A DNA stretch of 64,000 nucleotides from Oceaniglobus trochenteri. Lineage in GTDB: Bacteria; Pseudomonadota; Alphaproteobacteria; Rhodobacterales; Rhodobacteraceae. The notes beneath the pieces are model-generated. The model had not been told where the DNA came from. It saw only the letters and a list, made by a program, of their open reading frames with translations, and did not search any database. The translations under genes and the position numbers were made by a program. The stretch is taken from NCBI RefSeq assembly GCF_020529025.1, contig NZ_JACNMM010000002.1:434001-498000 (forward strand), in the 5' to 3' direction. Below are positions 1 through 64,000 of the stretch, piece after piece (position 1 is the first letter of the stretch; every line of letters starts with the position of its first letter).

Positions 1-2
1 GC

Positions 3-359
3 GCGGCCGAGTTCGCCGCCCTTCTGGCCACGCCCGGCACCTTCGCCATCGGTGATTCCCGCGCCTTCGCCCTGGGTCGGGTGATTCTGGACGAGGCCGA
101 GCTTCTGACCCTGGCCACCGCCCCCCAACAGCGCCGCAAGGGCCTTGCCCGCACCTGCCTGGCCGGGTTTCACGCCCGGGCGCTGAGCCTTGGTGCGACT
201 CGCGCGTTTCTAGAGGTGTCGGCAGACAATACCGCCGCGCGTGCGCTATACGATGGCGCCGGATACCGCCAAAGCGGCCTGCGCCCGCGTTATTACCGCC
301 AGGACGGTGCGCCGCCCGTCGATGCCGTGGTGATGGCCCGCGACCTGACGGCCGCCTGA
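3..359 (+). CDS. GNAT acetyltransferase, RimI-like (5' end cut by window edge)
   Basis: The frame is open from the first bases of the window, so the true start lies upstream and only about 118 C-terminal residues are visible. A GNAT fold is indicated by the acetyl-CoA loop Q-Q-R-R-K-G-L-A and by the C-terminal N-T-A-A-R-A-L-Y-D-G-A-G-Y segment, typical of ribosomal-protein-alanine N-acetyltransferases (RimI), which acetylate the N-terminus of ribosomal protein S18. Internal GTG and ATG codons exist but would remove the first part of the fold. Family assignment is firm; the exact substrate is inferred. Confidence 0.75.
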   Translation, partial: AAEFAALLATPGTFAIGDSRAFALGRVILDEAELLTLATAPQQRRKGLARTCLAGFHARALSLGATRAFLEVSADNTAARALYDGAGYRQSGLRPRYYRQDGAPPVDAVVMARDLTAA

Positions 360-545
360 CCACACGTCAATCCGCTAAAACATTGGCAAACCTGCACTCT
401 GCCCCATGGCAAGCGGAAAAAGCTATTGACCGGCATGGCGCCCTGCGGCTTTGTTTGACCATGAGATGAACTCCGACGATCACCGATCAGGGTCGGCGCC
501 CAGGCGCACCGGCCCCAATATGAAATATATCACTGGGAGACACAG

Positions 546-1538
546 ATGACCCTCATGAAAAAACTCCTCGGCGCCTCTGCCGCCATCGCCCTGAGCGCCG
601 GCGCAGCCCTGGCCGAGCCCGGCCTCATCATCGACCTTGGCGGCAAGTTCGACAAATCCTTCAACGAATCCGCCTACAACGGCGCGCAGAAGTGGGTCGA
701 AGACACCGGCGGCGAATACCTGGAAACCGAGCTTCAGTCCGAGGCGCAGCGCGAACAGACCATGCGCCGCATGGCCGAACGGGGCGCAAACCCCATCGTG
801 GTTCTGGGTTTCGCCAATGCCTCGACCCTGGAAAAGGTCGCGCCCGATTACCCGGAAACCAGCTTTGCCATCGTCGACATGGTGGTGGATCAACCGAACG
901 TGCAATCCATCGTGTTCTCGGAACATGAAGGGTCGTTCCTCGTCGGCATGATGGCCGCCATGGCCAGCGAGACCGGCACCGTTTCCTTTGTCGGTGGCAT
1001 GGATGTGCCGCTGATCCGCAAGTTCGCCTGCGGCTATGCCCAGGGCGCCGAGGCGGCCAACCCCGACGTCAAGGTCATCCAGAACATGACCGGCACCACC
1101 CCTTCGGCCTGGAACGACCCGGTGAAGGGCGCCGAACTGACCAAGGCGCAGATCGCGCAGGGGTCGGACGTTGTGTTTGCCGCCGCCGGTGGCACCGGCG
1201 TCGGTGTCCTGCAGGCCGCCAAGGACGAAGGCATCCTGTCGATCGGTGTGGATTCCAACCAGAACTACCTGCACCCCGGTTCGGTCCTCACCTCGATGAC
1301 CAAGCGGGTCGACAATGCCGTCTACACCGTGTTCGAACAGGGCGAAGAAGGCTTCACGCCGGGCATCAACGTGCTGTCTCTGGAAAATGACGGCGTCGGC
1401 TATGCCATGGACGACAACAACAAGGACCTGGTGACCGAAGAGATGGTCAACGCCCTGGAAGACGCAAAGGCCAAGATCGTCGCAGGTGAAATCAAGGTCC
1501 ACGATTACACCAGCGACGACAGCTGCCCGGCCGGCTGA
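546..1538 (+). CDS. BMP (PnrA) family substrate-binding protein of a nucleoside ABC transporter
   Basis: 330 residues, starting with a short basic N-terminus and a hydrophobic signal segment that ends in A-L-A before E24. The body matches the basic membrane protein/PnrA family: the early I-D-L-G-G-K-F-D-K-S-F-N segment, the G-F-A-N-A block and the G-V-D-S-N-Q block near residues 235-240. These periplasmic proteins capture purine nucleosides. No lipobox Cys is seen, so the protein is probably soluble in the periplasm. A GGGAG ribosome site lies about 10 bases before ATG 546; a second ATG at 558 is possible. It is the first gene of a six-gene purine uptake and salvage operon. Confidence 0.9.
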   Translation: MTLMKKLLGASAAIALSAGAALAEPGLIIDLGGKFDKSFNESAYNGAQKWVEDTGGEYLETELQSEAQREQTMRRMAERGANPIVVLGFANASTLEKVAPDYPETSFAIVDMVVDQPNVQSIVFSEHEGSFLVGMMAAMASETGTVSFVGGMDVPLIRKFACGYAQGAEAANPDVKVIQNMTGTTPSAWNDPVKGAELTKAQIAQGSDVVFAAAGGTGVGVLQAAKDEGILSIGVDSNQNYLHPGSVLTSMTKRVDNAVYTVFEQGEEGFTPGINVLSLENDGVGYAMDDNNKDLVTEEMVNALEDAKAKIVAGEIKVHDYTSDDSCPAG

Positions 1539-1545
1539 GCCGCAG

Positions 1546-3177
1546 ATGTCCGTTGATACACAGAAGGGGCGGCCCGATGCGGCCGCCCCCGCCGCCCACC
1601 CCGCCATTGAACTGAAGGGCATTTCCAAGGCCTTCGGCCCGGTGCAGGCGAACAAGGATATTGCGATCCGCGTCATGCCCGGCACGATCCACGGGATCAT
1701 CGGCGAGAACGGCGCAGGCAAATCGACGCTGATGTCGATTCTCTATGGGTTCTACAAGGCCGACGCAGGTGAGATCTTCATCGCCGGCCAGAAGACCGCC
1801 ATCCCCGACAGCCAGGCCGCCATCGCGGCGGGCATCGGCATGGTGTTCCAGCATTTCAAGCTGGTCGAGAATTTCACGGTGCTGGAAAACGTGGTCCTGG
1901 GTGCCGAAGACGGCGCGCGGTTGACCCCCAGCCTGAGCAAGGCGCGCAAGCTGCTGACCGAACTTGCGGCCGAATACGAACTGCACGTCGATCCCGATGC
2001 CCTGATCCAGGATCTGGGCGTGGGAATGCAGCAGCGGGTCGAGATCCTGAAGGCGCTGTATCGCCAGGCCGACATTCTGATCCTGGACGAACCCACCGGC
2101 GTTCTGACCCCGGCCGAGGCCGACCACCTGTTCCGCATCCTCGAAGGGCTGCGGCGCGAGGGCAAGACGATCATCCTGATCACCCACAAGCTGCGCGAGA
2201 TCATGGAGGTGACGGATACCGTGTCGGTCATGCGGCGCGGCGAGATGACGGCGACGGTCAAGACCGCCGAAACCTCGCCCGAGGAACTGGCCGAACTGAT
2301 GGTGGGCCGCAAGGTTCTGTTGCAGGTCGACAAGGCGCCCGCGAAACCCCGCGAGATGGTGCTGAATGTTGAAAACCTGAAAGTCGTCGGCGAAAAAGGC
2401 GTGGAAAGGGTGAAGGGAATATCGCTTTCCGTAAAGGCGGGCGAAATCCTGGGGATCGCCGGGGTGGCCGGGAACGGCCAGTCCGAGCTTCTGGAGGTGC
2501 TTGGCGGCATCCGCAACGGCACCGGCAGGATTACCCTGAACGGCGAAGAGATCGACCTGACCGGCCAGAACTCGGACGCCCGCACGCGCCGCGCCCGCGG
2601 CATCGCCCATGTCCCCGAAGACCGCCATCGCCAGGGTCTGATCCTTGATTTCCACGCCTGGGAGAATGTCGGCTTTGGCTATCACCACGATGCCAAGTAC
2701 AATTCCGGCTGGTTGATGGACAACGAGGCCCTGCGCCGCGACACCGAAGCCAAGATCAAGAAATTCGACGTGCGCCCGCCCAATGCCTGGCAGACCGCCA
2801 AGAATTTCTCCGGCGGCAACCAGCAGAAGATCGTCATCGCCCGCGAGCTTGAGCAGAACCCCGACCTGTTGCTGGTGGGTCAGCCCACGCGCGGCGTCGA
2901 TATCGGGGCGATCGAATTCATCCACCAACAGATCGTCGCCCTGCGGGATGCGGGCAAGGCGGTGTTGCTGGTGTCGGTGGAGCTGGACGAAATCATGTCG
3001 CTGTCCGACCGGATCGCGGTGATGTTCGACGGCAAGATCATGGGCGAACGCCTGCCCGCCGAAACCAGCGAACGCGAACTTGGCCTGCTCATGGCGGGCA
3101 TCACCGACACCACGCGCGATGTGCCGGTCGAAGAGATCGAGGCCAACCTGGCCAGGAAAGACGGGGCGACACCATGA
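1546..3177 (+). CDS. nucleoside ABC transporter ATP-binding protein (two ATPase domains)
   Basis: 543 residues with two fused ABC ATPase domains, as in NupA/YufO and RbsA. Domain 1 has Walker A G-E-N-G-A-G-K-S-T near residue 53 and a Walker B I-L-D-E-P-T. Domain 2 has a degenerate Walker A, G-N-G-Q-S near residue 308, a signature S-G-G-N-Q-Q near 422 and V-G-Q-P-T in place of D-E-P, so only one site is likely fully catalytic, which is normal for this class. The ATG at 1546 follows the binding-protein stop by 7 bases; a longer reading from GTG 1486 would run into that gene and looks spurious. The stop overlaps the next gene by 4 bases (ATGA). Confidence 0.92.
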   Translation: MSVDTQKGRPDAAAPAAHPAIELKGISKAFGPVQANKDIAIRVMPGTIHGIIGENGAGKSTLMSILYGFYKADAGEIFIAGQKTAIPDSQAAIAAGIGMVFQHFKLVENFTVLENVVLGAEDGARLTPSLSKARKLLTELAAEYELHVDPDALIQDLGVGMQQRVEILKALYRQADILILDEPTGVLTPAEADHLFRILEGLRREGKTIILITHKLREIMEVTDTVSVMRRGEMTATVKTAETSPEELAELMVGRKVLLQVDKAPAKPREMVLNVENLKVVGEKGVERVKGISLSVKAGEILGIAGVAGNGQSELLEVLGGIRNGTGRITLNGEEIDLTGQNSDARTRRARGIAHVPEDRHRQGLILDFHAWENVGFGYHHDAKYNSGWLMDNEALRRDTEAKIKKFDVRPPNAWQTAKNFSGGNQQKIVIARELEQNPDLLLVGQPTRGVDIGAIEFIHQQIVALRDAGKAVLLVSVELDEIMSLSDRIAVMFDGKIMGERLPAETSERELGLLMAGITDTTRDVPVEEIEANLARKDGATP

Positions 3178-4280
3178 CCCTTCCCAAGTGGGCCGACGTG
3201 GTCCTGATTCCGCTGATAAACCTGCTGCTGGCCCTTTTCGTGTCGGGGCTGGTGGTGCTGATGATCGGCGAAGACCCGATCAACGCGATGAAGATCATGG
3301 TGAACGGCGCCGTGGGAAGCACCTATGGCTGGGGCTATACCCTGTTCTATGCCACCAACTTCATCTTCACCGGTCTGGCCGTGGCCGTGGCCTTTCATGC
3401 GCGCCTTTTCAACATCGGCGGCGAGGGCCAGGCGCAACTGGGCGCGCTGGGTGTCGCGCTGGTCTGCCTTGCGCTGCCCTGGCCGCATTGGACGCTGGCC
3501 CTGCCCTTTGCCATTCTCGGCGGCGCGGTCTTCGGGGCCGCCTGGGCCGCGATCCCGGCCTATCTGCAGGCGCGGCGCGGATCGCATATCGTGATCACCA
3601 CGATCATGTTCAATTTCATCGCCTCGGCGCTGCTGGTCTATCTGCTGGTCAGCGCCCTGAAGGCCCCCGGCATGGCCCCGGAAAGCGCGCGCTTCCCCGA
3701 GGGGACGTTCCTGCCCAATGCCCGCGATGTCTTTGGCATGATCGGGGTGAAATTCGCCCGCTCGCCCCTGAACGTGTCCTTCCTTCTGGGGCTGGTCGCC
3801 TGTTTCCTGGTCTGGCTGCTGCTGTGGCGCACCCGTCTGGGGTACGAAATCCGCGCCTATGGGCACAGCGAACCGGCGGCGATCTATGCCGGCATCTCGC
3901 CCTTCCGCATCACCATGATCACCATGCTGATCTCGGGCGCGCTGGCCGGTCTGATGGCGGTGAACGCCGTGCAGGGCGAGGCGCAGCGCCTGTTGCAGGA
4001 CAACGTGCTGGGCGCCGGTTTCGTCGGTATCGCGGTGGCGCTGATGGGGCGGTCGCACCCGGTTGGCGTGCTGATCGCCGCCGTGCTGTTCGGCGCGCTT
4101 TATCAGGGCGGGGCCGAGCTTGAGTTTGAAACCAGCGTGCCGCGCGAAATGGTGCTGGTGATCCAGGCGCTGGTGATCCTGTTCACCGGGGCGCTGGACA
4201 ACATGGTGCGCGGCCCGGTGACGGGGGCTTTCCTGCGGTTCGGACGGCGCCCCGGGGCAACGACAAAGGCGGCAGAGTAG
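3174..4280 (+). CDS. nucleoside ABC transporter permease 1
   Basis: 368 residues, very hydrophobic, with about eight to ten predicted membrane helices. It is homologous to the BPD_transp_2 permeases (NupB/YufP type). The N-I-G-G-E-G-Q segment near residue 82 is the cytoplasmic motif characteristic of nucleoside/BMP-system permeases. It starts inside the stop of the ATPase gene (ATGA overlap) and ends 2 bases before permease 2, so translation is coupled. It should pair with the next gene product as a heterodimeric channel for purine nucleosides. Confidence 0.9.
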   Translation: MTLPKWADVVLIPLINLLLALFVSGLVVLMIGEDPINAMKIMVNGAVGSTYGWGYTLFYATNFIFTGLAVAVAFHARLFNIGGEGQAQLGALGVALVCLALPWPHWTLALPFAILGGAVFGAAWAAIPAYLQARRGSHIVITTIMFNFIASALLVYLLVSALKAPGMAPESARFPEGTFLPNARDVFGMIGVKFARSPLNVSFLLGLVACFLVWLLLWRTRLGYEIRAYGHSEPAAIYAGISPFRITMITMLISGALAGLMAVNAVQGEAQRLLQDNVLGAGFVGIAVALMGRSHPVGVLIAAVLFGALYQGGAELEFETSVPREMVLVIQALVILFTGALDNMVRGPVTGAFLRFGRRPGATTKAAE

Positions 4281-4282
4281 CC

Positions 4283-5248
4283 ATGGATTTCAACACGATC
4301 ATCCAGATCCTCGATTCGACTATCCGCCTGGCGACGCCGCTGTTGCTCGCGTGCCTCGCCGGGTTGTTCAGCGAACGTTCCGGGGTCTTTGACATCGGGC
4401 TTGAGGCGAAGATGCTGGTCGCCGCTTTTTTCTCGGCGGCGGTTGCGGCGACGACGGGTTCGGTCCTGCTGGGCCTCGGGGCCGGTATTGCCGCCAGCAT
4501 GGCCTTTGCTCTGATCCATGGCATCGCCTCGATCACCTTCCGGGGCGATCAGCTTATCTCGGGGGTGGCGCTGAACTTTCTCGCCTCGGGGATGACCGTG
4601 CTGATCGCGCGCGACTGGTTCAACCAGGGCGGGCGCACGCCGGCGCTGATGGACGGTGGCCGGTTCCAGCCCATTGATTTGCCCTTTGCCACGGCGGTTG
4701 CCGATGTGCCGGTGCTTGGCCCCATCTATTCCGAGCTTTTGTCAGGCCATACGATCCTGGTCTATGTCGCCTTCGCGATGGTGCCGCTGACATGGTACAT
4801 CCTGTTCCGCACCCGGTTCGGCCTGCGCCTTCGGGCGGTGGGTGAAAACCCCGGCGCGGTGGATACCGCGGGCATTTCCGTGGTGCGGCTGCGCTATTCC
4901 GCGGTGATGATCGCCGGCGTCCTCTGCGGTATCGCCGGGGCCTACCTGGCCACCGGTCTGGCGGCCGGTTTCGTCAAGGACATGACCGCCGGGCGCGGGT
5001 TCATCGCCCTTGCCGCGCTGATCTTTGCCAAGTGGCGGCCCTGGTATGCCCTGGGCGCCTGCCTGCTGTTCGGGCTGCTGGATGCCATCGGCAACCGCTA
5101 TCAATCCATCGAGCTGCTGGGCGTCGCGGTGCCCGGCCAGTTCATGCAGGCCCTGCCCTATATCCTGACGGTCGTGATCCTGGCCGGTTTCGTGGGCAAG
5201 GCCATTCCGCCGCGCGCAGGGGGTGAGGCCTATGTCAAGGAACGCTGA
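4283..5248 (+). CDS. nucleoside ABC transporter permease 2
   Basis: 321 residues, multi-spanning inner-membrane permease of the same family as the preceding gene (NupC/YufQ type). The F-D-I-G-L-E-A-K segment near residue 37 corresponds to the N-I-G-G-E-G-Q motif of its partner. The ATG lies 2 bases after the preceding stop, and the 3' end overlaps the phosphorylase gene by 17 bases. The pairing of two different permeases with one double ATPase and a BMP protein is the usual architecture for purine nucleoside importers. Confidence 0.9.
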   Translation: MDFNTIIQILDSTIRLATPLLLACLAGLFSERSGVFDIGLEAKMLVAAFFSAAVAATTGSVLLGLGAGIAASMAFALIHGIASITFRGDQLISGVALNFLASGMTVLIARDWFNQGGRTPALMDGGRFQPIDLPFATAVADVPVLGPIYSELLSGHTILVYVAFAMVPLTWYILFRTRFGLRLRAVGENPGAVDTAGISVVRLRYSAVMIAGVLCGIAGAYLATGLAAGFVKDMTAGRGFIALAALIFAKWRPWYALGACLLFGLLDAIGNRYQSIELLGVAVPGQFMQALPYILTVVILAGFVGKAIPPRAGGEAYVKER

Positions 5249-6038
5249 CGACCTGGTCCGTTTCATCCGTGACCGCGCGGGCGAGGAACCGGTGCGCTTC
5301 GGGCTGATCCTGGGGTCGGGCCTGGGGCACCTGGCCGATGCGGTCGATGGCGTGGCCATCGATTATGCGCAACTGACCGGCTTTCCCCATGCGGGCGTGT
5401 CGGGCCACAACCCCAAGCTGGTGATCGGCGAGCTTGAGGGCGTGCGCGTCGCCGTTTTCGGCGGGCGGGCGCATTACTACGAATCCGGGCGCGGCGATGC
5501 CATGCGCCTGCCCCTCGAGGTTCTCAAGGGGCTGGGCGCCGAGGCGCTGATCGCCACCAATGCCGCCGGGTCCCTGCGCGAGGACATGCCGACCGGCAGC
5601 CTGATGATGCTGGACGACCACATCAATTTCTCGGGGCTGAACCCGCTGATCGGCGAACAGTCCGACGCTCGCTTCGTGCCCATGGTCGATGCCTATGACC
5701 CCGACATTCGCCGCGCCCTGCGCGAGGCCGCCTTGGCCGAGGATGTGGACATGGATCACGGCGTCTATGCCTGGTATTCCGGCCCCTCCTTCGAAACGCC
5801 GGCCGAAATTCGCGCCATCGCCATCCTGGGCGCCGATGCCGTGGGCATGTCCACGGTGCCCGAGGTGATCCTGGCACGGTTCCTGGGTATGAAGGCGGCG
5901 GCGATCTCGACCGTCACCAACATGGCCGCCGGTCTTAGCGACGAATCGATCAGCCATGAGCACACCAAGGCCATGGCCCCCATCGGCGCGGCCAAGCTGG
6001 ATCGGGTGCTGCGCCGCTTCCTGCGCGACCAGGCCTGA
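5232..6038 (+). CDS. purine-nucleoside phosphorylase (trimeric, PNP-I type)
   Basis: 268 residues from ATG 5232; a GTG at 5223 is also in frame. It cleaves purine nucleosides with phosphate to base plus ribose-1-phosphate. Visible motifs are the phosphate loop G-S-G-L-G (residues 28-32), G-R-A-H-Y-Y-E (around 80-86, phosphate and ribose contacts), Y-S-G-P-S-F-E-T-P-A-E (glutamate for the base) and the V-T-N-M-A-A-G base-contact segment. Length and motifs match the low-molecular-mass homotrimeric class. Its position directly behind the nucleoside importer, with a 17-base overlap, supports a salvage role for imported nucleosides. Confidence 0.93.
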   Translation: MSRNADDLVRFIRDRAGEEPVRFGLILGSGLGHLADAVDGVAIDYAQLTGFPHAGVSGHNPKLVIGELEGVRVAVFGGRAHYYESGRGDAMRLPLEVLKGLGAEALIATNAAGSLREDMPTGSLMMLDDHINFSGLNPLIGEQSDARFVPMVDAYDPDIRRALREAALAEDVDMDHGVYAWYSGPSFETPAEIRAIAILGADAVGMSTVPEVILARFLGMKAAAISTVTNMAAGLSDESISHEHTKAMAPIGAAKLDRVLRRFLRDQA

Positions 6039-6052
6039 CGCAGAGTTGCACC

Positions 6053-6078
6053 GCCCTGCCGAAATCCTGCTGCAGGGC
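6053..6078 (+). terminator. possible stem-loop after the nucleoside operon
   Basis: A 7-bp inverted repeat, GCCCTGC (6053-6059) and GCAGGGC (6072-6078), with a 12-base loop, lies 15 bases after the phosphorylase stop and before the TSUP gene. There is no T-run, so it is at best a weak or Rho-assisted terminator. Confidence 0.35.
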
Positions 6079-6125
6079 AGCATCAAGGCGTTGCGCCTTT
6101 CCCGGTTAGCGGGCAAAGAGACGCC

Positions 6126-7037
6126 ATGCAAATCTACCTCCCCATAGCCGAGGTTGCCGTGAACGCCTTTCTCCTGCTGGGAGTGGGCGGACTGGTCGGC
6201 GTGCTCTCGGGCATGTTTGGCGTGGGCGGGGGGTTTCTGATCACCCCGCTTCTGTTCTTCATCGGCATTCCACCCGCGGTGGCGGTGGCGACTTCTGCCA
6301 ACCAGATCGTCGCGGCGTCCTTCTCGGCCCTGCTGGCGCATCTCAAGCGCAAGACCGTCGATATGCGCATGGGAACGGTGCTGATGGCCGGGGGGCTTAT
6401 CGGCTCGCTTCTGGGGGTGCAGGTGTTCAACCTGCTGCGCTCGGTCGGGCAGGTCGATCTGCTGGTCAACCTTTGCTATGTGGTCTTTCTTGGCATCATC
6501 GGCGCGCTGATGCTGGTGGAATCGCTGAACGCGATCCGCAAGTCGCGCAAGGGCACCATCACCCGGCGCAAGCACAACTGGGTTCACAACCTGCCGCTGA
6601 AGATCAAGTTCCGCAAATCGGGGCTTTATATCTCGGTCATTCCGCCGCTTCTGGTGGGGCTGGCCGTGGGTGTTCTTTCGGCCATCATGGGGGTTGGCGG
6701 CGGGTTCATCATGGTGCCCGCGATGATCTATCTTCTGGGGATGCCCACCAAGGTCGTGATCGGCACCTCACTATTCCAGATCATTTTCGTGACCGCCTTC
6801 ACCACGATGCTGCATGCCACCACCAACCAGACGGTGGATATCGTGCTGGCCGTCCTTCTGTTGGTGGGCGGCGTGATCGGCGCGCAGATCGGCACGCGCA
6901 TCGGGGTCAAGCTGAAGGCCGAACAGTTGCGCATCCTGCTGGCCCTGCTGGTTCTGCTGGTCTGCGGCAAGCTGGCCTTCGACCTTCTGGCGCACCCCGG
7001 TGAGATCTATTCGATCGCCGGGGCAAGGGGGGTGTGA
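6126..7037 (+). CDS. TSUP family (TauE/SafE) anion permease
   Basis: 303 residues with about eight membrane helices arranged as two homologous halves. Each half carries the family signature glycine motif: G-M-F-G-V-G-G-G-F near residue 29 and I-M-G-V-G-G-G-F near 188. TSUP proteins export or import sulfite, organosulfonates or similar anions; the substrate here cannot be read from sequence. A basic cytoplasmic loop (around residues 139-158) joins the halves. The stop overlaps the next gene's ATG by one base (TGATG), so the two products are probably made together. Confidence 0.87.
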   Translation: MQIYLPIAEVAVNAFLLLGVGGLVGVLSGMFGVGGGFLITPLLFFIGIPPAVAVATSANQIVAASFSALLAHLKRKTVDMRMGTVLMAGGLIGSLLGVQVFNLLRSVGQVDLLVNLCYVVFLGIIGALMLVESLNAIRKSRKGTITRRKHNWVHNLPLKIKFRKSGLYISVIPPLLVGLAVGVLSAIMGVGGGFIMVPAMIYLLGMPTKVVIGTSLFQIIFVTAFTTMLHATTNQTVDIVLAVLLLVGGVIGAQIGTRIGVKLKAEQLRILLALLVLLVCGKLAFDLLAHPGEIYSIAGARGV

Positions 7038-7792
7038 TGCTGCGGATTTTCCTGCTGCTGCTGGCCCTTGTCACCCCCGCCCAGAGCGAAGAGGTGGTGG
7101 CCGGCCTGAGCCAGAACCAGATTTCCATCAGCACCAATTTCGACGGCTCCGAGATCATCATCTTCGGTGCCGTGAAGCGCGAACAAGAGATCGACACCAG
7201 CAGCGAACTGGGCGTCATCATCACCGTTTCGGGGCCGCCCCAGGCCCTGACCGTGCGGCGCAAGGAACAGCTGGCCGCGATCTGGGTGAACCGCGATGCC
7301 GTGGACATCCGCAGTGCCCCGTCCTTCTATGCCGTGGCCACCACCGCCCCCTTCGACGAGATGCTGTCGGACGAGGCGGATCAGACCTTTCTGGTCTCGG
7401 TGCCGCGCGCAATCTATGCTGGCGTCGCCTCGGAAGGGGTGACGAACAAGGGCGCCTTCACCGAAGCCCTGATCCGCATTCGCCGGGGCGACGATCTTTA
7501 CCAGTTGAACGAAGGCACCGTCAGCCTGGTGGGCCACACCCTGTTCAACACCTCGATCGCCCTGCCCGCCAACCTGGTCGAAGGCAATTACAACGTCCGT
7601 TTCCTGCTGACCCGCAACCAGCAGGTCATCAGCCAGTACGAAACGGTGATCTTCGTCAAGAAGGTCGGGATGGAACGTTTCCTGTTCAACCTGGCCTATG
7701 AACAACCGGTGATCTACGGGCTCTTGTCGCTGTTCATCGCCATCGCCGCGGGCTGGGGCGCCTCGGCCGTCTTCCGCTATATCCGCAGCTAG
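7037..7792 (+). CDS. TIGR02186 family exported/membrane-anchored protein
   Basis: 251 residues: an N-terminal signal peptide (hydrophobic to about residue 17), a periplasmic beta-rich body and one C-terminal membrane helix (about residues 222-245) ending in a short R-Y-I-R-S tail. This is the alphaproteobacterial TIGR02186 family of unknown function, repeatedly found beside TSUP permeases, which suggests an accessory periplasmic subunit. The start at 7037 is set by the TGATG junction; a GTG at 7034 is also in frame. Its 3' end overlaps the convergent helicase gene by 4 bases. Confidence 0.8.
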   Translation: MLRIFLLLLALVTPAQSEEVVAGLSQNQISISTNFDGSEIIIFGAVKREQEIDTSSELGVIITVSGPPQALTVRRKEQLAAIWVNRDAVDIRSAPSFYAVATTAPFDEMLSDEADQTFLVSVPRAIYAGVASEGVTNKGAFTEALIRIRRGDDLYQLNEGTVSLVGHTLFNTSIALPANLVEGNYNVRFLLTRNQQVISQYETVIFVKKVGMERFLFNLAYEQPVIYGLLSLFIAIAAGWGASAVFRYIRS

Positions 7793-9333
7793 GACTCCTC
7801 GGGCGCATCCAGGGTCAGCGGTGCGGCCGTGCCGCCCAGATCGTCGGTGCCCAGAGGAGAGGACGGACGCGCCAGCCGGTTGCGCACCACCCAGAACAGG
7901 CGCTCCTCGGCGCGGGTGATGGCCACATAGGCCAGGCGTTTCCACAGTTGGATGCCCGCCTCGGTGCGGTTGGCCCATGCGGCGGCCGAAATGTCGGGGG
8001 CAAAGACCTGCACATCGCGCCACTGGCTGCCCTGCGCCTTGTGGATCGTCACCGCGGCCCCATGCAGGAAGGTGGCCCCCATGCGGGCGGCAAAGGGAAT
8101 GAAGGGTTCTTCCTCATCCGGCATCTCGATCTTGACGATGCTGGCGGCGCTTACCTGCGGTTCCTCGGCGCCCATGACGTGCAGGCGCGAAAACCCCGGC
8201 CTGCGCCCATCGCCAAGAAAGATCACCTGCGCGCCCTTGATCAGGCCCCGCGCTTCGAGGTCGATACGTTTCTTGCGGTGCTTCAACGGCAGTTCCAGCC
8301 CGTCGCAGATCAGCGGCTCACCGGGCAGAAGGGCGTCGGGCGGCGCGCCATAGGCGGCACGGAAGGCGTGGATCAGGCGAATCCGCGTGGCATTGCGCCA
8401 GACCAGAACCGGTGAGCGTGCCATCTTCTCGGCCTCGACCCGGCCTGCCACCACAACGCGCGGATCGCTTTCCGCCGCCTCGTGAACCATGCGGTCGAAC
8501 TGGTCATAGGTCAGCGCCGGATCGCCCAGGGCATGGGCCAGATCAAGGATCGGGTTGCCCAGATCCTGGCGGTGAATGCGGTTCAGGGTCAGCTTGCGCT
8601 CGCCCTCCAGCGTGTCAAAGACCATCGCCCCCGACTGGTTCACCGGGGCCAGCTGGGCCGGATCGCCGAAGAGCAGCAGGGTCGGGAAGATTTCCTGCAG
8701 ATCCTCGAACTGGCGCGTGTCCAGCATCGAGGATTCATCAACCAGCCCGATGTCCAGCGGCTCTTCCCGGCGCTTCCAGCCGGTGATGAAATCGCTGCCC
8801 CGCAACCCGGCTGCGGCCAGCGCGCCGGGGATCGACTTGTTGTTCTGATAGAAGGCCAGCGCCCGGTCCAGCGCGATGTCGCTCAGCCCTTCGACCGTGG
8901 GGCGTTCACCGTTTCCGGCCAGCCATTCGGCCACCTTTTCGTATTCCGGGTCATAGACGGGGGTGTAAAGGATGCGGTGGATCGTCGTGGCCGGAACGCC
9001 CCGGTTGCGCAACACACTGGCCGCCTTGTTCGTGGGGGCCAGGATCGCCAGCGTGCGGCGGTCCTTGCGCTTGCGTCCCTCGTAGTCGCCCGACACGATC
9101 TCGACGCCCGCCTCGGCCATCGCCTCGTAGAGGCGGGCCAGCAGCATCGTCTTGCCCGACCCGGCCTTGCCGACCACGGCCAGCACCGCGGATTTGCCCT
9201 CGGGCATCGGGGAAAGCTGTTCGTTCTCAAGATCGACACCCGCGTTGCGCAGGGTTTCGCTGACGCGATCGAAGGCTTCGGCCTGATCCTCGGAAAAGGT
9301 GAGCGCATTGGAGGTATTGGCGGGCAATGACAT
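7789..9333 (-). CDS. RecD-like ATP-dependent DNA helicase (superfamily 1)
   Basis: About 514 residues if the ATG at 9333 is used; ATGs at 9345 and 9363 are in frame and none has a clear ribosome site. SF1 helicase motifs are present in order: Walker A G-K-A-G-S-G-K-T, the L-A-P-T-N-K-A-A segment (Ia), D-E-S-S-M (II), G-D-P-A-Q-L (III), I-H-K-A-Q-G-S (V) and Y-V-A-I-T-R-A (VI). It resembles the helicase domain of RecD/AddA-like proteins without a nuclease domain, a conserved stand-alone form in Rhodobacterales. It follows luxI on the same strand by 12-42 bases and may be co-transcribed with the quorum-sensing genes. The cellular role is unknown to me. Confidence 0.85.
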   Translation of the reverse strand: MSLPANTSNALTFSEDQAEAFDRVSETLRNAGVDLENEQLSPMPEGKSAVLAVVGKAGSGKTMLLARLYEAMAEAGVEIVSGDYEGRKRKDRRTLAILAPTNKAASVLRNRGVPATTIHRILYTPVYDPEYEKVAEWLAGNGERPTVEGLSDIALDRALAFYQNNKSIPGALAAAGLRGSDFITGWKRREEPLDIGLVDESSMLDTRQFEDLQEIFPTLLLFGDPAQLAPVNQSGAMVFDTLEGERKLTLNRIHRQDLGNPILDLAHALGDPALTYDQFDRMVHEAAESDPRVVVAGRVEAEKMARSPVLVWRNATRIRLIHAFRAAYGAPPDALLPGEPLICDGLELPLKHRKKRIDLEARGLIKGAQVIFLGDGRRPGFSRLHVMGAEEPQVSAASIVKIEMPDEEEPFIPFAARMGATFLHGAAVTIHKAQGSQWRDVQVFAPDISAAAWANRTEAGIQLWKRLAYVAITRAEERLFWVVRNRLARPSSPLGTDDLGGTAAPLTLDAPEES

Positions 9334-9375
9334 GGGCGCGACCATAGGCGCGCGCGCCGCCATTGCCCAGACGGA

Positions 9376-10005
9376 TCACGCGGCCAGAAGCAGTTTCCCG
9401 TCACCGAAGGCGCGCCGATACCACAGCGCCGAGATCTCCGCCGACAGCCGCGCCCTGCCCAACAGATTGGCCCGCACCTCGGGGCGGAAGGCCCAGCGTC
9501 CGGCACAGATGGCCGCGCGCCCCTGCCCCTGCTGGCCCAGGACCCGGGGCGACCAGCCAAGGCGCGCATAGACCCGCAGCATCCGCGCATCGAAGACGCC
9601 CAGGGCATGGGTCAGGCCCAGGTTCAGCCCCACTTCGACCCCGCCCAGCATCAGCGCCGCCGATACGCGGGGCGCGGCACCCGGCGCCAGGCAGAACCGG
9701 GTGCATTCCCATATTCCGGGGTCGCGCAGCCGTTCCCCCGGCGCTAGATGCGCGAAATGTTCGCCCAGCATCGTGCGCCCCATCGTCGGCATGTAGCGCA
9801 GAGACCCGCCATGGGTGCCGTCGGCACGCTCCCAGATCACGTAAAGCGGGTTGAGCGCATCGTACTGATCCCGCTCGTGCCCCCGGGCATCAAGGACGAT
9901 GTCCCATTTCAGCCGGGCATGGAACTGTGCGGCGCGATCGGCAAACATGCTGTCGCGCAGAAGGGGATAGCGGTGCAGGGCATTGCCGAACAGGTATCGG
10001 ATCAT
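9376..10005 (-). CDS. luxI: acyl-homoserine-lactone synthase, LuxI family
   Basis: 209 residues. It makes an N-acyl-homoserine lactone from S-adenosylmethionine and acyl-ACP. All the conserved LuxI residues are visible: R24, F28, W34, D46, D49, R70, E100 and R103. A strong ribosome site (GGAGGAAA) precedes ATG 10005. The gene lies 98 bases behind luxR on the same strand, so synthase and receptor are probably in one transcript. The acyl chain specificity cannot be read from sequence. Confidence 0.93.
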   Translation of the reverse strand: MIRYLFGNALHRYPLLRDSMFADRAAQFHARLKWDIVLDARGHERDQYDALNPLYVIWERADGTHGGSLRYMPTMGRTMLGEHFAHLAPGERLRDPGIWECTRFCLAPGAAPRVSAALMLGGVEVGLNLGLTHALGVFDARMLRVYARLGWSPRVLGQQGQGRAAICAGRWAFRPEVRANLLGRARLSAEISALWYRRAFGDGKLLLAA

Positions 10006-10103
10006 CAGTCTTTCCTCCGCAGATGGTGCGGGGAAAGGGATGGACGCTGTCAGGTTAAGGGCGCCTTGGGGCAGCGCACGGTGGTTGGCGCCTTGTCAGC
10101 CGG

Positions 10104-10817
10104 TCAGACGACAAGAAGACCGCAAGACAGCGCCCGGGCCACGGCATGGGTGGTGTTGGTCGCCCCCAGCTTGAAGCGCGCGCTCTCGATATAGACGCGC
10201 AGGGTGTGTTCCGAGATGGCCAGGGTATCGGCGGCCTGGGCGCGGTTCAGGCCGGTGGCCAGCAGCGTCAGCGCGTCGATCTCGCGCGGGGAAAGCTTCT
10301 GGGTGGGTTTCTGATCGCTGCCCCGTTCAATCTCCAGCGCCTTGAGGTTGATGAAATGCGCCATGAGGATCAGGTCGGCCAGATGCGCATCGCGGTAGGT
10401 TTTCCACTGGGCGTCGGTGGCGCGGTGATTGATGGTGAACAGCGCGAATTGCCCGCTTGGCCCGCGCACCGGCACGGAATAGCCCTGGTTTCCGATCCCG
10501 CTTTCCGCCGCCTCGCCCAGAAACTGGCGCGTGGCCCTTGGGGTCCAGTCCAGTTTCTTCCAGTCAACCGGGTGAAAACGGCGATAGCACCCCTGCACCA
10601 CCGGATCGAGCCGGGCGTAATCCTGCGCGATATAGCGTTCGACCCAGCGCCGATCATAGGTGAGGGCGGCATATTGTTCGCCGGTGGAATTGACCGAATG
10701 ATAGACCAGATGTTCGACCTCGAACCTTTCACGCAGGTCGAAGATCGCTTCGTTCAACTGGTCAAGCGTCGTCACCGCGTCCAATCGATCGATGAACCAT
10801 TCGCGTTTGGGCCGCAT
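10104..10817 (-). CDS. luxR: LuxR-family quorum-sensing transcriptional regulator
   Basis: 237 residues with an N-terminal autoinducer-binding domain (about 20-165) and a C-terminal LuxR/FixJ helix-turn-helix (about 175-235, L-S-P-R-E-I-D-A-L). Ligand-pocket residues match TraR/LuxR: W58, Y62, D71, P72, W86 and G112. Its start lies inside the preceding small ORF (56-base overlap), implying coupled translation. No lux-box palindrome was recognised near luxI or upstream of the operon. Confidence 0.92.
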   Translation of the reverse strand: MRPKREWFIDRLDAVTTLDQLNEAIFDLRERFEVEHLVYHSVNSTGEQYAALTYDRRWVERYIAQDYARLDPVVQGCYRRFHPVDWKKLDWTPRATRQFLGEAAESGIGNQGYSVPVRGPSGQFALFTINHRATDAQWKTYRDAHLADLILMAHFINLKALEIERGSDQKPTQKLSPREIDALTLLATGLNRAQAADTLAISEHTLRVYIESARFKLGATNTTHAVARALSCGLLVV

Positions 10818-10977
10818 TCACACCAATCAGGGCCGCAGCCCGCAGTTCATTCGACGCAATCTCGCGGGCGGCAACCGCCGCCGTCTGTTCAAGCTGAACA
10901 GCCAGGGCCGCTAGATCATTTCTGGCGGCAAACTGTGAAAGGTCAGCCAGAACGTCGAGTATCCAGTCGTTTGCCAT
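10762..10977 (-). CDS. small conserved protein upstream of luxR
   Basis: 71 residues from ATG 10977 (a TTG at 11007 would add 10). It begins M-A-N-D-W-I-L-D-V-L-A-D-L and is predicted mostly helical, without membrane segments or known motifs. From memory, similar short proteins beginning M-A-N-D-W sit in front of luxR in other Rhodobacterales. A GGGGA-type ribosome site precedes 10977. It overlaps luxR by 56 bases in another frame, so it is probably the first gene of the luxR-luxI transcript. Function unknown. Confidence 0.7.
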   Translation of the reverse strand: MANDWILDVLADLSQFAARNDLAALAVQLEQTAAVAAREIASNELRAAALIGVNAAQTRMVHRSIGRGDDA

Positions 10978-10999
10978 CTCTGACTCTTCCCCCGATGTG

Positions 11000-11014
11000 T
11001 TAACCAAGTGTTAA
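11000..11014 (-). promoter_or_regulatory. CtrA-type site (TTAA-N7-TTAA) before the quorum-sensing operon
   Basis: In the sense of the operon the sequence reads TTAACACTTGGTTAAC, a full TTAA-N7-TTAA(C) match to the alphaproteobacterial CtrA consensus. It lies 23-37 bases before the ATG of the small ORF. A CtrA link to quorum sensing is known in Rhodobacterales; binding here is inferred. Confidence 0.6.
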
Positions 11015-11106
11015 TACAACCCTAGCATGTGCAAGCCTTCGCCGGAAATTCACGAAATTCAACTCCCCAGAAATGGTGAGGCGGCGATTCTCAGCCCCCT
11101 GAAATG

Positions 11107-11128
11107 AAAAGGCCCCCTTGCGGGGGCC
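11107..11128 (-). terminator. Rho-independent terminator of ccr
   Basis: Perfect 7-bp stem GGCCCCC/GGGGGCC (11111-11117 with 11122-11128), 4-base loop, followed on the minus strand by TTTT (11110-11107). It stands 60 bases after the ccr stop. Confidence 0.85.
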
Positions 11129-11187
11129 AGATGATTCGCCTGAACAATGTCTCCCCTTGGGCGCCACTGTCCCGGCATTCGAAACGA

Positions 11188-12480
11188 TCAAGCCTGCCGG
11201 GCCGACTCGACCGTGTCCTCGAAGGTGCGCAGGCCCGTGTGCGGGGCCTGAACCAGCACGGCCATGTTGCCCGGCTTATGTTCGTTTCGGCGCATCTTGA
11301 CGTGGGCCGCCGGAATCTGGCTCCAGGTGAACACCTCGGACATGCATGGGTCTAGCCGTCTTTCGATCATCAGCTTGTTGGCCGAGGCGGCCTGTTTCAG
11401 ATGCGCGAAATGGCTGCCCTGCACCCGCTTCTGGTGCATCCAGAGATAGCGCGCATCCAGCGTCAGGTTGTACCCCGTCGTGCCGGCGCAGATCACCACC
11501 ATCCCCCCCTTCTTGCAGACGAAGGTGGACACCGGGAAGGTCGCCTCGCCCGGGTGTTCGAACACCATGTCGACGTTCACGCCCTTGCCGGTGATGTCCC
11601 AGATGGCCTTGCCGAACTTGCGCACCTCGGAAAACCACTTCTGATAGTCTTCGGTGTTGACCGTGGGCATCTGCCCCCAGCAATCGAAATCCTTACGGTT
11701 CAGAACACCCTTCGCCCCCAGCGACATGACGAAATCGCGCTTGTCCTCGTCGGAGATCACGCCGATGGCATTGGCCCCGGCGGTGTTGATCAACTGGATC
11801 GCATATGACCCAAGCCCCCCCGAGGCCCCCCAGACCAGCACGTTCTGCCCCGGCTTCAATTCGTGCGGGTGATGGCCGAACAACATCCGATAGGCGGTAG
11901 CCAGCGTCAGGGTATAGCAGGCCGATTCCTCCCAGGTCAGATGGCGCGGGCGCGGCATCAGCTGTTGCGCCTGAACGGTGGTGAACTGGGCAAAGCTGCC
12001 GTCGGGGGTTTCATAGCCCCAGATCCGCTGGCTGGGCGAAAACATCGGATCGCCGCCGTTGCATTCTTCGTCCTCGCCGTCGTCCTGGTTGCAGTGGATG
12101 ACCACCTCGTCCCCCACCTTCCAGCGCGTGACCTTGTCGCCCACGGCCCAGACGATCCCCGCCGCGTCGGACCCGGCGATGTGATAGGGCGCGCCATGCA
12201 CATCGAAGGGTGAAATCGGGATCCCAAGCCCGGCCCAGACGCCGTTGTAGTTCACCCCCGCCGCCATGACCATCACGCAGACTTCCTGGCTGTCGGGCTT
12301 TTTCACGTCCACCACTTCCAGTTGGAAGGACTGGTCCGGCTCGCCGTGACGTTCGCGGCGGATGGCCCAGGCGTGCATCCTTGCGGGCAGATGGCCCATC
12401 GGGGGTATCTCCCCCAGGTCGTAAAGATCCTTGATCTCGGCATCATAGGACAAGGGCGTGGTCTTGGTATCCAGTGCCAT
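11188..12480 (-). CDS. ccr: crotonyl-CoA carboxylase/reductase
   Basis: 430 residues. It reductively carboxylates crotonyl-CoA to (2S)-ethylmalonyl-CoA with NADPH and CO2, the key step of the ethylmalonyl-CoA pathway for acetyl-CoA assimilation. It belongs to the medium-chain dehydrogenase/reductase family: a catalytic N-terminal domain with G-V-N-Y-N-G-V-W, a Rossmann segment V-W-G-A-S-G-G-L-G-S (around residue 220) and the H-F-A-H segment near 365 in the CO2-binding region of characterised enzymes. The ATG at 12480 has a GGAGGTGG site; the adjacent GTG 12483 is unlikely. A terminator follows, and ecm lies divergently beyond plsB. Confidence 0.95.
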   Translation of the reverse strand: MALDTKTTPLSYDAEIKDLYDLGEIPPMGHLPARMHAWAIRRERHGEPDQSFQLEVVDVKKPDSQEVCVMVMAAGVNYNGVWAGLGIPISPFDVHGAPYHIAGSDAAGIVWAVGDKVTRWKVGDEVVIHCNQDDGEDEECNGGDPMFSPSQRIWGYETPDGSFAQFTTVQAQQLMPRPRHLTWEESACYTLTLATAYRMLFGHHPHELKPGQNVLVWGASGGLGSYAIQLINTAGANAIGVISDEDKRDFVMSLGAKGVLNRKDFDCWGQMPTVNTEDYQKWFSEVRKFGKAIWDITGKGVNVDMVFEHPGEATFPVSTFVCKKGGMVVICAGTTGYNLTLDARYLWMHQKRVQGSHFAHLKQAASANKLMIERRLDPCMSEVFTWSQIPAAHVKMRRNEHKPGNMAVLVQAPHTGLRTFEDTVESARQA

Positions 12481-12553
12481 CACGGGCCACCTCCGGGGTT
12501 GTCACGCCGCAGCGCAGAATCAAACGGCTTATGCGTGAGATAGCCGCCATCCG

Positions 12554-12592
12554 GTAATTTTGCAACCCAAACAGAGTATCCTGAGTAATTTT
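12554..12592 (-). promoter_or_regulatory. ccr promoter region with two GTAATTTT motifs
   Basis: Two copies of GTAATTTT on the plus strand (12554-12561 and 12585-12592), 31 bases apart, lie 74-112 bases before the ccr ATG; the second overlaps the plsB stop. In ccr sense, TTGCAA (12564-12559) and TATCTC with a 17-base spacer could be -35 and -10 elements, which would place the first motif inside the promoter. The same octamer occurs twice before ecm. Confidence 0.45.
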
Positions 12593-13967
12593 ATGTCGCA
12601 GCGTCACGCGCCGTGATGGGGTCGTCGGCCAGATGATGGGCAATCGAGTTGGCATAGAAGGCGACAAGTTCGGCGTGATCGGGCCTGATCGATATGCCCT
12701 CGGGGCCCTCGGTGATCATCTCGCGCAGCCGCAGCAGGGTCAGCGGCGCGGTGCCCTGCTCCTGCGGGCACATCACGCCACTTGCGGCCATCCGGGCGCG
12801 CAGGTCGGCGACCCGCGCCACCAGTTCGGCTTCGCCAAGGGGGCCATCGGCCTGCACCAGCGCAAGGCAGTACAGCGGCACGGGGGGCACCGGCACCGCC
12901 CCGCGCAGCCGATCCATGAGCGTGCCGGCCACCGTTTCGATCCGCCCCGGCCCCATCGGCACCGATGACAGCGCCAGCGGCGCACCGAAGGCCACCGCCG
13001 CGACGCCGAACCGCCGGGCCTTGCCGGTGATCCGGCGCAGCGTCCATTGCAGGACAAAGACAGCATTGCTGACGATCGAGCCGCGAAAGCGCCGCTCGCT
13101 GGCTTTCTGCGATGCCGCACGCACCAGGATGCGATCTTCCAGCACCTGATCATAGTTCAGCGCCACCGGCACGAAGACCACGTCGCGCCCCGTGTTCTGC
13201 CCCTCGACGATATAGCTCAGCAGCCCCATCCGTGCCGTGCCCACGGCTCCGGTCAGTGACAGGCGCCCCTCGGGGAACATGGCCTGGGTCACCCCCGCCG
13301 CCGTCGCCATCTGGACATAGCGCGCCAGCACCCGACGATAGAGCGCATTGCGGGACCGCCGCCTTATGAAGAACGCCCCCATCGCCCGGATCAGCGCCGA
13401 CAGCGGCCAGACCCGCGCCCATTCCCCCACCGCATAGGACAGCGCCGAGCGGTTGCCCGCCAGCCAGGTGACCAGCACGTAATCCATGTTGCTGCGATGG
13501 TTCATCACGAAAACGATGGTCGAGTCGGGGTCGATGCCGCGCAGCAAATCCTCGCGCTCGGCCTGCACCTGCACCCGGAACAACGAGGTGGACAACCAGC
13601 GGGCCGCCCGGATGGCAAAGCCGAAGTAGGCCGAGGCACTGAACGACGGCACGATCTCGCGCGCGTATTTCTGGGCCAGGGCAAAGGCCGCATCCTCGCG
13701 CAGGCCGGTTTCGCGGGCGTGATCGGCCACCGCCTGTGTCACCTCGGGGTCATAGCTCAGCCGCAGGATCGTGTCGTGACGGCGCGCCAGCTTGAATGGC
13801 TGGATCGGAACCTGCAGACGCTGGTTCAGCCGGGCAACGGCCCGCTCCATCCGGCCCCGGAAGAACCAGCGCACCGTGGGGTTGATGAAATGGGTGGCAA
13901 AGGTGACCGCCGCGAAAAGCAGGATCAACAGCAGCAGCCACAGCGGGAGTTCGACCGGTCTGAACAT
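12591..13967 (-). CDS. plsB: glycerol-3-phosphate 1-O-acyltransferase, PlsB-like
   Basis: 458 residues, with one N-terminal membrane helix (about 7-25). The four acyltransferase motifs are present in order: N-H-R-S-N-M-D-Y (about 155-162), G-A-F-F-I-R-R-R, F-P-E-G-R-L-S-L-T-G and V-P-V-A-L-N-Y. These match PlsB-type enzymes that make lysophosphatidate in the inner membrane, although the protein is shorter than the ~800-residue E. coli PlsB. Lies between ccr and the divergent ecm; no direct pathway link to them is evident. Confidence 0.82.
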   Translation of the reverse strand: MFRPVELPLWLLLLILLFAAVTFATHFINPTVRWFFRGRMERAVARLNQRLQVPIQPFKLARRHDTILRLSYDPEVTQAVADHARETGLREDAAFALAQKYAREIVPSFSASAYFGFAIRAARWLSTSLFRVQVQAEREDLLRGIDPDSTIVFVMNHRSNMDYVLVTWLAGNRSALSYAVGEWARVWPLSALIRAMGAFFIRRRSRNALYRRVLARYVQMATAAGVTQAMFPEGRLSLTGAVGTARMGLLSYIVEGQNTGRDVVFVPVALNYDQVLEDRILVRAASQKASERRFRGSIVSNAVFVLQWTLRRITGKARRFGVAAVAFGAPLALSSVPMGPGRIETVAGTLMDRLRGAVPVPPVPLYCLALVQADGPLGEAELVARVADLRARMAASGVMCPQEQGTAPLTLLRLREMITEGPEGISIRPDHAELVAFYANSIAHHLADDPITARDAAT

Positions 13968-14071
13968 GGCGTGAAACTGGCAGGTTCGCGCGCATGCGTA
14001 AATCTCAATCCCTCGTGCACGGACGTCGGGGAATACGAACCGTGCCGCAGCGCAGCGGTTGACGCGCTCAC

Positions 14072-14110
14072 AAAATTACGCCTATCAATCCAATATGGTA
14101 ATTTTATTAC
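14072..14110 (+). promoter_or_regulatory. ecm promoter region with AAAATTAC and palindrome GTAATTTTATTAC
   Basis: AAAATTAC (14072-14079) and the 13-bp palindrome GTAAT-TTT-ATTAC (14098-14110) lie 14-52 bases before the ecm ATG. TTGACG at 14060 and TATCAA 18 bases later are a plausible sigma-70 promoter that would contain the first copy in its spacer. The octamer is shared with the ccr promoter region. Confidence 0.45.
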
Positions 14111-14123
14111 GCACGAGGCTGAC

Positions 14124-16091
14124 ATGACCGACGCCCCCACCCGCGACGCGCCCTGGTTGTTTCGCACCTATGCCGGCCATTCGACAGCGCGGGCCTCGAA
14201 CACGCTTTACCGTGGAAATCTGGCCAAGGGGCAGACCGGCCTCTCGGTCGCCTTCGATCTGCCCACCCAGACAGGATACGACAGCGACCACGTTCTTGCC
14301 CGCGGCGAGGTCGGGAAGGTCGGCGTTCCGGTCGCGCACCTGGGCGACATGCGGGCACTCTTTGCCGATATCCCGCTGGACCTGATGAACACCTCGATGA
14401 CGATCAACGCCACCGCGCCCTGGCTTCTTGCGCTCTACATCGCCGTGGCCGAGGAACAGGGCGCCGAGATCGCAGCTCTGCAAGGCACGGTCCAGAACGA
14501 CATCATCAAGGAATACCTGTCGCGCGGCACCTACATCACCGCCCCCGAACCCAGCCTGCGGATGATTACCGACGTGGCCGCCTACACCCGAGAACATCTG
14601 CCCCGGTGGAACCCGATGAACGTCTGTTCCTACCACCTGCAAGAGGCCGGGGCGACACCCGAGCAGGAACTGGCCTTTGCCCTGGCCACCGCCACAGCCG
14701 TTCTCGACGATCTGCGCAGCAAGGTGGCGCCCGAGCACTTTCCCGACATGGTGGGGCGCATTTCGTTCTTCGTGAATGCCGGCATCCGCTTTGTCACCGA
14801 GCTGTGCAAGATGCGCGCCTTTGCCGAGCTCTGGGATGAGATCTGCCTTCAACGCTATGGCGTGACCGATGCGCGCTATCGCCGTTTCCGCTATGGGGTT
14901 CAGGTGAATTCGCTGGGGCTGACCGAACAGCAGCCGGAAAACAACGTCTATCGCATTCTCATCGAAATGCTGGCCGTCACCCTGTCGAAGAACGCCCGCG
15001 CCCGCGCCGTGCAATTGCCCGCCTGGAACGAGGCTCTCGGCCTGCCCCGCCCCTGGGATCAGCAATGGAGCCTGCGGATGCAGCAGATCCTGGCCTATGA
15101 AACCGATCTTCTGGAATACGGCGACCTGTTCGATGGCAACCCGGCGATCGCCGCCCGGGTCGAAACGCTGAAATCCGGTGCGCGGGATGAACTGGCGCTG
15201 ATCGACGGCATGGGCGGCGCGGTGAAGGCCATCGAATACATGAAGTCACGCCTTGTCGACAGCAACGGCACAAGGCTTGCAGGCATCGAAAGCGGAGAGA
15301 CTCCGGTTGTCGGCGTCAACCGGTTCACCACCGGCGAAGCATCGCCCCTGATTGCGGGCGACGATGCGGTGATGGCCGCCGACAAGGGCGCCGAGGCCGA
15401 CCAGATCGCCCGCCTGCAGGCCTGGCGCGCCGCCCGCGATGAGAAAGCGGCGCAAGCCGCGCTCGAAGAGCTGCGCGCCGCCGCCGCCTCGGGGGCGAAC
15501 ATCATGCCCCCCAGCATCCGCGCGGCCCGGGCCGGCGCAACAACCGGCGAATGGGGCGACATGATCCGCGCCGCCTTTGGCCAATATCGCGGGCCGACCG
15601 GCGTGTCGCGCAATCCGTCGAACCGGGTCGAGGGCTTGGACAGGTTGCGCGCCGAGGTCGATGCCGTTTCGGCCAGGCTGGGGCGGCGCCTTTCCCTGCT
15701 GGTGGCCAAGCCGGGGTTGGACGGCCATTCCAACGGCGCCGAACAGATCGCCGCCCGCGCCCGCGATTGCGGCATGGCGACGACCTACGACGGCATCCGC
15801 CTTACGCCCGGCGACATTCTGGCCTCGGTGATCGAAAATCGGCCCCATGTCATAGGCCTGTCGATCCTGTCGGGAAGCCATATTCAACTTGTCCGGGAAT
15901 TGATCGGCCAATTGCGCGCAGAAGGATACGAGAGCATTCCCGTGATCGTTGGCGGCATTATCCCCGAATCGGACGCTGCAGAATTGCACGCAATGGGCGT
16001 TGCGCAAATCTATACGCCAAAGGATTTTCGTTTGAACGATATCATGGGCCAGATCATCGCCCTGGCCGAATGCCGCATTGCGGCTGCCTAG
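14124..16091 (+). CDS. ecm: ethylmalonyl-CoA mutase (B12-dependent)
   Basis: 655 residues. It rearranges (2R)-ethylmalonyl-CoA to (2S)-methylsuccinyl-CoA in the ethylmalonyl-CoA pathway. The methylmalonyl-CoA mutase-type barrel covers about residues 1-500, and a B12-binding domain follows with D533-x-H535-x-x-G538 (His ligand to cobalt) and a later G-G-I-I-P segment. The single-chain length and the S-N-G-A-E sequence after the His are typical of Ecm rather than methylmalonyl-CoA mutase. The frame stays open far upstream into plsB, but ATG 14124 agrees with the usual family start. Divergent from plsB and ccr. Confidence 0.94.
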   Translation: MTDAPTRDAPWLFRTYAGHSTARASNTLYRGNLAKGQTGLSVAFDLPTQTGYDSDHVLARGEVGKVGVPVAHLGDMRALFADIPLDLMNTSMTINATAPWLLALYIAVAEEQGAEIAALQGTVQNDIIKEYLSRGTYITAPEPSLRMITDVAAYTREHLPRWNPMNVCSYHLQEAGATPEQELAFALATATAVLDDLRSKVAPEHFPDMVGRISFFVNAGIRFVTELCKMRAFAELWDEICLQRYGVTDARYRRFRYGVQVNSLGLTEQQPENNVYRILIEMLAVTLSKNARARAVQLPAWNEALGLPRPWDQQWSLRMQQILAYETDLLEYGDLFDGNPAIAARVETLKSGARDELALIDGMGGAVKAIEYMKSRLVDSNGTRLAGIESGETPVVGVNRFTTGEASPLIAGDDAVMAADKGAEADQIARLQAWRAARDEKAAQAALEELRAAAASGANIMPPSIRAARAGATTGEWGDMIRAAFGQYRGPTGVSRNPSNRVEGLDRLRAEVDAVSARLGRRLSLLVAKPGLDGHSNGAEQIAARARDCGMATTYDGIRLTPGDILASVIENRPHVIGLSILSGSHIQLVRELIGQLRAEGYESIPVIVGGIIPESDAAELHAMGVAQIYTPKDFRLNDIMGQIIALAECRIAAA

Positions 16092-16234
16092 GTGGCAGGT
16101 TCGCCACTTGCGCGCCGTTCTCCGCCTATCGTTTCAGATTTGGCCAATTTATTCTTGCCAATCAGGGTTCAATGTAAAACAACAACCACGGAACGGCGCT
16201 CATTGTACGGGCGTATTGAACGATTGGAACAGTT

Positions 16235-16549
16235 ATGGAACTTGATAAACTCTCCCGTGCGGAGTTGCTGAAGTTGCGTGCCGAAGTGGAGAACGCTATC
16301 GATACTCTTGACAGCCGCCGCAAAGCCGAAGCCCGCGCCGCCGCAGAAGCCACCGCGAAACAGCACGGATACTCGCTGGACGAACTTCTGGGCAACGAGA
16401 AGAAAAGCCGCAAGGCCGGTCAGAAGAACCCGCCGAAGTATCGCAATCCGGCAGACCCGGTCCAGACCTGGACAGGCCGCGGCCGCCAGCCCGCATGGAT
16501 CAAGGAAGCGCTGGCCGCTGGCAAGCCACTGGAAGACTTCGAGATCTGA
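16235..16549 (+). CDS. H-NS family nucleoid protein (HvrA-like)
   Basis: 104 residues: an N-terminal helical oligomerisation region (about 1-50, L-D-K-L-S-R-A-E-L-L-K-L) and a C-terminal DNA-binding domain with the signature T-W-T-G-R-G-R-x-P (about 82-90). Related proteins (HvrA/Spb) in Rhodobacter bind A+T-rich curved promoter DNA and modulate photosynthesis and energy genes. The upstream 140 bases are comparatively A+T-rich. Followed by a strong hairpin at 16558. Confidence 0.88.
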   Translation: MELDKLSRAELLKLRAEVENAIDTLDSRRKAEARAAAEATAKQHGYSLDELLGNEKKSRKAGQKNPPKYRNPADPVQTWTGRGRQPAWIKEALAAGKPLEDFEI

Positions 16550-16557
16550 GAACATGG

Positions 16558-16593
16558 TCTGGCGCCGGCAGGGCCACCCCTGCCGGCGCCAGA
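16558..16593 (+). terminator. strong stem-loop after the H-NS-like gene
   Basis: A perfect 16-bp inverted repeat (16558-16573 with 16578-16593, core CTGGCGCCGGCAGGG) with a 4-base loop begins 9 bases after the stop. No T-run follows, but the stem stability suggests a terminator or mRNA 3' end. Confidence 0.7.
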
Positions 16594-16949
16594 TCCGACC
16601 CTGATTGGTTGGATCAATTGCCAATCTGCCCCTGGGTCAGGCCGGATTGCGCGACATTGGGAATTGGCAAAGCTGCATTCCGCGAATGGCCATTACCCCG
16701 CGTCAAATAATATGCGATGCGCCCGGAAAATCACCAATTGAAATATCTTAATAACAGAATTTGCAACCGCACGTTGCCTTGACAATATTCGCCCGCGGCA
16801 AGGTTGAAATGACAGATTGCGGACCAATCCTTGTCCGCGAATGATGAAAGGCAGTCGCCCTGCCTCCGGCCCATTCCCGCCATCATTGACGAACAGCCCA
16901 CCGGTTGCGATCCTGCTGGCACTCCCTCGGAAGCCACCGGAGCCGTCCC
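16594..16949 (+). other. intergenic region, no gene seen
   Basis: 356 bases with an unusually A+T-rich centre (about 16700-16800). It holds small inverted repeats such as TTGCCAA near 16619 with TTGGCAA near 16665, and a TTGACA at about 16779 without a convincing -10. I see no coding ORF. It may be a target for the adjacent H-NS-like protein, which is only a guess. Confidence 0.4.
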
Positions 16950-17390
16950 ATGCGCCTTATCGCCGCTGCCCTGCTTTCCCTGACACTTGCCCTGCCCGCA
17001 TCGGCCCAACAGGGTTGGGGCAACCTTGACCAGATGCTGCTGAACGCCCTGGCGCCCGGCGAACCGCTGGCCGGGTCCTACTGGCTTCCTGACAGTGTTG
17101 ATCCCGAAGCGGCCACGACGGCCCTTGGCGTCGTCTATCCGGTCATCGTCGGCTCGGCCGGCAGCACCGGCATTTCCGTGGGCGTTTTCAACCGGTCCGG
17201 TTCGGGCTGGGGGATGACAACATCGGTTCCGGGCCTGTTCGGCCTTGACCCGCGCGAACATGTCATCCTGCCCGACCGGATCGAGGTGACAACCACCATG
17301 CAGGGCCCGGGCGAGCCGCGCTGCTGCCCCACCCTGCCCGTCCGCTGGATCATTGATCGGGCAAGCGGGGCGGTTCAGCGTCTGAACTGA
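16950..17390 (+). CDS. secreted protein of unknown function
   Basis: 146 residues from ATG 16950, which begins a typical signal peptide (M-R-L-I-A-A-A-L-L-S-L, cleavage after A-S-A near residue 19). The mature part is small, neutral and without motifs I recognise; a C-C pair sits near residue 130. The reading upstream of 16950 lacks signal character, so this start is preferred. Its 3' end overlaps the convergent creD by 41 bases. Confidence 0.65.
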   Translation: MRLIAAALLSLTLALPASAQQGWGNLDQMLLNALAPGEPLAGSYWLPDSVDPEAATTALGVVYPVIVGSAGSTGISVGVFNRSGSGWGMTTSVPGLFGLDPREHVILPDRIEVTTTMQGPGEPRCCPTLPVRWIIDRASGAVQRLN

Positions 17391-18783
17391 CCACCCCCGC
17401 CCCGCCTTCGGGTTTCTCCTCCGCGCGGGTGCCGCCGAACAGCGGCTTGCGCGGGCCGGCCTTGGCAGGGCCATACCAATCTTCGTTGCGGGTGGCATAC
17501 ATGGTTCCGGCCAATGCGCCGAAGGCCAGCGTCGACCCGGCCAGCAGCGCGTAATCCGCACTTTGCAGGATCAGGTACAACACGCCGTAAAGCACCACCA
17601 GCATCAGCCCCAGAACCAGCGTCCGCCGCCCCAGTTTCAACCCCCAGGCCCCGAACAGCACCAGAAGCGCGATGGTCGCCCCCGCCGAAAGGCCATAGGC
17701 CGCCCCGAAGCCGATCTGTTCGGCATAGGCGACCATCAGTAGGACAAAGACCGACTGCGCCAGTCCGATCAGGATGTATTGCACCGGATGTGCGGGCGCC
17801 CCCTGGCGGTTCTCGATCAGCAGGACCGACAGGAAGGTCAGGGCGATGAAAAGAATGCCGTATCGCGCCGCACGATAGGCCTTCTGATAAAAATCGTTGG
17901 GCTGGAAGAACCGCACGCCCAGGGCTTCACTTCGGGCGATGCGGTCATTGTCGTCGCGCGACATCTGCGGCAGGGCCCGGGCCAGGTGCGGGATGGTCCA
18001 GCGAGCGGAAAACCCATCCTCGCCCACCTCCGACCCATCGGGCAGGAAGGCGCCGGAAAAGCTGGGATGGGGCCAGTCGCTGTCCATCTCGATGGTGCTG
18101 TTGCGGCCGACCGGGGCGATCATCAGCTGTTCGGCGCCGTTGAAGCCCAGCTTCAGGGTCATCGCGCCCAGATCGCGCGGATCGCCCAGGGCGGCGATGA
18201 TCCCACCGGTTTCGCCCGCCGCGCGTGGCTCAAGCGGCACCTCCCTTTCGCCCACCTTCAGACTTGCCACACCGCGCAGGGCCCGGTTCGACGTCAGGCT
18301 CAGGTCAAGGGCGGCCTGATCCCACAGGATACGCTCGCCCTCCTGCAGCAATGCCTGGGCGCCCGATGGGTCCAAGGCAAAGCCCATGTCGGCCAGCGCG
18401 GTATAGACGGGCACGTCAAACAGGCCCCGGTGACGGATTTCGCTTTCGGTGGTGATGGTGGCGTCGAAACGCTCGGGGTAGATATAGATCGCGCCGCGCC
18501 GCGCAATTTCCACCACGTCGACGGATTCGATCCGCGTCAGCCCGGTGGCCGGATCAAGGATCTCGCGCCGTTCCGTCCGGGTCAGGGGGCCTTCCAGCGG
18601 CAAGACAAGGCGCGGGCCGGCAATCACCTGCCGCCCGCCCCACTCCTGCCCGACATCCTCGATGGTGCGGCGCGAATATTCCGCCCGCTCGCCCACGATC
18701 TCGCCGACGAAAAACAGCGGAATGAACATGAACAGGGCCAAAAGCCCGACGATCAGAAAACGAAAGCCCGCAGATCTCAGCAT
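17350..18783 (-). CDS. creD: CreD family inner-membrane protein
   Basis: 477 residues: one N-terminal helix (about 8-30), a large periplasmic domain (about 35-320) and about six C-terminal helices (about 330-445), the CreD layout. CreD belongs to the CreBC regulon in enterobacteria and is linked to cell envelope integrity and beta-lactam response; no creBC genes lie here. The C-terminal tail is proline and acid rich. It stands alone, between a convergent secreted protein and sdhB. Confidence 0.87.
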   Translation of the reverse strand: MLRSAGFRFLIVGLLALFMFIPLFFVGEIVGERAEYSRRTIEDVGQEWGGRQVIAGPRLVLPLEGPLTRTERREILDPATGLTRIESVDVVEIARRGAIYIYPERFDATITTESEIRHRGLFDVPVYTALADMGFALDPSGAQALLQEGERILWDQAALDLSLTSNRALRGVASLKVGEREVPLEPRAAGETGGIIAALGDPRDLGAMTLKLGFNGAEQLMIAPVGRNSTIEMDSDWPHPSFSGAFLPDGSEVGEDGFSARWTIPHLARALPQMSRDDNDRIARSEALGVRFFQPNDFYQKAYRAARYGILFIALTFLSVLLIENRQGAPAHPVQYILIGLAQSVFVLLMVAYAEQIGFGAAYGLSAGATIALLVLFGAWGLKLGRRTLVLGLMLVVLYGVLYLILQSADYALLAGSTLAFGALAGTMYATRNEDWYGPAKAGPRKPLFGGTRAEEKPEGGAGVVSSDAEPPRLPDQ

Positions 18784-18900
18784 GTCATGCCCCCTTGTCC
18801 AGAAAGGCAGAATGCCGCCTCACGGTCCGGCGGCAAGGGGCAATGTGCCAGAGCGCAGGTACAAGGGGCGGACCGGCAAAGTTCCGCCCGCCCCCAAGCG

Positions 18901-19680
18901 TCAGATGGTGCGTTCGACCATCAGTTTCTTGATCTGGCCGATGGCCCGCGCCGGGTTCAGGCCCTTGGGGCAGGTCTTGGCGCAGTTCATGATGGTGTGG
19001 CACCGGTAAAGCTTGAACGGGTCTTCCAGATCGTCCAACCGCTCGCCCGTCGCCTCATCGCGGCTGTCGATGATCCAGCGATAGGCATGGAGCAGCGCGG
19101 CAGGGCCAAGATAGCGGTCGCCGTTCCACCAGTAGGACGGGCAGGAGGTGGAGCAGCAGGCGCACATCACGCATTCATAAAGACCGTCCAGCTTCTTGCG
19201 GTCCTCGATGCTCTGCTTCCACTCCTTGGCGGGCCGGGTCGTGGTGGTTTCCAGCCAAGGCATCACGCTTTCATGCTGGGCATAGAAATGGGTCAGGTCG
19301 GGGATCAGGTCCTTGACCACGGGCATGTGGGGAAGCGGGTAAATCTTCACGTCGCCCTTGATTTCGTCCATGCCATAGATGCAGGCCAGCGTGTTGATCC
19401 CGTCGATGTTCATGGCGCAGCTGCCGCAGATCCCCTCGCGGCACGACCTGCGGAAGGTCAGCGTCGGGTCGATCTCGTTCTTGATCTTGATGAGGGCATC
19501 CAGAACCATCGGACCGCAGGTGTCCATATCGACGAAGTAATTGTCGACACGGGGGTTTTCGCCGTCATCGGGATTCCAGCGATAGATGCTGAACTTGCGC
19601 AGGTTCGTCGCGCCCTCGGGCTTGGGCCATGTCTTGCCGGTGCGGATGCGGCTGTTCTTGGGCAGGGTCAGTTGAACCAT
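18901..19680 (-). CDS. sdhB: succinate dehydrogenase iron-sulfur subunit
   Basis: 259 residues. It carries electrons from FAD in SdhA to quinone. The three cluster motifs are present: 2Fe-2S cysteines C80, C85, C88 and C100; a 4Fe-4S group in C-V-M-C-A-C-C; and a 3Fe-4S group with [12 protein letters not shown]. Last gene of the sdh operon, separated from sdhA by three small exported-protein genes, as in some relatives. ATG 19680 is preceded by a GGAG site. Confidence 0.97.
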
Positions 19681-19690
19681 GGGTGGGCTC

Positions 19691-20002
19691 CTATCTAAGC
19701 AGGGCGGGCAGACCTTGGGTCGCCAGACATTGAATTGTGGCCGGGCGCGACAGGATGCCGCTTACGGTTTCCACGGTGCTGGCCGTCGCGCCCGTCAGGC
19801 TGTCCGAGGCCAGAGCCAGAAGCTCGGGCGAATTGGCGTTGTCGATCACGCAGTCGCTGGCCGGTTCGATCGGAACACCGGGCAGTTTCTGCGCCAGAAC
19901 CGGGCGGATCGCCGATTTCGCCGCCGCGCGGGTCACCTCGTCGCGGGTGGGCAGCGCACAGCCTGCAACGGCCAGAAGGGAAAGAATCAGCAAAGCTCTC
20001 AT
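19691..20002 (-). CDS. small lipoprotein within the sdh operon
   Basis: 103 residues from ATG 20002, chosen because it starts a lipoprotein signal with lipobox L-A-V-A-G-C (Cys15). The mature part contains two cysteines and no recognised domain. Its ATG shares one base with the stop of the preceding gene (TAATG), and it ends 10 bases before sdhB, so it must be co-translated with succinate dehydrogenase genes. Function unknown. Confidence 0.65.
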
Positions 20003-20283
20003 TACAACACCAGAGGCCGGATTGGCCCCTGCCCCGATTTTTCGCGCACGCAACTATCATAGACCTGGTAGGGGTCGCGCTGGCGGAAGATGTCGCTGCT
20101 GACACCCAGTTTCACCTTGCTGCGCGCCCCGCCGGTGCCGATCCCGATGCCGACTTCGCCGGTCACGCCATCGGCCGCACGCGCGCGCTCTTCGCACTGG
20201 CGCGCCGCCAGTTCCGGCGAGATGGGCGCGCAGGCCGCAAGCAGCCCGGCCATGACGACAAGACATGGTGCGAGGTGTTTCAT
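20002..20283 (-). CDS. small lipoprotein within the sdh operon
   Basis: 93 residues from ATG 20283, with a lipobox L-L-A-A-C near residue 18. The mature part has a basic, glycine-rich centre and two further cysteines (C-E-E-R and D-S-C). It overlaps both neighbours by one base (TGATG upstream, TAATG downstream). No family recognised; an envelope role is inferred only from the signal. Confidence 0.62.
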   Translation of the reverse strand: MKHLAPCLVVMAGLLAACAPISPELAARQCEERARAADGVTGEVGIGIGTGGARSKVKLGVSSDIFRQRDPYQVYDSCVREKSGQGPIRPLVL

Positions 20284-20624
20284 CAGCAACCGTACGCCCG
20301 GCGGACATCATCCTTGATGATGTAACCCGAACCGCCCGAAAACGCCGAATCCGAAGGCCGGTACGGATAGCCGCAGATGGCATGGCGCGGCGTGGCGTGC
20401 GCCGTCACCACCGGACGCACCGGAGCGGACGGGGTTGTCGAAAGGACCACGCTCTCACGCACGACACCATAACGCCCGGCATCGCGGCAGACGAGCGAGC
20501 CGCCCTCGTTCCGCATGACATATCCGATCGGGCAGGTGATCTCACCGCGCCCGCCCGCAAAGGATGGCGCGGCAAACAGCACCGACGCCCCCAGCGCGGC
20601 CAAGATGGCAAGCCCCCGGCGCAT
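20283..20624 (-). CDS. small secreted protein directly after sdhA
   Basis: 113 residues with a clear Sec signal peptide (cleavage near A-P-S-F-A, residue 23). The mature protein has four cysteines (I-T-C, V-C, I-C-G and the C-terminal Cys), suggesting disulfides in the periplasm. Starts in the sdhA stop (TGATG). Unknown function; co-transcription with sdh is certain from the overlaps. Confidence 0.65.
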   Translation of the reverse strand: MRRGLAILAALGASVLFAAPSFAGGRGEITCPIGYVMRNEGGSLVCRDAGRYGVVRESVVLSTTPSAPVRPVVTAHATPRHAICGYPYRPSDSAFSGGSGYIIKDDVRRAYGC

Positions 20625-22429
20625 CAGTACACCCGCTTCTTGGGCGCGATCTTCTTCAGGTCGATCCCGCCGTCGTTGTGGCTTGTCAGGGGTTGCAGAT
20701 GCACGCCGCGATAGCCCAGCGATGCCTCCTGCCCCTTGAACCAGACCAGGCTGTGCTTGCGCCAGTTCTCGTCGTCACGGTCGGGATAATCCTCGTGGGC
20801 ATGGGCGCCCCGGCTTTCCTTGCGCGCCGCCGCCGCCGTGATGGTGGCCACGGCGTTGGGCATCAGGTTTTCCAGCTCCAGCGTCTCCATCAGGTCGCTG
20901 TTCCAGATCATCGAGGTATCGGTCACCTTGATGTCGTTCAGCTTGGCCGCGACCTCGTTCATCTTCTGGCGGCCTTCCTCCAGCGTCTTGTCGGTGCGGA
21001 AAACGGCGGCGTCCTGCTGCATGGTCTTCTGCATCTCAAGGCGCAGTTCGGCGGTCGGCACATGGCCTTTGGCATAGCGCAGCCCGTCGAAGCGCGACAG
21101 CGCCGCCTGAACCGAACGCTGGTTCGGCGTCGGCACCCGCGTTGACGGATCGACGATCTCACCCGCGCGAATGGCCGCGGCCCGCCCGAAGACCACAAGG
21201 TCGATCAGCGAGTTCGAGCCAAGCCGGTTCGCCCCGTGCACGCTCGCACAGCCCGCCTCGCCCACGGCCATCAGACCGGGGCTGATATTGTCGGGCTTGT
21301 CCGCCGTCGGCGCCAGAACCTCACCCCAGTAATTTGTCGGGATGCCGCCCATGTTGTAGTGAACCGTGGGCAGAACCGGGATCGGCTCCTTGGTCACGTC
21401 CACGCCGGCAAAGATGCGGGCGGATTCCGAGATTCCGGGCAGGCGTTCGTGCAGCGCCTCTTTCGGCAGGTGGTTCAGGTTCAGGTGAATGTGATCGCCG
21501 TCCTTGCCCACGCCGCGCCCTTCGCGGATCTCCATGGTCATGCAGCGGCTGACCACGTCGCGGCTGGCCAGATCCTTGTAGGTGGGGGCATAGCGTTCCA
21601 TGAACCGCTCACCCTCGGAGTTGGTCAGGTATCCGCCCTCGCCCCGCGCGCCCTCGGTGATCAGACAGCCGGCGCCGTAGATCCCGGTGGGGTGGAACTG
21701 CACGAACTCCATATCCTGCAGCGGCAGACCGGCCCGGGCCGTCATGCCGCCGCCATCGCCGGTGCAGGTATGCGCCGAGGTGGCGGAAAAATACGCCCGA
21801 CCATAGCCACCGGTGGCCAGAACCACCATCTTGGCCGCGAAAAGGTGCAATGTGCCATCGTCCAGCTTCCAGCACAACACGCCCTGGCAGACGCCATCGT
21901 CGGACATGATCAGATCGATGGCGAAATACTCGATATAGAACTTCGCCTTCTGCTTCAGGCTCTGGCCGTAAAGCGTGTGCAAGATCGCATGGCCGGTCCG
22001 GTCGGCGGCGGCACAGGTGCGCTGCACCGGGGGGCCTTCACCGAATTCGGTGGTGTGGCCGCCGAAGGGGCGCTGATAGATCTTGCCCTCTTCGGTGGGC
22101 GAGAAGGGCACGCCGTAATGCTCAAGCTCGTAAACCGCCTTGGGCGCCTCGCGGGCCAGGTATTCCATGGCATCCGTATCGCCCAGCCAGTCCGACCCCT
22201 TCACCGTGTCGTACATGTGCCACTGCCAGTTGTCGGGGCCCATGTTCGACAGGCTTGCGGCGATGCCGCCCTGGGCCGCCACGGTGTGGCTGCGCGTCGG
22301 GAAAACCTTGGTCACGCAGGCGGTGCGCAGGCCCTGTTCGGCCATCCCCAGCGTCGCGCGCAGGCCCGCACCGCCCGCCCCCACGACCACAACATCATAT
22401 TCGTGCGTTTCGTATTCATAAGCAGCCAT
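20624..22429 (-). CDS. sdhA: succinate dehydrogenase flavoprotein subunit
   Basis: 601 residues, the usual length. It oxidises succinate to fumarate on the cytoplasmic face of the inner membrane. FAD-binding V-V-G-A-G-G-A-G-L (14-22) and the covalent FAD histidine H48 in T-R-S-H-T are visible, as are the active-site blocks H-P-T-G-I-Y-G and T-E-G-A-R-G-E-G-G. Downstream of sdhC and sdhD by 24 bases and coupled to a small exported-protein gene at its stop. Confidence 0.97.
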
Positions 22430-22453
22430 AGGCCGAACTCCCGTGCGTTGGCG

Positions 22454-22825
22454 TCAGAGCGCGATGCGTGCGATTGCGAAAAGGCCGGTCGCCGCCGCCG
22501 CGTAGGACAGGCAGATCACGCCGATGATCAGCGCCTTGCGCGTCAGTCCGCCGGTATAATCCTCGATCAGCACCTGCGCGCCGTTCTTGAAGTGCATGAA
22601 CCCCACCGCGATGGTCAGCGCCGCGACGATGGCCGGGAAGGGGCGCGAGAAATAATCCAGCGCCTCAAGGTGCGGGCGGCCCAGCATCGGGCCGAAGGTG
22701 AAAACGAAAAGCGGCACCAGGATGATCAGGGCAACCGAGCTGATCGTCATCGACCAGTGATGCGCCGTTCCCGATTTTGCCGACCCAAGGCCCACGGCCC
22801 GCTTGCGATCTGTCAGAAATCTCAT
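22454..22825 (-). CDS. sdhD: succinate dehydrogenase membrane anchor subunit
   Basis: 123 residues with three hydrophobic helices (about 30-50, 60-80 and 95-118). The H-F-K-N-G segment near residue 82 resembles the haem-ligand/quinone region of SdhD. ATG 22825 follows the sdhC stop by 11 bases. The longer open frame overlapping sdhC is not coding. Confidence 0.93.
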   Translation of the reverse strand: MRFLTDRKRAVGLGSAKSGTAHHWSMTISSVALIILVPLFVFTFGPMLGRPHLEALDYFSRPFPAIVAALTIAVGFMHFKNGAQVLIEDYTGGLTRKALIIGVICLSYAAAATGLFAIARIAL

Positions 22826-22836
22826 GTTACTCGCTC

Positions 22837-23220
22837 CTACACCAGGGCCACGGTCAACAGCGTCAGAAGGACAGAACCGCCGATGCAGCCCCAGCCCAGC
22901 TTCTCGGCGAATTCCACTTCGTACCCCCGGCCCGTGTCCCAATAGAGATGCCGCAGCCCCGCCAGCGTGTGATACCAAAGGCCCCAAACCGACAGGAACA
23001 TCACCAGATCGCCGAACCAGCTGGTGATGAAGCCATCCGCGGTGGCAAAGGCATCGGGCGATGTCGCCGCAGCCAGGAACCACCACACGATCAGCAGCGC
23101 CGCAACCAGCATCGCGTTGCCGGTGATCCGCGTCAGGATCGACGTCATCGAGGTCAGCTGGGGGCGGTAGATGCTCAGGTGTGGCGACAGGGGCCGGTTG
23201 CCGCGGTTAACGTCTGCCAT
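22837..23220 (-). CDS. sdhC: succinate dehydrogenase cytochrome b556 subunit
   Basis: 127 residues. Family motifs are visible: R-P-L-S-P-H-L-S-I-Y near residue 9 and H-T-L-A-G-L-R-H-L around 83-92 (haem-binding histidine), plus three membrane helices. ATG 23220 is the standard start; the open frame further upstream is not coding. First gene of the sdhCDAB unit, with a 258-base leader that holds a paired palindrome 144-174 bases upstream. Confidence 0.94.
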   Translation of the reverse strand: MADVNRGNRPLSPHLSIYRPQLTSMTSILTRITGNAMLVAALLIVWWFLAAATSPDAFATADGFITSWFGDLVMFLSVWGLWYHTLAGLRHLYWDTGRGYEVEFAEKLGWGCIGGSVLLTLLTVALV

Positions 23221-23363
23221 GGAAAAATCCTCGTATTGCGCACCGCCCCGATCGGGCCAATGGTAGCTTTCGGCGCACCTTACGCCCGTTACCGTGCCCA
23301 AGTCACGACCCCACGGCGATTTTCCGGCCACATTTCGCCGCTTTCCCCTGGATCGCGCATTTT

Positions 23364-23394
23364 CGTGATCACGGGCAGATTTTTTGTGATCACA
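23364..23394 (-). promoter_or_regulatory. paired palindromic operator upstream of sdhC
   Basis: CGTGATCACG (23364-23373) and TGTGATCACA (23385-23394) are two 10-bp palindromes spaced exactly 21 bases start to start, two helical turns. The same pair with the same spacing lies before sucC. Its distance from the sdhC start suggests an activator or looping site; the binding protein is unknown. Confidence 0.7.
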
Positions 23395-23420
23395 AGAGGA
23401 CGGGCCGCGCCCCACCCCCT

Positions 23421-23453
23421 CTTTCTTGCCTTCCAATACTCCCGCCGGAGGCG
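23421..23453 (-). repeat. dispersed intergenic repeat, copy 1
   Basis: On the minus strand: CCTCCGGCGGGAGTATT then GGAAGGCAAGAAAG. It lies just after the mch stop. Four related copies are at 40261, 41821, 48819 and 55400. Confidence 0.6.
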
Positions 23454-23478
23454 CCCGCACTCTCGCCCGGCGGCACCG

Positions 23479-24504
23479 TCAAAGGGGAATCACCGCCCAA
23501 TAGTCCAGGTCCAGCAGGACATGGGGCAGATAGCGGCCGGCCTCGTCCTTCACCCCCTGCCCGTCTCCTTTCACGGCGACGGTGCGCAGTCGGATCGCCC
23601 CGACGCCCGGCGCCGTCGTCTCGGCCAGGTCCAGAACCTGTGACCAGGCGCGCACCGTATCCCCCGCCACGCAAGGGTTGGCATGGGCACCGCCATTCAG
23701 CGCCACGATCATCTGGGCATTGGCCAGCCCGTTGAAACTCAGCGCACGGGCCAACGATATGACATGGCCACCATAGATCAGCCGGCCGCCCTCGCGCTGG
23801 GAGGCATCGAAATGCACCTTCGCGGTATTCTGCCACAGGCGCGTGGCTAGCATGTGTTCGGCCTCTTCGATGGTCACGCCATCGACATGGTCGATCACCT
23901 CGCCGACGGCATAGTCACTCCAGCGGTGCGGCTCACCGGCCTGGGTGAAATCGTAGCCGGTGAAATCCAGCCCCCCGGGCAGAACCAGGTCGGCAGCGGC
24001 GACATGGAGGGCAAGGTCGGGGATCACCGTTTCCGGCGCCTCGCCCGGTGCGCGGCGGCGCACCATGACCCAGCGCACATAGCTCAGCACCGGCGTGCCG
24101 TGCTGGTTGGTGCCGGTTGTGCGCACCCAGAGCACGCCGGATTTGCCGTTGGAATTCTGCTTCAGCCCGATCACCTCGGACCGGCTTTGCAGCGTGTCGC
24201 CCGGCCAGACGGGGGCCAGCCACCGCCCCTCGGCATAGCCGAGGTTGGCGATGGCGTTCAGCGAAATATCGGGCACCGTCTTGCCGAAAACCACGTGGAA
24301 CGCGATCAGATCGTCCAGCGGCGCAGCGGGCAGACCGCAGGCCATTGCGAACCGGTCCGAGGAATAGAGCGCCCCCCGCGCCGGATAAAGCGCGTGATAA
24401 AGCGCCCTTTCCCCGGCCCCGACCGTGCGGGGCACCGCGTGGTCGATCACCTCGCCAAGGCGGTAATCCTCGAAGAACCGCCCCGGGTTGGTCTTGCCGC
24501 TCAC
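23479..24504 (-). CDS. mch: mesaconyl-C1-CoA hydratase (beta-methylmalyl-CoA dehydratase)
   Basis: 341 residues with two MaoC-like hot-dog domains (about 10-160 and 175-335). It interconverts mesaconyl-C1-CoA and erythro-beta-methylmalyl-CoA in the ethylmalonyl-CoA pathway. The G-R-F-F-E-D-Y N-terminus and the H-R-W-S-D-Y-A-V-G-E-V-I-D-H segment at the second domain match Mch. A GTG start at 24504 overlaps the preceding stop (GTGA). Same strand and operon-like context as mcl2 upstream and sdhCDAB downstream, an arrangement I know from Rhodobacter sphaeroides. Confidence 0.9.
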   Translation of the reverse strand: MSGKTNPGRFFEDYRLGEVIDHAVPRTVGAGERALYHALYPARGALYSSDRFAMACGLPAAPLDDLIAFHVVFGKTVPDISLNAIANLGYAEGRWLAPVWPGDTLQSRSEVIGLKQNSNGKSGVLWVRTTGTNQHGTPVLSYVRWVMVRRRAPGEAPETVIPDLALHVAAADLVLPGGLDFTGYDFTQAGEPHRWSDYAVGEVIDHVDGVTIEEAEHMLATRLWQNTAKVHFDASQREGGRLIYGGHVISLARALSFNGLANAQMIVALNGGAHANPCVAGDTVRAWSQVLDLAETTAPGVGAIRLRTVAVKGDGQGVKDEAGRYLPHVLLDLDYWAVIPL

Positions 24505-24713
24505 TGATGGCCCAGTTTCATGTCGGGGTCATAGGGTTTATCGATCACCTTGGTGACCGCCTGGGCGCAACGCATCACGCCGTTCGCCTGGTCAAAGGCA
24601 TAGGCGGGCGAGCCGTGCAGCACCCACCCCTTGCTCATCGCAAGCGAGACCTTGTGACAGAATTCCGAGGTGTCATCGCCGGTCAGCAACCGATAAATGG
24701 TGTGTTCAGCCAA
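24501..24713 (-). CDS. DUF1737 domain protein
   Basis: 70 residues, essentially one DUF1737 domain: Y-R-L-L-T-G-D-D-T-S-E-F-C near the start and G-W-V-L-H-G-S-P in the middle. The start is a TTG at 24713, inside the end of the upstream gene (8-base overlap), with a GGGAGT site 12 bases before it; no ATG is available. Function unknown; conserved between mcl2 and mch. Confidence 0.8.
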   Translation of the reverse strand: MAEHTIYRLLTGDDTSEFCHKVSLAMSKGWVLHGSPAYAFDQANGVMRCAQAVTKVIDKPYDPDMKLGHQ

Positions 24714-25251
24714 AGGGGTTCACTCCCAACAGAATGTGGATGCCCGACACGACGGCAAAGGCGACGATGGCCGCGATTGCCGCAGTCACTTCCTTCTTTA
24801 CCGGAACCGGATGGGCGGGGGCCGGATTCGGCACGGCGCGGTTGATCACGATCACCTCGGCCACGGCCCAGGCCAGAAGCCCGCCGAACAGCACGAACGA
24901 GGGCGTATCGCCGTTCACCAGAAGGTGCGCGATCGCCCAGACCTTGACTGCCGTCAGCTGCGGGTGGCGGATGAAGCGGGTGATCCGCGTCTTCGCCCCG
25001 CTGGCCGCGAAAAGATAGAAGGCAAACAGCATCAACAGGTTGTTGATGCCCGTCATCGCCGGAGAGCGACCCCAATAGAACGCGCCCTCGGCCCCGCGAT
25101 AGCCGATCACCATCAGCACGATCCCGATCACCGAAACAATCGCGACGATGCCCTTGCCCTTGTCGCCCATAGCGGCGCGGCTGTCGGGTGAAATTCGTTT
25201 CCAGAAATGGGCGCCCGACCACAGGATCAGGCCAAGGATGATGAGGATCAT
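24706..25251 (-). CDS. NnrU family membrane protein
   Basis: 181 residues with about five membrane helices. The H-P-Q-L-T-A-V-K-V-W-A segment near residue 96 and its length place it in the NnrU family (isoprenylcysteine-methyltransferase-like membrane proteins, named from nitric-oxide gene clusters). ATG 25251 overlaps the mcl2 stop by 4 bases (ATGA). No denitrification genes are nearby, so the NnrU name says little about its job here. Confidence 0.8.
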   Translation of the reverse strand: MILIILGLILWSGAHFWKRISPDSRAAMGDKGKGIVAIVSVIGIVLMVIGYRGAEGAFYWGRSPAMTGINNLLMLFAFYLFAASGAKTRITRFIRHPQLTAVKVWAIAHLLVNGDTPSFVLFGGLLAWAVAEVIVINRAVPNPAPAHPVPVKKEVTAAIAAIVAFAVVSGIHILLGVNPFG

Positions 25252-26120
25252 GAGTTCTCCAACGTGGCAATGGCTTCGGCTTTGGCCAAGGTCGCCTTTG
25301 CGGTGACGATATGCAAGTTCTCGACGATGCGCCCGTCCAGAACGGCCACACCCTGCCCGGCGGCGATGGCGGCATCGTGGGCTTCGATCTGGCGGCGGGC
25401 CAGGTCCAGCGCCTCGGGCGAAGGCGCGAAGATACCGTTGGCCACCGCCACCTGTGCCGGGTGGATCAGCGTCTTGCCATCCATCCCCAGGGCGCGGCCC
25501 TGTTCGCACTCGGCGCGCAGGCCCTCTTCGTCGCGGAAGGCGTTGTAGACGCCATCGACACAGGCGATGCCCGCCGCCCGCGCCGCCATCAGGCAGGTCT
25601 GCAATGCCATCATCATCTCCATGCGGTCGCCGCCGGTGGCACAGCCCAACTCGCGCGCCAGGTCGTTGGTGCCGATGACGAATCCCGCCATGCGCGGGGC
25701 GCGGGCCACGGCGGCGGCGTTCAGGATGCCTTCGCAGGTTTCCATCATCGCCCAGATCGCCGTCTCTCGGGTTTCGGGCCGGGCGTCCAGCCGGGCCGAC
25801 AGTTTCTTGATGTCCTCGGGGCCGTTCACCTTGGGCAGCAGGATCGCCTCGGGCGCGGCGGGGGCGATGGCGTGCAGGTCGTCATCGGCCCATTCGGTGT
25901 CGAACCCGTTGATCCGCACCATGGTTGTGCGCGCACCAAAGCCCCAGGCCAGCGTGGAGACAAGCGTGCCGCGCGCGTCGGCCTTGGCCGCGGGGGCCAC
26001 GGCATCTTCAAGATCGAAGATCACGGCATCGGTGGGCAGATCCCGCAGCTTTTGCAGCGCCCGTTCGTTCGAGGCCGGAACGTAAAGGACCGAGCGTAGG
26101 GGGCGTGACGTGGCGGACAT
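25248..26120 (-). CDS. mcl2: (3S)-malyl-CoA thioesterase (Mcl2, CitE-like)
   Basis: 290 residues, HpcH/HpaI aldolase-CitE family. D-L-E-D (36-39) and an E-T-C-E-G segment near residue 135 are metal and substrate ligands. In the ethylmalonyl-CoA pathway this paralogue hydrolyses malyl-CoA to malate, while Mcl1 (about 318 residues with a different N-terminus) is the lyase. The R-S-V-L-Y-V-P N-terminus, the length and the mch-sdh neighbourhood favour Mcl2. ATG 26120 has a GGAG site; the longer ORF upstream is not coding. Alternative: a generic CitE-like lyase. Confidence 0.85.
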   Translation of the reverse strand: MSATSRPLRSVLYVPASNERALQKLRDLPTDAVIFDLEDAVAPAAKADARGTLVSTLAWGFGARTTMVRINGFDTEWADDDLHAIAPAAPEAILLPKVNGPEDIKKLSARLDARPETRETAIWAMMETCEGILNAAAVARAPRMAGFVIGTNDLARELGCATGGDRMEMMMALQTCLMAARAAGIACVDGVYNAFRDEEGLRAECEQGRALGMDGKTLIHPAQVAVANGIFAPSPEALDLARRQIEAHDAAIAAGQGVAVLDGRIVENLHIVTAKATLAKAEAIATLENS

Positions 26121-26130
26121 GGCGATCTCC

Positions 26131-26143
26131 GTAATTATATTGC
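26131..26143 (-). promoter_or_regulatory. GTAATTATATTGC motif before mcl2
   Basis: An imperfect version of the ecm palindrome (GTAAT-N3-ATTAC, one arm reading ATTGC) sits 11-23 bases before the mcl2 ATG. Its position next to the ribosome site would suit a repressor or an untranslated leader element. Confidence 0.35.
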
Positions 26144-26315
26144 GCCAGAAAGCCCGCAAACGCACCATTCTGCAACCCCAAAGATGCCGCATCGCAGAAA
26201 TGGGCGCGAACGGCGCGTTAACCACTCTTTGCGATGCTGCGCGCAGGCTGGCGGCAGGCGTCGTGATCGGGCGGTTCCGGCATCGGCGCGCCACTTCGTA
26301 TCAAGGAGACACTTC

Positions 26316-26630
26316 ATGAAACGTGAAATTGCCGCCGCCTTTCTTGCGCTGGGTGCGCTGTTCCTTGCCACCGATCACGCCCTTGCCCAGTCGCGCAACT
26401 GTGCACCGCGCGCCGTGGTGGTGGAAAAGCTGAGCGCGCAGTTCGGCGAAACCCGCCAATCCATCGGGCTGGCCGGCCCCAACCAGGTGGTCGAGGTTTT
26501 CGCCTCGACCGAAACCGGCACCTGGAGCATCGTGGTCTCCACCGCTGCGGGCCTGTCCTGCATCGCGGCCTCGGGCCATGCCTTCGAGAACCTGGCAGAA
26601 TCGCCCGTCCCGGCCGGCAACCCGGCCTAG
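26316..26630 (+). CDS. small secreted protein
   Basis: 104 residues from ATG 26316, preceded by an AAGGAGA site 9 bases away. Signal peptide to about residue 24 (A-L-A-Q). The mature part has two cysteines (C near 29 and near 86) and a V-V-E-V-F-A-S-T-E-T-G-T-W-S segment common in small periplasmic proteins of Rhodobacterales. Divergent from mcl2. Function unknown. Confidence 0.7.
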   Translation: MKREIAAAFLALGALFLATDHALAQSRNCAPRAVVVEKLSAQFGETRQSIGLAGPNQVVEVFASTETGTWSIVVSTAAGLSCIAASGHAFENLAESPVPAGNPA

Positions 26631-26647
26631 GCTTCCGCGACGCGCCT

Positions 26648-27400
26648 TCAGGTCAGCGCGTCGAAGATCAACTTGGCGCCGGTGATCGTCAGGAACACAT
26701 AGGTAATCCCGAAGAAGAACTTCTCGGACACCACCTTGTGCAGCCAGACCCCCAGGAAGACACCGCCAAAGGCCACCGGCACCAGGAACACCCCCGCCCA
26801 AAGCGTATCGGCGGTGAAGATGCCAAGCGCGAAGTAAAAGCCGGACTTGTAAAGGTTGATCGCCGTGAAGACGAGAACGGTCGTCGCCTGGTAGGTCGTC
26901 TTGTCCAGGCCCCGCGTCAGCAGGTAAACCGCCGCGGGCGGGCCGCCGGCGTGGCTGATGAAGCTGGTAAACCCGGCCATCCCGCCCCAGAAATATCCGG
27001 CCCCGGGAAAGGGCCGCCGCCCCTCCAGCCGCAGCCAGCCGCGGGCGCGGGCCAGTTGATAGGCCACGAACCCTATCGCCACCGACCCGATCAGGAACCG
27101 CAGCACATCGGCATTGGCGACACTGTAAAGCCCCGCGCCCAGCACCACACCGGGCACGGCGCCGATCATCATCACCCGCGCCACGGGCCAGTTCCACCGC
27201 CGCCAGAAGGCGCGCAGGGCCGTCACATCCATGATCATGAGCAGCGGCAACATCAGACCGATGGCCTGGGCCGGAGGCAGAATCAACGCCAGCAGCGGGG
27301 CCGCGGCAAAGGCCGCACCCGAACCAAAACCGCCCTTCGACACCCCGGCAAACAGAACGGCCGGAATGGCGAAGGCAAAAAATGTGATGTCCAGTTCCAA
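26648..27400 (-). CDS. TSUP family (TauE/SafE) permease
   Basis: 250 residues with seven to eight membrane helices. The first half has F-A-G-V-S-K-G-G-F-G-S-G and the second half S-H-A-G-G-P-P-A, both TSUP hallmarks. Substrate unknown; members move sulfite, sulfonates or organic anions. It stands alone, convergent with the small secreted protein (17-base gap) and divergent from mdh. Confidence 0.85.
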   Translation of the reverse strand: MELDITFFAFAIPAVLFAGVSKGGFGSGAAFAAAPLLALILPPAQAIGLMLPLLMIMDVTALRAFWRRWNWPVARVMMIGAVPGVVLGAGLYSVANADVLRFLIGSVAIGFVAYQLARARGWLRLEGRRPFPGAGYFWGGMAGFTSFISHAGGPPAAVYLLTRGLDKTTYQATTVLVFTAINLYKSGFYFALGIFTADTLWAGVFLVPVAFGGVFLGVWLHKVVSEKFFFGITYVFLTITGAKLIFDALT

Positions 27401-27443
27401 CTTGTGCGTCCTGCCCGAAACCCCAGATACGCCACCGCTTTAG

Positions 27444-28526
<1,083 letters not shown>

Positions 28527-28552
28527 GCCACGGCCACGCTGACGACCGACCG

Positions 28553-28581
28553 AAAGGGCGCCCCGCGGGGCGCCCTTTTGC
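28553..28581 (+). terminator. Rho-independent terminator after mdh
   Basis: AAAGGGCGCCCC (28553-28564) is complementary to GGGGCGCCCTTT (28567-28578), with TTTT at the 3' edge. The hairpin lies 27 bases after the mdh stop. Confidence 0.88.
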
Positions 28582-28750
28582 GTTGCCACTCTCCGAATAT
28601 CGCCTGAAGCCTTGGAACTTCGGCCTGCCCCGGTCATTATCTTTGCAAGGGGCGACGACGATGCGCCCTCGGGGTGCGCTTTTCGCTCCCCTCTATCACG
28701 GGCGCCGGATCGGGGCGCCGAGAGCTGCTCAAAAGGGGAGACATCGAAAC

Positions 28751-30490
28751 ATGGCGGATCAGGAAAAATCCAGTGGCGGGTTCAACGGGACGACAGGCAT
28801 AGCCGTCGCCGTGGCCGTCGTCGGCTGGCTTGCGGCACTCTATCTGTTCGTTCAGCAGAACCGCATGTCGGACGAAGTGACGGCCGCGCTGTCGCAACGC
28901 GACGCGGCCACCCAATCCCTTGAAGAGCAACGCAGCGCCTCTGGCAGTGTCGAGGATTTGAACACCCAGATCGCGGAACTGACGCCCGAGGTCGAGGAGT
29001 TGACCGCCCAGCGGGACAGCGCGCAGGAAAATGTCGATGCCCTGAGCGCCGAGGTTGCCGATCTTGAAGCCCGCCAGGGCGATCTGCAAAGCCAGCTTGA
29101 AACCACCCAGGCCGAGGAACAGGCCATCCAGGACGAACTGGCCCCCCTGCGCGAGGAACTTGCCGGTTTCGAAGACCGCAGCGCCGAGTTGCAGAAAACC
29201 ATCTCTGAGCAGAACGATGAGCTGACCGAGATCAACGCCCGCGTGGAAGAGGCCCGTGCCCGCGAAGCCGAGCAGCAGGAGGCCCTGTCGCAGATGAGCG
29301 ACGAGACCGCCCGCCTGACCGAAGAGGCCGCCAAGACCGAAAGCAGCCTGAACGAAGCCCGCAGCGAACTGGCCGAGGTCAACGAAAAGCTGACCGCCGC
29401 CCGTGACGAAACCGCGACCCTGACCGCGCAATCCACGACCCTGACCACCGAGGTCGATCAGGCCACCAAGCGCCTCGACAACCTGACGAAGGACGTGGCG
29501 GCGATCGAAAGCCAGCGCACCGAGTTGCAGTCGACCCTGACGGAACTGACCGAATCTGTCGCTGACCGCTCCAAGAAGCTGGCCGAAATCGAACGCCGCA
29601 TTTCCTCGGAGATCTCCGAGGATGGCGCTGCGGCCCCGGGCACCGATGAAAAGGCGGCGCCTGCCGAGACTGAGGCTGGCAAGACCGATGCCGCCAAGGG
29701 CGATGAAGAGAAGTCGAAGAAGGCCGATGAGGTGAAGGATCAGTCCTCGGACGAGGGCGTTGCCGCCAAGGAAGGCGACGCGGCCAAGGATGAGGCCGCC
29801 GGGTCGGACGAGGCGAAGCAGGAGGCTTCGGATAAAGCCGAGGGCACCAAGACAGACGATGCCGCGAAGGCCGAGGAAGGCAAGACCGAAGGCACCGACG
29901 AACCTGCCAAAGCCAAGGAAGAAGAAGCCGGCAAAACCGACGCCACGCAGGAAAACGCACCCAAGGCTGACGACGCCAAGGAAGAAGCTTCCACCGAGTC
30001 GGACAAGGCGAAGAATGATGCCTCGGGTGAATCCGATGCGGCCAAGGGAGATGAAGCCCCCGAGGCCGAGGACGCGAAAGGCGAAGCCGAAAGCGATGCC
30101 AGCAAGGAAGACGCCAAGGCCAATGAGGCCGAGGCAGAAGCAAGCGCTGACCCCGCCAAGGACGAAGCCGCAGCAGACAGCGGCGAAGCCCAGGATGGTG
30201 CCGCCACGGTTGCCCCCGGTCGCTATACGGCTGACGGCGTGACGGCCCAGCTTTCCGAAGACGGCACCTTCCAGATGGCGACGGACGAGGAAGCCGAGTG
30301 GCTGAGCGGCAAATACACCCTTGACGGCACGACCCTCACCCTCAGCGATCCCGCGGGCAGCGGCCCGACCGACGCCTTCCCGCTGGAATGCGAAATCGAG
30401 GTGTCCGACGCGGGCTTTGCCATCGCCGATGAGGGCGAAAGCTGCGCCCCCCTTGCGGGCAAGCAGTTCGCCCCTGCCCAAGCGCAGTGA
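28751..30490 (+). CDS. coiled-coil membrane protein with long acidic low-complexity region
   Basis: 579 residues from ATG 28751. A single N-terminal membrane helix (about 15-35) is followed by a long coiled coil (about 40-285, rich in E, Q, L and A), an acidic/lysine low-complexity stretch (about 290-495, mostly A, E, K, D, G, S) and a small C-terminal domain (about 500-579) with two cysteines that looks beta-rich (G-R-Y-T-A-D-G ... S-G-K-Y-T-L-D-G). Topology suggests a periplasmic rod with a terminal domain. Lies between mdh and sucC. I do not recognise a family. Confidence 0.75.
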   Translation: MADQEKSSGGFNGTTGIAVAVAVVGWLAALYLFVQQNRMSDEVTAALSQRDAATQSLEEQRSASGSVEDLNTQIAELTPEVEELTAQRDSAQENVDALSAEVADLEARQGDLQSQLETTQAEEQAIQDELAPLREELAGFEDRSAELQKTISEQNDELTEINARVEEARAREAEQQEALSQMSDETARLTEEAAKTESSLNEARSELAEVNEKLTAARDETATLTAQSTTLTTEVDQATKRLDNLTKDVAAIESQRTELQSTLTELTESVADRSKKLAEIERRISSEISEDGAAAPGTDEKAAPAETEAGKTDAAKGDEEKSKKADEVKDQSSDEGVAAKEGDAAKDEAAGSDEAKQEASDKAEGTKTDDAAKAEEGKTEGTDEPAKAKEEEAGKTDATQENAPKADDAKEEASTESDKAKNDASGESDAAKGDEAPEAEDAKGEAESDASKEDAKANEAEAEASADPAKDEAAADSGEAQDGAATVAPGRYTADGVTAQLSEDGTFQMATDEEAEWLSGKYTLDGTTLTLSDPAGSGPTDAFPLECEIEVSDAGFAIADEGESCAPLAGKQFAPAQAQ

Positions 30491-30579
30491 TGCCGCACGA
30501 TGCTGGCCCAAGGCCGCGTCAGATTGCAGAATGCTCCCGAAGGGACCGCGCGAATCACCCGCCCGGTCCCTTCCTCTTT

Positions 30580-30610
30580 TGTGATCACAGCATTTGAGCG
30601 TGTGATCACA
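30580..30610 (+). promoter_or_regulatory. paired palindromic operator upstream of sucC
   Basis: Two perfect TGTGATCACA palindromes (30580-30589 and 30601-30610), 21 bases apart start to start, 113-143 bases before the sucC ATG. The flanks extend to an outer inverted repeat CTTT/AAAG. Same motif and same spacing as upstream of sdhC. Confidence 0.72.
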
Positions 30611-30722
30611 AAAGCGGGATTTTCCGCCAATTCACCCTGCCGGTTGCAAATACCCCTTAAACCCTTTCGCAACTCATGCCATGCACAAGACAACCGACAG
30701 CCATGACAAGGGACCGCATGCC

Positions 30723-31916
30723 ATGAACATTCACGAATATCAGGCCAAGGCCCTGCTACGATCCTACGGTGCCCCGGTCAGCGACGGGCGCGCCGTCCTG
30801 CGTGCCGAAGAAGCCAAAAGCGCAGCAGGCGAACTTGACGGACCGCTCTGGGTGGTCAAGGCCCAGATCCACGCCGGCGGGCGCGGCAAGGGCAAGTTCA
30901 AGGAAGCCGACGCCGGCGACAAGGGCGGTGTCCGCCTGACCAAATCCGTCGCCGAAGCCGCCGAAGAGGCCAAGAAGATGCTGGGCCGCACCCTGGTGAC
31001 CCACCAGACCGGCCCGGCCGGCAAGCAGGTGAACCGCATCTACATCGAAGACGGCAGCGGCATCGAAACCGAACTTTATCTTGCCCTGCTGGTCGATCGC
31101 CAGACCAGCCGCATTTCCTTTGTCTGCTCGACCGAAGGCGGCATGGACATCGAAGAGGTCGCCGCATCGACCCCTGAAAAGATCCTCTCTTTCGCCGTCG
31201 ATCCCGCCTCGGGCTATCAGGCATTCCACGGGCGGCGCATCGCCTTTGCCCTGGGGCTGTCGGGCCAGCAGGTCAAGCAGTGCGTCGGGTTGATGGGGCT
31301 GCTCTACAAGGCCTTCGTCGAGAAGGACATGGAGATGCTCGAGATCAATCCGCTGATCGTCACCGACAAGGGCGATCTGAAGGTGCTGGACGCCAAGGTT
31401 TCGTTCGACGGCAACGCCGTGTACCGCCACGCCGACATCGCCGCCCTGCGCGACGAGACCGAGGAAGATTCCAAGGAACTGGCAGCAAGCAAATACGACC
31501 TGAACTATATCGCGCTGGATGGTGAGATCGGCTGCATGGTGAACGGCGCGGGCCTGGCCATGGCAACCATGGACATCATCAAGCTTTACGGCGCCGAGCC
31601 GGCCAACTTCCTGGATGTCGGCGGTGGTGCCACCAAGGAAAAGGTGACCGAGGCGTTCAAGATCATCACCAGCGATCCGAACGTGAAGGGCATCCTGGTG
31701 AACATCTTCGGCGGCATCATGCGTTGCGACGTGATTGCCGAGGGCGTTGTTTCGGCGGTCAAGGAGGTGGGCCTGAAGGTGCCGCTGGTGGTGCGCCTGG
31801 AAGGCACGAACGTCGAGGAAGGCAAGCGCATCATCAACGAAAGCGGGCTTGACGTGATCGCCGCCGACGACCTGCGCGACGGTGCCGAGAAGATCGTGAA
31901 GGCGGTGAAGGGCTGA
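30723..31916 (+). CDS. sucC: succinyl-CoA synthetase (ADP-forming) beta subunit
   Basis: 397 residues, the usual length. ATP-grasp domain at about 1-240 and a CoA-ligase Rossmann domain after it. The standard N-terminus M-N-I-H-E-Y-Q-A-K sets the start at 30723. Makes ATP from succinyl-CoA with SucD. Unusually, sucD is not adjacent: three small ORFs (31921-33363) lie between. Confidence 0.97.
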
Positions 31917-31920
31917 AGCG

Positions 31921-32502
31921 ATGCGGGCGGCATCCCTCCTGACGGCCTTGGCGCTTGCCGCTCCGGCGGCGGCGCAAGAGGCATCGCGCGCGGATGCCGC
32001 CTGGGATGTTTTTCTCAAGACATGTCCGGCAGCGCTGAGCGACCCCGAAACATTTGCGAAATCCCTGCCCGTCCCCGGCCCGGTTGGCGAAAAGGTGTTC
32101 TTTCAGACCGATGACGGCAGATCGGCCAGCATCGACACCCTGATCGAAGGGCAGCCTGTCAGCGTGTCCATTGTCGCCGTCGGCACCCGCGAAGAGCGCA
32201 CTTGCACGCTCAGCCTCAACGACATGACGGGCAGCGCTCCTGACATGAGAACCGCGCTCTTGCACGAAGTGTTCCTGCGGCGGACGGCGGCCCTCCCCGA
32301 TCTCGACATCGTCGGCGGCCCGATGAACAAGGACATACCGGTGGGCGCACCGATGAACACGATCTTCCCCAGCGACGATCACCACGAATACTGGATCGCC
32401 GGATTGCTGCCTGGCACCGATGCGCTGGCTATGGTGGTTCTGGGCGATGGCTTTCTGACCCTCTATCTCGATCGGACCCTTCGTCGCGAGGACGGATCTT
32501 GA
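31921..32502 (+). CDS. secreted protein of unknown function
   Basis: 193 residues with a signal peptide cleaved after A-A-A-Q near residue 19. The mature part has two cysteines (C-P-A-A and E-R-T-C) and a late H-H-E-Y-W motif; no family recognised. ATG follows the sucC stop by 4 bases and the stop overlaps the next TTG start (TTGA), so it is co-expressed with the TCA genes. Confidence 0.65.
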
Positions 32503-32999
32503 CGGCACAGGCAGCATACGGGCTGGCCCTTGCGGTCAGTCTTGCAGGCAGCGCCGCCCACGCGGGCGAGGCGCGTGATGCCATCCGCGCCTTCAATGCC
32601 CATTGCTTCACCAAGGGGATGACGCAGGAGCAGGCCGAGCGGCGGATGCGCGAAACGTCGGGCACACCGGCAAGCGCCCCCCTGCCCTTCACGCTCACCT
32701 TCTATGACACCACCATCGCCCCCGCGCCCGGTGCCCATCCGGGCACTGACCGGCGCTGCGAAGTCACTTTCGATGGCGATCACACCGCCGAGGCCATCGC
32801 GGCCCTGCGCGAACAGATGCAGACGCCGCCGGTTTTCGGCACGGCCGGCATGCTGCCGCCTACCCATGCGCCCGAAGCGGGCACCGCCCTGATCGAGGGG
32901 CGCGATCTGCCGCGCGGACGGCGCGCCGTCGTCCATGTGACCCTGCGCAACGGCCGGACCGCCATCGGTGTCGACCGCCTTTCCCCGGAGGTGAACTGA
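32499..32999 (+). CDS. secreted protein of unknown function (TTG start)
   Basis: 166 residues. The only sensible start is a TTG at 32499 sharing TTGA with the stop of the preceding gene. The N-terminus (to about residue 22) looks like a signal peptide. Contains F-N-A-H-C-F and a second Cys in R-R-C-E. Resembles the preceding gene product in general character (exported, two cysteines), so the two may be distant paralogues, which I cannot test. Confidence 0.6.
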   Translation: MTAQAAYGLALAVSLAGSAAHAGEARDAIRAFNAHCFTKGMTQEQAERRMRETSGTPASAPLPFTLTFYDTTIAPAPGAHPGTDRRCEVTFDGDHTAEAIAALREQMQTPPVFGTAGMLPPTHAPEAGTALIEGRDLPRGRRAVVHVTLRNGRTAIGVDRLSPEVN

Positions 33000-33069
33000 C
33001 CATGGTCCGGAACTCTGCCCTGTCTCTTCGGATTGGTCCCCTGCACACCACGCAACAGGGAACAGCACC

Positions 33070-33363
33070 ATGACCCCCCAACCGAAGATGAACCCCCTGC
33101 TTTGGGGCCTGGCGATGCTGGGCATTGGCCTTGCACTTCGCCAGTGGCGCCCCGCCGCCCTTACCCTGCCCGACCGCCCCCGCACCGAAGGCCGCGACAA
33201 GGGCCTGGCGCGCGCGGCGCGGCACACGCGCGACGGCGTCGCCACCGTTCTGCCCGGCAACCTCACCGGCTCCATCGGGCGCTCTCTCATCCTGGCGGGG
33301 GCCGGGATGATCGCCCTGCGCGCCCTCGATCTGCTGGTCGAGGATGACGATGCGCTTTTCTGA
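33070..33363 (+). CDS. small protein with two hydrophobic segments
   Basis: 97 residues. A short N-terminal hydrophobic stretch (about 9-23), a basic centre and a second hydrophobic segment (about 68-84) before an acidic tail (E-D-D-D). Probably a small membrane protein. It stands between sucC and sucD with a weak GGGA ribosome site. No family recognised. Confidence 0.5.
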   Translation: MTPQPKMNPLLWGLAMLGIGLALRQWRPAALTLPDRPRTEGRDKGLARAARHTRDGVATVLPGNLTGSIGRSLILAGAGMIALRALDLLVEDDDALF

Positions 33364-33408
33364 CACCCACAGCCTCGGCTGATCCATTTCACCGACCAAG
33401 GAACCAAC

Positions 33409-34290
33409 ATGGCCATTCTCGTAGACGAAAACACCAAAGTCATCTGTCAGGGCTTCACCGGCAGCCAGGGTACGTTCCACAGCGAACAGGCCATCGCCTA
33501 TGGCACGAAAATGGTCGGCGGTGTGACGCCGGGCAAGGGCGGCCAGACGCATCTTGACCTGCCCGTGTTCAATTCCTGCCACGAAGCGGTGGCAAAGACC
33601 GGCGCCAATGCCAGCGTCATCTACGTGCCGCCCCCCTTCGCCGCCGATTCCATTTTGGAAGCGATCGACGCCGAGATTCCGCTGATCATCTGCATCACCG
33701 AGGGCATTCCGGTGCTGGACATGATGCGCGTCAAGCGCGCGCTGGAAGGCACCGCAAGCCGCCTGATCGGCCCCAACTGCCCCGGCGTCATCACCCCCGA
33801 CGCATGCAAGATCGGCATCATGCCGGGCCACATCCACAAGCGCGGCAGCGTCGGTGTTGTTTCGCGCTCGGGCACCCTTACCTATGAGGCCGTGAAACAG
33901 ACCAGCGACAGCGGCCTGGGCCAATCGACGGCCGTGGGCATCGGCGGCGACCCCATCAAGGGGACCGAGCATATCGACGTGCTGGAAATGTTCCTGGCCG
34001 ACGAGGAAACCCAGAGCATCATCATGATCGGCGAAATCGGCGGCAGCGCCGAAGAGGAAGCCGCGCAGTTCCTGGCGGACGAGCGCAAGAAGGGCCGCTG
34101 GAAGCCCACCGCGGGCTTCATCGCCGGGCGCACCGCCCCTCCGGGCCGTCGCATGGGCCATGCCGGCGCCATCGTCGCCGGTGGCAAGGGCGGCGCCGAC
34201 GACAAGATCGAAGCGATGAAATCGGCCGGCATCACCGTGGCCGACAGCCCCGCGGGCCTCGGCGAAGCCGTGCTGAAGGCCATCGGCTGA
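33409..34290 (+). CDS. sucD: succinyl-CoA synthetase alpha subunit
   Basis: 293 residues. CoA-binding Rossmann domain at about 1-130 with G-P-N-C-P-G (121-126) and a ligase domain whose phosphohistidine is H251 in R-R-M-G-H-A-G. Partner of SucC. ATG 33409 has an AAGGAA site. Followed by a 211-base spacer before the DUF805 gene. Confidence 0.97.
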
Positions 34291-34501
34291 GCGCCATGTC
34301 GATGAGGGAAGCGGCCATATCCTTCGCTGCGGCACGCGTCGCCCGGGCCATGCCCGTGGCGCGCGGCCGCCAGTGCTGTATCGCGCCCCTCACCGACACC
34401 CGGGGCCGCCCCCTTGGCCTCGCCAGGGCCCACCTGGCTGGCATCCCGTCCCGGGCCTGCGGGCCCGCCCCGTTCATCGAAGGGCACCGGAGCATCCTGT
34501 C

Positions 34502-35020
34502 ATGACCTTCCAGCAGTCCGTCAAAACCTGCTTTCGCAAGTATTTCACCTTTTCGGGCCGCGCCCCGCGCAGTGAATACTGGTGGTTCATGCTGTTCATC
34601 ATCCTGGCCTCGATTGTTCTGGGCGTGCTCGATGCCCTGGTGTTCGGGGCAGGTTCCATCACCACCACGCCCGACACGGTGGCCGTCGAATCCGACGGGC
34701 CTCTGGCCAGCCTGTTCAGCCTGATCGTCCTGATCCCCACCCTTTCGGCGGGGTGGCGGCGGATGCATGACACCGGACGCAGCGGGTTCTACCTGCTTTA
34801 TCCGCTGATCGTGACCATCGGCATCAGCATGGCCATCGCCTTTTTCGGCGGCTTCGGCATGTTCGACGATGGCACCGCTGGCGGTCTGGCCGCCATCATC
34901 CTTGTTCCCGCGATGATTGTTTTGGCGATATCGCCCCTGCTCGTGCTTTGGTGGCTGACCCGGCGCAGCCAGCCCGGCACCAATGTCTACGGTCCCAACC
35001 CCCATGAGGTGCAACAATGA
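34502..35020 (+). CDS. DUF805 membrane protein
   Basis: 172 residues with four membrane helices. The signature F-S-G-R-A-P-R-S-E-Y-W-W-F (about 17-29) and R-R-M-H-D-T-G-R-S-G near residue 82 identify DUF805. Function unknown. ATG 34502 is the family start; its stop overlaps sucA by 4 bases (ATGA), so it is translated with the oxoglutarate dehydrogenase. Confidence 0.88.
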   Translation: MTFQQSVKTCFRKYFTFSGRAPRSEYWWFMLFIILASIVLGVLDALVFGAGSITTTPDTVAVESDGPLASLFSLIVLIPTLSAGWRRMHDTGRSGFYLLYPLIVTIGISMAIAFFGGFGMFDDGTAGGLAAIILVPAMIVLAISPLLVLWWLTRRSQPGTNVYGPNPHEVQQ

Positions 35021-37980
35021 CCGACCAGTCCCCGAACGACGTTTATCACGCCTCCAGCTTCATGCAGGGGCACAACGCCGAGTATCTTGAACAGCTTTAC
35101 GCCCGCTATGCGAACGATCCTTCGGCGGTCGACGAAAGCTGGCAGGCCTTCTTCAAGACCCTGGGAGACACCCCCGACGAGGCCCGCGCCGAAGCGGCCG
35201 GCCCGAGCTGGGCGCGCGCCGACTGGCCGCCGCAGCCCGCCGACGACCTGACGGCGGCACTTGACGGGCAGTGGCCCGCAGCCCCCCAGGCCGAGGCGAA
35301 GGCCGCCGGTCAGAAGATCGCCGCCAAGGCCGCCGAAAAGGGCGTGAGCGTCAGCGACGAGGCGATCAAGCGCGCCGTCCTGGACAGCATCCGCGCCCTG
35401 ATGATCATCCGCGCCTACCGGATTCGCGGGCATCTTGCGGCCGATCTCGATCCGCTGAACCTGCGCGATGAGACCGCCCACCCCGAGCTTGACCCGAAGT
35501 CCTATGGCTTCACCGAAGCCGACATGGACCGCCCGATCTTCATCGACAACGTACTGGGCCTCGAAATCGCCTCGATGCGCGAGATCACGGATATCGTGAA
35601 GCGCACCTACTGCGGCACCTTCGCCCTGCAATACATGCATATCTCCGACCCCGAGCAGGCCTCGTGGCTGAAGGAACGCATCGAAGGCTACGGCAAGGAA
35701 ATCGCCTTTACCCGCGAAGGGCGCAAGGCGATCCTGAACAAGCTGGTCGAGGCCGAGGGTTTCGAGAAATTCCTGCATGTCAAATACATGGGCACCAAAC
35801 GCTTCGGCCTGGACGGGGGTGAATCCCTGATCCCCGCGATGGAGCAGATCATCAAGCGGGGCGGCAACCTGGGCGTGCGCGACATCATCATCGGCATGCC
35901 CCACCGGGGCCGTCTGTCGGTGCTGGCCAACGTCATGCAGAAGCCCTATCGCGCGATCTTCAACGAATTCCAGGGCGGCAGCTTCAAGCCCGAGGATGTC
36001 GATGGCTCGGGCGACGTGAAATACCACCTTGGCGCCTCGTCCGACCGCGAATTCGACGGCAACACGGTGCACCTGTCGCTGACGGCCAATCCCAGCCACC
36101 TCGAGGCGGTGAACCCCGTCGTCCTGGGCAAGGCCCGCGCCAAGCAGGACCAGTTGAACGACAGCGAGCGCACGAAGGTTCTGCCGGTGCTTCTGCACGG
36201 TGACGCGGCCTTTGCCGGCCAGGGCGTCGTGGCCGAGTGTTTCGCCCTTTCCGGGCTGCGCGGCCACCGCACGGGCGGCACCATCCATATCGTGGTCAAC
36301 AACCAGATCGGCTTTACCACGGCGCCGCATTTCTCGCGCTCATCGCCCTATCCCACCGACAACGCGCTGGTGGTCGAGGCGCCGATCTTCCACGTCAACG
36401 GCGACGACCCCGAGGCGGTGGTCCATGCCGCCAAGGTGGCGACCGAGTTCCGCCAGAAGTTCCACAAGGACGTGGTGATCGACATGTTCTGCTATCGCCG
36501 CTTCGGTCACAACGAGGGGGACGAACCGATGTTCACCAACCCCCAGATGTACCAGAAGATCAAGAAGCAGAAGACCACGCTCACGCTCTATACTGACCGC
36601 CTGGTGGCCGACGGCCTGATTCCCGAGGGCGAGATCGAGGATGCCAAGGCGCAGTTCCAATCCTACCTGAACGACGAGTTCGAGGCCGGCAAGGAGTACC
36701 GCCCCAACAAGGCCGACTGGCTGGACGGGCGCTGGTCGCACCTGGACAAGCAGGGCAAGAAGTACCAGCGCGGCAAGACCGCCATCGACAAGAAGGAATT
36801 CGATGCCATCGGCAAGGCGATCTCGACCGCGCCCGAGGGTTTCGCCATTCACAAGACCGTCGATCGCCTGCTGGAAGCCAAGAAGCAGATGCTGGAAAGC
36901 GGCGAAGGCTTCGATTGGGCCACGGCCGAGGCACTGGCCTTCGGTTCGCTGCTGCTTGAGGGCTATCCCGTGCGCCTTTCGGGCCAAGACAGCGCGCGCG
37001 GCACCTTCTCGCAACGCCACTCGGCGCTGGTGAACCAGAACGACGAAGACCGCTACTATCCGCTGAACCACATCCGCGAGGGCCAGGCCCAGTTCGAGGT
37101 CATCGATTCGATGCTGTCGGAATATGCGGTTCTTGGGTTCGAATACGGCTATTCGCTGGCCGAACCCAACGCGCTGACCCTCTGGGAGGCGCAGTTCGGC
37201 GATTTCGCCAACGGCGCGCAGATCATGTTCGACCAATTCATCAGTTCCGGTGAATCGAAATGGCTGCGCATGTCGGGGCTGGTCTGCCTGTTGCCCCATG
37301 GCTACGAAGGGCAAGGCCCCGAGCATTCGTCGGCACGGTTGGAGCGGTTCCTGCAGATGTGCGGCCAGGACAACTGGATCGTCGCCAACTGCACCACCCC
37401 GGCCAACTATTTCCACATCCTGCGCCGCCAGTTGCACCGCAGCTATCGCAAGCCGCTGGTTCTGATGACGCCCAAGTCGCTGCTGCGCCACAAGATGGCC
37501 GTCAGCCGGGCCGAGGAATTCCAGACCGGCAGCAGTTTCCACCGGGTGCTGTGGGACGATGCCCAGCACGGGAATTCCGACCTGGCGCTGAAACCCGACA
37601 GCGAGATCCGGCGCGTCGTCATGTGCTCGGGCAAGGTCTATTATGACCTTCTGGAAAAGCGTGACGAGGCGGGGCTGGACGATGTCTATCTTCTGCGCCT
37701 TGAACAGTTCTATCCGTTCCCCGCGAAATCGCTGGTGAACGAGCTTGAGCGGTTCAAGGGCGCCGAGATGATCTGGTGCCAGGAAGAGCCCAAGAACCAG
37801 GGCGCCTGGAGCTTCATCGAGCCCAACATCGAATGGGTGCTGAGCCGCATCAAGGCCGACACCACCCGCCCCGAATACGCCGGGCGCCCGGCCTCGGCCT
37901 CGCCTGCGACGGGGCTTGCCTCGCAACACAAAGCACAACAGGCCGCGCTTGTGGCCGCCGCACTTGGCCTGGAAGGATAA
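35017..37980 (+). CDS. sucA: 2-oxoglutarate dehydrogenase E1 component
   Basis: 987 residues, the expected size. The thiamine-diphosphate enzyme decarboxylates 2-oxoglutarate and passes the succinyl group to SucB. An early Y-A-N-D-P-S-A-V-D segment, R-A-Y-R-I-R-G-H-L near 127, G-M-P-H-R-G-R near 292 and the thiamine-diphosphate region around N-G-D-D-P-E-A-V are visible. Overlaps DUF805 by 4 bases and is followed by sucB after 3 bases. Confidence 0.97.
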   Translation: MTDQSPNDVYHASSFMQGHNAEYLEQLYARYANDPSAVDESWQAFFKTLGDTPDEARAEAAGPSWARADWPPQPADDLTAALDGQWPAAPQAEAKAAGQKIAAKAAEKGVSVSDEAIKRAVLDSIRALMIIRAYRIRGHLAADLDPLNLRDETAHPELDPKSYGFTEADMDRPIFIDNVLGLEIASMREITDIVKRTYCGTFALQYMHISDPEQASWLKERIEGYGKEIAFTREGRKAILNKLVEAEGFEKFLHVKYMGTKRFGLDGGESLIPAMEQIIKRGGNLGVRDIIIGMPHRGRLSVLANVMQKPYRAIFNEFQGGSFKPEDVDGSGDVKYHLGASSDREFDGNTVHLSLTANPSHLEAVNPVVLGKARAKQDQLNDSERTKVLPVLLHGDAAFAGQGVVAECFALSGLRGHRTGGTIHIVVNNQIGFTTAPHFSRSSPYPTDNALVVEAPIFHVNGDDPEAVVHAAKVATEFRQKFHKDVVIDMFCYRRFGHNEGDEPMFTNPQMYQKIKKQKTTLTLYTDRLVADGLIPEGEIEDAKAQFQSYLNDEFEAGKEYRPNKADWLDGRWSHLDKQGKKYQRGKTAIDKKEFDAIGKAISTAPEGFAIHKTVDRLLEAKKQMLESGEGFDWATAEALAFGSLLLEGYPVRLSGQDSARGTFSQRHSALVNQNDEDRYYPLNHIREGQAQFEVIDSMLSEYAVLGFEYGYSLAEPNALTLWEAQFGDFANGAQIMFDQFISSGESKWLRMSGLVCLLPHGYEGQGPEHSSARLERFLQMCGQDNWIVANCTTPANYFHILRRQLHRSYRKPLVLMTPKSLLRHKMAVSRAEEFQTGSSFHRVLWDDAQHGNSDLALKPDSEIRRVVMCSGKVYYDLLEKRDEAGLDDVYLLRLEQFYPFPAKSLVNELERFKGAEMIWCQEEPKNQGAWSFIEPNIEWVLSRIKADTTRPEYAGRPASASPATGLASQHKAQQAALVAAALGLEG

Positions 37981-37983
37981 GAT

Positions 37984-39522
<1,539 letters not shown>

Positions 39523-39547
39523 GGGTCCGGGCGTCTCCATACGTGTT

Positions 39548-39582
39548 CGGGGCGCGATTATGCACCAGGCAGTCGCGCCCCG
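39548..39582 (+). terminator. stem-loop between sucB and the next gene
   Basis: CGGGGCGCGA (39548-39557) and TCGCGCCCCG (39573-39582) form a perfect 10-bp stem with a 15-base loop, without a T-run. Could attenuate transcription into the lpd segment or mark an mRNA processing end. Confidence 0.5.
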
Positions 39583-39600
39583 GATAGAAAGGCACAGGAA

Positions 39601-39864
39601 ATGCAACTCATTCTTCGCCAGAAGACGACCGATCCCGCAGCCTGGGAAAGCGCGTTCGCATCGGACCGCGAGAATCAGGCCAACGCCGGGCTGAATCTCC
39701 TGCAACTCTGGATCGACGCTTCCGATAAGGGCACCCGCTGGGCGCTGTTCGAAGTATCCGACAGGGATCAGGCGCAATCCTGGGTCGACACCGTACAGTC
39801 TGGCCTTCTGGACAAACGCGCAGCTGTTACCAGTTCCGAGTTTCATTTCGTGGAAACCGCATGA
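39601..39864 (+). CDS. small protein, possible dimeric alpha-beta barrel
   Basis: 87 residues, acidic, without signal or membrane segments. The pattern (L-I-L-R-Q-K start, W-A-L-F-E-V-S-D strand in the middle, a helix after it) recalls ABM-type ferredoxin-like folds, but this is a guess. GGAA ribosome site just before ATG 39601; its stop overlaps the next gene by 4 bases. Confidence 0.6.
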   Translation: MQLILRQKTTDPAAWESAFASDRENQANAGLNLLQLWIDASDKGTRWALFEVSDRDQAQSWVDTVQSGLLDKRAAVTSSEFHFVETA

Positions 39865-40256
39865 CCCCCGAACTCACCGCCCTTACCCTCGCCGCCCTGC
39901 TGCAATGCCTGCAATTCGTGCTCTTCGCGGTGCCGGCGAACCTGGAACTCGGCTCGGGCTATACCACCTCGGCCCGCGACCGGCCGCCGTCGCGCGAGAT
40001 GTCGGCGCGCACAGCCCGCCTGGGCCGCGCACTGTCCAACCATTTCGAGGGCCTGATCCTCTTCACCATCGCCGTTGCCGTCACCCAGATGTCGGGCCAG
40101 AACGGCACCCTCTCGGCCCTCTGCGGCTGGGTCTACCTGGCCGCCCGCGTCCTCTATGTGCCCGCCTATGCCCTGGGCCTGCGCCCCTGGCGCTCGCTCA
40201 TCTGGAGCATCGGCTGGGGCGCCACCCTTATCATGCTGATCGCGGCCCTCCTTTGA
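39861..40256 (+). CDS. MAPEG family membrane protein
   Basis: 131 residues with four membrane helices. The segment [13 protein letters not shown] (about 50-62) and a late Y-V-P-A-Y matches MAPEG proteins (glutathione-dependent or related membrane proteins). Starts in the stop of the preceding gene (ATGA). Conserved beside lpd in relatives as far as I recall; reaction unknown. Confidence 0.8.
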
Positions 40257-40260
40257 CTTC

Positions 40261-40290
40261 TTCTTTGACCGAAATACTCCGGGGGGAGGC
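40261..40290 (-). repeat. dispersed intergenic repeat, copy 2
   Basis: On the minus strand: GCCTCCCCCCGGAGTATTTC then GGTCAAAGAA. It lies directly behind the MAPEG gene, between it and lpd. Confidence 0.6.
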
Positions 40291-40344
40291 CTGAAAGGCC
40301 GGGGGGCCGCGCCCCCACCCCGACGCAACGAAAGGAAACGCCCC

Positions 40345-41733
40345 ATGTCCTCCTACGATGTCATCGTCATCGGCTCCGGCCCCGGCGGATACGTCTGCGC
40401 CATCCGCTGCGCGCAACTGGGCCTGAAGACCGCCTGCGTCGAGGGGCGCGACACCCTGGGCGGCACCTGCCTCAACGTCGGCTGCATCCCCTCCAAGGCG
40501 CTGCTGCACGCCACCCACATGCTGCACGAGGCCGAACACAACTTCGCCGCCATGGGCCTGAAGGGCAAATCGCCCAGCGTCGACTGGGCCCAGATGCAAA
40601 GCTACAAGGCAGACACCATCGCCCAGAACACCAAGGGCATCGAATTCCTGTTCAAGAAGAACAAGGTCGACTGGATCAAGGGCTGGGCCAGCATCCCCGT
40701 GGCGGGCAAGGTGAAGGTGGGCGACGAGGTGCACGAGGCGAAGAACATCGTCATCGCCTCGGGCTCCGAGGTCGCTTCCCTCCCCGGTGTCGAACTTGAC
40801 GAGAAGATCGTGGTCTCCTCCACCGGCGCGCTGTCGCTGAAGAAGATCCCGAAGAGCCTGACGGTGATCGGTGCCGGCGTGATCGGCCTGGAAATGGGCA
40901 GCGTCTACAGCCGGCTCGGGGCCGAGGTGACGGTGGTCGAATACCTTGACGCGATCACCCCGGGTATGGACGGCGAAGTGCAGAAGCAGTTCAAGAGACT
41001 GCTCGAGAAGCAGGGGCTCAAGTTCATCATGGGGGCGGCCGTGCAGGGGGTCGAAACCTCGGGCGGCAAGGCGAAGACCACCTACAAGCTGAAGAAGGAC
41101 GACAGCGAACACACCATCGACTCCGACATCGTGCTACTGGCTACGGGCCGCAAGCCGTTTACCGATGGCCTGGGGCTCGACGCGCTGAACATCACCACCA
41201 CCAAGCGCGGGCAGATCGAAACCGACGATCACTGGGCCACCAATATCAAGGGCATCTATGCCATCGGCGACGCCATCGAAGGCCCCATGCTGGCCCACAA
41301 GGCCGAGGATGAAGGCATGGCCGTGGCCGAGGTGATCGCCGGCAAGCAGGGCCATGTGAACTATGGCGTGATCCCCGGCGTGATCTACACCCACCCCGAG
41401 GTTGCCAATGTCGGCGCGACGGAAGAGGCGCTGAAGGATCAGGGCCGCGCCTACAAGGTGGGCAAGTTCTCCTTCATGGGCAACGGCCGCGCCAAGGCGA
41501 ACTTCGCCGCCGAAGGCTTCGTGAAGCTGCTGGCCGACAAGGACACCGACCGCATTCTCGGCGCCCATATCATCGGCCCCATGGCCGGCGACCTGATTCA
41601 TGAGATCTGCGTCGCGATGGAGTTCGGCGCCAGCGCCCAGGACCTGGCCCTGACCTGCCACGCCCACCCCACCTACAGCGAAGCGGTGCGCGAGGCGGCC
41701 CTGGCTTGCGGCGACGGGGCAATCCACGCCTGA
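40345..41733 (+). CDS. lpd: dihydrolipoamide dehydrogenase (E3)
   Basis: 462 residues. Reoxidises the lipoyl groups of SucB with FAD and NAD. The redox cysteines C42 and C47 in G-T-C-L-N-V-G-C, the NAD loop G-A-G-V-I-G near 180 and the catalytic H441-P and E446 are visible. Strong AAGGAAA site before ATG 40345. Completes the oxoglutarate dehydrogenase complex encoded by sucAB. Confidence 0.96.
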
Positions 41734-41820
41734 GGCATGAGCATTCCGGCGCGGCCCCGTCCGCGCCGGTCCGTCCATTCCCGGCCCGTCCCAAGGGGCG
41801 CCTCCCCACCCGCTCCCCCA

Positions 41821-41850
41821 TCTTTGGTCCTGCAAATATCCTCGGGGGGG
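41821..41850 (-). repeat. dispersed intergenic repeat, copy 3
   Basis: On the minus strand: CCCCCCCGAGGATATTTGC then AGGACCAAAGA. Lies between the convergent lpd and GntR genes, adjoining two hairpins. Confidence 0.6.
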
Positions 41851-41883
41851 TCGGCGCAGCCGACGGGGGGCAGACAGCCCCCC
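41850..41883. terminator. two hairpins between convergent lpd and GntR gene
   Basis: GTCGGC-GCA-GCCGAC (41850-41864) and GGGGGGC-AGACA-GCCCCCC (41865-41883) are adjacent perfect hairpins between two converging genes, suiting a bidirectional terminator. No long T-run. Confidence 0.6.
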
Positions 41884-41886
41884 CTT

Positions 41887-42537
41887 CTAGGCCAGCAACA
41901 ACCGCAACCCCTGGGTCACATCCGTGCGCACCGCCAGGCGCAGCCCCGGCTCGTCTCCTGCTCGCAGCGCGGCAACGATCAGGCGGTGGCCCGATGGCAC
42001 CTCGGTGCGCCGCAACCGCCCGTAAAGCTTGCGCATGGTCGGCCCCAGTTGCAGCCAGACTGTTTCGCACATGGCCAGCATCGCGGGGGCCTGGGCGCGC
42101 AGGTACAGCGTGCGGTGGAATTCCAGGTTGGTGCGGATATAGCCCACAGCGTCATGCCGTGCGATCACCTCGGCCATGGCGCCGTTGATCACCTGCAACC
42201 GGTCGATCAGCGCGATATGCGCCCGGGGAAGGGCACGCGAGGCCAGCTCCACCTCCAGCAGCGCCCGCAACGCCCCCAGTTCCTCGATTCGCTCGTTGCT
42301 CAGCTCGGGCGTCGACACCCGCCCCGACGAGGAAATGGTCAGCGCGCCCTCGGCCGCCAGGCGGCGCACCGCCTCGCGGGCCGGGGTCATCGACACGTCG
42401 AACTGGCGGCCGATTCCGCGCAGGGTCAGCGCCACGCCGGGCGCCATCTCGCCGTGCATGATCTGCCCGCGCAGGCTGCGATAGACCCGGTCGTGGGCGG
42501 CGCCTGCCGGTTCCGTGCTGCGGGGGGGCGGGGTCAT
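41887..42537 (-). CDS. GntR family regulator with FCD domain
   Basis: 216 residues: winged helix-turn-helix at about 15-80 (G-V-A-L-T-L-R-G-I-G-R-Q-F-D-V-S-M-T-P-A-R-E-A-V-R-R-L) and a helical FCD effector domain at about 90-210 with the metal-binding D/H pattern (N-L-E-F-H-R-T-L-Y). FadR-subfamily members sense small organic acids. It is the only classical regulator next to the TCA genes here, but no evidence ties it to the palindromes. ATG 42537 overlaps the upstream gene by 4 bases. Confidence 0.87.
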   Translation of the reverse strand: MTPPPRSTEPAGAAHDRVYRSLRGQIMHGEMAPGVALTLRGIGRQFDVSMTPAREAVRRLAAEGALTISSSGRVSTPELSNERIEELGALRALLEVELASRALPRAHIALIDRLQVINGAMAEVIARHDAVGYIRTNLEFHRTLYLRAQAPAMLAMCETVWLQLGPTMRKLYGRLRRTEVPSGHRLIVAALRAGDEPGLRLAVRTDVTQGLRLLLA

Positions 42538-43229
42538 TCGCGAAAGATCCAGCGGTGCAGGCTTGCGCCCTCACGCCGCAACCAGGCCCGCGGGGCGGCA
42601 TAGCCGGGCATCAGCCGCGCCACGACGGCCCAGAAGGCCGGTGAATGGTCCATCCGCTCAAGATGCGCCACCTCGTGGGCCGCGACGTAATCCAGCACCT
42701 CGGGCGGCGCAAGCGCCAGCCGCCATGAAAACATCAGATCTCCCGCCGAGGAACAGGACCCCCAGCGACTGCGCGTGTCGCGCAGCGTCAGTTTGCCGTG
42801 GCGGCGGCCCAGGGCCGCGCCATAGCGTTCAGAGGCTGCCAGAAGCGCGCGCCGCGCCTCGGCCTTCACCAGGGCCTCGGCCCGCGCCCCGGCCCCCTGC
42901 CCCATGGGCACCAGAAGGCGCGCGCCCTCAAGCCGGGGCGCGCGCACCCTGGCCTCTTCCACCGTCACCTCACGGCCCAGCAGAGGCAGGGCGACACCGG
43001 GCGCAACCACCACCCCCCCCGGACGGCGCGCAAGCTGGCGGCGAATCCAGTCCTCCTTCTGGCGGACGAATCCCATGGCCTCGGCCTCGTTGCCGCGCCG
43101 TGGCAGGGTCAGCGTCACCTTGCCGTCCAGCCCCGACACCCGCAGCGAGATGCGTCGCGCCCGGGGCGAACGCCGCAACGTGATGTCGATCGGGGGGTTG
43201 CCGGGCAGCACCGCCTGGGCCATATCCAA
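42534..43229 (-). CDS. YgjP-like (DUF45) zinc metallopeptidase
   Basis: 231 residues. The zinc motif H185-E186-x-x-H189 in H-E-V-A-H-L-E-R-M-D-H and the preceding S-R-W-G-S-C-S-S segment define the YgjP/M48-like DUF45 family. Cytoplasmic, no signal. Substrates unknown. Start at 43229 (M-D-M-A-Q) or the next ATG two codons in. Its stop overlaps the GntR gene (ATGA). Confidence 0.87.
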   Translation of the reverse strand: MDMAQAVLPGNPPIDITLRRSPRARRISLRVSGLDGKVTLTLPRRGNEAEAMGFVRQKEDWIRRQLARRPGGVVVAPGVALPLLGREVTVEEARVRAPRLEGARLLVPMGQGAGARAEALVKAEARRALLAASERYGAALGRRHGKLTLRDTRSRWGSCSSAGDLMFSWRLALAPPEVLDYVAAHEVAHLERMDHSPAFWAVVARLMPGYAAPRAWLRREGASLHRWIFRE

Positions 43230-43383
43230 TGCCTCTCTCGCTGGATCGCAGGCCAGTCTATCGCAAGCGCCTTGATGCGGACCAGCACAAAAGCGGCCAG
43301 CGACACTGGCCTTTGACTTCGGCCTGTGCCTGTGGCATGGGACAGCAAATTTCGACCATGGATCACCTAGGAAAGGGTCTCAC

Positions 43384-43707
43384 ATGCCCAAGGAAGAATG
43401 GGGCACCAAGCGGGTGTGCCCGACCACCGGCAAACGGTTCTATGACCTGGGCAAATCGCCCGTGGTCAGCCCCTATACCGGCGAAGTCGTCGTGCTGGAC
43501 ACCGGCAAGGGGTCGCGCACCATGCTGGCCGACAAGGCCGACAAGGAAAGCGTCAAGGACGATGTGAACGACGACGAAGATGTCGTTCTGGACGATGATG
43601 ACGACAACGAAGTCGACCTGGGCGATGACGTCCTGGAAGACGAGGACGACGACGATGACGTGTCCCTGGACGACATCGCCGACGTTGCCGTGAACGACGA
43701 CGATTGA
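43384..43707 (+). CDS. TIGR02300 family acidic protein
   Basis: 107 residues. The N-terminal half (K-E-E-W-G-T-K-R-V-C-P-T-T-G-K-R-F-Y-D-L) has a zinc-finger-like look and is the conserved part of TIGR02300; the C-terminal half is almost only D, E, V and N. Found throughout Alphaproteobacteria, function unknown. GGAAAGG site before the ATG. Confidence 0.88.
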   Translation: MPKEEWGTKRVCPTTGKRFYDLGKSPVVSPYTGEVVVLDTGKGSRTMLADKADKESVKDDVNDDEDVVLDDDDDNEVDLGDDVLEDEDDDDDVSLDDIADVAVNDDD

Positions 43708-43716
43708 TGCGCGAAA

Positions 43717-43769
43717 AGAAGATGATGCAGGGTGCAATTTTTCGCTTGAACTGCCCCGCATCATCTTCT
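43717..43769 (+). repeat. 12-bp inverted repeat after TIGR02300 gene
   Basis: AGAAGATGATGC (43717-43728) and GCATCATCTTCT (43758-43769) are perfect complements separated by 29 bases. The right arm lies in the spacer of the probable tRNA promoter, so a transcript ending here would compete with or end before that promoter. Confidence 0.6.
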
Positions 43770-43774
43770 AGACC
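43746..43774 (+). promoter_or_regulatory. probable tRNA-Ala promoter
   Basis: TTGAAC (43746-43751), a 17-base spacer and TAGACC (43769-43774), 34 bases before the tRNA. Spacing is ideal, the -10 imperfect but of the type often seen before alphaproteobacterial stable RNA genes. Confidence 0.5.
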
Positions 43775-43807
43775 GCGCTTGCAACACGGAGACACCGGGT
43801 TGCACAC

Positions 43808-43883
43808 GGGGCCTTAGCTCAGCTGGGAGAGCGCCTGCATGGCATGCAGGAGGTCAGCGGTTCGATCCCGCTAGGCTCCACCA
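43808..43883 (+). tRNA. tRNA-Ala (anticodon GGC)
   Basis: 76 bases including an encoded CCA. Acceptor arms GGGGCCT/AGGCTCC, D arm with A-G-C-T-C-A-G, anticodon loop ATGGCAT giving GGC at 43841-43843, T arm GGTTCGATCC. The accessory island begins right after it, so it may be the integration site, although I found no duplicated tRNA 3' end. Confidence 0.95.
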
Positions 43884-44051
43884 AATTCCCTTGAAAAGCA
43901 CCAGATAGTTCTGCCTTTCTTGTCAGGGGATTTGCCTCTGCCACGCAGACCGGTGCTGTTTTCCCTACGAAAATCCATGCTGCCTTGATCGCCGCTCCTA
44001 GCGTGTCGATCGCTTCGCAGCGCTTTCCCCTGTCAAATCCGAGGATGGCCC

Positions 44052-44591
44052 ATGAGCGACCATTTCTTCGTCGTGACGGGCGGTCCCGGTGCGGGCAAAA
44101 CCAGCCTGATCACCGAGCTCGCCCGCCGCGGCTTTCATACGATCCCCGAATCCGGCCGCGCGATCATCCGCGAGGAGACGGCCAGCTGCGGAGACGCCCT
44201 TCCGTGGGCGGATCGCATGGCCTATGCCGAACGGATGCTTGAGCGCGACCTCCGCACGCACAGCATCGCACAGGCGCTCTCAGGCCCCGTGTTATTCGAC
44301 CGAGGTATTCCGGATATCATGGGCTATCTAAGCCTCTGCAGCCCCCCCGTGCCGCCGCACGTCGCCGCAGCAGCCAAGGCAGCCCGTTACAACGCCCCCG
44401 CCTTTCTGGCGCCACACTGGGACGCGATTTTTCAACAGGATGCTGAGCGCAAACAGACTCGCGCCGAGGCCCAAGCAACTTGCGCCGTCATGCGCGAGAC
44501 CTACTCCTTACTCGGATACGAGATCATGGAGTTGCCTTGTACCGACGTTGGATCACGCGCCGATTTTGTCGTTCAGCAACTGGCAAATTGA
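44052..44591 (+). CDS. AAA family ATPase (AAA_28, kinase-like)
   Basis: 179 residues. Walker A G-G-P-G-A-G-K-T-S at about 10-18; a D-R-G segment near residue 83 may serve as Walker B or substrate site. The family contains small P-loop ATPases of uncertain function, some resembling nucleotide kinases. The C-terminal E-R-K-Q-T-R-A-E-A block recurs in a broken copy at 46845-47003. First gene of the accessory island, 168 bases behind the tRNA. Confidence 0.8.
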   Translation: MSDHFFVVTGGPGAGKTSLITELARRGFHTIPESGRAIIREETASCGDALPWADRMAYAERMLERDLRTHSIAQALSGPVLFDRGIPDIMGYLSLCSPPVPPHVAAAAKAARYNAPAFLAPHWDAIFQQDAERKQTRAEAQATCAVMRETYSLLGYEIMELPCTDVGSRADFVVQQLAN

Positions 44592-44679
44592 CCGTCATTT
44601 CTAGGCGCAGCGGGCTCTGGTGCACAAATCGGCTGAACGCTGTGGCGCGGTCGTGCAGGGAGCTTCGCATGCACATACA

Positions 44680-44708
44680 TTGACATTCGCCCTGACCGAA
44701 CATATTGT
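44680..44708 (+). promoter_or_regulatory. strong promoter upstream of the Abi gene
   Basis: TTGACA (44680-44685), 17-base spacer, TATTGT (44703-44708). This is the best sigma-70 match I noticed in the window. Predicted start near 44714, about 80 bases before the Abi start codon. Confidence 0.7.
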
Positions 44709-44713
44709 TCCAT

Positions 44714-44777
44714 CAACAACACCCCCCAGGCGACCGGTCGAGAGGCCGAGCTCAATACCGGGGGGTTACTTATTTTT
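44714..44777 (+). ncRNA. candidate structured RNA (abiF-RNA-like leader) before the Abi gene
   Basis: The predicted transcript begins with an unpaired ATCAACAACA stretch, then CCCCCC (44722-44727) pairs with GGGGGG (44760-44765). Inside, GGTC-GAGA-GGCC (44736-44747) is a small hairpin with a GNRA-type loop; GAGCTC and CCGGT/ACCGG offer alternative pairings. A TATTTTT run (44771-44777) follows the outer stem like a terminator. A conserved RNA class named abiF has been described next to genes of this protein family; whether this sequence fits its consensus is not checked. Confidence 0.5.
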
Positions 44778-44795
44778 AGGGGTCTGCTCAATACT

Positions 44796-45719
44796 TTGGA
44801 GTTCACGAAGAAGCCTTCAAGCATCGAGCAACAACTACAGCTCCTCATCCAGCGTGGTATGGATGTTGGAGACCATGACACTGCAAAGAAGTGGCTTGAG
44901 ACAGTTGGATATTACAGGCTGAGCGCCTACTGGCTCCCCTTCGAAAAACCTCCAGCAAACGGAAACGCGCGCAGCAAGGTCTTCGAAAGCGGCGCAACTC
45001 TCAGCGCAGTAACCGATCTGTATGTCTTCGACCGACGGTTGCGCGTCTTGGTATTGGAAGCAATCGAGCGTGTTGAAGTGCACGTGAGATCGCGCTGGAC
45101 CTATCATATGGCGCATGCCCACGGTGCTCATGCTCATCTGGATCACCGGCTGTTCTCTGGCTTTTTGAACCATGCCGAACAGCTCGTTCGTCTCGCTCGG
45201 GCCGTGGAGAAATCCGAAGAAACCTTCATTTTGCACCACAAAGGCAAGTACACGGACCCCTATTCCCCGCCCCTTTGGTCAGCAACCGAATTGATGACGC
45301 TTGGCGAACTCTCGAAGTGGTTTCAGGCAACGAAGGACAATTCAATCAAGTCGCAGGTGGGACGTGATCTGGGCTTGCCAACCAAAGAGACCGTGGAAGG
45401 AACTCTACAGGTCTTGGCGCTGACCAGAAACATTTGCGCACACCACGGACGGCTGTGGAACCGCAGGACGGTCAAACGACTGCCCAAGATCAAGCGCTTC
45501 AAGAATGACTTGGTACTGGTGAGCGAGGGCGCGCAAGAAGAGAACGACAATCGGCTCTATAACATATTGGTCGTTCTGCTGCACATGATGGACAAGCAGG
45601 CGACGGACAGCACTTGGCGAGATCGGCTGCGGAGTCTGATCGAAGCGCAATCAGATTCCGACCGCGCAAAAATGGGTTTCCCTACCGATTGGCGTGCACG
45701 ACCAGTCTGGAACGCATAA
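44796..45719 (+). CDS. Abi family protein (AbiD/AbiF type, HEPN RNase-like)
   Basis: 307 residues with a TTG start at 44796, an AGGGG site 13 bases before it, and no better start. The N-terminal F-T-K-x-P ... S-I-E-Q-Q-L-Q-L-L-I-Q-R-G and V-G-Y-Y-R-L-S-A-Y-W-L-P-F (about 37-49) are Abi_2 family hallmarks. R211-N-I-C-A-H216 is a HEPN-type R-x4-H RNase motif. Members cause abortive infection of phages by RNA cleavage or toxicity. Codon use and G+C are visibly lower than in flanking core genes, so it is probably acquired. It is preceded by its own promoter and a structured leader. Confidence 0.85.
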   Translation: MEFTKKPSSIEQQLQLLIQRGMDVGDHDTAKKWLETVGYYRLSAYWLPFEKPPANGNARSKVFESGATLSAVTDLYVFDRRLRVLVLEAIERVEVHVRSRWTYHMAHAHGAHAHLDHRLFSGFLNHAEQLVRLARAVEKSEETFILHHKGKYTDPYSPPLWSATELMTLGELSKWFQATKDNSIKSQVGRDLGLPTKETVEGTLQVLALTRNICAHHGRLWNRRTVKRLPKIKRFKNDLVLVSEGAQEENDNRLYNILVVLLHMMDKQATDSTWRDRLRSLIEAQSDSDRAKMGFPTDWRARPVWNA

Positions 45720-45774
45720 GGCCTGATGGCCCCTTGACCCAGCCACGAACTGATCCGCATAACTTGAGGGTGGG

Positions 45775-45815
45775 TCAGTTCTCGATGGAAAACCTGGATC
45801 AGTTCTTGGTGGAAA
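45775..45815 (+). repeat. tandem 17-bp repeats, possible insertion-sequence end
   Basis: TCAGTTCTCGATGGAAA (45775-45791) and TCAGTTCTTGGTGGAAA (45799-45815), 24 bases apart. GAACTGATCC (45747-45756) is the exact inverse complement of 45796-45805. Repeated ends of this kind are seen in IS21-like elements, but no transposase of that family is present. Confidence 0.5.
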
Positions 45816-45926
45816 TTTGGTAGCTGCTGGACAGCGCGGTATCGCTGCCTTCTGTACGTCCGAAGTCAGGGCGTGTCGCAGCGAAGGTGATCAGTCTCCT
45901 CGGGGATAAGGTGTTGGGGGTGTAAG

Positions 45927-46277
45927 GTGGGGAAGGGTGGCTACCTTGGCGGATCAACCGTGATCCGGGCTTTCGAAAAGCTATCTGGGCGAAAGGGGCC
46001 ACGAAAAGGCGCATTGGACGCGTGGGTCGAGGAAGCAAGGGATACGTCAATTGCCTTGCCAGATGATATTCACCTACGTCCGATCAGCTCGCCGGTCAGG
46101 ACTGAACAGGATAGGGCGACGAAGAAATTCGCCAAAGGAAAGAAAAAAAGCACCGCGAAACGTGTTACAAAAAAGAGCAATCATCTCGTTTCCAAGAGCG
46201 ATGAACGGAAGCCGAATGAGCCGCTCCCTGAATATGCAGACCTCGTGAAGGCACTACGTGAAAAGTACCAGAAATGA
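45927..46277 (+). CDS. small basic hypothetical protein of mobile-region type
   Basis: 116 residues with a GTG start. The N-terminus G-K-G-G-Y-L-G-G-S-T-V-I is one I associate with short proteins of genomic islands; the centre is lysine rich (about 65-85) and the C-terminus reads L-P-E-Y-A-D-L-V-K-A-L-R-E-K. No domain assigned. Its stop overlaps the next (broken) gene by 4 bases (ATGA). Low G+C compared with flanks. Confidence 0.6.
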   Translation: MGKGGYLGGSTVIRAFEKLSGRKGPRKGALDAWVEEARDTSIALPDDIHLRPISSPVRTEQDRATKKFAKGKKKSTAKRVTKKSNHLVSKSDERKPNEPLPEYADLVKALREKYQK

Positions 46278-46399
46278 CCCACTGCATCGCTGAAACCTTC
46301 TACGATGCCCCCGCCAAGCTCACGCCTCAAGAGCAGAAGCAGGTCACGAAATCGACCTTCGATTTTCAGGTGCTCCCGCCTTTGTCAGGCGTGTATTGA
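46274..46399 (+). pseudogene. 5' fragment of a helicase or RelE-like gene, cut by an IS remnant
   Basis: 41 codons remain from ATG 46274. The F-Y-D-A-P-A-K-L-T-P-Q-E-Q-K-Q-V segment resembles the RelE-like N-terminal domain found on UvrD-type helicases in mobile regions. The reading ends at 46399, where IS-like sequence starts. Coupled to the preceding gene by ATGA. Identity beyond a truncated gene is tentative. Confidence 0.45.
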
Positions 46400-46419
46400 C
46401 CCAGCGGAATCTGCTCAGG

Positions 46420-46845
46420 TTAAGCCGCTAATCTGAATGCCTCGGCAGGCGTGCGCATGGCAAGCGCCTGGTGAGGGCGGCGGTTATTGTAAAAGGCAAT
46501 CCAGTCACCGATGACGCGCATCGCATGTTGGATGCTTTCGAAGCGGTGGCGATGCACGCACTGCTCCTTGAGCGTCCGAATGAAGCGCTCGACCATGCCG
46601 TTTTGCTGCGGACAGTGCGGGGTGATGAACTCCTGCTTCAGCCCGTAGCTGCGGACGATGGCCGTGAAGTGGTGGCTGGTGAAGACCAGGCCATTGTCCG
46701 AGCGCAGCAGGAACTCGTCTTCGACCCGGCCCAAAGTGCCGAACCTCGCGATCAGGGCATGCTCGAGCGCGGCGCTGGCCGTCGTGGCCTTGCCGGACTT
46801 CGACAGGTGCCAGCCCAGCAGCTCGCGGGTGGGGTCACGTCGCAC
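46420..46845 (-). pseudogene. IS3 family transposase (OrfB) C-terminal fragment
   Basis: 141 residues remain of an integrase-core transposase: L-R-S-D-N-G-L-V-F holds a catalytic Asp and Q-N-G-M-V-E-R-F the catalytic Glu, and N-N-R-R-P-H-Q-A-L the usual C-terminal motif. The N-terminal half with the first catalytic Asp and OrfA are absent; the break at about 46845 joins directly to a fragment of an AAA ATPase gene. Inactive remnant. Confidence 0.85.
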
Positions 46846-47003
46846 TTCCGCAACAAATCGCCACCGCAGTCTCGGAAACCCGCTACAATCATCGTGTCTT
46901 CATGGCTCCTTTCTGGGATGCGATTTTCGAACAGGATGCCGAACGCAAGCAGACCCGCGCCGAGGCCGAAGCGACCTGCGCCGTCATGCGCGAGACCTAT
47001 ACG
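46845..47003 (+). pseudogene. orphan fragment of a second AAA ATPase gene
   Basis: The frame through ATG 46902 encodes about 52 residues matching the intact ATPase at 44052-44591: over the 34 codons 46899-47000, 30 residues are identical to 44403-44504, including D-A-E-R-K-Q-T-R-A-E-A and C-A-V-M-R-E-T-Y. Homology stops at about 47003, and the left edge is the IS3 remnant. A diverged paralogue was broken by insertion and deletion. Confidence 0.75.
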
Positions 47004-47145
47004 GTATGGGCACAGCCGTTGGCCGGAGGCAGCCAAGCCCCATTTTCTTTATCCAGTTCAACCGGCCATTCTTCTCTTCGATACCTGCACGGCGCCTGCC
47101 GCAGCCGCCGCCTACATTCGCAGATTCGCCGCTTAGCGTTCGATC

Positions 47146-47180
47146 GGATCATTTGGTCTTTACTATTAGATCATATGACC
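47146..47180 (+). promoter_or_regulatory. direct repeats before the toxin-antitoxin operon
   Basis: GATCATTTGGTC (47146-47157) and GATCATATGACC (47169-47180), 23 bases apart, just upstream of the antitoxin ribosome site (AGGAGG, 47195-47200). They are candidate autoregulation sites for the antitoxin's DNA-binding domain. Confidence 0.45.
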
Positions 47181-47205
47181 CATATTGAACCTACAGGAGG
47201 CCAGA

Positions 47206-47595
47206 ATGCCAGTTGCCGTCACATCCCGCGAATCCACCCCGCTCAACGCTGTCGCCCTCAAGGCCTATGCCAATGTCGTCGATGCCTGGGCCCTTGGACA
47301 GAAAGATGCCGCCGCCCTGGCGGACATGTCGGAAAGCACATGGAAGCGCGCCCGCAAACCCGGGTTCGCGGGCGAGTTGACCAAGGATCAGCTTTTGCGC
47401 CTCAGTGCCGTGATCGGGATCTACAAATCGCTCGAACTCTACTTCTCCGAACCGCTGGCGCGAAGCTGGTTCACCCGGCCCAACACCGGACCGCTGTTCG
47501 GGGGCGCCCGGCCCGTCGATACCGCGATCGAGGGCGGCTTGCCGCAGATCCTCGCGATCCGCACCTATCTTGACGCACTTCGGGGCGGCGCATGA
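47206..47595 (+). CDS. Xre/MbcA/ParS family antitoxin
   Basis: 129 residues: an N-terminal Xre-like HTH (about 15-75, with A-A-L-A-D-M-S-E-S-T-W-K-R) and a C-terminal DUF2384 toxin-binding domain (L-Y-F-S-E-P-L-A-R-S-W-F ... G-G-A-R-P-V-D). Partner of the RES toxin that follows, with an ATGA overlap. AGGAGG is a strong ribosome site, matching the need for excess antitoxin. Confidence 0.9.
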   Translation: MPVAVTSRESTPLNAVALKAYANVVDAWALGQKDAAALADMSESTWKRARKPGFAGELTKDQLLRLSAVIGIYKSLELYFSEPLARSWFTRPNTGPLFGGARPVDTAIEGGLPQILAIRTYLDALRGGA

Positions 47596-48293
47596 AACGT
47601 ACCGAGCTTTCGGACCGCGGCCTTGTGCGGCTTTTGCCCGCAACCTACCACAAGCCCCCCGCCCTGCGCGGCCTGGTGGACACCGACGAAGAACTTGAGG
47701 TGCTGGCCGAGATCGAGGGGCTGACCAGCACCCGGTTGCTGGCCGAACGTGGCCGCAACCCGCACCTCGACCCCCGCGAACTGGCCTGGCTGCGGCGCAC
47801 CCAGGATCTGCGCATCTATGGTCAGACCCATGTGAACGCCGCCTTCACCTATACCCGGGCCGGGGGAAACAGGTTCAACACAGGCGAACGGGGGGCCTGG
47901 TATTGCGCCTGGGATGTGCTGGTGTCGGTCTCCGAAGTGGCCTGGCACCGCACGCGCGAGCTTCGCTTTGCCGGCACCTTCGAGGACAGCGCGCGCTATG
48001 TCGAGATTCTGGCCGATTTCATCGGGGTCTTCGACGACATCACTGACGAACCGGGCCATGCCGCGCTGCACCCCGACCCCGAGATCGGATACCCCGAGGG
48101 CCAGAGCCTTGCCGAGAGGTTGCGGCGCGACGGATCGCGCGGGTTGATCTATCCCTCGGCGCGGGCGGAGGCGCCGGGCGGCAACTGCCTGGTCTGTTTC
48201 GAACCCCACGCCATCCAGAACGTGCGCCCCGGCGCCTCGTGGGATCTGATCTGGGAAGGGACGCCGGATTACGCCGTCGTGGCGGTGTCCTGA
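47592..48293 (+). CDS. RES domain toxin (NAD+ degrading)
   Basis: 233 residues. The three name-giving residues are visible: R94 in G-N-R-F-N, E115 in V-S-E-V-A-W and S189 in I-Y-P-S-A. RES toxins (ParT, MbcT, Res) deplete NAD+ or modify targets with it. The gene overlaps its antitoxin by 4 bases. The C-terminus ends 20 bases before convergent tadA. Confidence 0.9.
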   Translation: MKRTELSDRGLVRLLPATYHKPPALRGLVDTDEELEVLAEIEGLTSTRLLAERGRNPHLDPRELAWLRRTQDLRIYGQTHVNAAFTYTRAGGNRFNTGERGAWYCAWDVLVSVSEVAWHRTRELRFAGTFEDSARYVEILADFIGVFDDITDEPGHAALHPDPEIGYPEGQSLAERLRRDGSRGLIYPSARAEAPGGNCLVCFEPHAIQNVRPGASWDLIWEGTPDYAVVAVS

Positions 48294-48312
48294 TCGGCAC
48301 CGCGCCCTCGGG

Positions 48313-48762
48313 TCAGCGGCGGTTTTCGAAGAATTCCCGCAGAAGGGCCGCCGATTCGCGGGCCGCTATGCCATCATAGATTTCGGGGAAATGATGGGCC
48401 TGGGGGTGCGAAAAGACCCGCGCGCCCTGCAGCACGCCGCCCGACTTCGGATCGTCCGCCCCGAAATAGAGCCGCGCGATGCGCGCCGCCGCGATGACGG
48501 CGGCACAGGCGGCGCAGGGCTCCAATGTCACGTAGATGTCGCAACCGGTCAGCCGCTGGCTTTGCAGGGTGGCGCAGGCGGCGCGGATCGCCAGAACCTC
48601 GGCATGGGCCGAAGGGTCGTGCAGTTCGCGCGTGCGGTTGCCGGCCGCGGCCAGAACCGCCCCGTCCGGTGCAATCACCACCGCCCCCACGGGCACCTCG
48701 CCCCGCGCGGCGGCGGCGCGCGCCTGTTCCAGCGCGCGTGACATATGGGAACGGAAGACCAT
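48313..48762 (-). CDS. tadA: tRNA adenosine(34) deaminase
   Basis: 149 residues. Zinc-dependent deaminase that makes inosine at the wobble base of tRNA-Arg. H53-A-E55 (catalytic Glu) and P82-C83-x-x-C86 (zinc) are visible. The start at 48762 (or ATG 48744) is normal; upstream reading is noncoding. Divergent from rluB. Confidence 0.92.
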   Translation of the reverse strand: MVFRSHMSRALEQARAAAARGEVPVGAVVIAPDGAVLAAAGNRTRELHDPSAHAEVLAIRAACATLQSQRLTGCDIYVTLEPCAACAAVIAAARIARLYFGADDPKSGGVLQGARVFSHPQAHHFPEIYDGIAARESAALLREFFENRR

Positions 48763-48818
48763 GGCGCACCTTCGCCCGCGTCGCGAGGGGCGGCAAGGTT
48801 GGTTAAAGACTTTCAATG

Positions 48819-48850
48819 CCTCCGGCGGGGATATTTGAAGACCAAAGATG
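48819..48850 (+). repeat. dispersed intergenic repeat, copy 4
   Basis: CCTCCGGCGGGGATATTTG then AAGACCAAAGATG, lying between the divergent tadA and rluB genes. One of five related copies in the window. Confidence 0.6.
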
Positions 48851-48917
48851 CAAGCGTCCCCTCCGGCGCCGCCTGACCGCCCCTTTCCACCGGCAGGCGG
48901 GCAGAGTAGAAGACGGC

Positions 48918-49736
48918 ATGAGCGAAACACCCCCCCCCGGCGACCGAATCGCCAAGGTCCTGGCCCGCGCCGGACTGGCCAGCCGCCGCGATGCCGAGCG
49001 GATGATCGAAGACGGCCGCGTCATGGTGAACGGACGCCACATCAGTTCGCCCGCGCTGAACGTGACCGAGACCGACGAGATCACCGTCGATGGCAACCCG
49101 GTCGAGCCTCCGGCGCCGCCCCGGCTTTGGCTGTATCACAAGCCTCCGGGGCTGGTGACCAGTGCGCGCGACGAAAAGGGCCGGCCCACGGTTTTCGACA
49201 ACCTGCCCGAGGGCATGCCGCGGGTGATGTCGGTAGGTCGGCTTGACCTGAACTCGGAAGGGTTGCTGTTGCTGACCAATGATGGCGGCATCAAGCGGCA
49301 GCTGGAGCTGCCCAGCACCGGCTGGCTGCGCAAGTACCGGGTGCGGGTGAACGGCACCCCCAAGGAAAGCGACCTGACCACCCTGCGCAAGGGCGTGACG
49401 GTGGACGGCGAGCGGTTCCTGGGCATGGAGATCACCCTGGACCGGCAGCAGGGCGCCAATGCCTGGCTGACCGTGGGCCTGCGCGAAGGCAAGAACCGCG
49501 AAATCCGCCGCGCGCTGGAAACCGTGGGTCTGAAGGTGGGGCGGCTGATCCGGCTCAGCTATGGTCCGTTCCGGCTGAACGATCTGAAACCCGGCGAGGC
49601 GGAAGAGATCAAGGGCCGCGTCATGCGCGACCAGCTGGGCATGGAAGGCGCCCCCAAGCTGAAGCCCGCGAGGGTGCGCAAGGCACGCCCCGCCCCCCCC
49701 GATCCGCGCCGTGGCGGGAACAAACCGCGCAAATAG
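48918..49736 (+). CDS. rluB: 23S rRNA pseudouridine synthase, RluB-like
   Basis: 272 residues. S4 RNA-binding domain at about 8-55 (R-I-A-K-V-L-A-R-A-G-L-A-S-R-R) and an RsuA-family catalytic domain with D110 in G-R-L-D-L-N-S-E-G. The C-terminal tail is basic and proline rich, as in alphaproteobacterial members. RluB is the closest fit; RluE/RsuA are alternatives. Confidence 0.88.
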   Translation: MSETPPPGDRIAKVLARAGLASRRDAERMIEDGRVMVNGRHISSPALNVTETDEITVDGNPVEPPAPPRLWLYHKPPGLVTSARDEKGRPTVFDNLPEGMPRVMSVGRLDLNSEGLLLLTNDGGIKRQLELPSTGWLRKYRVRVNGTPKESDLTTLRKGVTVDGERFLGMEITLDRQQGANAWLTVGLREGKNREIRRALETVGLKVGRLIRLSYGPFRLNDLKPGEAEEIKGRVMRDQLGMEGAPKLKPARVRKARPAPPDPRRGGNKPRK

Positions 49737-49802
49737 ACGCTTGGCATAGGTCTGCCATTCGGTTTCTGATGGCAAAACGACAGTTTACAAGTGCGGGGTG
49801 CC

Positions 49803-50648
49803 ATGGCCGAGTTGCTGACAATCGAAAATCTTGGCCATCTGGTCATGTTGTGTTTCCTTCAGGCGGTGCTGGGGTTTGACAACCTGCTGTACATCTCGAT
49901 CGAGAGCCAGCGCGCGCCCGTCGCCCATCAGAAGGCCGTCAGGTTCTGGGGCATCATCGTGGCGGTGGCCCTGCGGGTCATCCTTCTGTTCGTGATGATT
50001 CACCTGATCGATGCCCTGGCGACGCCCTTCTTCGTCCTGGACTGGGACGGGGTGCTTGAAGGCGGGGTGAACTTCGCCACCTGTGTCTTCGTCATCGGGG
50101 GCGTCTTCATCATGTATACCGCCGTGAAAGAGATTTCGCACATGCTGTCGGTGCAGAACCTGCATACCGACGTGAACGCCAAGGCCGGGAAATCGGCCAT
50201 GGGGGTGGTGATGATGATCGTGCTGATGAACCTGATCTTCTCGTTCGATTCCGTCCTCTCGGCGCTGGCGATCACCGATGTCTTCCCGATCCTGGCCACC
50301 GCGATCATCCTGTCGGGGCTGGCCATGCTTCTGCTGGCCGATGGCGTGACCCGGTTCCTGGAGAAAAACCGCATGTACGAGGTGCTGGGCCTGTTCATCC
50401 TGCTGATCGTCGGCGTCGTCCTTCTGGGCGAGGCCGGGCCCGCCGCCGCCCATGCAATGCACGACGACACCCTTCAAATCCGCGTCTTCGGTTACGATAT
50501 CATCCCCATGAGCAAGAGCACCTTCTATTTTTCGGTGCTGGTTCTGGTCGCGGTCGAGGTGATCCAGTCGGGCTACAAGCGCAAGCTGGACCGCGAGCGG
50601 CAGGCCGTTCAGGGCCAACCGGTGGAAAGCCGGACCATAGGCGGGTAA
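49803..50648 (+). CDS. TerC family membrane protein
   Basis: 281 residues from ATG 49803 (GTG 49791 is an alternative). Seven to eight helices. The family acidic sites F-D-N-L-L-Y (near 24) and F-S-F-D-S-V-L (near 144) are thought to bind metal ions. TerC proteins act in tellurite or oxidative stress response and metalation of exported proteins. First gene of a cluster with XpaC and TelA homologues. Confidence 0.87.
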   Translation: MAELLTIENLGHLVMLCFLQAVLGFDNLLYISIESQRAPVAHQKAVRFWGIIVAVALRVILLFVMIHLIDALATPFFVLDWDGVLEGGVNFATCVFVIGGVFIMYTAVKEISHMLSVQNLHTDVNAKAGKSAMGVVMMIVLMNLIFSFDSVLSALAITDVFPILATAIILSGLAMLLLADGVTRFLEKNRMYEVLGLFILLIVGVVLLGEAGPAAAHAMHDDTLQIRVFGYDIIPMSKSTFYFSVLVLVAVEVIQSGYKRKLDRERQAVQGQPVESRTIGG

Positions 50649-50708
50649 GCGCGGCAACCGGGGCAAGGCAACCGGCCTGTCGCAAGTGATTTCAACGGAG
50701 GCCGACAG

Positions 50709-50912
50709 ATGGCCAGACTTTTCATCGTGCTGCTGTTCGTCGCCATCCTGGCGGCCATGGCCATCGGGGTGATCTCGGCGATCGGGCGCGCGGCGGATGC
50801 CGGACGCACCCGCCTGGCGCAGGCCGAAATGGGGAATGGGGCAATGCAGCGGATTTCTTTCGTGCTTCTGGTGGCACTGATCTTTTACGTCTCGATATGG
50901 GGGGCCGCCTGA
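50709..50912 (+). CDS. small membrane protein in the TerC-TelA cluster
   Basis: 67 residues with two membrane helices (about 4-26 and 47-65) joined by a short polar loop containing R-A-A-D-A-G-R-T-R. A GGAGG-type site precedes the ATG. It ends 1 base before the XpaC-like gene. No family recognised. Confidence 0.65.
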   Translation: MARLFIVLLFVAILAAMAIGVISAIGRAADAGRTRLAQAEMGNGAMQRISFVLLVALIFYVSIWGAA

Positions 50913-50913
50913 C

Positions 50914-51804
50914 ATGGCGCAGCGATTTGGAGGCAGGCACAGCCCCGATGGCCCCGCGGGCGGCACGGCGGAAAACCCGGCCTGGGCGGGCAAGACGCGC
51001 ACCAAGGCGGGTGGCCGGGTCAACGCCCTCTTTGTGGCACCCTTCCCCCTCTTGCCCCTGGCCTTCTTCAAAGAGCCTGTGGGCCTTGCCATCAACCTCT
51101 GTGCTTTCGGCATCCTGATGCTGGCCGCCTGGCTGACCCGCGAGGGCGTCATCGCCCACGAGGCTTATGACGCGCGCCGGGTTGCCCGCCGGCCGGCGAT
51201 TCCGCGCAAGGTTTTCGGTGCGGTGGCCACCGGCCTGGGGCTGGGGCTGGTGGGTGCGCAGGGCGGCAGCCTGGTGGCGCCGGTGATCTTTGCCGTTCTG
51301 GGCGCGGGCCTGCACCTCATGTCCTTCGGGGCGGACCCATTGCGCAGCAAGGGCGCCGAGGGGGTCGATGCCCACCAGGCCAGCCGCGTCGCGCGGGTGG
51401 TCGACGAGGCCGAGCAGCACCTTGCCACCATGAAGGATGCGATCCGTCGCGCCGGCGACCGCCCGGTCGAGGCGCGGGTGGATGCCTTCATCCAGACCGC
51501 CCGCACCATGTGCCGCACGGTCGAGGAAGACCCGCGCGACCTGACCGCCGCGCGCAAGTTTCTGGGCGTCTATCTTCTGGGCGCGCGCGATGCGACGGTG
51601 AAATTCGCCGATATCTACGCCCGCAGCCGCGATGCCAGGGTGCGCGAGGATTACATCGCCCTGCTTGACGATCTCGAGCAGGGATTCGCCGCGCGCACGC
51701 AGAAGTTGCTTCTGGAAGATCGCAGCGACCTTGACGTTGAAATCGAGGTGCTGCGCGACCGGCTGGCGCGCGAAGGGCTGGCGCGAAGCCGCGTCAAAGA
51801 GTAA
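50914..51804 (+). CDS. XpaC-like protein (5-bromo-4-chloroindolyl phosphate hydrolysis family)
   Basis: 296 residues: two to four membrane helices in the first half (about 40-75 and 100-130) and a helical cytoplasmic domain after. The family is named after Bacillus XpaC; real function unknown. In many bacteria xpaC-like genes sit directly before telA, as here (36-base gap), so the products probably work together at the membrane. Confidence 0.8.
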   Translation: MAQRFGGRHSPDGPAGGTAENPAWAGKTRTKAGGRVNALFVAPFPLLPLAFFKEPVGLAINLCAFGILMLAAWLTREGVIAHEAYDARRVARRPAIPRKVFGAVATGLGLGLVGAQGGSLVAPVIFAVLGAGLHLMSFGADPLRSKGAEGVDAHQASRVARVVDEAEQHLATMKDAIRRAGDRPVEARVDAFIQTARTMCRTVEEDPRDLTAARKFLGVYLLGARDATVKFADIYARSRDARVREDYIALLDDLEQGFAARTQKLLLEDRSDLDVEIEVLRDRLAREGLARSRVKE

Positions 51805-51840
51805 CCCGGTCAGCAGACCGAAAAGGGAGAATCCTGTTTC

Positions 51841-53031
51841 ATGTCCGATACCATCGCCAGGAAGGCCGCAGATCGCCAATCCGAGGTCAACGAGGTGACG
51901 GCCGTTGTCCTGTCCGAACCGACCGACCAGCATGTGCCCTTCGAACTGGCCGACGCGCCCGTCGCCGCCGAGATCGAACGGCGTATCGGTGAGATCGACA
52001 TCACCGACACGAACTCCATCGTGTCCTTCGGCAGCGCCGCCCAGGCCGAGTTGCAGGAGATCAGCCAGGCGATGCTGGCCGACGTGCGCAACAAGGATGT
52101 CGGCCCGGCCGGCGATTCCCTGCGCCAGATCGTGACCACCATCCGCGGCTTCTCGGTGTCCGAGCTTGACGTTCGGCGCAAACGGTCATGGTGGGAAAAG
52201 CTGACCGGTCAACTGGCGCCCATGGCCAAGTTCACCGCCCGGTTCGAGGACGTGCAGGACCAGATCGACCGGATCACCGATACCCTGCTGACCCACGAAC
52301 ACACCCTGCTGAAGGACATCAAGTCGCTTGATATCCTCTATGACAAGACGCTGTCCTTCTACGATGAACTCGCGCTTTACATCGCGGCGGGCGAAGAGAA
52401 GCTGAAGCGCCTGGATGCCACCGACATTCCCGCCAAACAGGCCGAGGTCGACGCCGCAAGCGAAGAGAACGGCGTGATGGTGGCGCAAGAGCTGCGCGAT
52501 CTGCGCGCCGCCCGCGACGATCTGGAACGCCGGGTGCACGACCTGAAGCTGACGCGCCAGGTGACCATGCAATCCCTGCCCAGCATCCGCCTTGTGCAGG
52601 AAAACGACAAGTCGCTGGTCACCAAGATCAACAGCACCCTGATGAACACCGTGCCGCTGTGGGAAACCCAGCTGGCCCAGGCCGTCACCATCCAACGCTC
52701 GCGCGAGGCCGCCGGCGCGGTGCGCGAGGCCAACGACCTGACAAACGACCTCCTGACCTCGAACGCCAAGAACCTGCGCGAAAGCAACAAGATCGTGCGC
52801 CAGGAAATGGAACGGGGCGTCTTCGACATCGAGGCCGTCAAGGCCGCCAATGCCGATCTTGTGGCCACGATCCAGGAATCCCTGCAGATCGCCGACGAGG
52901 GCAAGGCGAAACGGGCCGCCGCCGAGGATGAGCTGAAGCGCATGGAGGCCGAGCTGAAAGAGGCCCTGTCTTCGGCAAAGGCCCGGGCCACTGGCACGGG
53001 TGACGTCGCCGCCACCTCGATTCCGGGCTGA
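51841..53031 (+). CDS. telA: TelA family protein (toxic anion resistance)
   Basis: 396 residues, mostly helical, with long coiled coils. Family motifs include the W-W-E-K-L (near residue 117) and the N-x-L-x-N-T-V-P-L-W-E segment (near 270). TelA proteins are linked to tellurite and antimicrobial tolerance and, in comparative studies, to Ter stress systems. No signal peptide, so it is cytoplasmic or peripheral at the membrane. Confidence 0.9.
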   Translation: MSDTIARKAADRQSEVNEVTAVVLSEPTDQHVPFELADAPVAAEIERRIGEIDITDTNSIVSFGSAAQAELQEISQAMLADVRNKDVGPAGDSLRQIVTTIRGFSVSELDVRRKRSWWEKLTGQLAPMAKFTARFEDVQDQIDRITDTLLTHEHTLLKDIKSLDILYDKTLSFYDELALYIAAGEEKLKRLDATDIPAKQAEVDAASEENGVMVAQELRDLRAARDDLERRVHDLKLTRQVTMQSLPSIRLVQENDKSLVTKINSTLMNTVPLWETQLAQAVTIQRSREAAGAVREANDLTNDLLTSNAKNLRESNKIVRQEMERGVFDIEAVKAANADLVATIQESLQIADEGKAKRAAAEDELKRMEAELKEALSSAKARATGTGDVAATSIPG

Positions 53032-53038
53032 TGCCGTG

Positions 53039-54004
53039 ATGCGTGGCTGGGCATGGGGTGGCGCGCTTTCGGCGCTGATCGGGATGGCGGGATGCGACAT
53101 GCCGCCACCGGTCGAGCCTGTGCCGCGCCCGCCGTCGCGCCCTGCCGCACCGCCAACACCCGAACCGCCCGCCCCAAAGCCGGCCGACCCCGATCCGGGC
53201 GCCGAAAGCCGCGCATTGGCCAGCTATTACCAGCGGGTGCAAAGCGGGCTTCAGGCGCAGGGGCTGCTTCGGCGCGACGGCGGCGGCGCCGACACGCCCT
53301 TCGGGGTGCGCCAGTTGGTGGACAACTTCGTGCGCATCGCGCTGTTCGAGGAATACGCCAGCGTCGGCGGAACCCTCGTGCCCCGGGCCACCGCCAGCCG
53401 CATTCACCGCTGGGAACAGCCGGTGCGCATGCAGGTCGAATTCGGCGCGACCGTGCCCGCCGACAAGCGCATCCGCGACCGCAACGCCATCAACCGCTTT
53501 GGCGCACGCCTGTCGCGGCTGACCGGGCTTCCCATCCGCCAGGTGAACTCCAACGGCAACTACAACGTCTTCATCGTCAACGAACAGGAACGCCGCGCCC
53601 TGGGGCCGCGGCTTCGCCAGCTTGTGCCCGGCATCAGCAACCTGGCGGTGCGTACCGTCACCGACATGCCCAAGTCATCCTATTGCCTGGTCTTCGCGCT
53701 GGATGGCGACAACAGCGGCGCCTATACCCGCGCCGTCGCGGTGATCCGTGCCGAACACCCCGATCTGCTGCGCCTGTCCTGCATCCACGAAGAGATCGCC
53801 CAGGGCCTTGGTCTGTCCAACGACAGCCCCGCCGCGCGCCCCTCGATCTTCAACGATGACGAGGAATTCGCCCTGCTCACGCGCCAGGACGAACTGCTGC
53901 TGAAAATACTCTACGATCGCCGGATGCGTCCGGGCATGACCGAACACGAAGCCCGCCCCATTGCCCAGGAAATCGCCACCGAACTTCTGGGCGGCGAAAG
54001 CTGA
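53039..54004 (+). CDS. DUF2927 lipoprotein
   Basis: 321 residues from ATG 53039. Lipobox I-G-M-A-G-C (Cys18), a proline-rich linker (about 20-55) and a C-terminal DUF2927 domain, which carries the L-S-C-I-H-E-E-I-A-Q-G-L-G-L segment resembling a metalloprotease H-E-x-x-Q site. Envelope protein of unknown function. Follows telA by 7 bases, in the same operon. Confidence 0.85.
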   Translation: MRGWAWGGALSALIGMAGCDMPPPVEPVPRPPSRPAAPPTPEPPAPKPADPDPGAESRALASYYQRVQSGLQAQGLLRRDGGGADTPFGVRQLVDNFVRIALFEEYASVGGTLVPRATASRIHRWEQPVRMQVEFGATVPADKRIRDRNAINRFGARLSRLTGLPIRQVNSNGNYNVFIVNEQERRALGPRLRQLVPGISNLAVRTVTDMPKSSYCLVFALDGDNSGAYTRAVAVIRAEHPDLLRLSCIHEEIAQGLGLSNDSPAARPSIFNDDEEFALLTRQDELLLKILYDRRMRPGMTEHEARPIAQEIATELLGGES

Positions 54005-54088
54005 CCCTCCGGAATGGCGGGCGGTGGCATCCCTTGGCCCGCTGCGCGATCCATGCTCTTATCCCGGCCAGACACCTGCGGAGGCCCC

Positions 54089-55195
54089 ATGTCCATCTTC
54101 GATTTCCTTTCCGGTCAGTTCATCGACGTCATCCACTGGACCGACGACACCCGCGACACCATGGTCTGGCGGTTCGAAAGACACGGCCACGAGATAAAAT
54201 ACGGCGCCAAGCTCACGGTGCGTGAAGGCCAGGCGGCGGTCTTTGTCCACGAGGGGCAACTGGCGGATGTGTTCACGCCGGGCCTTTACATGCTTGAAAC
54301 CAACAACATGCCGATCATGACGACGCTTCAGCATTGGGACCACGGGTTCCAGAGCCCGTTCAAATCGGAAATCTACTTCGTCAACACCACCCGGTTTTCG
54401 GACCTGAAATGGGGCACCAAGAACCCGATCATCCTGCGCGACCCCGAGTTCGGACCCACCCGCGTGCGCGCCTTCGGCACCTATACCGTCAAGGTGTCGG
54501 ACCCTTCGCGGTTCATGTCGGAAATCGTCGGCACCGACGGCGAATTCACCATGGACGAGATCAGCTTCCAGATCCGCAACATCATCGTGCAGGAATTTTC
54601 GCGGGTCCTGGCCACCTCGGGTATCCCGGTTCTGGACATGGCCGCCAATACCGGCGATCTGGGCAAGCTGGTGGCCGAGCGGATTTCGGAAACCGTGACC
54701 GCCTATGGCCTGATCATCCCCGAACTGTACATCGAGAACATTTCGCTTCCCCCCGCCGTGGAAGCGGCAATGGACAAACGCACCTCGATGGGCGTGGTGG
54801 GTGATCTGAACCGCTATACCCAGTTCCAGGCCGCCGAGGCGCTTGGCAATGCCGAAAGCGGCGCGGGCAATGCCATGGCCACCGGCATGGGCGCCGGGCT
54901 GGGCATGGCCATGGGCGGACAGATGGGCGCCGCCGGCCCCTGGGGCCCCCGCCCGGCCCCCGTGGCACCACCCCCGCCGCCCCCCGTCGAGAAGGTCTGG
55001 CACATCGCCGAGAACGGCGCGACGAAGGGGCCGTTTTCAAAGGCCTCATTGGGGCGGATGGTGGCCGACGGCGCCCTGTCCCGCGACACCCATGTCTGGA
55101 CCCAGGGCCAGGACGGCTGGATCAAGGCGGGCGAGGTTGCGGAACTGGCGCAACTGTTCACGGTGATGCCGCCACCCCCGCCGCCGGGGGTGTGA
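54089..55195 (+). CDS. SPFH domain protein with C-terminal GYF_2 domain
   Basis: 368 residues. SPFH/virion-core-like domain at about 35-245 (D-T-M-V-W-R-F-E-R start region), a glycine and alanine rich linker, a proline run and a GYF_2 domain at about 310-355 (W-H-I-A-E-N-G-A-T-K-G-P-F). Bacillus YdjI is a related architecture. A scaffold that recruits proline-rich partners at the membrane is likely. The last codons run into the G-rich low-complexity block, so the exact C-terminus may be affected by sequence errors. Confidence 0.85.
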   Translation: MSIFDFLSGQFIDVIHWTDDTRDTMVWRFERHGHEIKYGAKLTVREGQAAVFVHEGQLADVFTPGLYMLETNNMPIMTTLQHWDHGFQSPFKSEIYFVNTTRFSDLKWGTKNPIILRDPEFGPTRVRAFGTYTVKVSDPSRFMSEIVGTDGEFTMDEISFQIRNIIVQEFSRVLATSGIPVLDMAANTGDLGKLVAERISETVTAYGLIIPELYIENISLPPAVEAAMDKRTSMGVVGDLNRYTQFQAAEALGNAESGAGNAMATGMGAGLGMAMGGQMGAAGPWGPRPAPVAPPPPPPVEKVWHIAENGATKGPFSKASLGRMVADGALSRDTHVWTQGQDGWIKAGEVAELAQLFTVMPPPPPPGV

Positions 55196-55388
55196 GCTTC
55201 CGGTTTCGGCCAGGGTGCCCCTGGCCGACCGGGGGGGGGGGGGGGGGGGGCCGGGGGGCGGGGCGGGGGGGCGGCGGCGGGGGGGGGGGGGGGGGCCCGG
55301 CCCGCCCGGTTCACGGGGCGGCCGCCACCCCCGCCGCCGGGGGGGTGAGCTTCGGGTTGCGGCCTGGGGGCCCGGGGCCGACCGGCCG
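55169..55388 (+). repeat. ~65-bp direct repeat flanking poly-G tracts
   Basis: Sequence from 55169 (including the SPFH gene's 3' end) recurs from 55322 with mismatches, offset 153 bases. Between the copies lie a run of 20 G (55231-55250) and one of 17 G (55279-55295) with little else. The block is noncoding after 55195. It could form G-quadruplexes, but a sequencing or assembly artefact is at least as likely. Confidence 0.6.
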
Positions 55389-55399
55389 GGGCTCTGCCC

Positions 55400-55430
55400 C
55401 GGACCCCGGAGTATTTTCAGCAAGAAAGAG
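55400..55430 (+). repeat. dispersed intergenic repeat, copy 5
   Basis: CGGACCCCGGAGTATTTT then CAGCAAGAAAGAG, in the spacer between the SPFH gene and the cytochrome gene, following the G-rich block. Apart from these repeats, nothing else is seen in 55196-55494. Confidence 0.55.
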
Positions 55431-55494
55431 GGGGCGGGCGGCGTGAAACCCCCGGGCCTTGTGCGGCGTGGCTGCTGTTGAAAGGGGAGTGGCA

Positions 55495-56046
55495 ATGAAT
55501 GGACTGACATCCCGCCTGCCGCACCGGCGCAGTTGGCTGAAGGCGCTTCATTGGGCGATGGTGCCGCTGTTCCTCTGGTTCACCCTGGTCCAGCCGCGCG
55601 ATGTGCAACGGGTGGGCGCCTGGGCCGTGCAGTTGCATTCGGTGCTGGGGCTGGTTTTCGTTTCGCTGGCGTTGCTCTGGTGGGTGGATTACCGGCGGCG
55701 CGGGTTGGCCGGGCGGCCGGGGCCGAAATTGCCCCCCTGGGGGCGGCGGCTGCACCGGGCGTTGCACCGGGTGTTGGTCTGGGGCGTTTTCGGCGTTGCG
55801 CTGAGCGGTTTCGGCCTTGGCCTGACCTCGGCGGTACTGCTTTGGGCCGGGGGGATCGTGCCCATCGCGCCACCGCTGGACATGCCGCGCGCCAATGCCT
55901 GGGTGGGGCGCATTCACGAGATCGAGTTCTATACCCTTGCCGTCATCGCCCTGGGCCACGCGGGGTTTCACATCTGGCGGCATCTCTGGTTGCGGGACAA
56001 TGCCCTGCGGATCATGGCGCCACGGGTGTTGCACCGGTTTCTCTAG
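55495..56046 (+). CDS. cytochrome b561-type membrane protein
   Basis: 183 residues with four membrane helices. Histidines on the helices (L-H-W near 17, L-H-S near 47, H-R near 84, G-H-A-G-F-H-I-W-R-H near 150) fit two haem b groups, as in YodB/CybB b561 proteins that move electrons between quinones and the periplasm. AAAGGGGAG site before ATG 55495. Its place in the stress cluster may be incidental. Confidence 0.82.
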   Translation: MNGLTSRLPHRRSWLKALHWAMVPLFLWFTLVQPRDVQRVGAWAVQLHSVLGLVFVSLALLWWVDYRRRGLAGRPGPKLPPWGRRLHRALHRVLVWGVFGVALSGFGLGLTSAVLLWAGGIVPIAPPLDMPRANAWVGRIHEIEFYTLAVIALGHAGFHIWRHLWLRDNALRIMAPRVLHRFL

Positions 56047-56086
56047 CGGCTAGGGTGTGGCGAGGCCAGACGGAGCGCGCCCCCAC

Positions 56087-57175
56087 ATGACACCCCAAGA
56101 CCACCGGTTCCCCTGCGATTCCTGCGGATCGGACATGCGCTTTGATCCGGGGCAGGACAAGATGATCTGCGATCATTGCGGCAACGAAACGCCCCTGGGC
56201 GGGAGCCGACCGGCCATCGCCCCGATCCGCGAGCTGGATTTCCGCGCCGCCATCGAGGCGCGCCTGCCCGAGGCCGAGATCGAGACCACCCGCGTGACCC
56301 AGTGCCCCAACTGCGGCGCCGAGGTGGAACTGGGCGCCGACACCCATGCCACGGAATGCCCCTTCTGTGCCACGCCCGTCGTCACCGATACCGGCGATCA
56401 CCGCCACATCAAGCCGCGCGCCGTCATGCCCTTCGTGCTGGCCGAACCCGAGGCCCGCGCCGCCATGACCGACTGGCTGGGCAGTTTGTGGTTCGCCCCC
56501 GGCGGGTTGTCGGAATATGCCCGCAAGGGGCGCAGGATGCAGGGCATCTACGTTCCCTTCTGGACCTTCGATGCCGATACCAAAAGCGCCTATCGGGGCG
56601 AACGCGGCACCGTATATTACGAAAGCCGCACGGTGATGCGCGACGGCAAGCGCCAGACCGTGCAGGTGCAGAAGGTCCGCTGGACGCCCCGCTCGGGGCG
56701 GGTGGCGCGGTTCTTCGACGATGTGCTGGTGCTGGCCTCGCGGTCGCTGCCCAAGCGGTTCACCGATGCCCTGCAACCCTGGGATCTGTCGGCGCTGGTG
56801 CCCTATGCCCCCGAGTACCTGGCCGGATTTCGCGCCGAGGGCTACCAGGTGCAGCTTGAGGAAGGATTCACCGAGGCCCGTGCCCATATGGACCGGGTGA
56901 TCGAACGCGACGTGCGTTTTGACATCGGCGGCGACCGCCAGCGCATTCACGGGATCGAGACGCAGATCGCCGATGTCACCTTCAAGCATATCCTGCTGCC
57001 GGTCTGGCTGGCGGCCTACAAGTACAACGGCAAGACCTACCGCTTCGTGGTGAACGGGCAAAGCGGGCGGGTGCAGGGCGAACGACCCTATTCCACCATC
57101 AAGATCGCGCTGGCCGTGATAGCCGGGCTGATCCTTGCCGGCATTGTAGGCTTCATCTATGCGCAGAACGGCTGA
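56087..57175 (+). CDS. zinc-ribbon membrane protein (TFIIB-type ribbon)
   Basis: 362 residues. Two zinc ribbons: C-D-S-C ... C-D-H-C (about 10-30) and C-P-N-C ... C-P-F-C (about 68-90). A middle domain (about 115-335) follows and one C-terminal membrane helix (about 340-360). Similar proteins (Bacillus YdjG) occur beside SPFH/YdjI-like proteins, matching the gene two places upstream. Function unknown; probably a membrane-tethered scaffold with the SPFH protein. Confidence 0.78.
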   Translation: MTPQDHRFPCDSCGSDMRFDPGQDKMICDHCGNETPLGGSRPAIAPIRELDFRAAIEARLPEAEIETTRVTQCPNCGAEVELGADTHATECPFCATPVVTDTGDHRHIKPRAVMPFVLAEPEARAAMTDWLGSLWFAPGGLSEYARKGRRMQGIYVPFWTFDADTKSAYRGERGTVYYESRTVMRDGKRQTVQVQKVRWTPRSGRVARFFDDVLVLASRSLPKRFTDALQPWDLSALVPYAPEYLAGFRAEGYQVQLEEGFTEARAHMDRVIERDVRFDIGGDRQRIHGIETQIADVTFKHILLPVWLAAYKYNGKTYRFVVNGQSGRVQGERPYSTIKIALAVIAGLILAGIVGFIYAQNG

Positions 57176-57241
57176 GTTGATGGTGGATCGCCGGGCCCGT
57201 TAGCGGTAACAAGGCCGAAATCGGATTATGGAGAATCGGGA

Positions 57242-58159
57242 ATGATCCTGTGTTGTGGTGAATCGCTGATCGACATGCTGCCCCGCACCAGCAGCGCGGG
57301 CGAGCCTGCCTTCGCGCCCCATGCGGGCGGTTCGGTGTTCAACACCGCCATCGCTCTGGGGCGGCTGGGGCGGGAGGTCGGGTTTTTCTCGGGTCTGTCG
57401 GACGATCTGTTCGGCGAGATGCTGGTTGAAACCCTGGCCGCATCGGGTGTCGATACCGGGCCGGCCCACCGATCGTCGCGCCCGACCACGCTGGCCTTCG
57501 TCAAGTTCGTCGATGGCCATGCGACCTATGCCTTTTACGACGAAAACACCGCCGGGCGGATGCTGACGGCCGAGGATCTGCCACCCCGGGGCGCGGAAAA
57601 GGCGCTGTTTTTCGGGGGGATCAGCCTTGTCGTCGAACCCTGCGGCACGGCCTATGAAACCCTGGCCCAACGCGAATCGCGCGACAAGGTGGTGATGATC
57701 GACCCCAACATCCGCCCCTCGTTCATCGCCGAAGAGGCCGCCTATCGCGCCCGGATCGAACGGATGCTGGCCGCCGCGGATATCGTGAAGCTGTCCGACG
57801 ACGATCTGCACTGGCTGGAGGGGTCGGGCGATCTGCCTGCCCTGGCCGCCGGGTTGCTGAAGAAGGGGCCATCGCTGGTCTGCATCACCGAGGGCGCGAA
57901 GGGGGCTACCGGTTACACCGCATCGGGGGCCACTTTCGTGCCATCTCGCAGTGTCGAGGTGGTGGATACCGTGGGTGCCGGCGATACCTTCAACGCCGGT
58001 GTCCTGGCCGCCCTGGACGAGGCGGGCGCGCTGGACAAGCGGGGCGTGCGCGACCTGCCCGAGGACCTGGTGCGCCAGGCGCTTGACCTCGGGGTGCGCG
58101 CCGCCGCCGTCACCGTGGGGCGTGCCGGTGCGAACCCGCCGCGCCGCAACGAACTGTGA
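57242..58159 (+). CDS. PfkB family sugar kinase (fructokinase-like)
   Basis: 305 residues. N-terminal G-G-S-V-F-N-T-A motif near 30 and C-terminal D-T-V-G-A-G-D-T-F (catalytic Asp and anion hole, about 240-248). The sequence is closest in my reading to fructokinases; ketodeoxygluconate kinase is another option. Its stop overlaps dtd (GTGA), an unexplained but firm coupling. Confidence 0.87.
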
Positions 58160-58593
58160 GGGCGCTGCTGCAAAGGGTCAGCCGGGCCGATGTTTCGGTC
58201 GAGGGGGCGGTGCTGGGTGAAATCGGCTCCGGCCTGCTGATCCTGGTCTGCGCCATGCAGGGCGATTCCAGCGACCAGGCCGAACGGCTGGCCGCCAAGG
58301 TTGCCAAGCTGCGGATCTTCAAGGATGAAGCCGGGCGCATGAACCGTTCGTTAAGCGATGTGGCCGGGTCGGCCCTGATCGTTTCGCAATTCACCCTGGC
58401 CGCCGACACGTCGCGCGGGAACCGCCCCGGGTTTTCATCCGCCGCGCCGCCCGATGAGGGCAAGGCCCTGTACGAGGAATTCGCCGCTGCTGTTCAGGCC
58501 CTGGGCATTCCCGTTGCCACGGGGCGCTTCGGGGCCGACATGCAGGTGAGCCTGGTGAATGACGGGCCGGTGACGATCTGGGTCGAAGCCTGA
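58156..58593 (+). CDS. dtd: D-aminoacyl-tRNA deacylase
   Basis: 145 residues with a GTG start overlapping the kinase stop. It removes D-amino acids (and glycine from mischarged tRNA-Ala). S-Q-F-T-L-A-A-D (near 77) and the N-D-G-P-V-T Gly-cisPro motif near the C-terminus are the catalytic signatures. Full length. Confidence 0.94.
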
Positions 58594-58793
58594 ATTCCGC
58601 GCCGCGATTCACCGCCTGTTTACCCTGACGCCGTAGAACGGGGCTGCCCGGAAAATCCGGGGATGACCCGCCCGGAACCCGGCGCGGGGGCGGCCCGGCG
58701 GGGGAATGCCCGCAGGCACCGCCCGTTCAGCAAACGCGCCCACCCGCTCGAACTGCGGGGGGCGCGACAGCCTTGCCGGCGATGGTCAGGGCG

Positions 58794-59354
58794 TCAAAGG
58801 CCGTTCTGCGCGATGGTGCGGGCAAGGCCGGTGATGGCCTGCCCCTGGGCCGCCGCGATGGCCCTTGCGTTGCCCGCCACATAGGGCACGGCGATGTCGA
58901 ACCGCCCCGCCACGTCGCGCCGCGCGCCGGTGGGGAAGGAAACGAAATACTGCCCCGCGATCCGGTAATTGCCATCGGCCTGGGCCAGCGCCTTTGAAAA
59001 TCGCACCTCAAGCCGGGCATCGGGCGTGTCGCTCAGCGGCCAAGGCTCGGCGGCGACCTTGGCGCGCGTCAGGGTCGACAGGGCATCGGCCAGCCCCTGT
59101 GTCATGCCGCGGGTCGGATCATCGGCCCAAAGCAGGTTCTTGTCGGTCAGAAGCTCGCCGTTCACCCCTTCCAGTGTGATCGTCTCAAGCGAGGCATACA
59201 GCGGCAGGTTCACCTCGCGCACCTCGACCGTGCCGACCCGCACCGCGATCTTTTCGTCGGCCGTGACCGAGGGCACCGCATAGCGCAAGGTTGGCGTATT
59301 GGCGCAGGCCCCGAGGGCGACAAGGGCAAGGGCGGCAAGGGGAAGGATTTTCAT
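58794..59354 (-). CDS. pqiC: PqiC-like ABC-transport auxiliary lipoprotein
   Basis: 186 residues. Lipobox L-G-A-C (Cys17) and an ABC_trans_aux domain (about 20-180). In E. coli PqiC forms an outer-membrane-anchored ring that docks PqiB. ATG 59354 lies 1 base after the pqiB stop. Last gene of the pqi operon; the 200 bases beyond (58594-58793) hold no gene. Confidence 0.87.
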   Translation of the reverse strand: MKILPLAALALVALGACANTPTLRYAVPSVTADEKIAVRVGTVEVREVNLPLYASLETITLEGVNGELLTDKNLLWADDPTRGMTQGLADALSTLTRAKVAAEPWPLSDTPDARLEVRFSKALAQADGNYRIAGQYFVSFPTGARRDVAGRFDIAVPYVAGNARAIAAAQGQAITGLARTIAQNGL

Positions 59355-59355
59355 A

Positions 59356-62300
59356 TCAACGTCCAAACAACAGGGAATTCGGGCTACGCTCGATCGCGCG
59401 GGCCAGGGAACTGACGGATTTGGCGGCATCGCGGATGTCGCGCAGGGCGGATTTCGCTTCGCTGCCCAGCTGGCCGTTGGCATCATAGCCTCCGACAACG
59501 CCTTCGGCTTCGGCCAGCAGGCGGTTCATCCGGTTCAGCAGCGCCGGAAGATCGTTGCTGGCATCGGCCACGGCTGTCGCGGCCTGCTGGGTTGCGGCCA
59601 GGGTGGCATTGGCGTTTTCGATCAGCCCGCCCTCGCGCATGTCGGCCAGCACGCCTTCGATCTGGGCCAGGGCATCGTTCAGCGCCGCGGGCACCGCCTG
59701 GGTATCGGACGACGCGATCAGGGTATTGGCGCTGTCGATCAGCTTGCCCGCCTTGTCGGCCAGATCCTCCAGCGGGATTTCCCCCGCCGAGGCCACCAGT
59801 TTCTCGATCTCGGCCGCGATGGTATCGGCCCGCGCGGTCAGGCGCGGCAGATCGGTGGCGGCGGCGTCCAGGCTGGTCACGGCGCTGCGGGCCGATTCCA
59901 GCACCGGCAGAAGCGCCTCGGTGATCCGGCTGACGGCATTGCTGGCCTGGTCAAGCGTGGCATCGGCGCTGTCGATCACGCCGCTGGCGCGCAGGTCGGC
60001 CAGGGTATCGCGGGCCGTTTCGACGGCGGCGCCGAGCTGCACCGGCAGCGATTTGGTGGCCGGATCGTTCAGGATCGCGTTGGCGCTGACGATCACCCCG
60101 GTGGCCTGCGTCACCAGTTCATCCAGCGGCAGCGCATTGGCGGTCACCATCAGGCCACGGGCATCGGCGGCCACGCCTTCCAGTTCGGTGATCAGCGACG
60201 GCACGCCTTCCAGCGAGGTGTTGACCCCGCCCAGCGTGCTGCGCGCGGCGTCGATCACCGGCAGAACCGCCTCGGTCACGCGGTTGACGGCACTCTGGGC
60301 CGAGCTGAGCGTCGTGCCCACCTGCCCCACCACGCCGCTTTCGCGCAGATCGGCGATGATGCCACCCGCCTCGGCGACGGTGGCGCGCAGATCGGCCGGA
60401 AGCGCCTTGACCTCGGGGTCGTTCAGGATGGCGTTGGCGCTGACGATGACGGCGCTGGCCTGGCTGACCAGGTCTTCCAGCGGCAGGGCATTGGCCGAAA
60501 CCATCAGCTGCTGCGCGCTGGTCGCCACGCCCTCAAGCTCGGTGATCAGCGTCGGCAGCCCCTCAAGCGAGGCGTTGACGCCGTCCACCGTGCTGCGGGC
60601 CGCCTCGATCACCGGCAGAACCGCCTCGGTCACGCGGTTCACCGCGCTTTCGGCGCTGGTCAGGGTGCTGCCCACCTGGTCGACGATCCCGCTGGAGCGC
60701 AGATCGGCGATCACGCCGCGGGCCTCGTCCACAGTGGCGCGCAGGGTTTCGGGCAGGGCCTTGGTGGCCGGGTCTTCCAGCAGGGTATCCGCACTGGCCA
60801 GGATCGTCGTGGCCTGCGACAGCAGCGCCTCAAGCGGCAGGGCATTGGCCGTGGTCATCAGCGTGTCGGCGCTGCGCGCCACCACCTGGAGTTCGGCAAT
60901 CAGTTCATCCACATCGGCCACGGCAAAGGTCACGGCATCGGCGGCCTTCTGTGCCGATTCCAGCGCGGCGACCAGCGAATTGACGGCGCCCGCATCGCGG
61001 ACTTCCTGCAACAGCGTCTCAAGCGAGGCAACGCTGCCCTGCAGGGTCGCCATCACATCCGCGGCCTGCACCGGCAAACCCTGAACCTGATCCGACCCCA
61101 CAAGGGTTCGGATGTCGGCGATCAGGCCCATCACCTCGGCCGGGGTGCCGGTGGTGCCTTCGTCGTTCAACAGGCGGTTGACGCTGTCCATCACGTTGAT
61201 GGCGGACCCCAGCAGTTCCTCGATGGGCAATTCGTTGATCCGGTTGAACACGCCCTCGGCGGTGTCGGAAAAGTCCGACAGGTTGGCCGGGATCGACGGG
61301 ATGATCGGATAGGGTTCGCCGTCGCGGTCGATGCTGCCGGGAAGCTGTGGCCCGATGGCGTTGGGGATCAGAAGCGAGACTTTCAGCCCGCCGGTCAGGA
61401 TCGAGGCGTTCTGAAGCTGCGCGCGCATGCCGCGCGATACCGCGTCGTCCAGGAAATCCAGCGCCTGTTCCGGGGTGGCATTGGCCGAAAGGCCCATCTT
61501 CACCAGCTTGAGCGAAAGCGTCGCCAGAAGCCGCACCGACCGGTCGCCGAAGCGGTCTTCGTCGACAAGGCCGGTGATGGCCGTCACGGTGCCGATCTTG
61601 ATGCCCTGAAATTCCACGGCCGCGCCCGCCGCCAGGCCACTGACCGACCCTTCGAAGATCACGGCCATGTCCAGGGTCGGGCCTTCGTCGCCATCGGTGA
61701 ACACGCTGTTGCGGGCGGTTTCCTCGTCCCCGAACAGTTGGAAGGTCTGGCCGGGTTCGACCGCTTCGCCGCCCGACACGATGGTGTCGAAGGCAACGCC
61801 GCCCGACACCAGCGAAGCCAGCGAAGATACGTCAAGCTGGGCGCCCTGCGCCCCGAACGAGAAGGTGAAACCCGAGGTGTCCCAGAACCGGGTCGACGTG
61901 GTGATCAGCCGGTCCTCGGGCGAGCGGATGAAGCCATCGGCCATGACCGAGACGCCATCGTCGGACAGCCGCAGGTTGGCCACCTGCCCCACCTCGATCC
62001 CGCGATAGAGGATCGGTGTCCCCTCGCTCAGCCCCTCGATGCTGTTGGACCGCAGCGTGATCGGGATGCCCTTCTGCCCCGAGCGCACCAGCGGCGGGCG
62101 CTCCAGCCCCTTGAACCGGTGTTCGGCACCAGTGATTTCGCTGTCCCAGCTGCCTTCGATGTAGACGCCCGACAAAACCGTATCGAGGCCGGACACACCG
62201 CGCGCCGAAACCTCGGGGCGGACCACCCAGAATTGCGCGCTGTCGTCGATATAGGGGGCGATATCCTTGTGGACGCGCACCGCGATCACGACATCGGCCA

Positions 62301-62565
62301 GTTCATCGGAAAACCGCACCTCTTCGACGACACCCACCGTCACCTCGCGGTAGCGCAGTTCGGTTTCGTCGATCTTGACGCCCGATGCGCTTTCGAAGGC
62401 GATCTCGATCAGCGGACCGCGATCGTTGTAGGCGTTGAACACGACCCAGAGCGACACGGCAAGCGCGCCGAAGGGAACCAGCCAGACCAGCGAAAAGCGG
62501 TCCCGCAGGGATTTGCGGGCCGGGGCGACATGGGGCTCGGCTGCGGAATCGTTGGAATGTGTCAA
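59356..62565 (-). CDS. pqiB: PqiB-like MCE protein with greatly extended helical repeat region
   Basis: 1069 residues from a TTG start (62565) with GGAGG 10 bases before it and a TTGA overlap with pqiA2; ATG 62592 lacks a ribosome site. One membrane helix (about 25-45), three MCE domains (about 50-105, 160-215, 290-345) and a long helical part. Residues 575 to about 1040 consist of four 118-residue repeats beginning A-L-P-L-E. E. coli PqiB has about 546 residues, so this syringe-like lipid channel should have a much longer needle. Moves lipids between the membranes. Confidence 0.9.
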   Translation of the reverse strand: MTHSNDSAAEPHVAPARKSLRDRFSLVWLVPFGALAVSLWVVFNAYNDRGPLIEIAFESASGVKIDETELRYREVTVGVVEEVRFSDELADVVIAVRVHKDIAPYIDDSAQFWVVRPEVSARGVSGLDTVLSGVYIEGSWDSEITGAEHRFKGLERPPLVRSGQKGIPITLRSNSIEGLSEGTPILYRGIEVGQVANLRLSDDGVSVMADGFIRSPEDRLITTSTRFWDTSGFTFSFGAQGAQLDVSSLASLVSGGVAFDTIVSGGEAVEPGQTFQLFGDEETARNSVFTDGDEGPTLDMAVIFEGSVSGLAAGAAVEFQGIKIGTVTAITGLVDEDRFGDRSVRLLATLSLKLVKMGLSANATPEQALDFLDDAVSRGMRAQLQNASILTGGLKVSLLIPNAIGPQLPGSIDRDGEPYPIIPSIPANLSDFSDTAEGVFNRINELPIEELLGSAINVMDSVNRLLNDEGTTGTPAEVMGLIADIRTLVGSDQVQGLPVQAADVMATLQGSVASLETLLQEVRDAGAVNSLVAALESAQKAADAVTFAVADVDELIAELQVVARSADTLMTTANALPLEALLSQATTILASADTLLEDPATKALPETLRATVDEARGVIADLRSSGIVDQVGSTLTSAESAVNRVTEAVLPVIEAARSTVDGVNASLEGLPTLITELEGVATSAQQLMVSANALPLEDLVSQASAVIVSANAILNDPEVKALPADLRATVAEAGGIIADLRESGVVGQVGTTLSSAQSAVNRVTEAVLPVIDAARSTLGGVNTSLEGVPSLITELEGVAADARGLMVTANALPLDELVTQATGVIVSANAILNDPATKSLPVQLGAAVETARDTLADLRASGVIDSADATLDQASNAVSRITEALLPVLESARSAVTSLDAAATDLPRLTARADTIAAEIEKLVASAGEIPLEDLADKAGKLIDSANTLIASSDTQAVPAALNDALAQIEGVLADMREGGLIENANATLAATQQAATAVADASNDLPALLNRMNRLLAEAEGVVGGYDANGQLGSEAKSALRDIRDAAKSVSSLARAIERSPNSLLFGR
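59450..60843 (-). repeat. four tandem 354-bp coding repeats in pqiB
   Basis: Repeat units start at 60843, 60489, 60135 and 59781 (minus strand), each 118 codons, with the same length to the residue. Units 1 and 2 are most alike (sharing for example S-A-V-N-R-V-T-E-A-V-L-P-V-I); units 3 and 4 are progressively diverged. Confidence 0.85.
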
Positions 62566-63188
62566 GCGGTCGTATCCTCCGGGAAGTCCCAAATCATGCG
62601 CGGATCGAAACTCAGTGCCGACATCATCGTGAAGATGACCGACAGCGCAAACGTGATGGCAGCGGGCCCCGGATTGATCGAGGCCACGGAGCTAAGCTGG
62701 ACCAGCGAACTGAGGATCGCCACCACAAAGACGTCGATCATCGACCAACGGCCAATGAATTCGACAAATTCATAAAGTTTGTGGCGCGCATGCGACGATA
62801 GCCTGACCTGCCGCCGCAGGCTGAGCGCCAGGTATCCGATGGCGATGAACTTGCCGATCGGAATAACCACCGAAGCGATGATGATGATGGCCGCGATCCC
62901 GTAGCTGCCGTGATGGGCAATCTCGATGGCGCCCCCCAGGATCGTGCTTTCGTCGGTCATGAACAGGGTGCGGGTGCGCAGCATCGGATAGATGTTTGCC
63001 GGCACGTAACAGATCATTCCGACAAAAAGCCAGGCCCAGACCCGTTGCAGGCTGCGCGTGCGCCGCGACACCAGCGGGCTGCCGCAGCGGCTGCACCTCT
63101 CCTGGCCCATGGGCCAGACGCGGGTGCAGCGCGTGCAGGCCACAAGGCCGCGGTCGCGCGCGGTTTCGATGGGGGCCGCGTGGCTCAC
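62562..63188 (-). CDS. pqiA: PqiA-like membrane protein, second half
   Basis: 208 residues from a GTG start (63188) with AGGAGG 8 bases before it. A zinc ribbon C-T-R-C ... C-S-R-C (about 15-33) precedes four membrane helices with the PqiA segment F-V-G-M-I-C-Y-V-P-A-N. Equivalent to the C-terminal half of E. coli PqiA. Overlaps the first-half gene by GTGA and pqiB by TTGA. The long overlapping ORF reading past 63188 is not coding. Confidence 0.87.
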   Translation of the reverse strand: MSHAAPIETARDRGLVACTRCTRVWPMGQERCSRCGSPLVSRRTRSLQRVWAWLFVGMICYVPANIYPMLRTRTLFMTDESTILGGAIEIAHHGSYGIAAIIIIASVVIPIGKFIAIGYLALSLRRQVRLSSHARHKLYEFVEFIGRWSMIDVFVVAILSSLVQLSSVASINPGPAAITFALSVIFTMMSALSFDPRMIWDFPEDTTA

Positions 63189-63826
63189 TTCCGGGCCTCC
63201 TTGTCCAGTGCCTTCCAGATGGTCCAGCGGCAAAGATACCCGTCCTGCAGGGTGATCACCACAACGAGGGCCGCGAACATCCAGAAGGCCGGGCCGTAAT
63301 CGACCCGCGCCAGATCGGAGATCTTGACCAGCGCCACCGCGACACCGATCACGAAGATTTCGGCCATGGACCAGGGTTTCAACCTTTCGGCCCAGCGAAA
63401 GGCGATGGTCGCCCCGCGCAACGGCGCACGGTCCATGGCCAGCGGCACGAGGACATAGAGCACCAGCCCGGCACGGGCGACAGGGATCAGCACGATCAGC
63501 GCGGCCACCGCGACGGAAAGCGGCAGCATCGGCCCATCGACAAAGGCCAGGGCGGCATCGAAGACCGAACTGGAGTTGCGAAAACCCGAGACCCGCACCT
63601 GGAGAAAGGGAAAGAAGGTGGCGCCGAACATCAGGATCATCATGGTGATGGCCAGGGCGATGACCCTGAGAAAGGCATTCCGGCGCGGCGCGATCAGCAC
63701 CGTGCCGCAACGCAGGCAGGTTGCCCTTTCGCCCGGGCCGGGAGCGACAGCCGAATAGAGCGCATCGCACTGCGGGCATGCGATCAGCTCGGGCTCGGCA
63801 ACAGGGGTCTGCGCGGTATCGGTCAT
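63185..63826 (-). CDS. pqiA: PqiA-like membrane protein, first half
   Basis: 213 residues from ATG 63826. Zinc ribbon C-P-Q-C ... C-L-R-C (about 17-40) and four membrane helices of the PqiA type (F-F-P-F-L near 71). Corresponds to the N-terminal half of E. coli PqiA (417 residues), here a separate gene. First gene of the pqi operon. Confidence 0.87.
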   Translation of the reverse strand: MTDTAQTPVAEPELIACPQCDALYSAVAPGPGERATCLRCGTVLIAPRRNAFLRVIALAITMMILMFGATFFPFLQVRVSGFRNSSSVFDAALAFVDGPMLPLSVAVAALIVLIPVARAGLVLYVLVPLAMDRAPLRGATIAFRWAERLKPWSMAEIFVIGVAVALVKISDLARVDYGPAFWMFAALVVVITLQDGYLCRWTIWKALDKEARK

Positions 63827-64000
63827 GGCACAAGTGTAATCATCAACATGATGTGTACTATCAGGAACATTCGGCAAGGTGCAGTGACGTTTTCGCGAAG
63901 GCCATCACCGCCCGTCTGCCGTGCCATCCTTGTCACGCTTCTGCATGGAAGGCCGGGGGATTCGGGAATGACTTCGTCATTGCGCCGCCTTCGGCGTCGC
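63827..64000. other. window end, no gene supported
   Basis: Upstream region of the pqi operon. ATG 63968 opens a short basic frame running off the window (M-T-S-S-L-R-R-L-R-R-R) that could be a gene start, but nothing else supports it. Confidence 0.3.

Follow-up and report, generated by a model that had tools for sequence, protein, structure and literature searches.

In classical type III toxin-antitoxin systems such as ToxIN, the antitoxin RNA consists of tandem repeats. The original prediction for the locus analyzed here treated the role of abiF RNAs as little described; that is no longer so, since two AbiF systems, AbiF-RCd22 and PbAbiF, were described in other bacteria in 2025. In the available parts of the report on AbiF-RCd22 from the phi027 prophage of Clostridioides difficile (PMC12373285), RCd22 is transcribed from the same promoter as abiF, and most of its transcripts extend no farther than a terminator. 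In cis it reduces abiF expression, an effect ascribed to that terminator, and in trans it binds the toxin and neutralizes it. Changes that break its stems abolish neutralization, while changes that preserve pairing do not. PbAbiF and its RNA AbiFr were described by Zilberzwige-Tal et al. (2025, as cited in the accessible portions of PMC12373285, PMC12737573, and PMC12804078). One RNA is bound per PbAbiF monomer, and single-stranded bulge nucleotides of the RNA inhibit the RNase (PMC12737573, in part). The same partial source proposes AbiF as the ancestor of Cas13 and its antitoxin RNA as the forerunner of crRNA, and the range of AbiF RNAs therefore bears on the origin of guide RNAs.

The window, which is the whole 64,000-nt stretch of DNA analyzed from the alphaproteobacterium Oceaniglobus trochenteri, contains an Abi_2 gene directly preceded by a structured leader RNA behind one promoter. 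Judged from its sequence, the core system is of the known AbiF kind, and its hairpin-extended RNA is a variation of that kind. The features of the unit are as follows.

44680..44708, + strand: sigma-70-type promoter TTGACA-N17-TATTGT (TTGACA at 44680-44685, 17 nt, TATTGT at 44703-44708)
44715..44778, + strand: AbiF-type leader RNA, probable antitoxin RNA, from 5' AACAACA to UUACUUAUUUUUA (both ends predicted)
44722..44727, + strand: 5' arm CCCCCC of the outer 6-bp stem, pairing with GGGGGG; in relatives the sequence changes and pairing is kept (rows picked for a paired stem)
44729..44731, + strand: GGC of the inner 3-bp helix, pairing with GCU at 44750-44752; covaries in relatives (C-G/A-U and C-G/G-C)
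44735..44748, + strand: extra apical hairpin CGGUC-GAGA-GGCCG with a GNRA loop, missing in the Rfam consensus
44753..44759, + strand: single-stranded 3' bulge CAAUACC
44760..44765, + strand: 3' arm GGGGGG of the outer stem, pairing with CCCCCC at 44722-44727
44766..44778, + strand: U-rich tail UUACUUAUUUUUA, terminator-like and a putative attenuator; a stem and then a T-run are common in leaders
44796..45719, + strand: AbiF/AbiD-like Abi_2 HEPN protein of 307 aa with a TTG start, by Pfam, PADLOC, and 8vz6 matches
45426..45443, + strand: HEPN motif R211-N-I-C-A-H216, of R-x4-H form

The TTG-started Abi_2 protein with R211-x4-H216 was found as predicted. The translated open reading frame matched Pfam PF07751 (Abi_2) with an E value of 3.8e-50 (171.2 bits against a gathering threshold of 25.6) and PADLOC AbiD with 1.3e-67. 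Its best solved relative by sequence was 8vz6_A (1.6e-37), and a fold search with an AlphaFold2 model (pLDDT of 89.5) returned 8vz6, the "PbAbiF dimer bound to ncRNA," as the sole PDB match at an E value of ≤0.001 (E = 8.4e-17, TM = 0.85). The likeness to PbAbiF-AbiFr, drawn from the protein alone, extends over full-length sequence and fold, with R210/H215 corresponding to R211/H216. R211, N212, and H216 were invariant in all 76 distinct full-length homologues. At three related loci (L053:7830, L054:7863, and L100:1830), the Abi coding sequence in the public annotation begins 138 to 171 nt upstream of the conserved start and so takes in the RNA.

The predicted promoter is present in the sequence, and a like-placed promoter-like pair, ending 12 to 14 nt 5' of the stem, occurs in 31 of 50 leaders, a set of mutually related rows that includes the window, compared to 4.4% of mononucleotide-shuffled upstream regions. 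The recurrence of this position indicates that the conserved RNA starts about where transcription should. A promoter and terminator scan performed at chance level, with one promoter in the scan against a mean of 0.9 in shuffles. The predicted leader with a 6-bp C/G stem, a GNRA hairpin, and a T-run is likewise present, at 44722-44778, and its plan is conserved among relatives. Folding of the 66-nt stretch yields −23.6 kcal/mol (z = −2.9), a value equaled or bettered by 2 of 200 shuffles. A stem followed by a T-run was found in 72 of 82 distinct leaders, window included, versus 372 of 1,640 shuffles, a count in which the automatic picker chose a different stem in some rows. The U-run in the window is interrupted, so termination may be weak. 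A repeat search and a covariance model scan both found one RNA copy in the window, which differs from the tandem repeats of classical ToxIN. A piece of the RNA, GCTCAATAC (44750-44767), is repeated across the abi start codon (44786-44803) and reads GCTCAGTAC in some near relatives; it is missing in L008 and was set aside.

Among the closest known systems is AbiF-RCd22 (PMC12373285, in part). Both systems combine an Abi_2 protein carrying R-x4-H with an abiF-type motif in a structured upstream RNA that has a terminator, and both have RNA and gene behind one promoter. RCd22 differs in having two abiF motifs within 88 to 132 nt, assigned to RF03085, whereas the window RNA has a single motif that bears an additional apical hairpin, goes unmatched by Rfam, and comes from an alphaproteobacterial genome. 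Tandem AbiF RNA matches resembling the two motifs of RCd22 were seen ahead of one abi gene at another locus (L071:1156-1215 and 1399-1470).

The Rfam abiF covariance model had been expected to match 44710-44790, and this expectation failed: RF03085 gave no match there at the gathering cutoff (37 bits) and none even at an E value of ≤10. There was also no match at an E value of ≤1 in two members of the window clade (L001 and L008), and L006 was likewise without a match. The architecture of the RF03085 consensus is nonetheless present in the window RNA, namely, a 6-bp outer C/G stem, an unpaired A, a 3-bp inner helix, and a 3' bulge starting with CA, as is the position ahead of an Abi_2 gene. 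The difference lies in the loop, which has 11 nt in RF03085 and a hairpin-bearing insertion in the window. Five relatives at 39 to 43% protein identity (L009, L010, L012, L013, and L030) reached 30 to 32 bits, below the cutoff of 37; in their alignments to RF03085 the loop is extended by 15 nt. L028 and L029 exceeded the cutoff. By its architecture, the window leader is a diverged abiF RNA with an extra hairpin within the loop. The Rfam model covers only part of the range of AbiF RNAs, reporting at its cutoff 4 of the 20 viral abi loci that have RNA matches with the model R2 described below (20 of 26 such loci). The AbiF covariance models of Zilberzwige-Tal et al., named in the accessible part of PMC12804078, may already cover the window variant.

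Most relatives have the same RNA plan in the same place, and this holds to a protein identity of about 36%. Its shared elements are an AACAA-like 5' end, a 6-bp C/G-rich stem, an unpaired base, a 3-bp inner helix, a variable apical part, a CA-rich 3' bulge, the closing stem, and a U-rich tail. For alignment, 54 distinct leaders were anchored, with a fully paired outer stem required and identical segments counted once; 29 loci lacked the anchor motif, nearly all at ≤36% protein identity (L097 at 36%, the remainder at ≤35%), and truncated matches such as L102 were left out of the leader set. Three false anchors (L018, L020, and L044) were removed and the anchor of L031 was shifted, giving 51 rows. 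When these were scored on the columns of the window RNA, sliding by +1 gave higher values than the proper register (0.253 versus 0.146 and 0.248 versus 0.152), a result of the shifted position of the inner helix in other subtypes. This alignment was replaced by one of 40 rows with its own columns, without the 7 window-clade rows and without L043, L060, L062, and L067, which R2 scored at 19.9, 23.2, 24.5, and 35.3 bits, respectively.

Across the 40 cores, none of them from the window clade, pairing holds in 88.9% of cells, and there were 28 double-sided changes compared to 6.8 in shuffles. Whole-structure covariation was 0.264 and peaked at zero slide, with values of ≤0.103 when slid. Pairing of the outer stem (alignments A1, A4, and A5) is partly a product of construction, since full pairing of that stem was a condition for including a row. 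The inner helix is a fairer test because its 3' arm played no part in row choice, and here 94.2% of cells were paired; C-G/A-U exchanges and C-G/G-C exchanges each occurred in 8 rows. Within the window clade, the outer stem is invariant and the 7 sequences share the constant parts AACAACACCCCCCAGGC and GCUCAAUACC-GGGGGG-UUACUU, from which L001 departs at one base and L057 at two; the CAAUACC bulge is constant apart from the final base of L001. The apical hairpin varies, with a GNRA cap in 5 sequences and a UUCG cap in 2 (L056 and L057), and 97.9% of cells are paired. The hairpin-extended variant sets fixed parts (unpaired flanks, bulge, and inner helix) apart from free parts. Extra apical hairpins were also seen by eye in other AbiF RNA types.

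A covariance model, R2, was built from the 40 rows only, so that the window clade was held out. R2 matched the window at 44713-44778 with 37.7 bits and an E value of 5.1e-7, the only significant match in the 64 kb (next best E value of 8.3). Conserved structure in homologous loci, the absence of which had been named as grounds for refuting the original prediction, was found in the form of this match and of a plan kept in relatives. All 12 window-clade loci supplied (L001-L004, L007, L008, L053-L057, and L100, some with identical RNA) were matched with 35.9 to 46.4 bits. Among 61 viral loci chosen by protein similarity alone, several of them near-copies, 26 had an R2 match at an E value of ≤0.001; in every case the match was on the coding strand and no more than 75 nt upstream of the region of protein similarity, and the 379 kb of these loci held no further match at that threshold. 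R2 matched 13 of 394 genomes of the family, in 10 of them directly before an Abi gene, and 11 of the 21 family genomes with an Abi gene had no R2 match. One match away from an Abi gene (G372) looked by eye like a plain terminator and was rejected. Another genome (G102; L112, L116, and L117) has three dispersed abiF-like RNA cores, the same three in a laxer search, and no Abi match to the window protein. A third (G059; L110) has an AbiF-type RNA, yet its genome gave no match to the window Abi protein; the frame behind this RNA may represent a YafQ/RelE-type fragment, which it resembles by eye.

RNA and gene behave as one unit. In relatives with open reading frames 91 to 95% identical, the RNA is 95.5 to 100% identical, and at 58 to 65% the RNA is 71 to 88% identical, while DNA farther upstream falls to background identity (46 to 52%). 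In three plasmids the single homologous blastn block corresponds to window 44672-45719, from the promoter through the stop codon, and in a fourth plasmid the block is the same plus a few bases at either end. Promoter, RNA, and gene travel between plasmids as one block. RNA classes also track protein clades, with 14 class changes on the protein tree compared to 50.7 in shuffles; the tree is a quick one of 76 rows with open forks, and the eight classes (one of them "other") were set by eye. The window class and two others each occupy one side of a tree branch.

The proposal of a two-component RNA-protein unit is thereby supported by homology, as one of the AbiF kind: the conserved RNA at the predicted transcript start, the held-out R2 matches, covariation, block comovement, class and clade agreement, and the fold match to 8vz6 all bear on it. 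We put the probability that the window unit is an AbiF toxin with an antitoxin RNA, including the proposed working that follows, at roughly 0.85. By homology to PbAbiF and AbiF-RCd22, the unit would be a type III-like toxin-antitoxin system, the role of the RNA being taken from these relatives; the window has the same parts as both systems, and from this we infer the same working. Transcription from the single promoter would start at or near the conserved AACAACA, and most transcripts would stop at the stem and U-run to yield an RNA of 60 to 65 nt, while read-through would produce abi mRNA. Such attenuated transcription would supply RNA plus little toxin mRNA. Each subunit of the HEPN dimer would probably be bound by one RNA, with the CAAUACC bulge blocking the R211/H216 RNase site; this inhibitory contact is proposed by analogy to the bulge of the PbAbiF RNA (PMC12737573, in part). 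Phage takeover would lower the RNA, free the RNase, and stop growth.

A leader that acts solely in cis, as an attenuator or riboregulator of abi, and does not bind the protein in trans is improbable. A stem and U-run do stand ahead of the gene, and the cis effect of RCd22 through its terminator sets a precedent, but RCd22 acts in trans as well (PMC12373285, in part). Furthermore, an attenuator has no need of the conserved unpaired flanks, unpaired A, and CAAUACC bulge, and such a role does not sit well with RNA classes that follow protein clades or with RNAs found on viral contigs without the gene. That the hairpin is an ordinary terminator or a chance fold before an unrelated abi gene is hardly credible: the folding energy is only 2 to 3 standard deviations below shuffles and the promoter scan was at chance, but the held-out model matches, the inner helix covaries, and the RNA is more conserved than the open reading frame. 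A guide RNA system of the Cas13 kind could be imagined from the proposed ancestry of Cas13, but we give it next to no weight, as the RNA extends no farther than its own stem and U-run and relatives show no spacer-like variable flank.

IMG/VR was scanned with exact patterns for three forms of the RNA: type B (that of the window), type A/C (canonical/CGC), and type D (AGG). The scan returned 23 type B stretches (L179-L201), 21 type D stretches (L367-L387), and 84 type A/C stretches, of which 80 were read (L202-L281); the reversed type B and type A/C patterns returned none in either case. Searched with a profile of 76 Abi proteins, 7 of the 124 stretches read, all of type A/C, proved to have an abi gene; the other 117, among them all 23 type B stretches, had none in the DNA read. 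At least 300 nt follow the RNA in 110 of these 117 orphans, and at least 1 kb follows in 102. Pfam Abi_2 was also absent from the whole records of 29 orphan carriers (4 type B and 25 type A/C), which may be fragments, and was detected in the one positive-control record among the 30 searched. R2 matched all 73 type A/C orphans and 16 of the 23 type B copies at an E value of ≤0.01. The orphan phage copies are the unexpected result of this analysis and the part most worth following.

The viral contexts were judged by eye, with PHROG names obtained for ten proteins on six contigs. Clustering by context gives 37 groups for the 73 type A/C orphans and 8 for the 21 type D copies. Named neighbors of the RNA are UvsX and a single-strand DNA-binding protein (L201), terminase and portal (L230), tail fiber and internal virion protein (L249), head-tail adaptor and tail protein (L246), DNA methyltransferase (L205), and endolysin (L233). 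An AACA-like 5' flank is kept in 39 of the 73 type A/C orphans and 3 of the 21 type D copies, and the TT 3' flank is kept in 47 and 5, respectively; all 7 abi-bearing stretches keep both.

Type B copies occupy one site. An ssb-like gene precedes and a uvsX-like gene follows the RNA in 20 of the 23, and the other 3 show one of the pair (neighbors by eye except in L201, named by search). The carriers are uncultivated T4-like phages, in 12 contexts at 95% identity; in L201 the RNA lies at 1229-1279. Constant nucleotides of the window RNA are retained at 39 positions (38 in L185), some of them unpaired, and 32 of these were fixed by the search pattern; UUACUU, which lies outside the pattern, follows in all 23. 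Their apical hairpin has nine distinct sequences with 98.3% of cells paired and 7 double-sided changes compared to 2.7 in shuffles and ≤2 when slid; its pair and pair-type counts are not extreme, being reached by 71 and 89 of 500 shuffles. The UvsX of L201 has at least 600 relatives, and among the 80 matches listed a further model, R1, found the RNA at 2 loci, both already in the set, a count that is not a frequency. The other UvsX loci listed, including L286 with a 97% identical UvsX, have other hairpins or none in the gap by eye, and their lack of this RNA makes it a presence/absence trait at one site. The best 30 named UvsX proteins were 58 to 67% identical to that of L201, and blastn found no type B RNA in INPHARED, where named phages gave weak, chance-level matches only. 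In six related phages (L304, L314, L321, L322, L335, and L345), the gap directly upstream of uvsX is filled by a different, larger element of similar appearance (ctacta...tagtag type), for which Rfam gave no match. Rfam gave nothing above cutoff for the other ssb-uvsX RNAs, the lone abiF match (L222) being from another context. The gap before uvsX may be a hot spot for structured RNAs. By eye, CCCCGGGCCTCTGCAACACAATGTTGTATGCCCGG upstream of uvsX in L323 is similar to the GGCC-type AbiF leaders of L033 and L034.

Phage PhiTE provides a precedent in pseudo-ToxI: the phage carries this copy of a type III antitoxin RNA but not the toxin, and the function of the copy has been demonstrated (PMC3475682, in part). 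The orphan RNAs share with it an antitoxin RNA on a phage and a missing toxin; pseudo-ToxI differs in RNA family, in its ToxI-like repeats, mentioned in the accessible part of that paper, and in its demonstrated function, whereas the AbiF-type copies are candidate decoys. In the available parts of PMC9964418, cyanophage S-CREM1 has an abiF sRNA that matches RF03085 (51.6 bits in its Table 4) and whose role is left open; a review, as far as its text was accessible, calls that exact role unconfirmed (PMC12197685). This too is an abiF RNA in a lytic T4-like phage, and it differs in its RF03085 match and in not being tied to an AbiF toxin in the paper. A literature search, in the partial texts it returned, found no account of phage abiF RNAs as decoys or of the hairpin-extended alphaproteobacterial form.

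On the strength of the pseudo-ToxI precedent, we lean slightly towards a decoy role. Phages would widely carry toxin-less AbiF antitoxin RNAs, acquired many times, that silence host AbiF RNases during infection, and the ssb-uvsX gap would be an exchangeable site for anti-defense RNAs. It is possible, though on balance we doubt it, that the orphan RNAs instead serve the phage itself, as transcript ends or mRNA stabilizers unrelated to AbiF. The other hairpins seen by eye in the ssb-uvsX gap of related phages would fit such a role, as would the loss of flanks from many type A/C and most type D orphans when both are kept wherever abi is present. Speaking against such a role are the constant nucleotides of type B, though most of them were fixed by the pattern, the invariable UUACUU, and variation that is confined in type B to the apical hairpin, which covaries. 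If the orphan copies are decoys, AbiF-type defense is under real natural pressure, and anti-defense RNAs could be found by seeking antitoxin RNAs without toxins.

Several minor features surround the unit in the window. A 152-bp piece of an AAA_28 gene (44052-44591) recurs downstream, 44352-44503 matching 46848-46999 at 77% identity, so that abi sits between this gene and its diverged fragment. A tRNA-Ala gene lies at 43808-43883. The roughly 85 bp directly after abi (45732-45817) match unannotated or IS21-element regions of several plasmids, and a fragment of an integrase core is found at 46420-46845 on the − strand. A Pfam search identified an Xre/MbcA/ParS antitoxin (47185-47595) and a RES toxin (47592-48293) near the abi unit.
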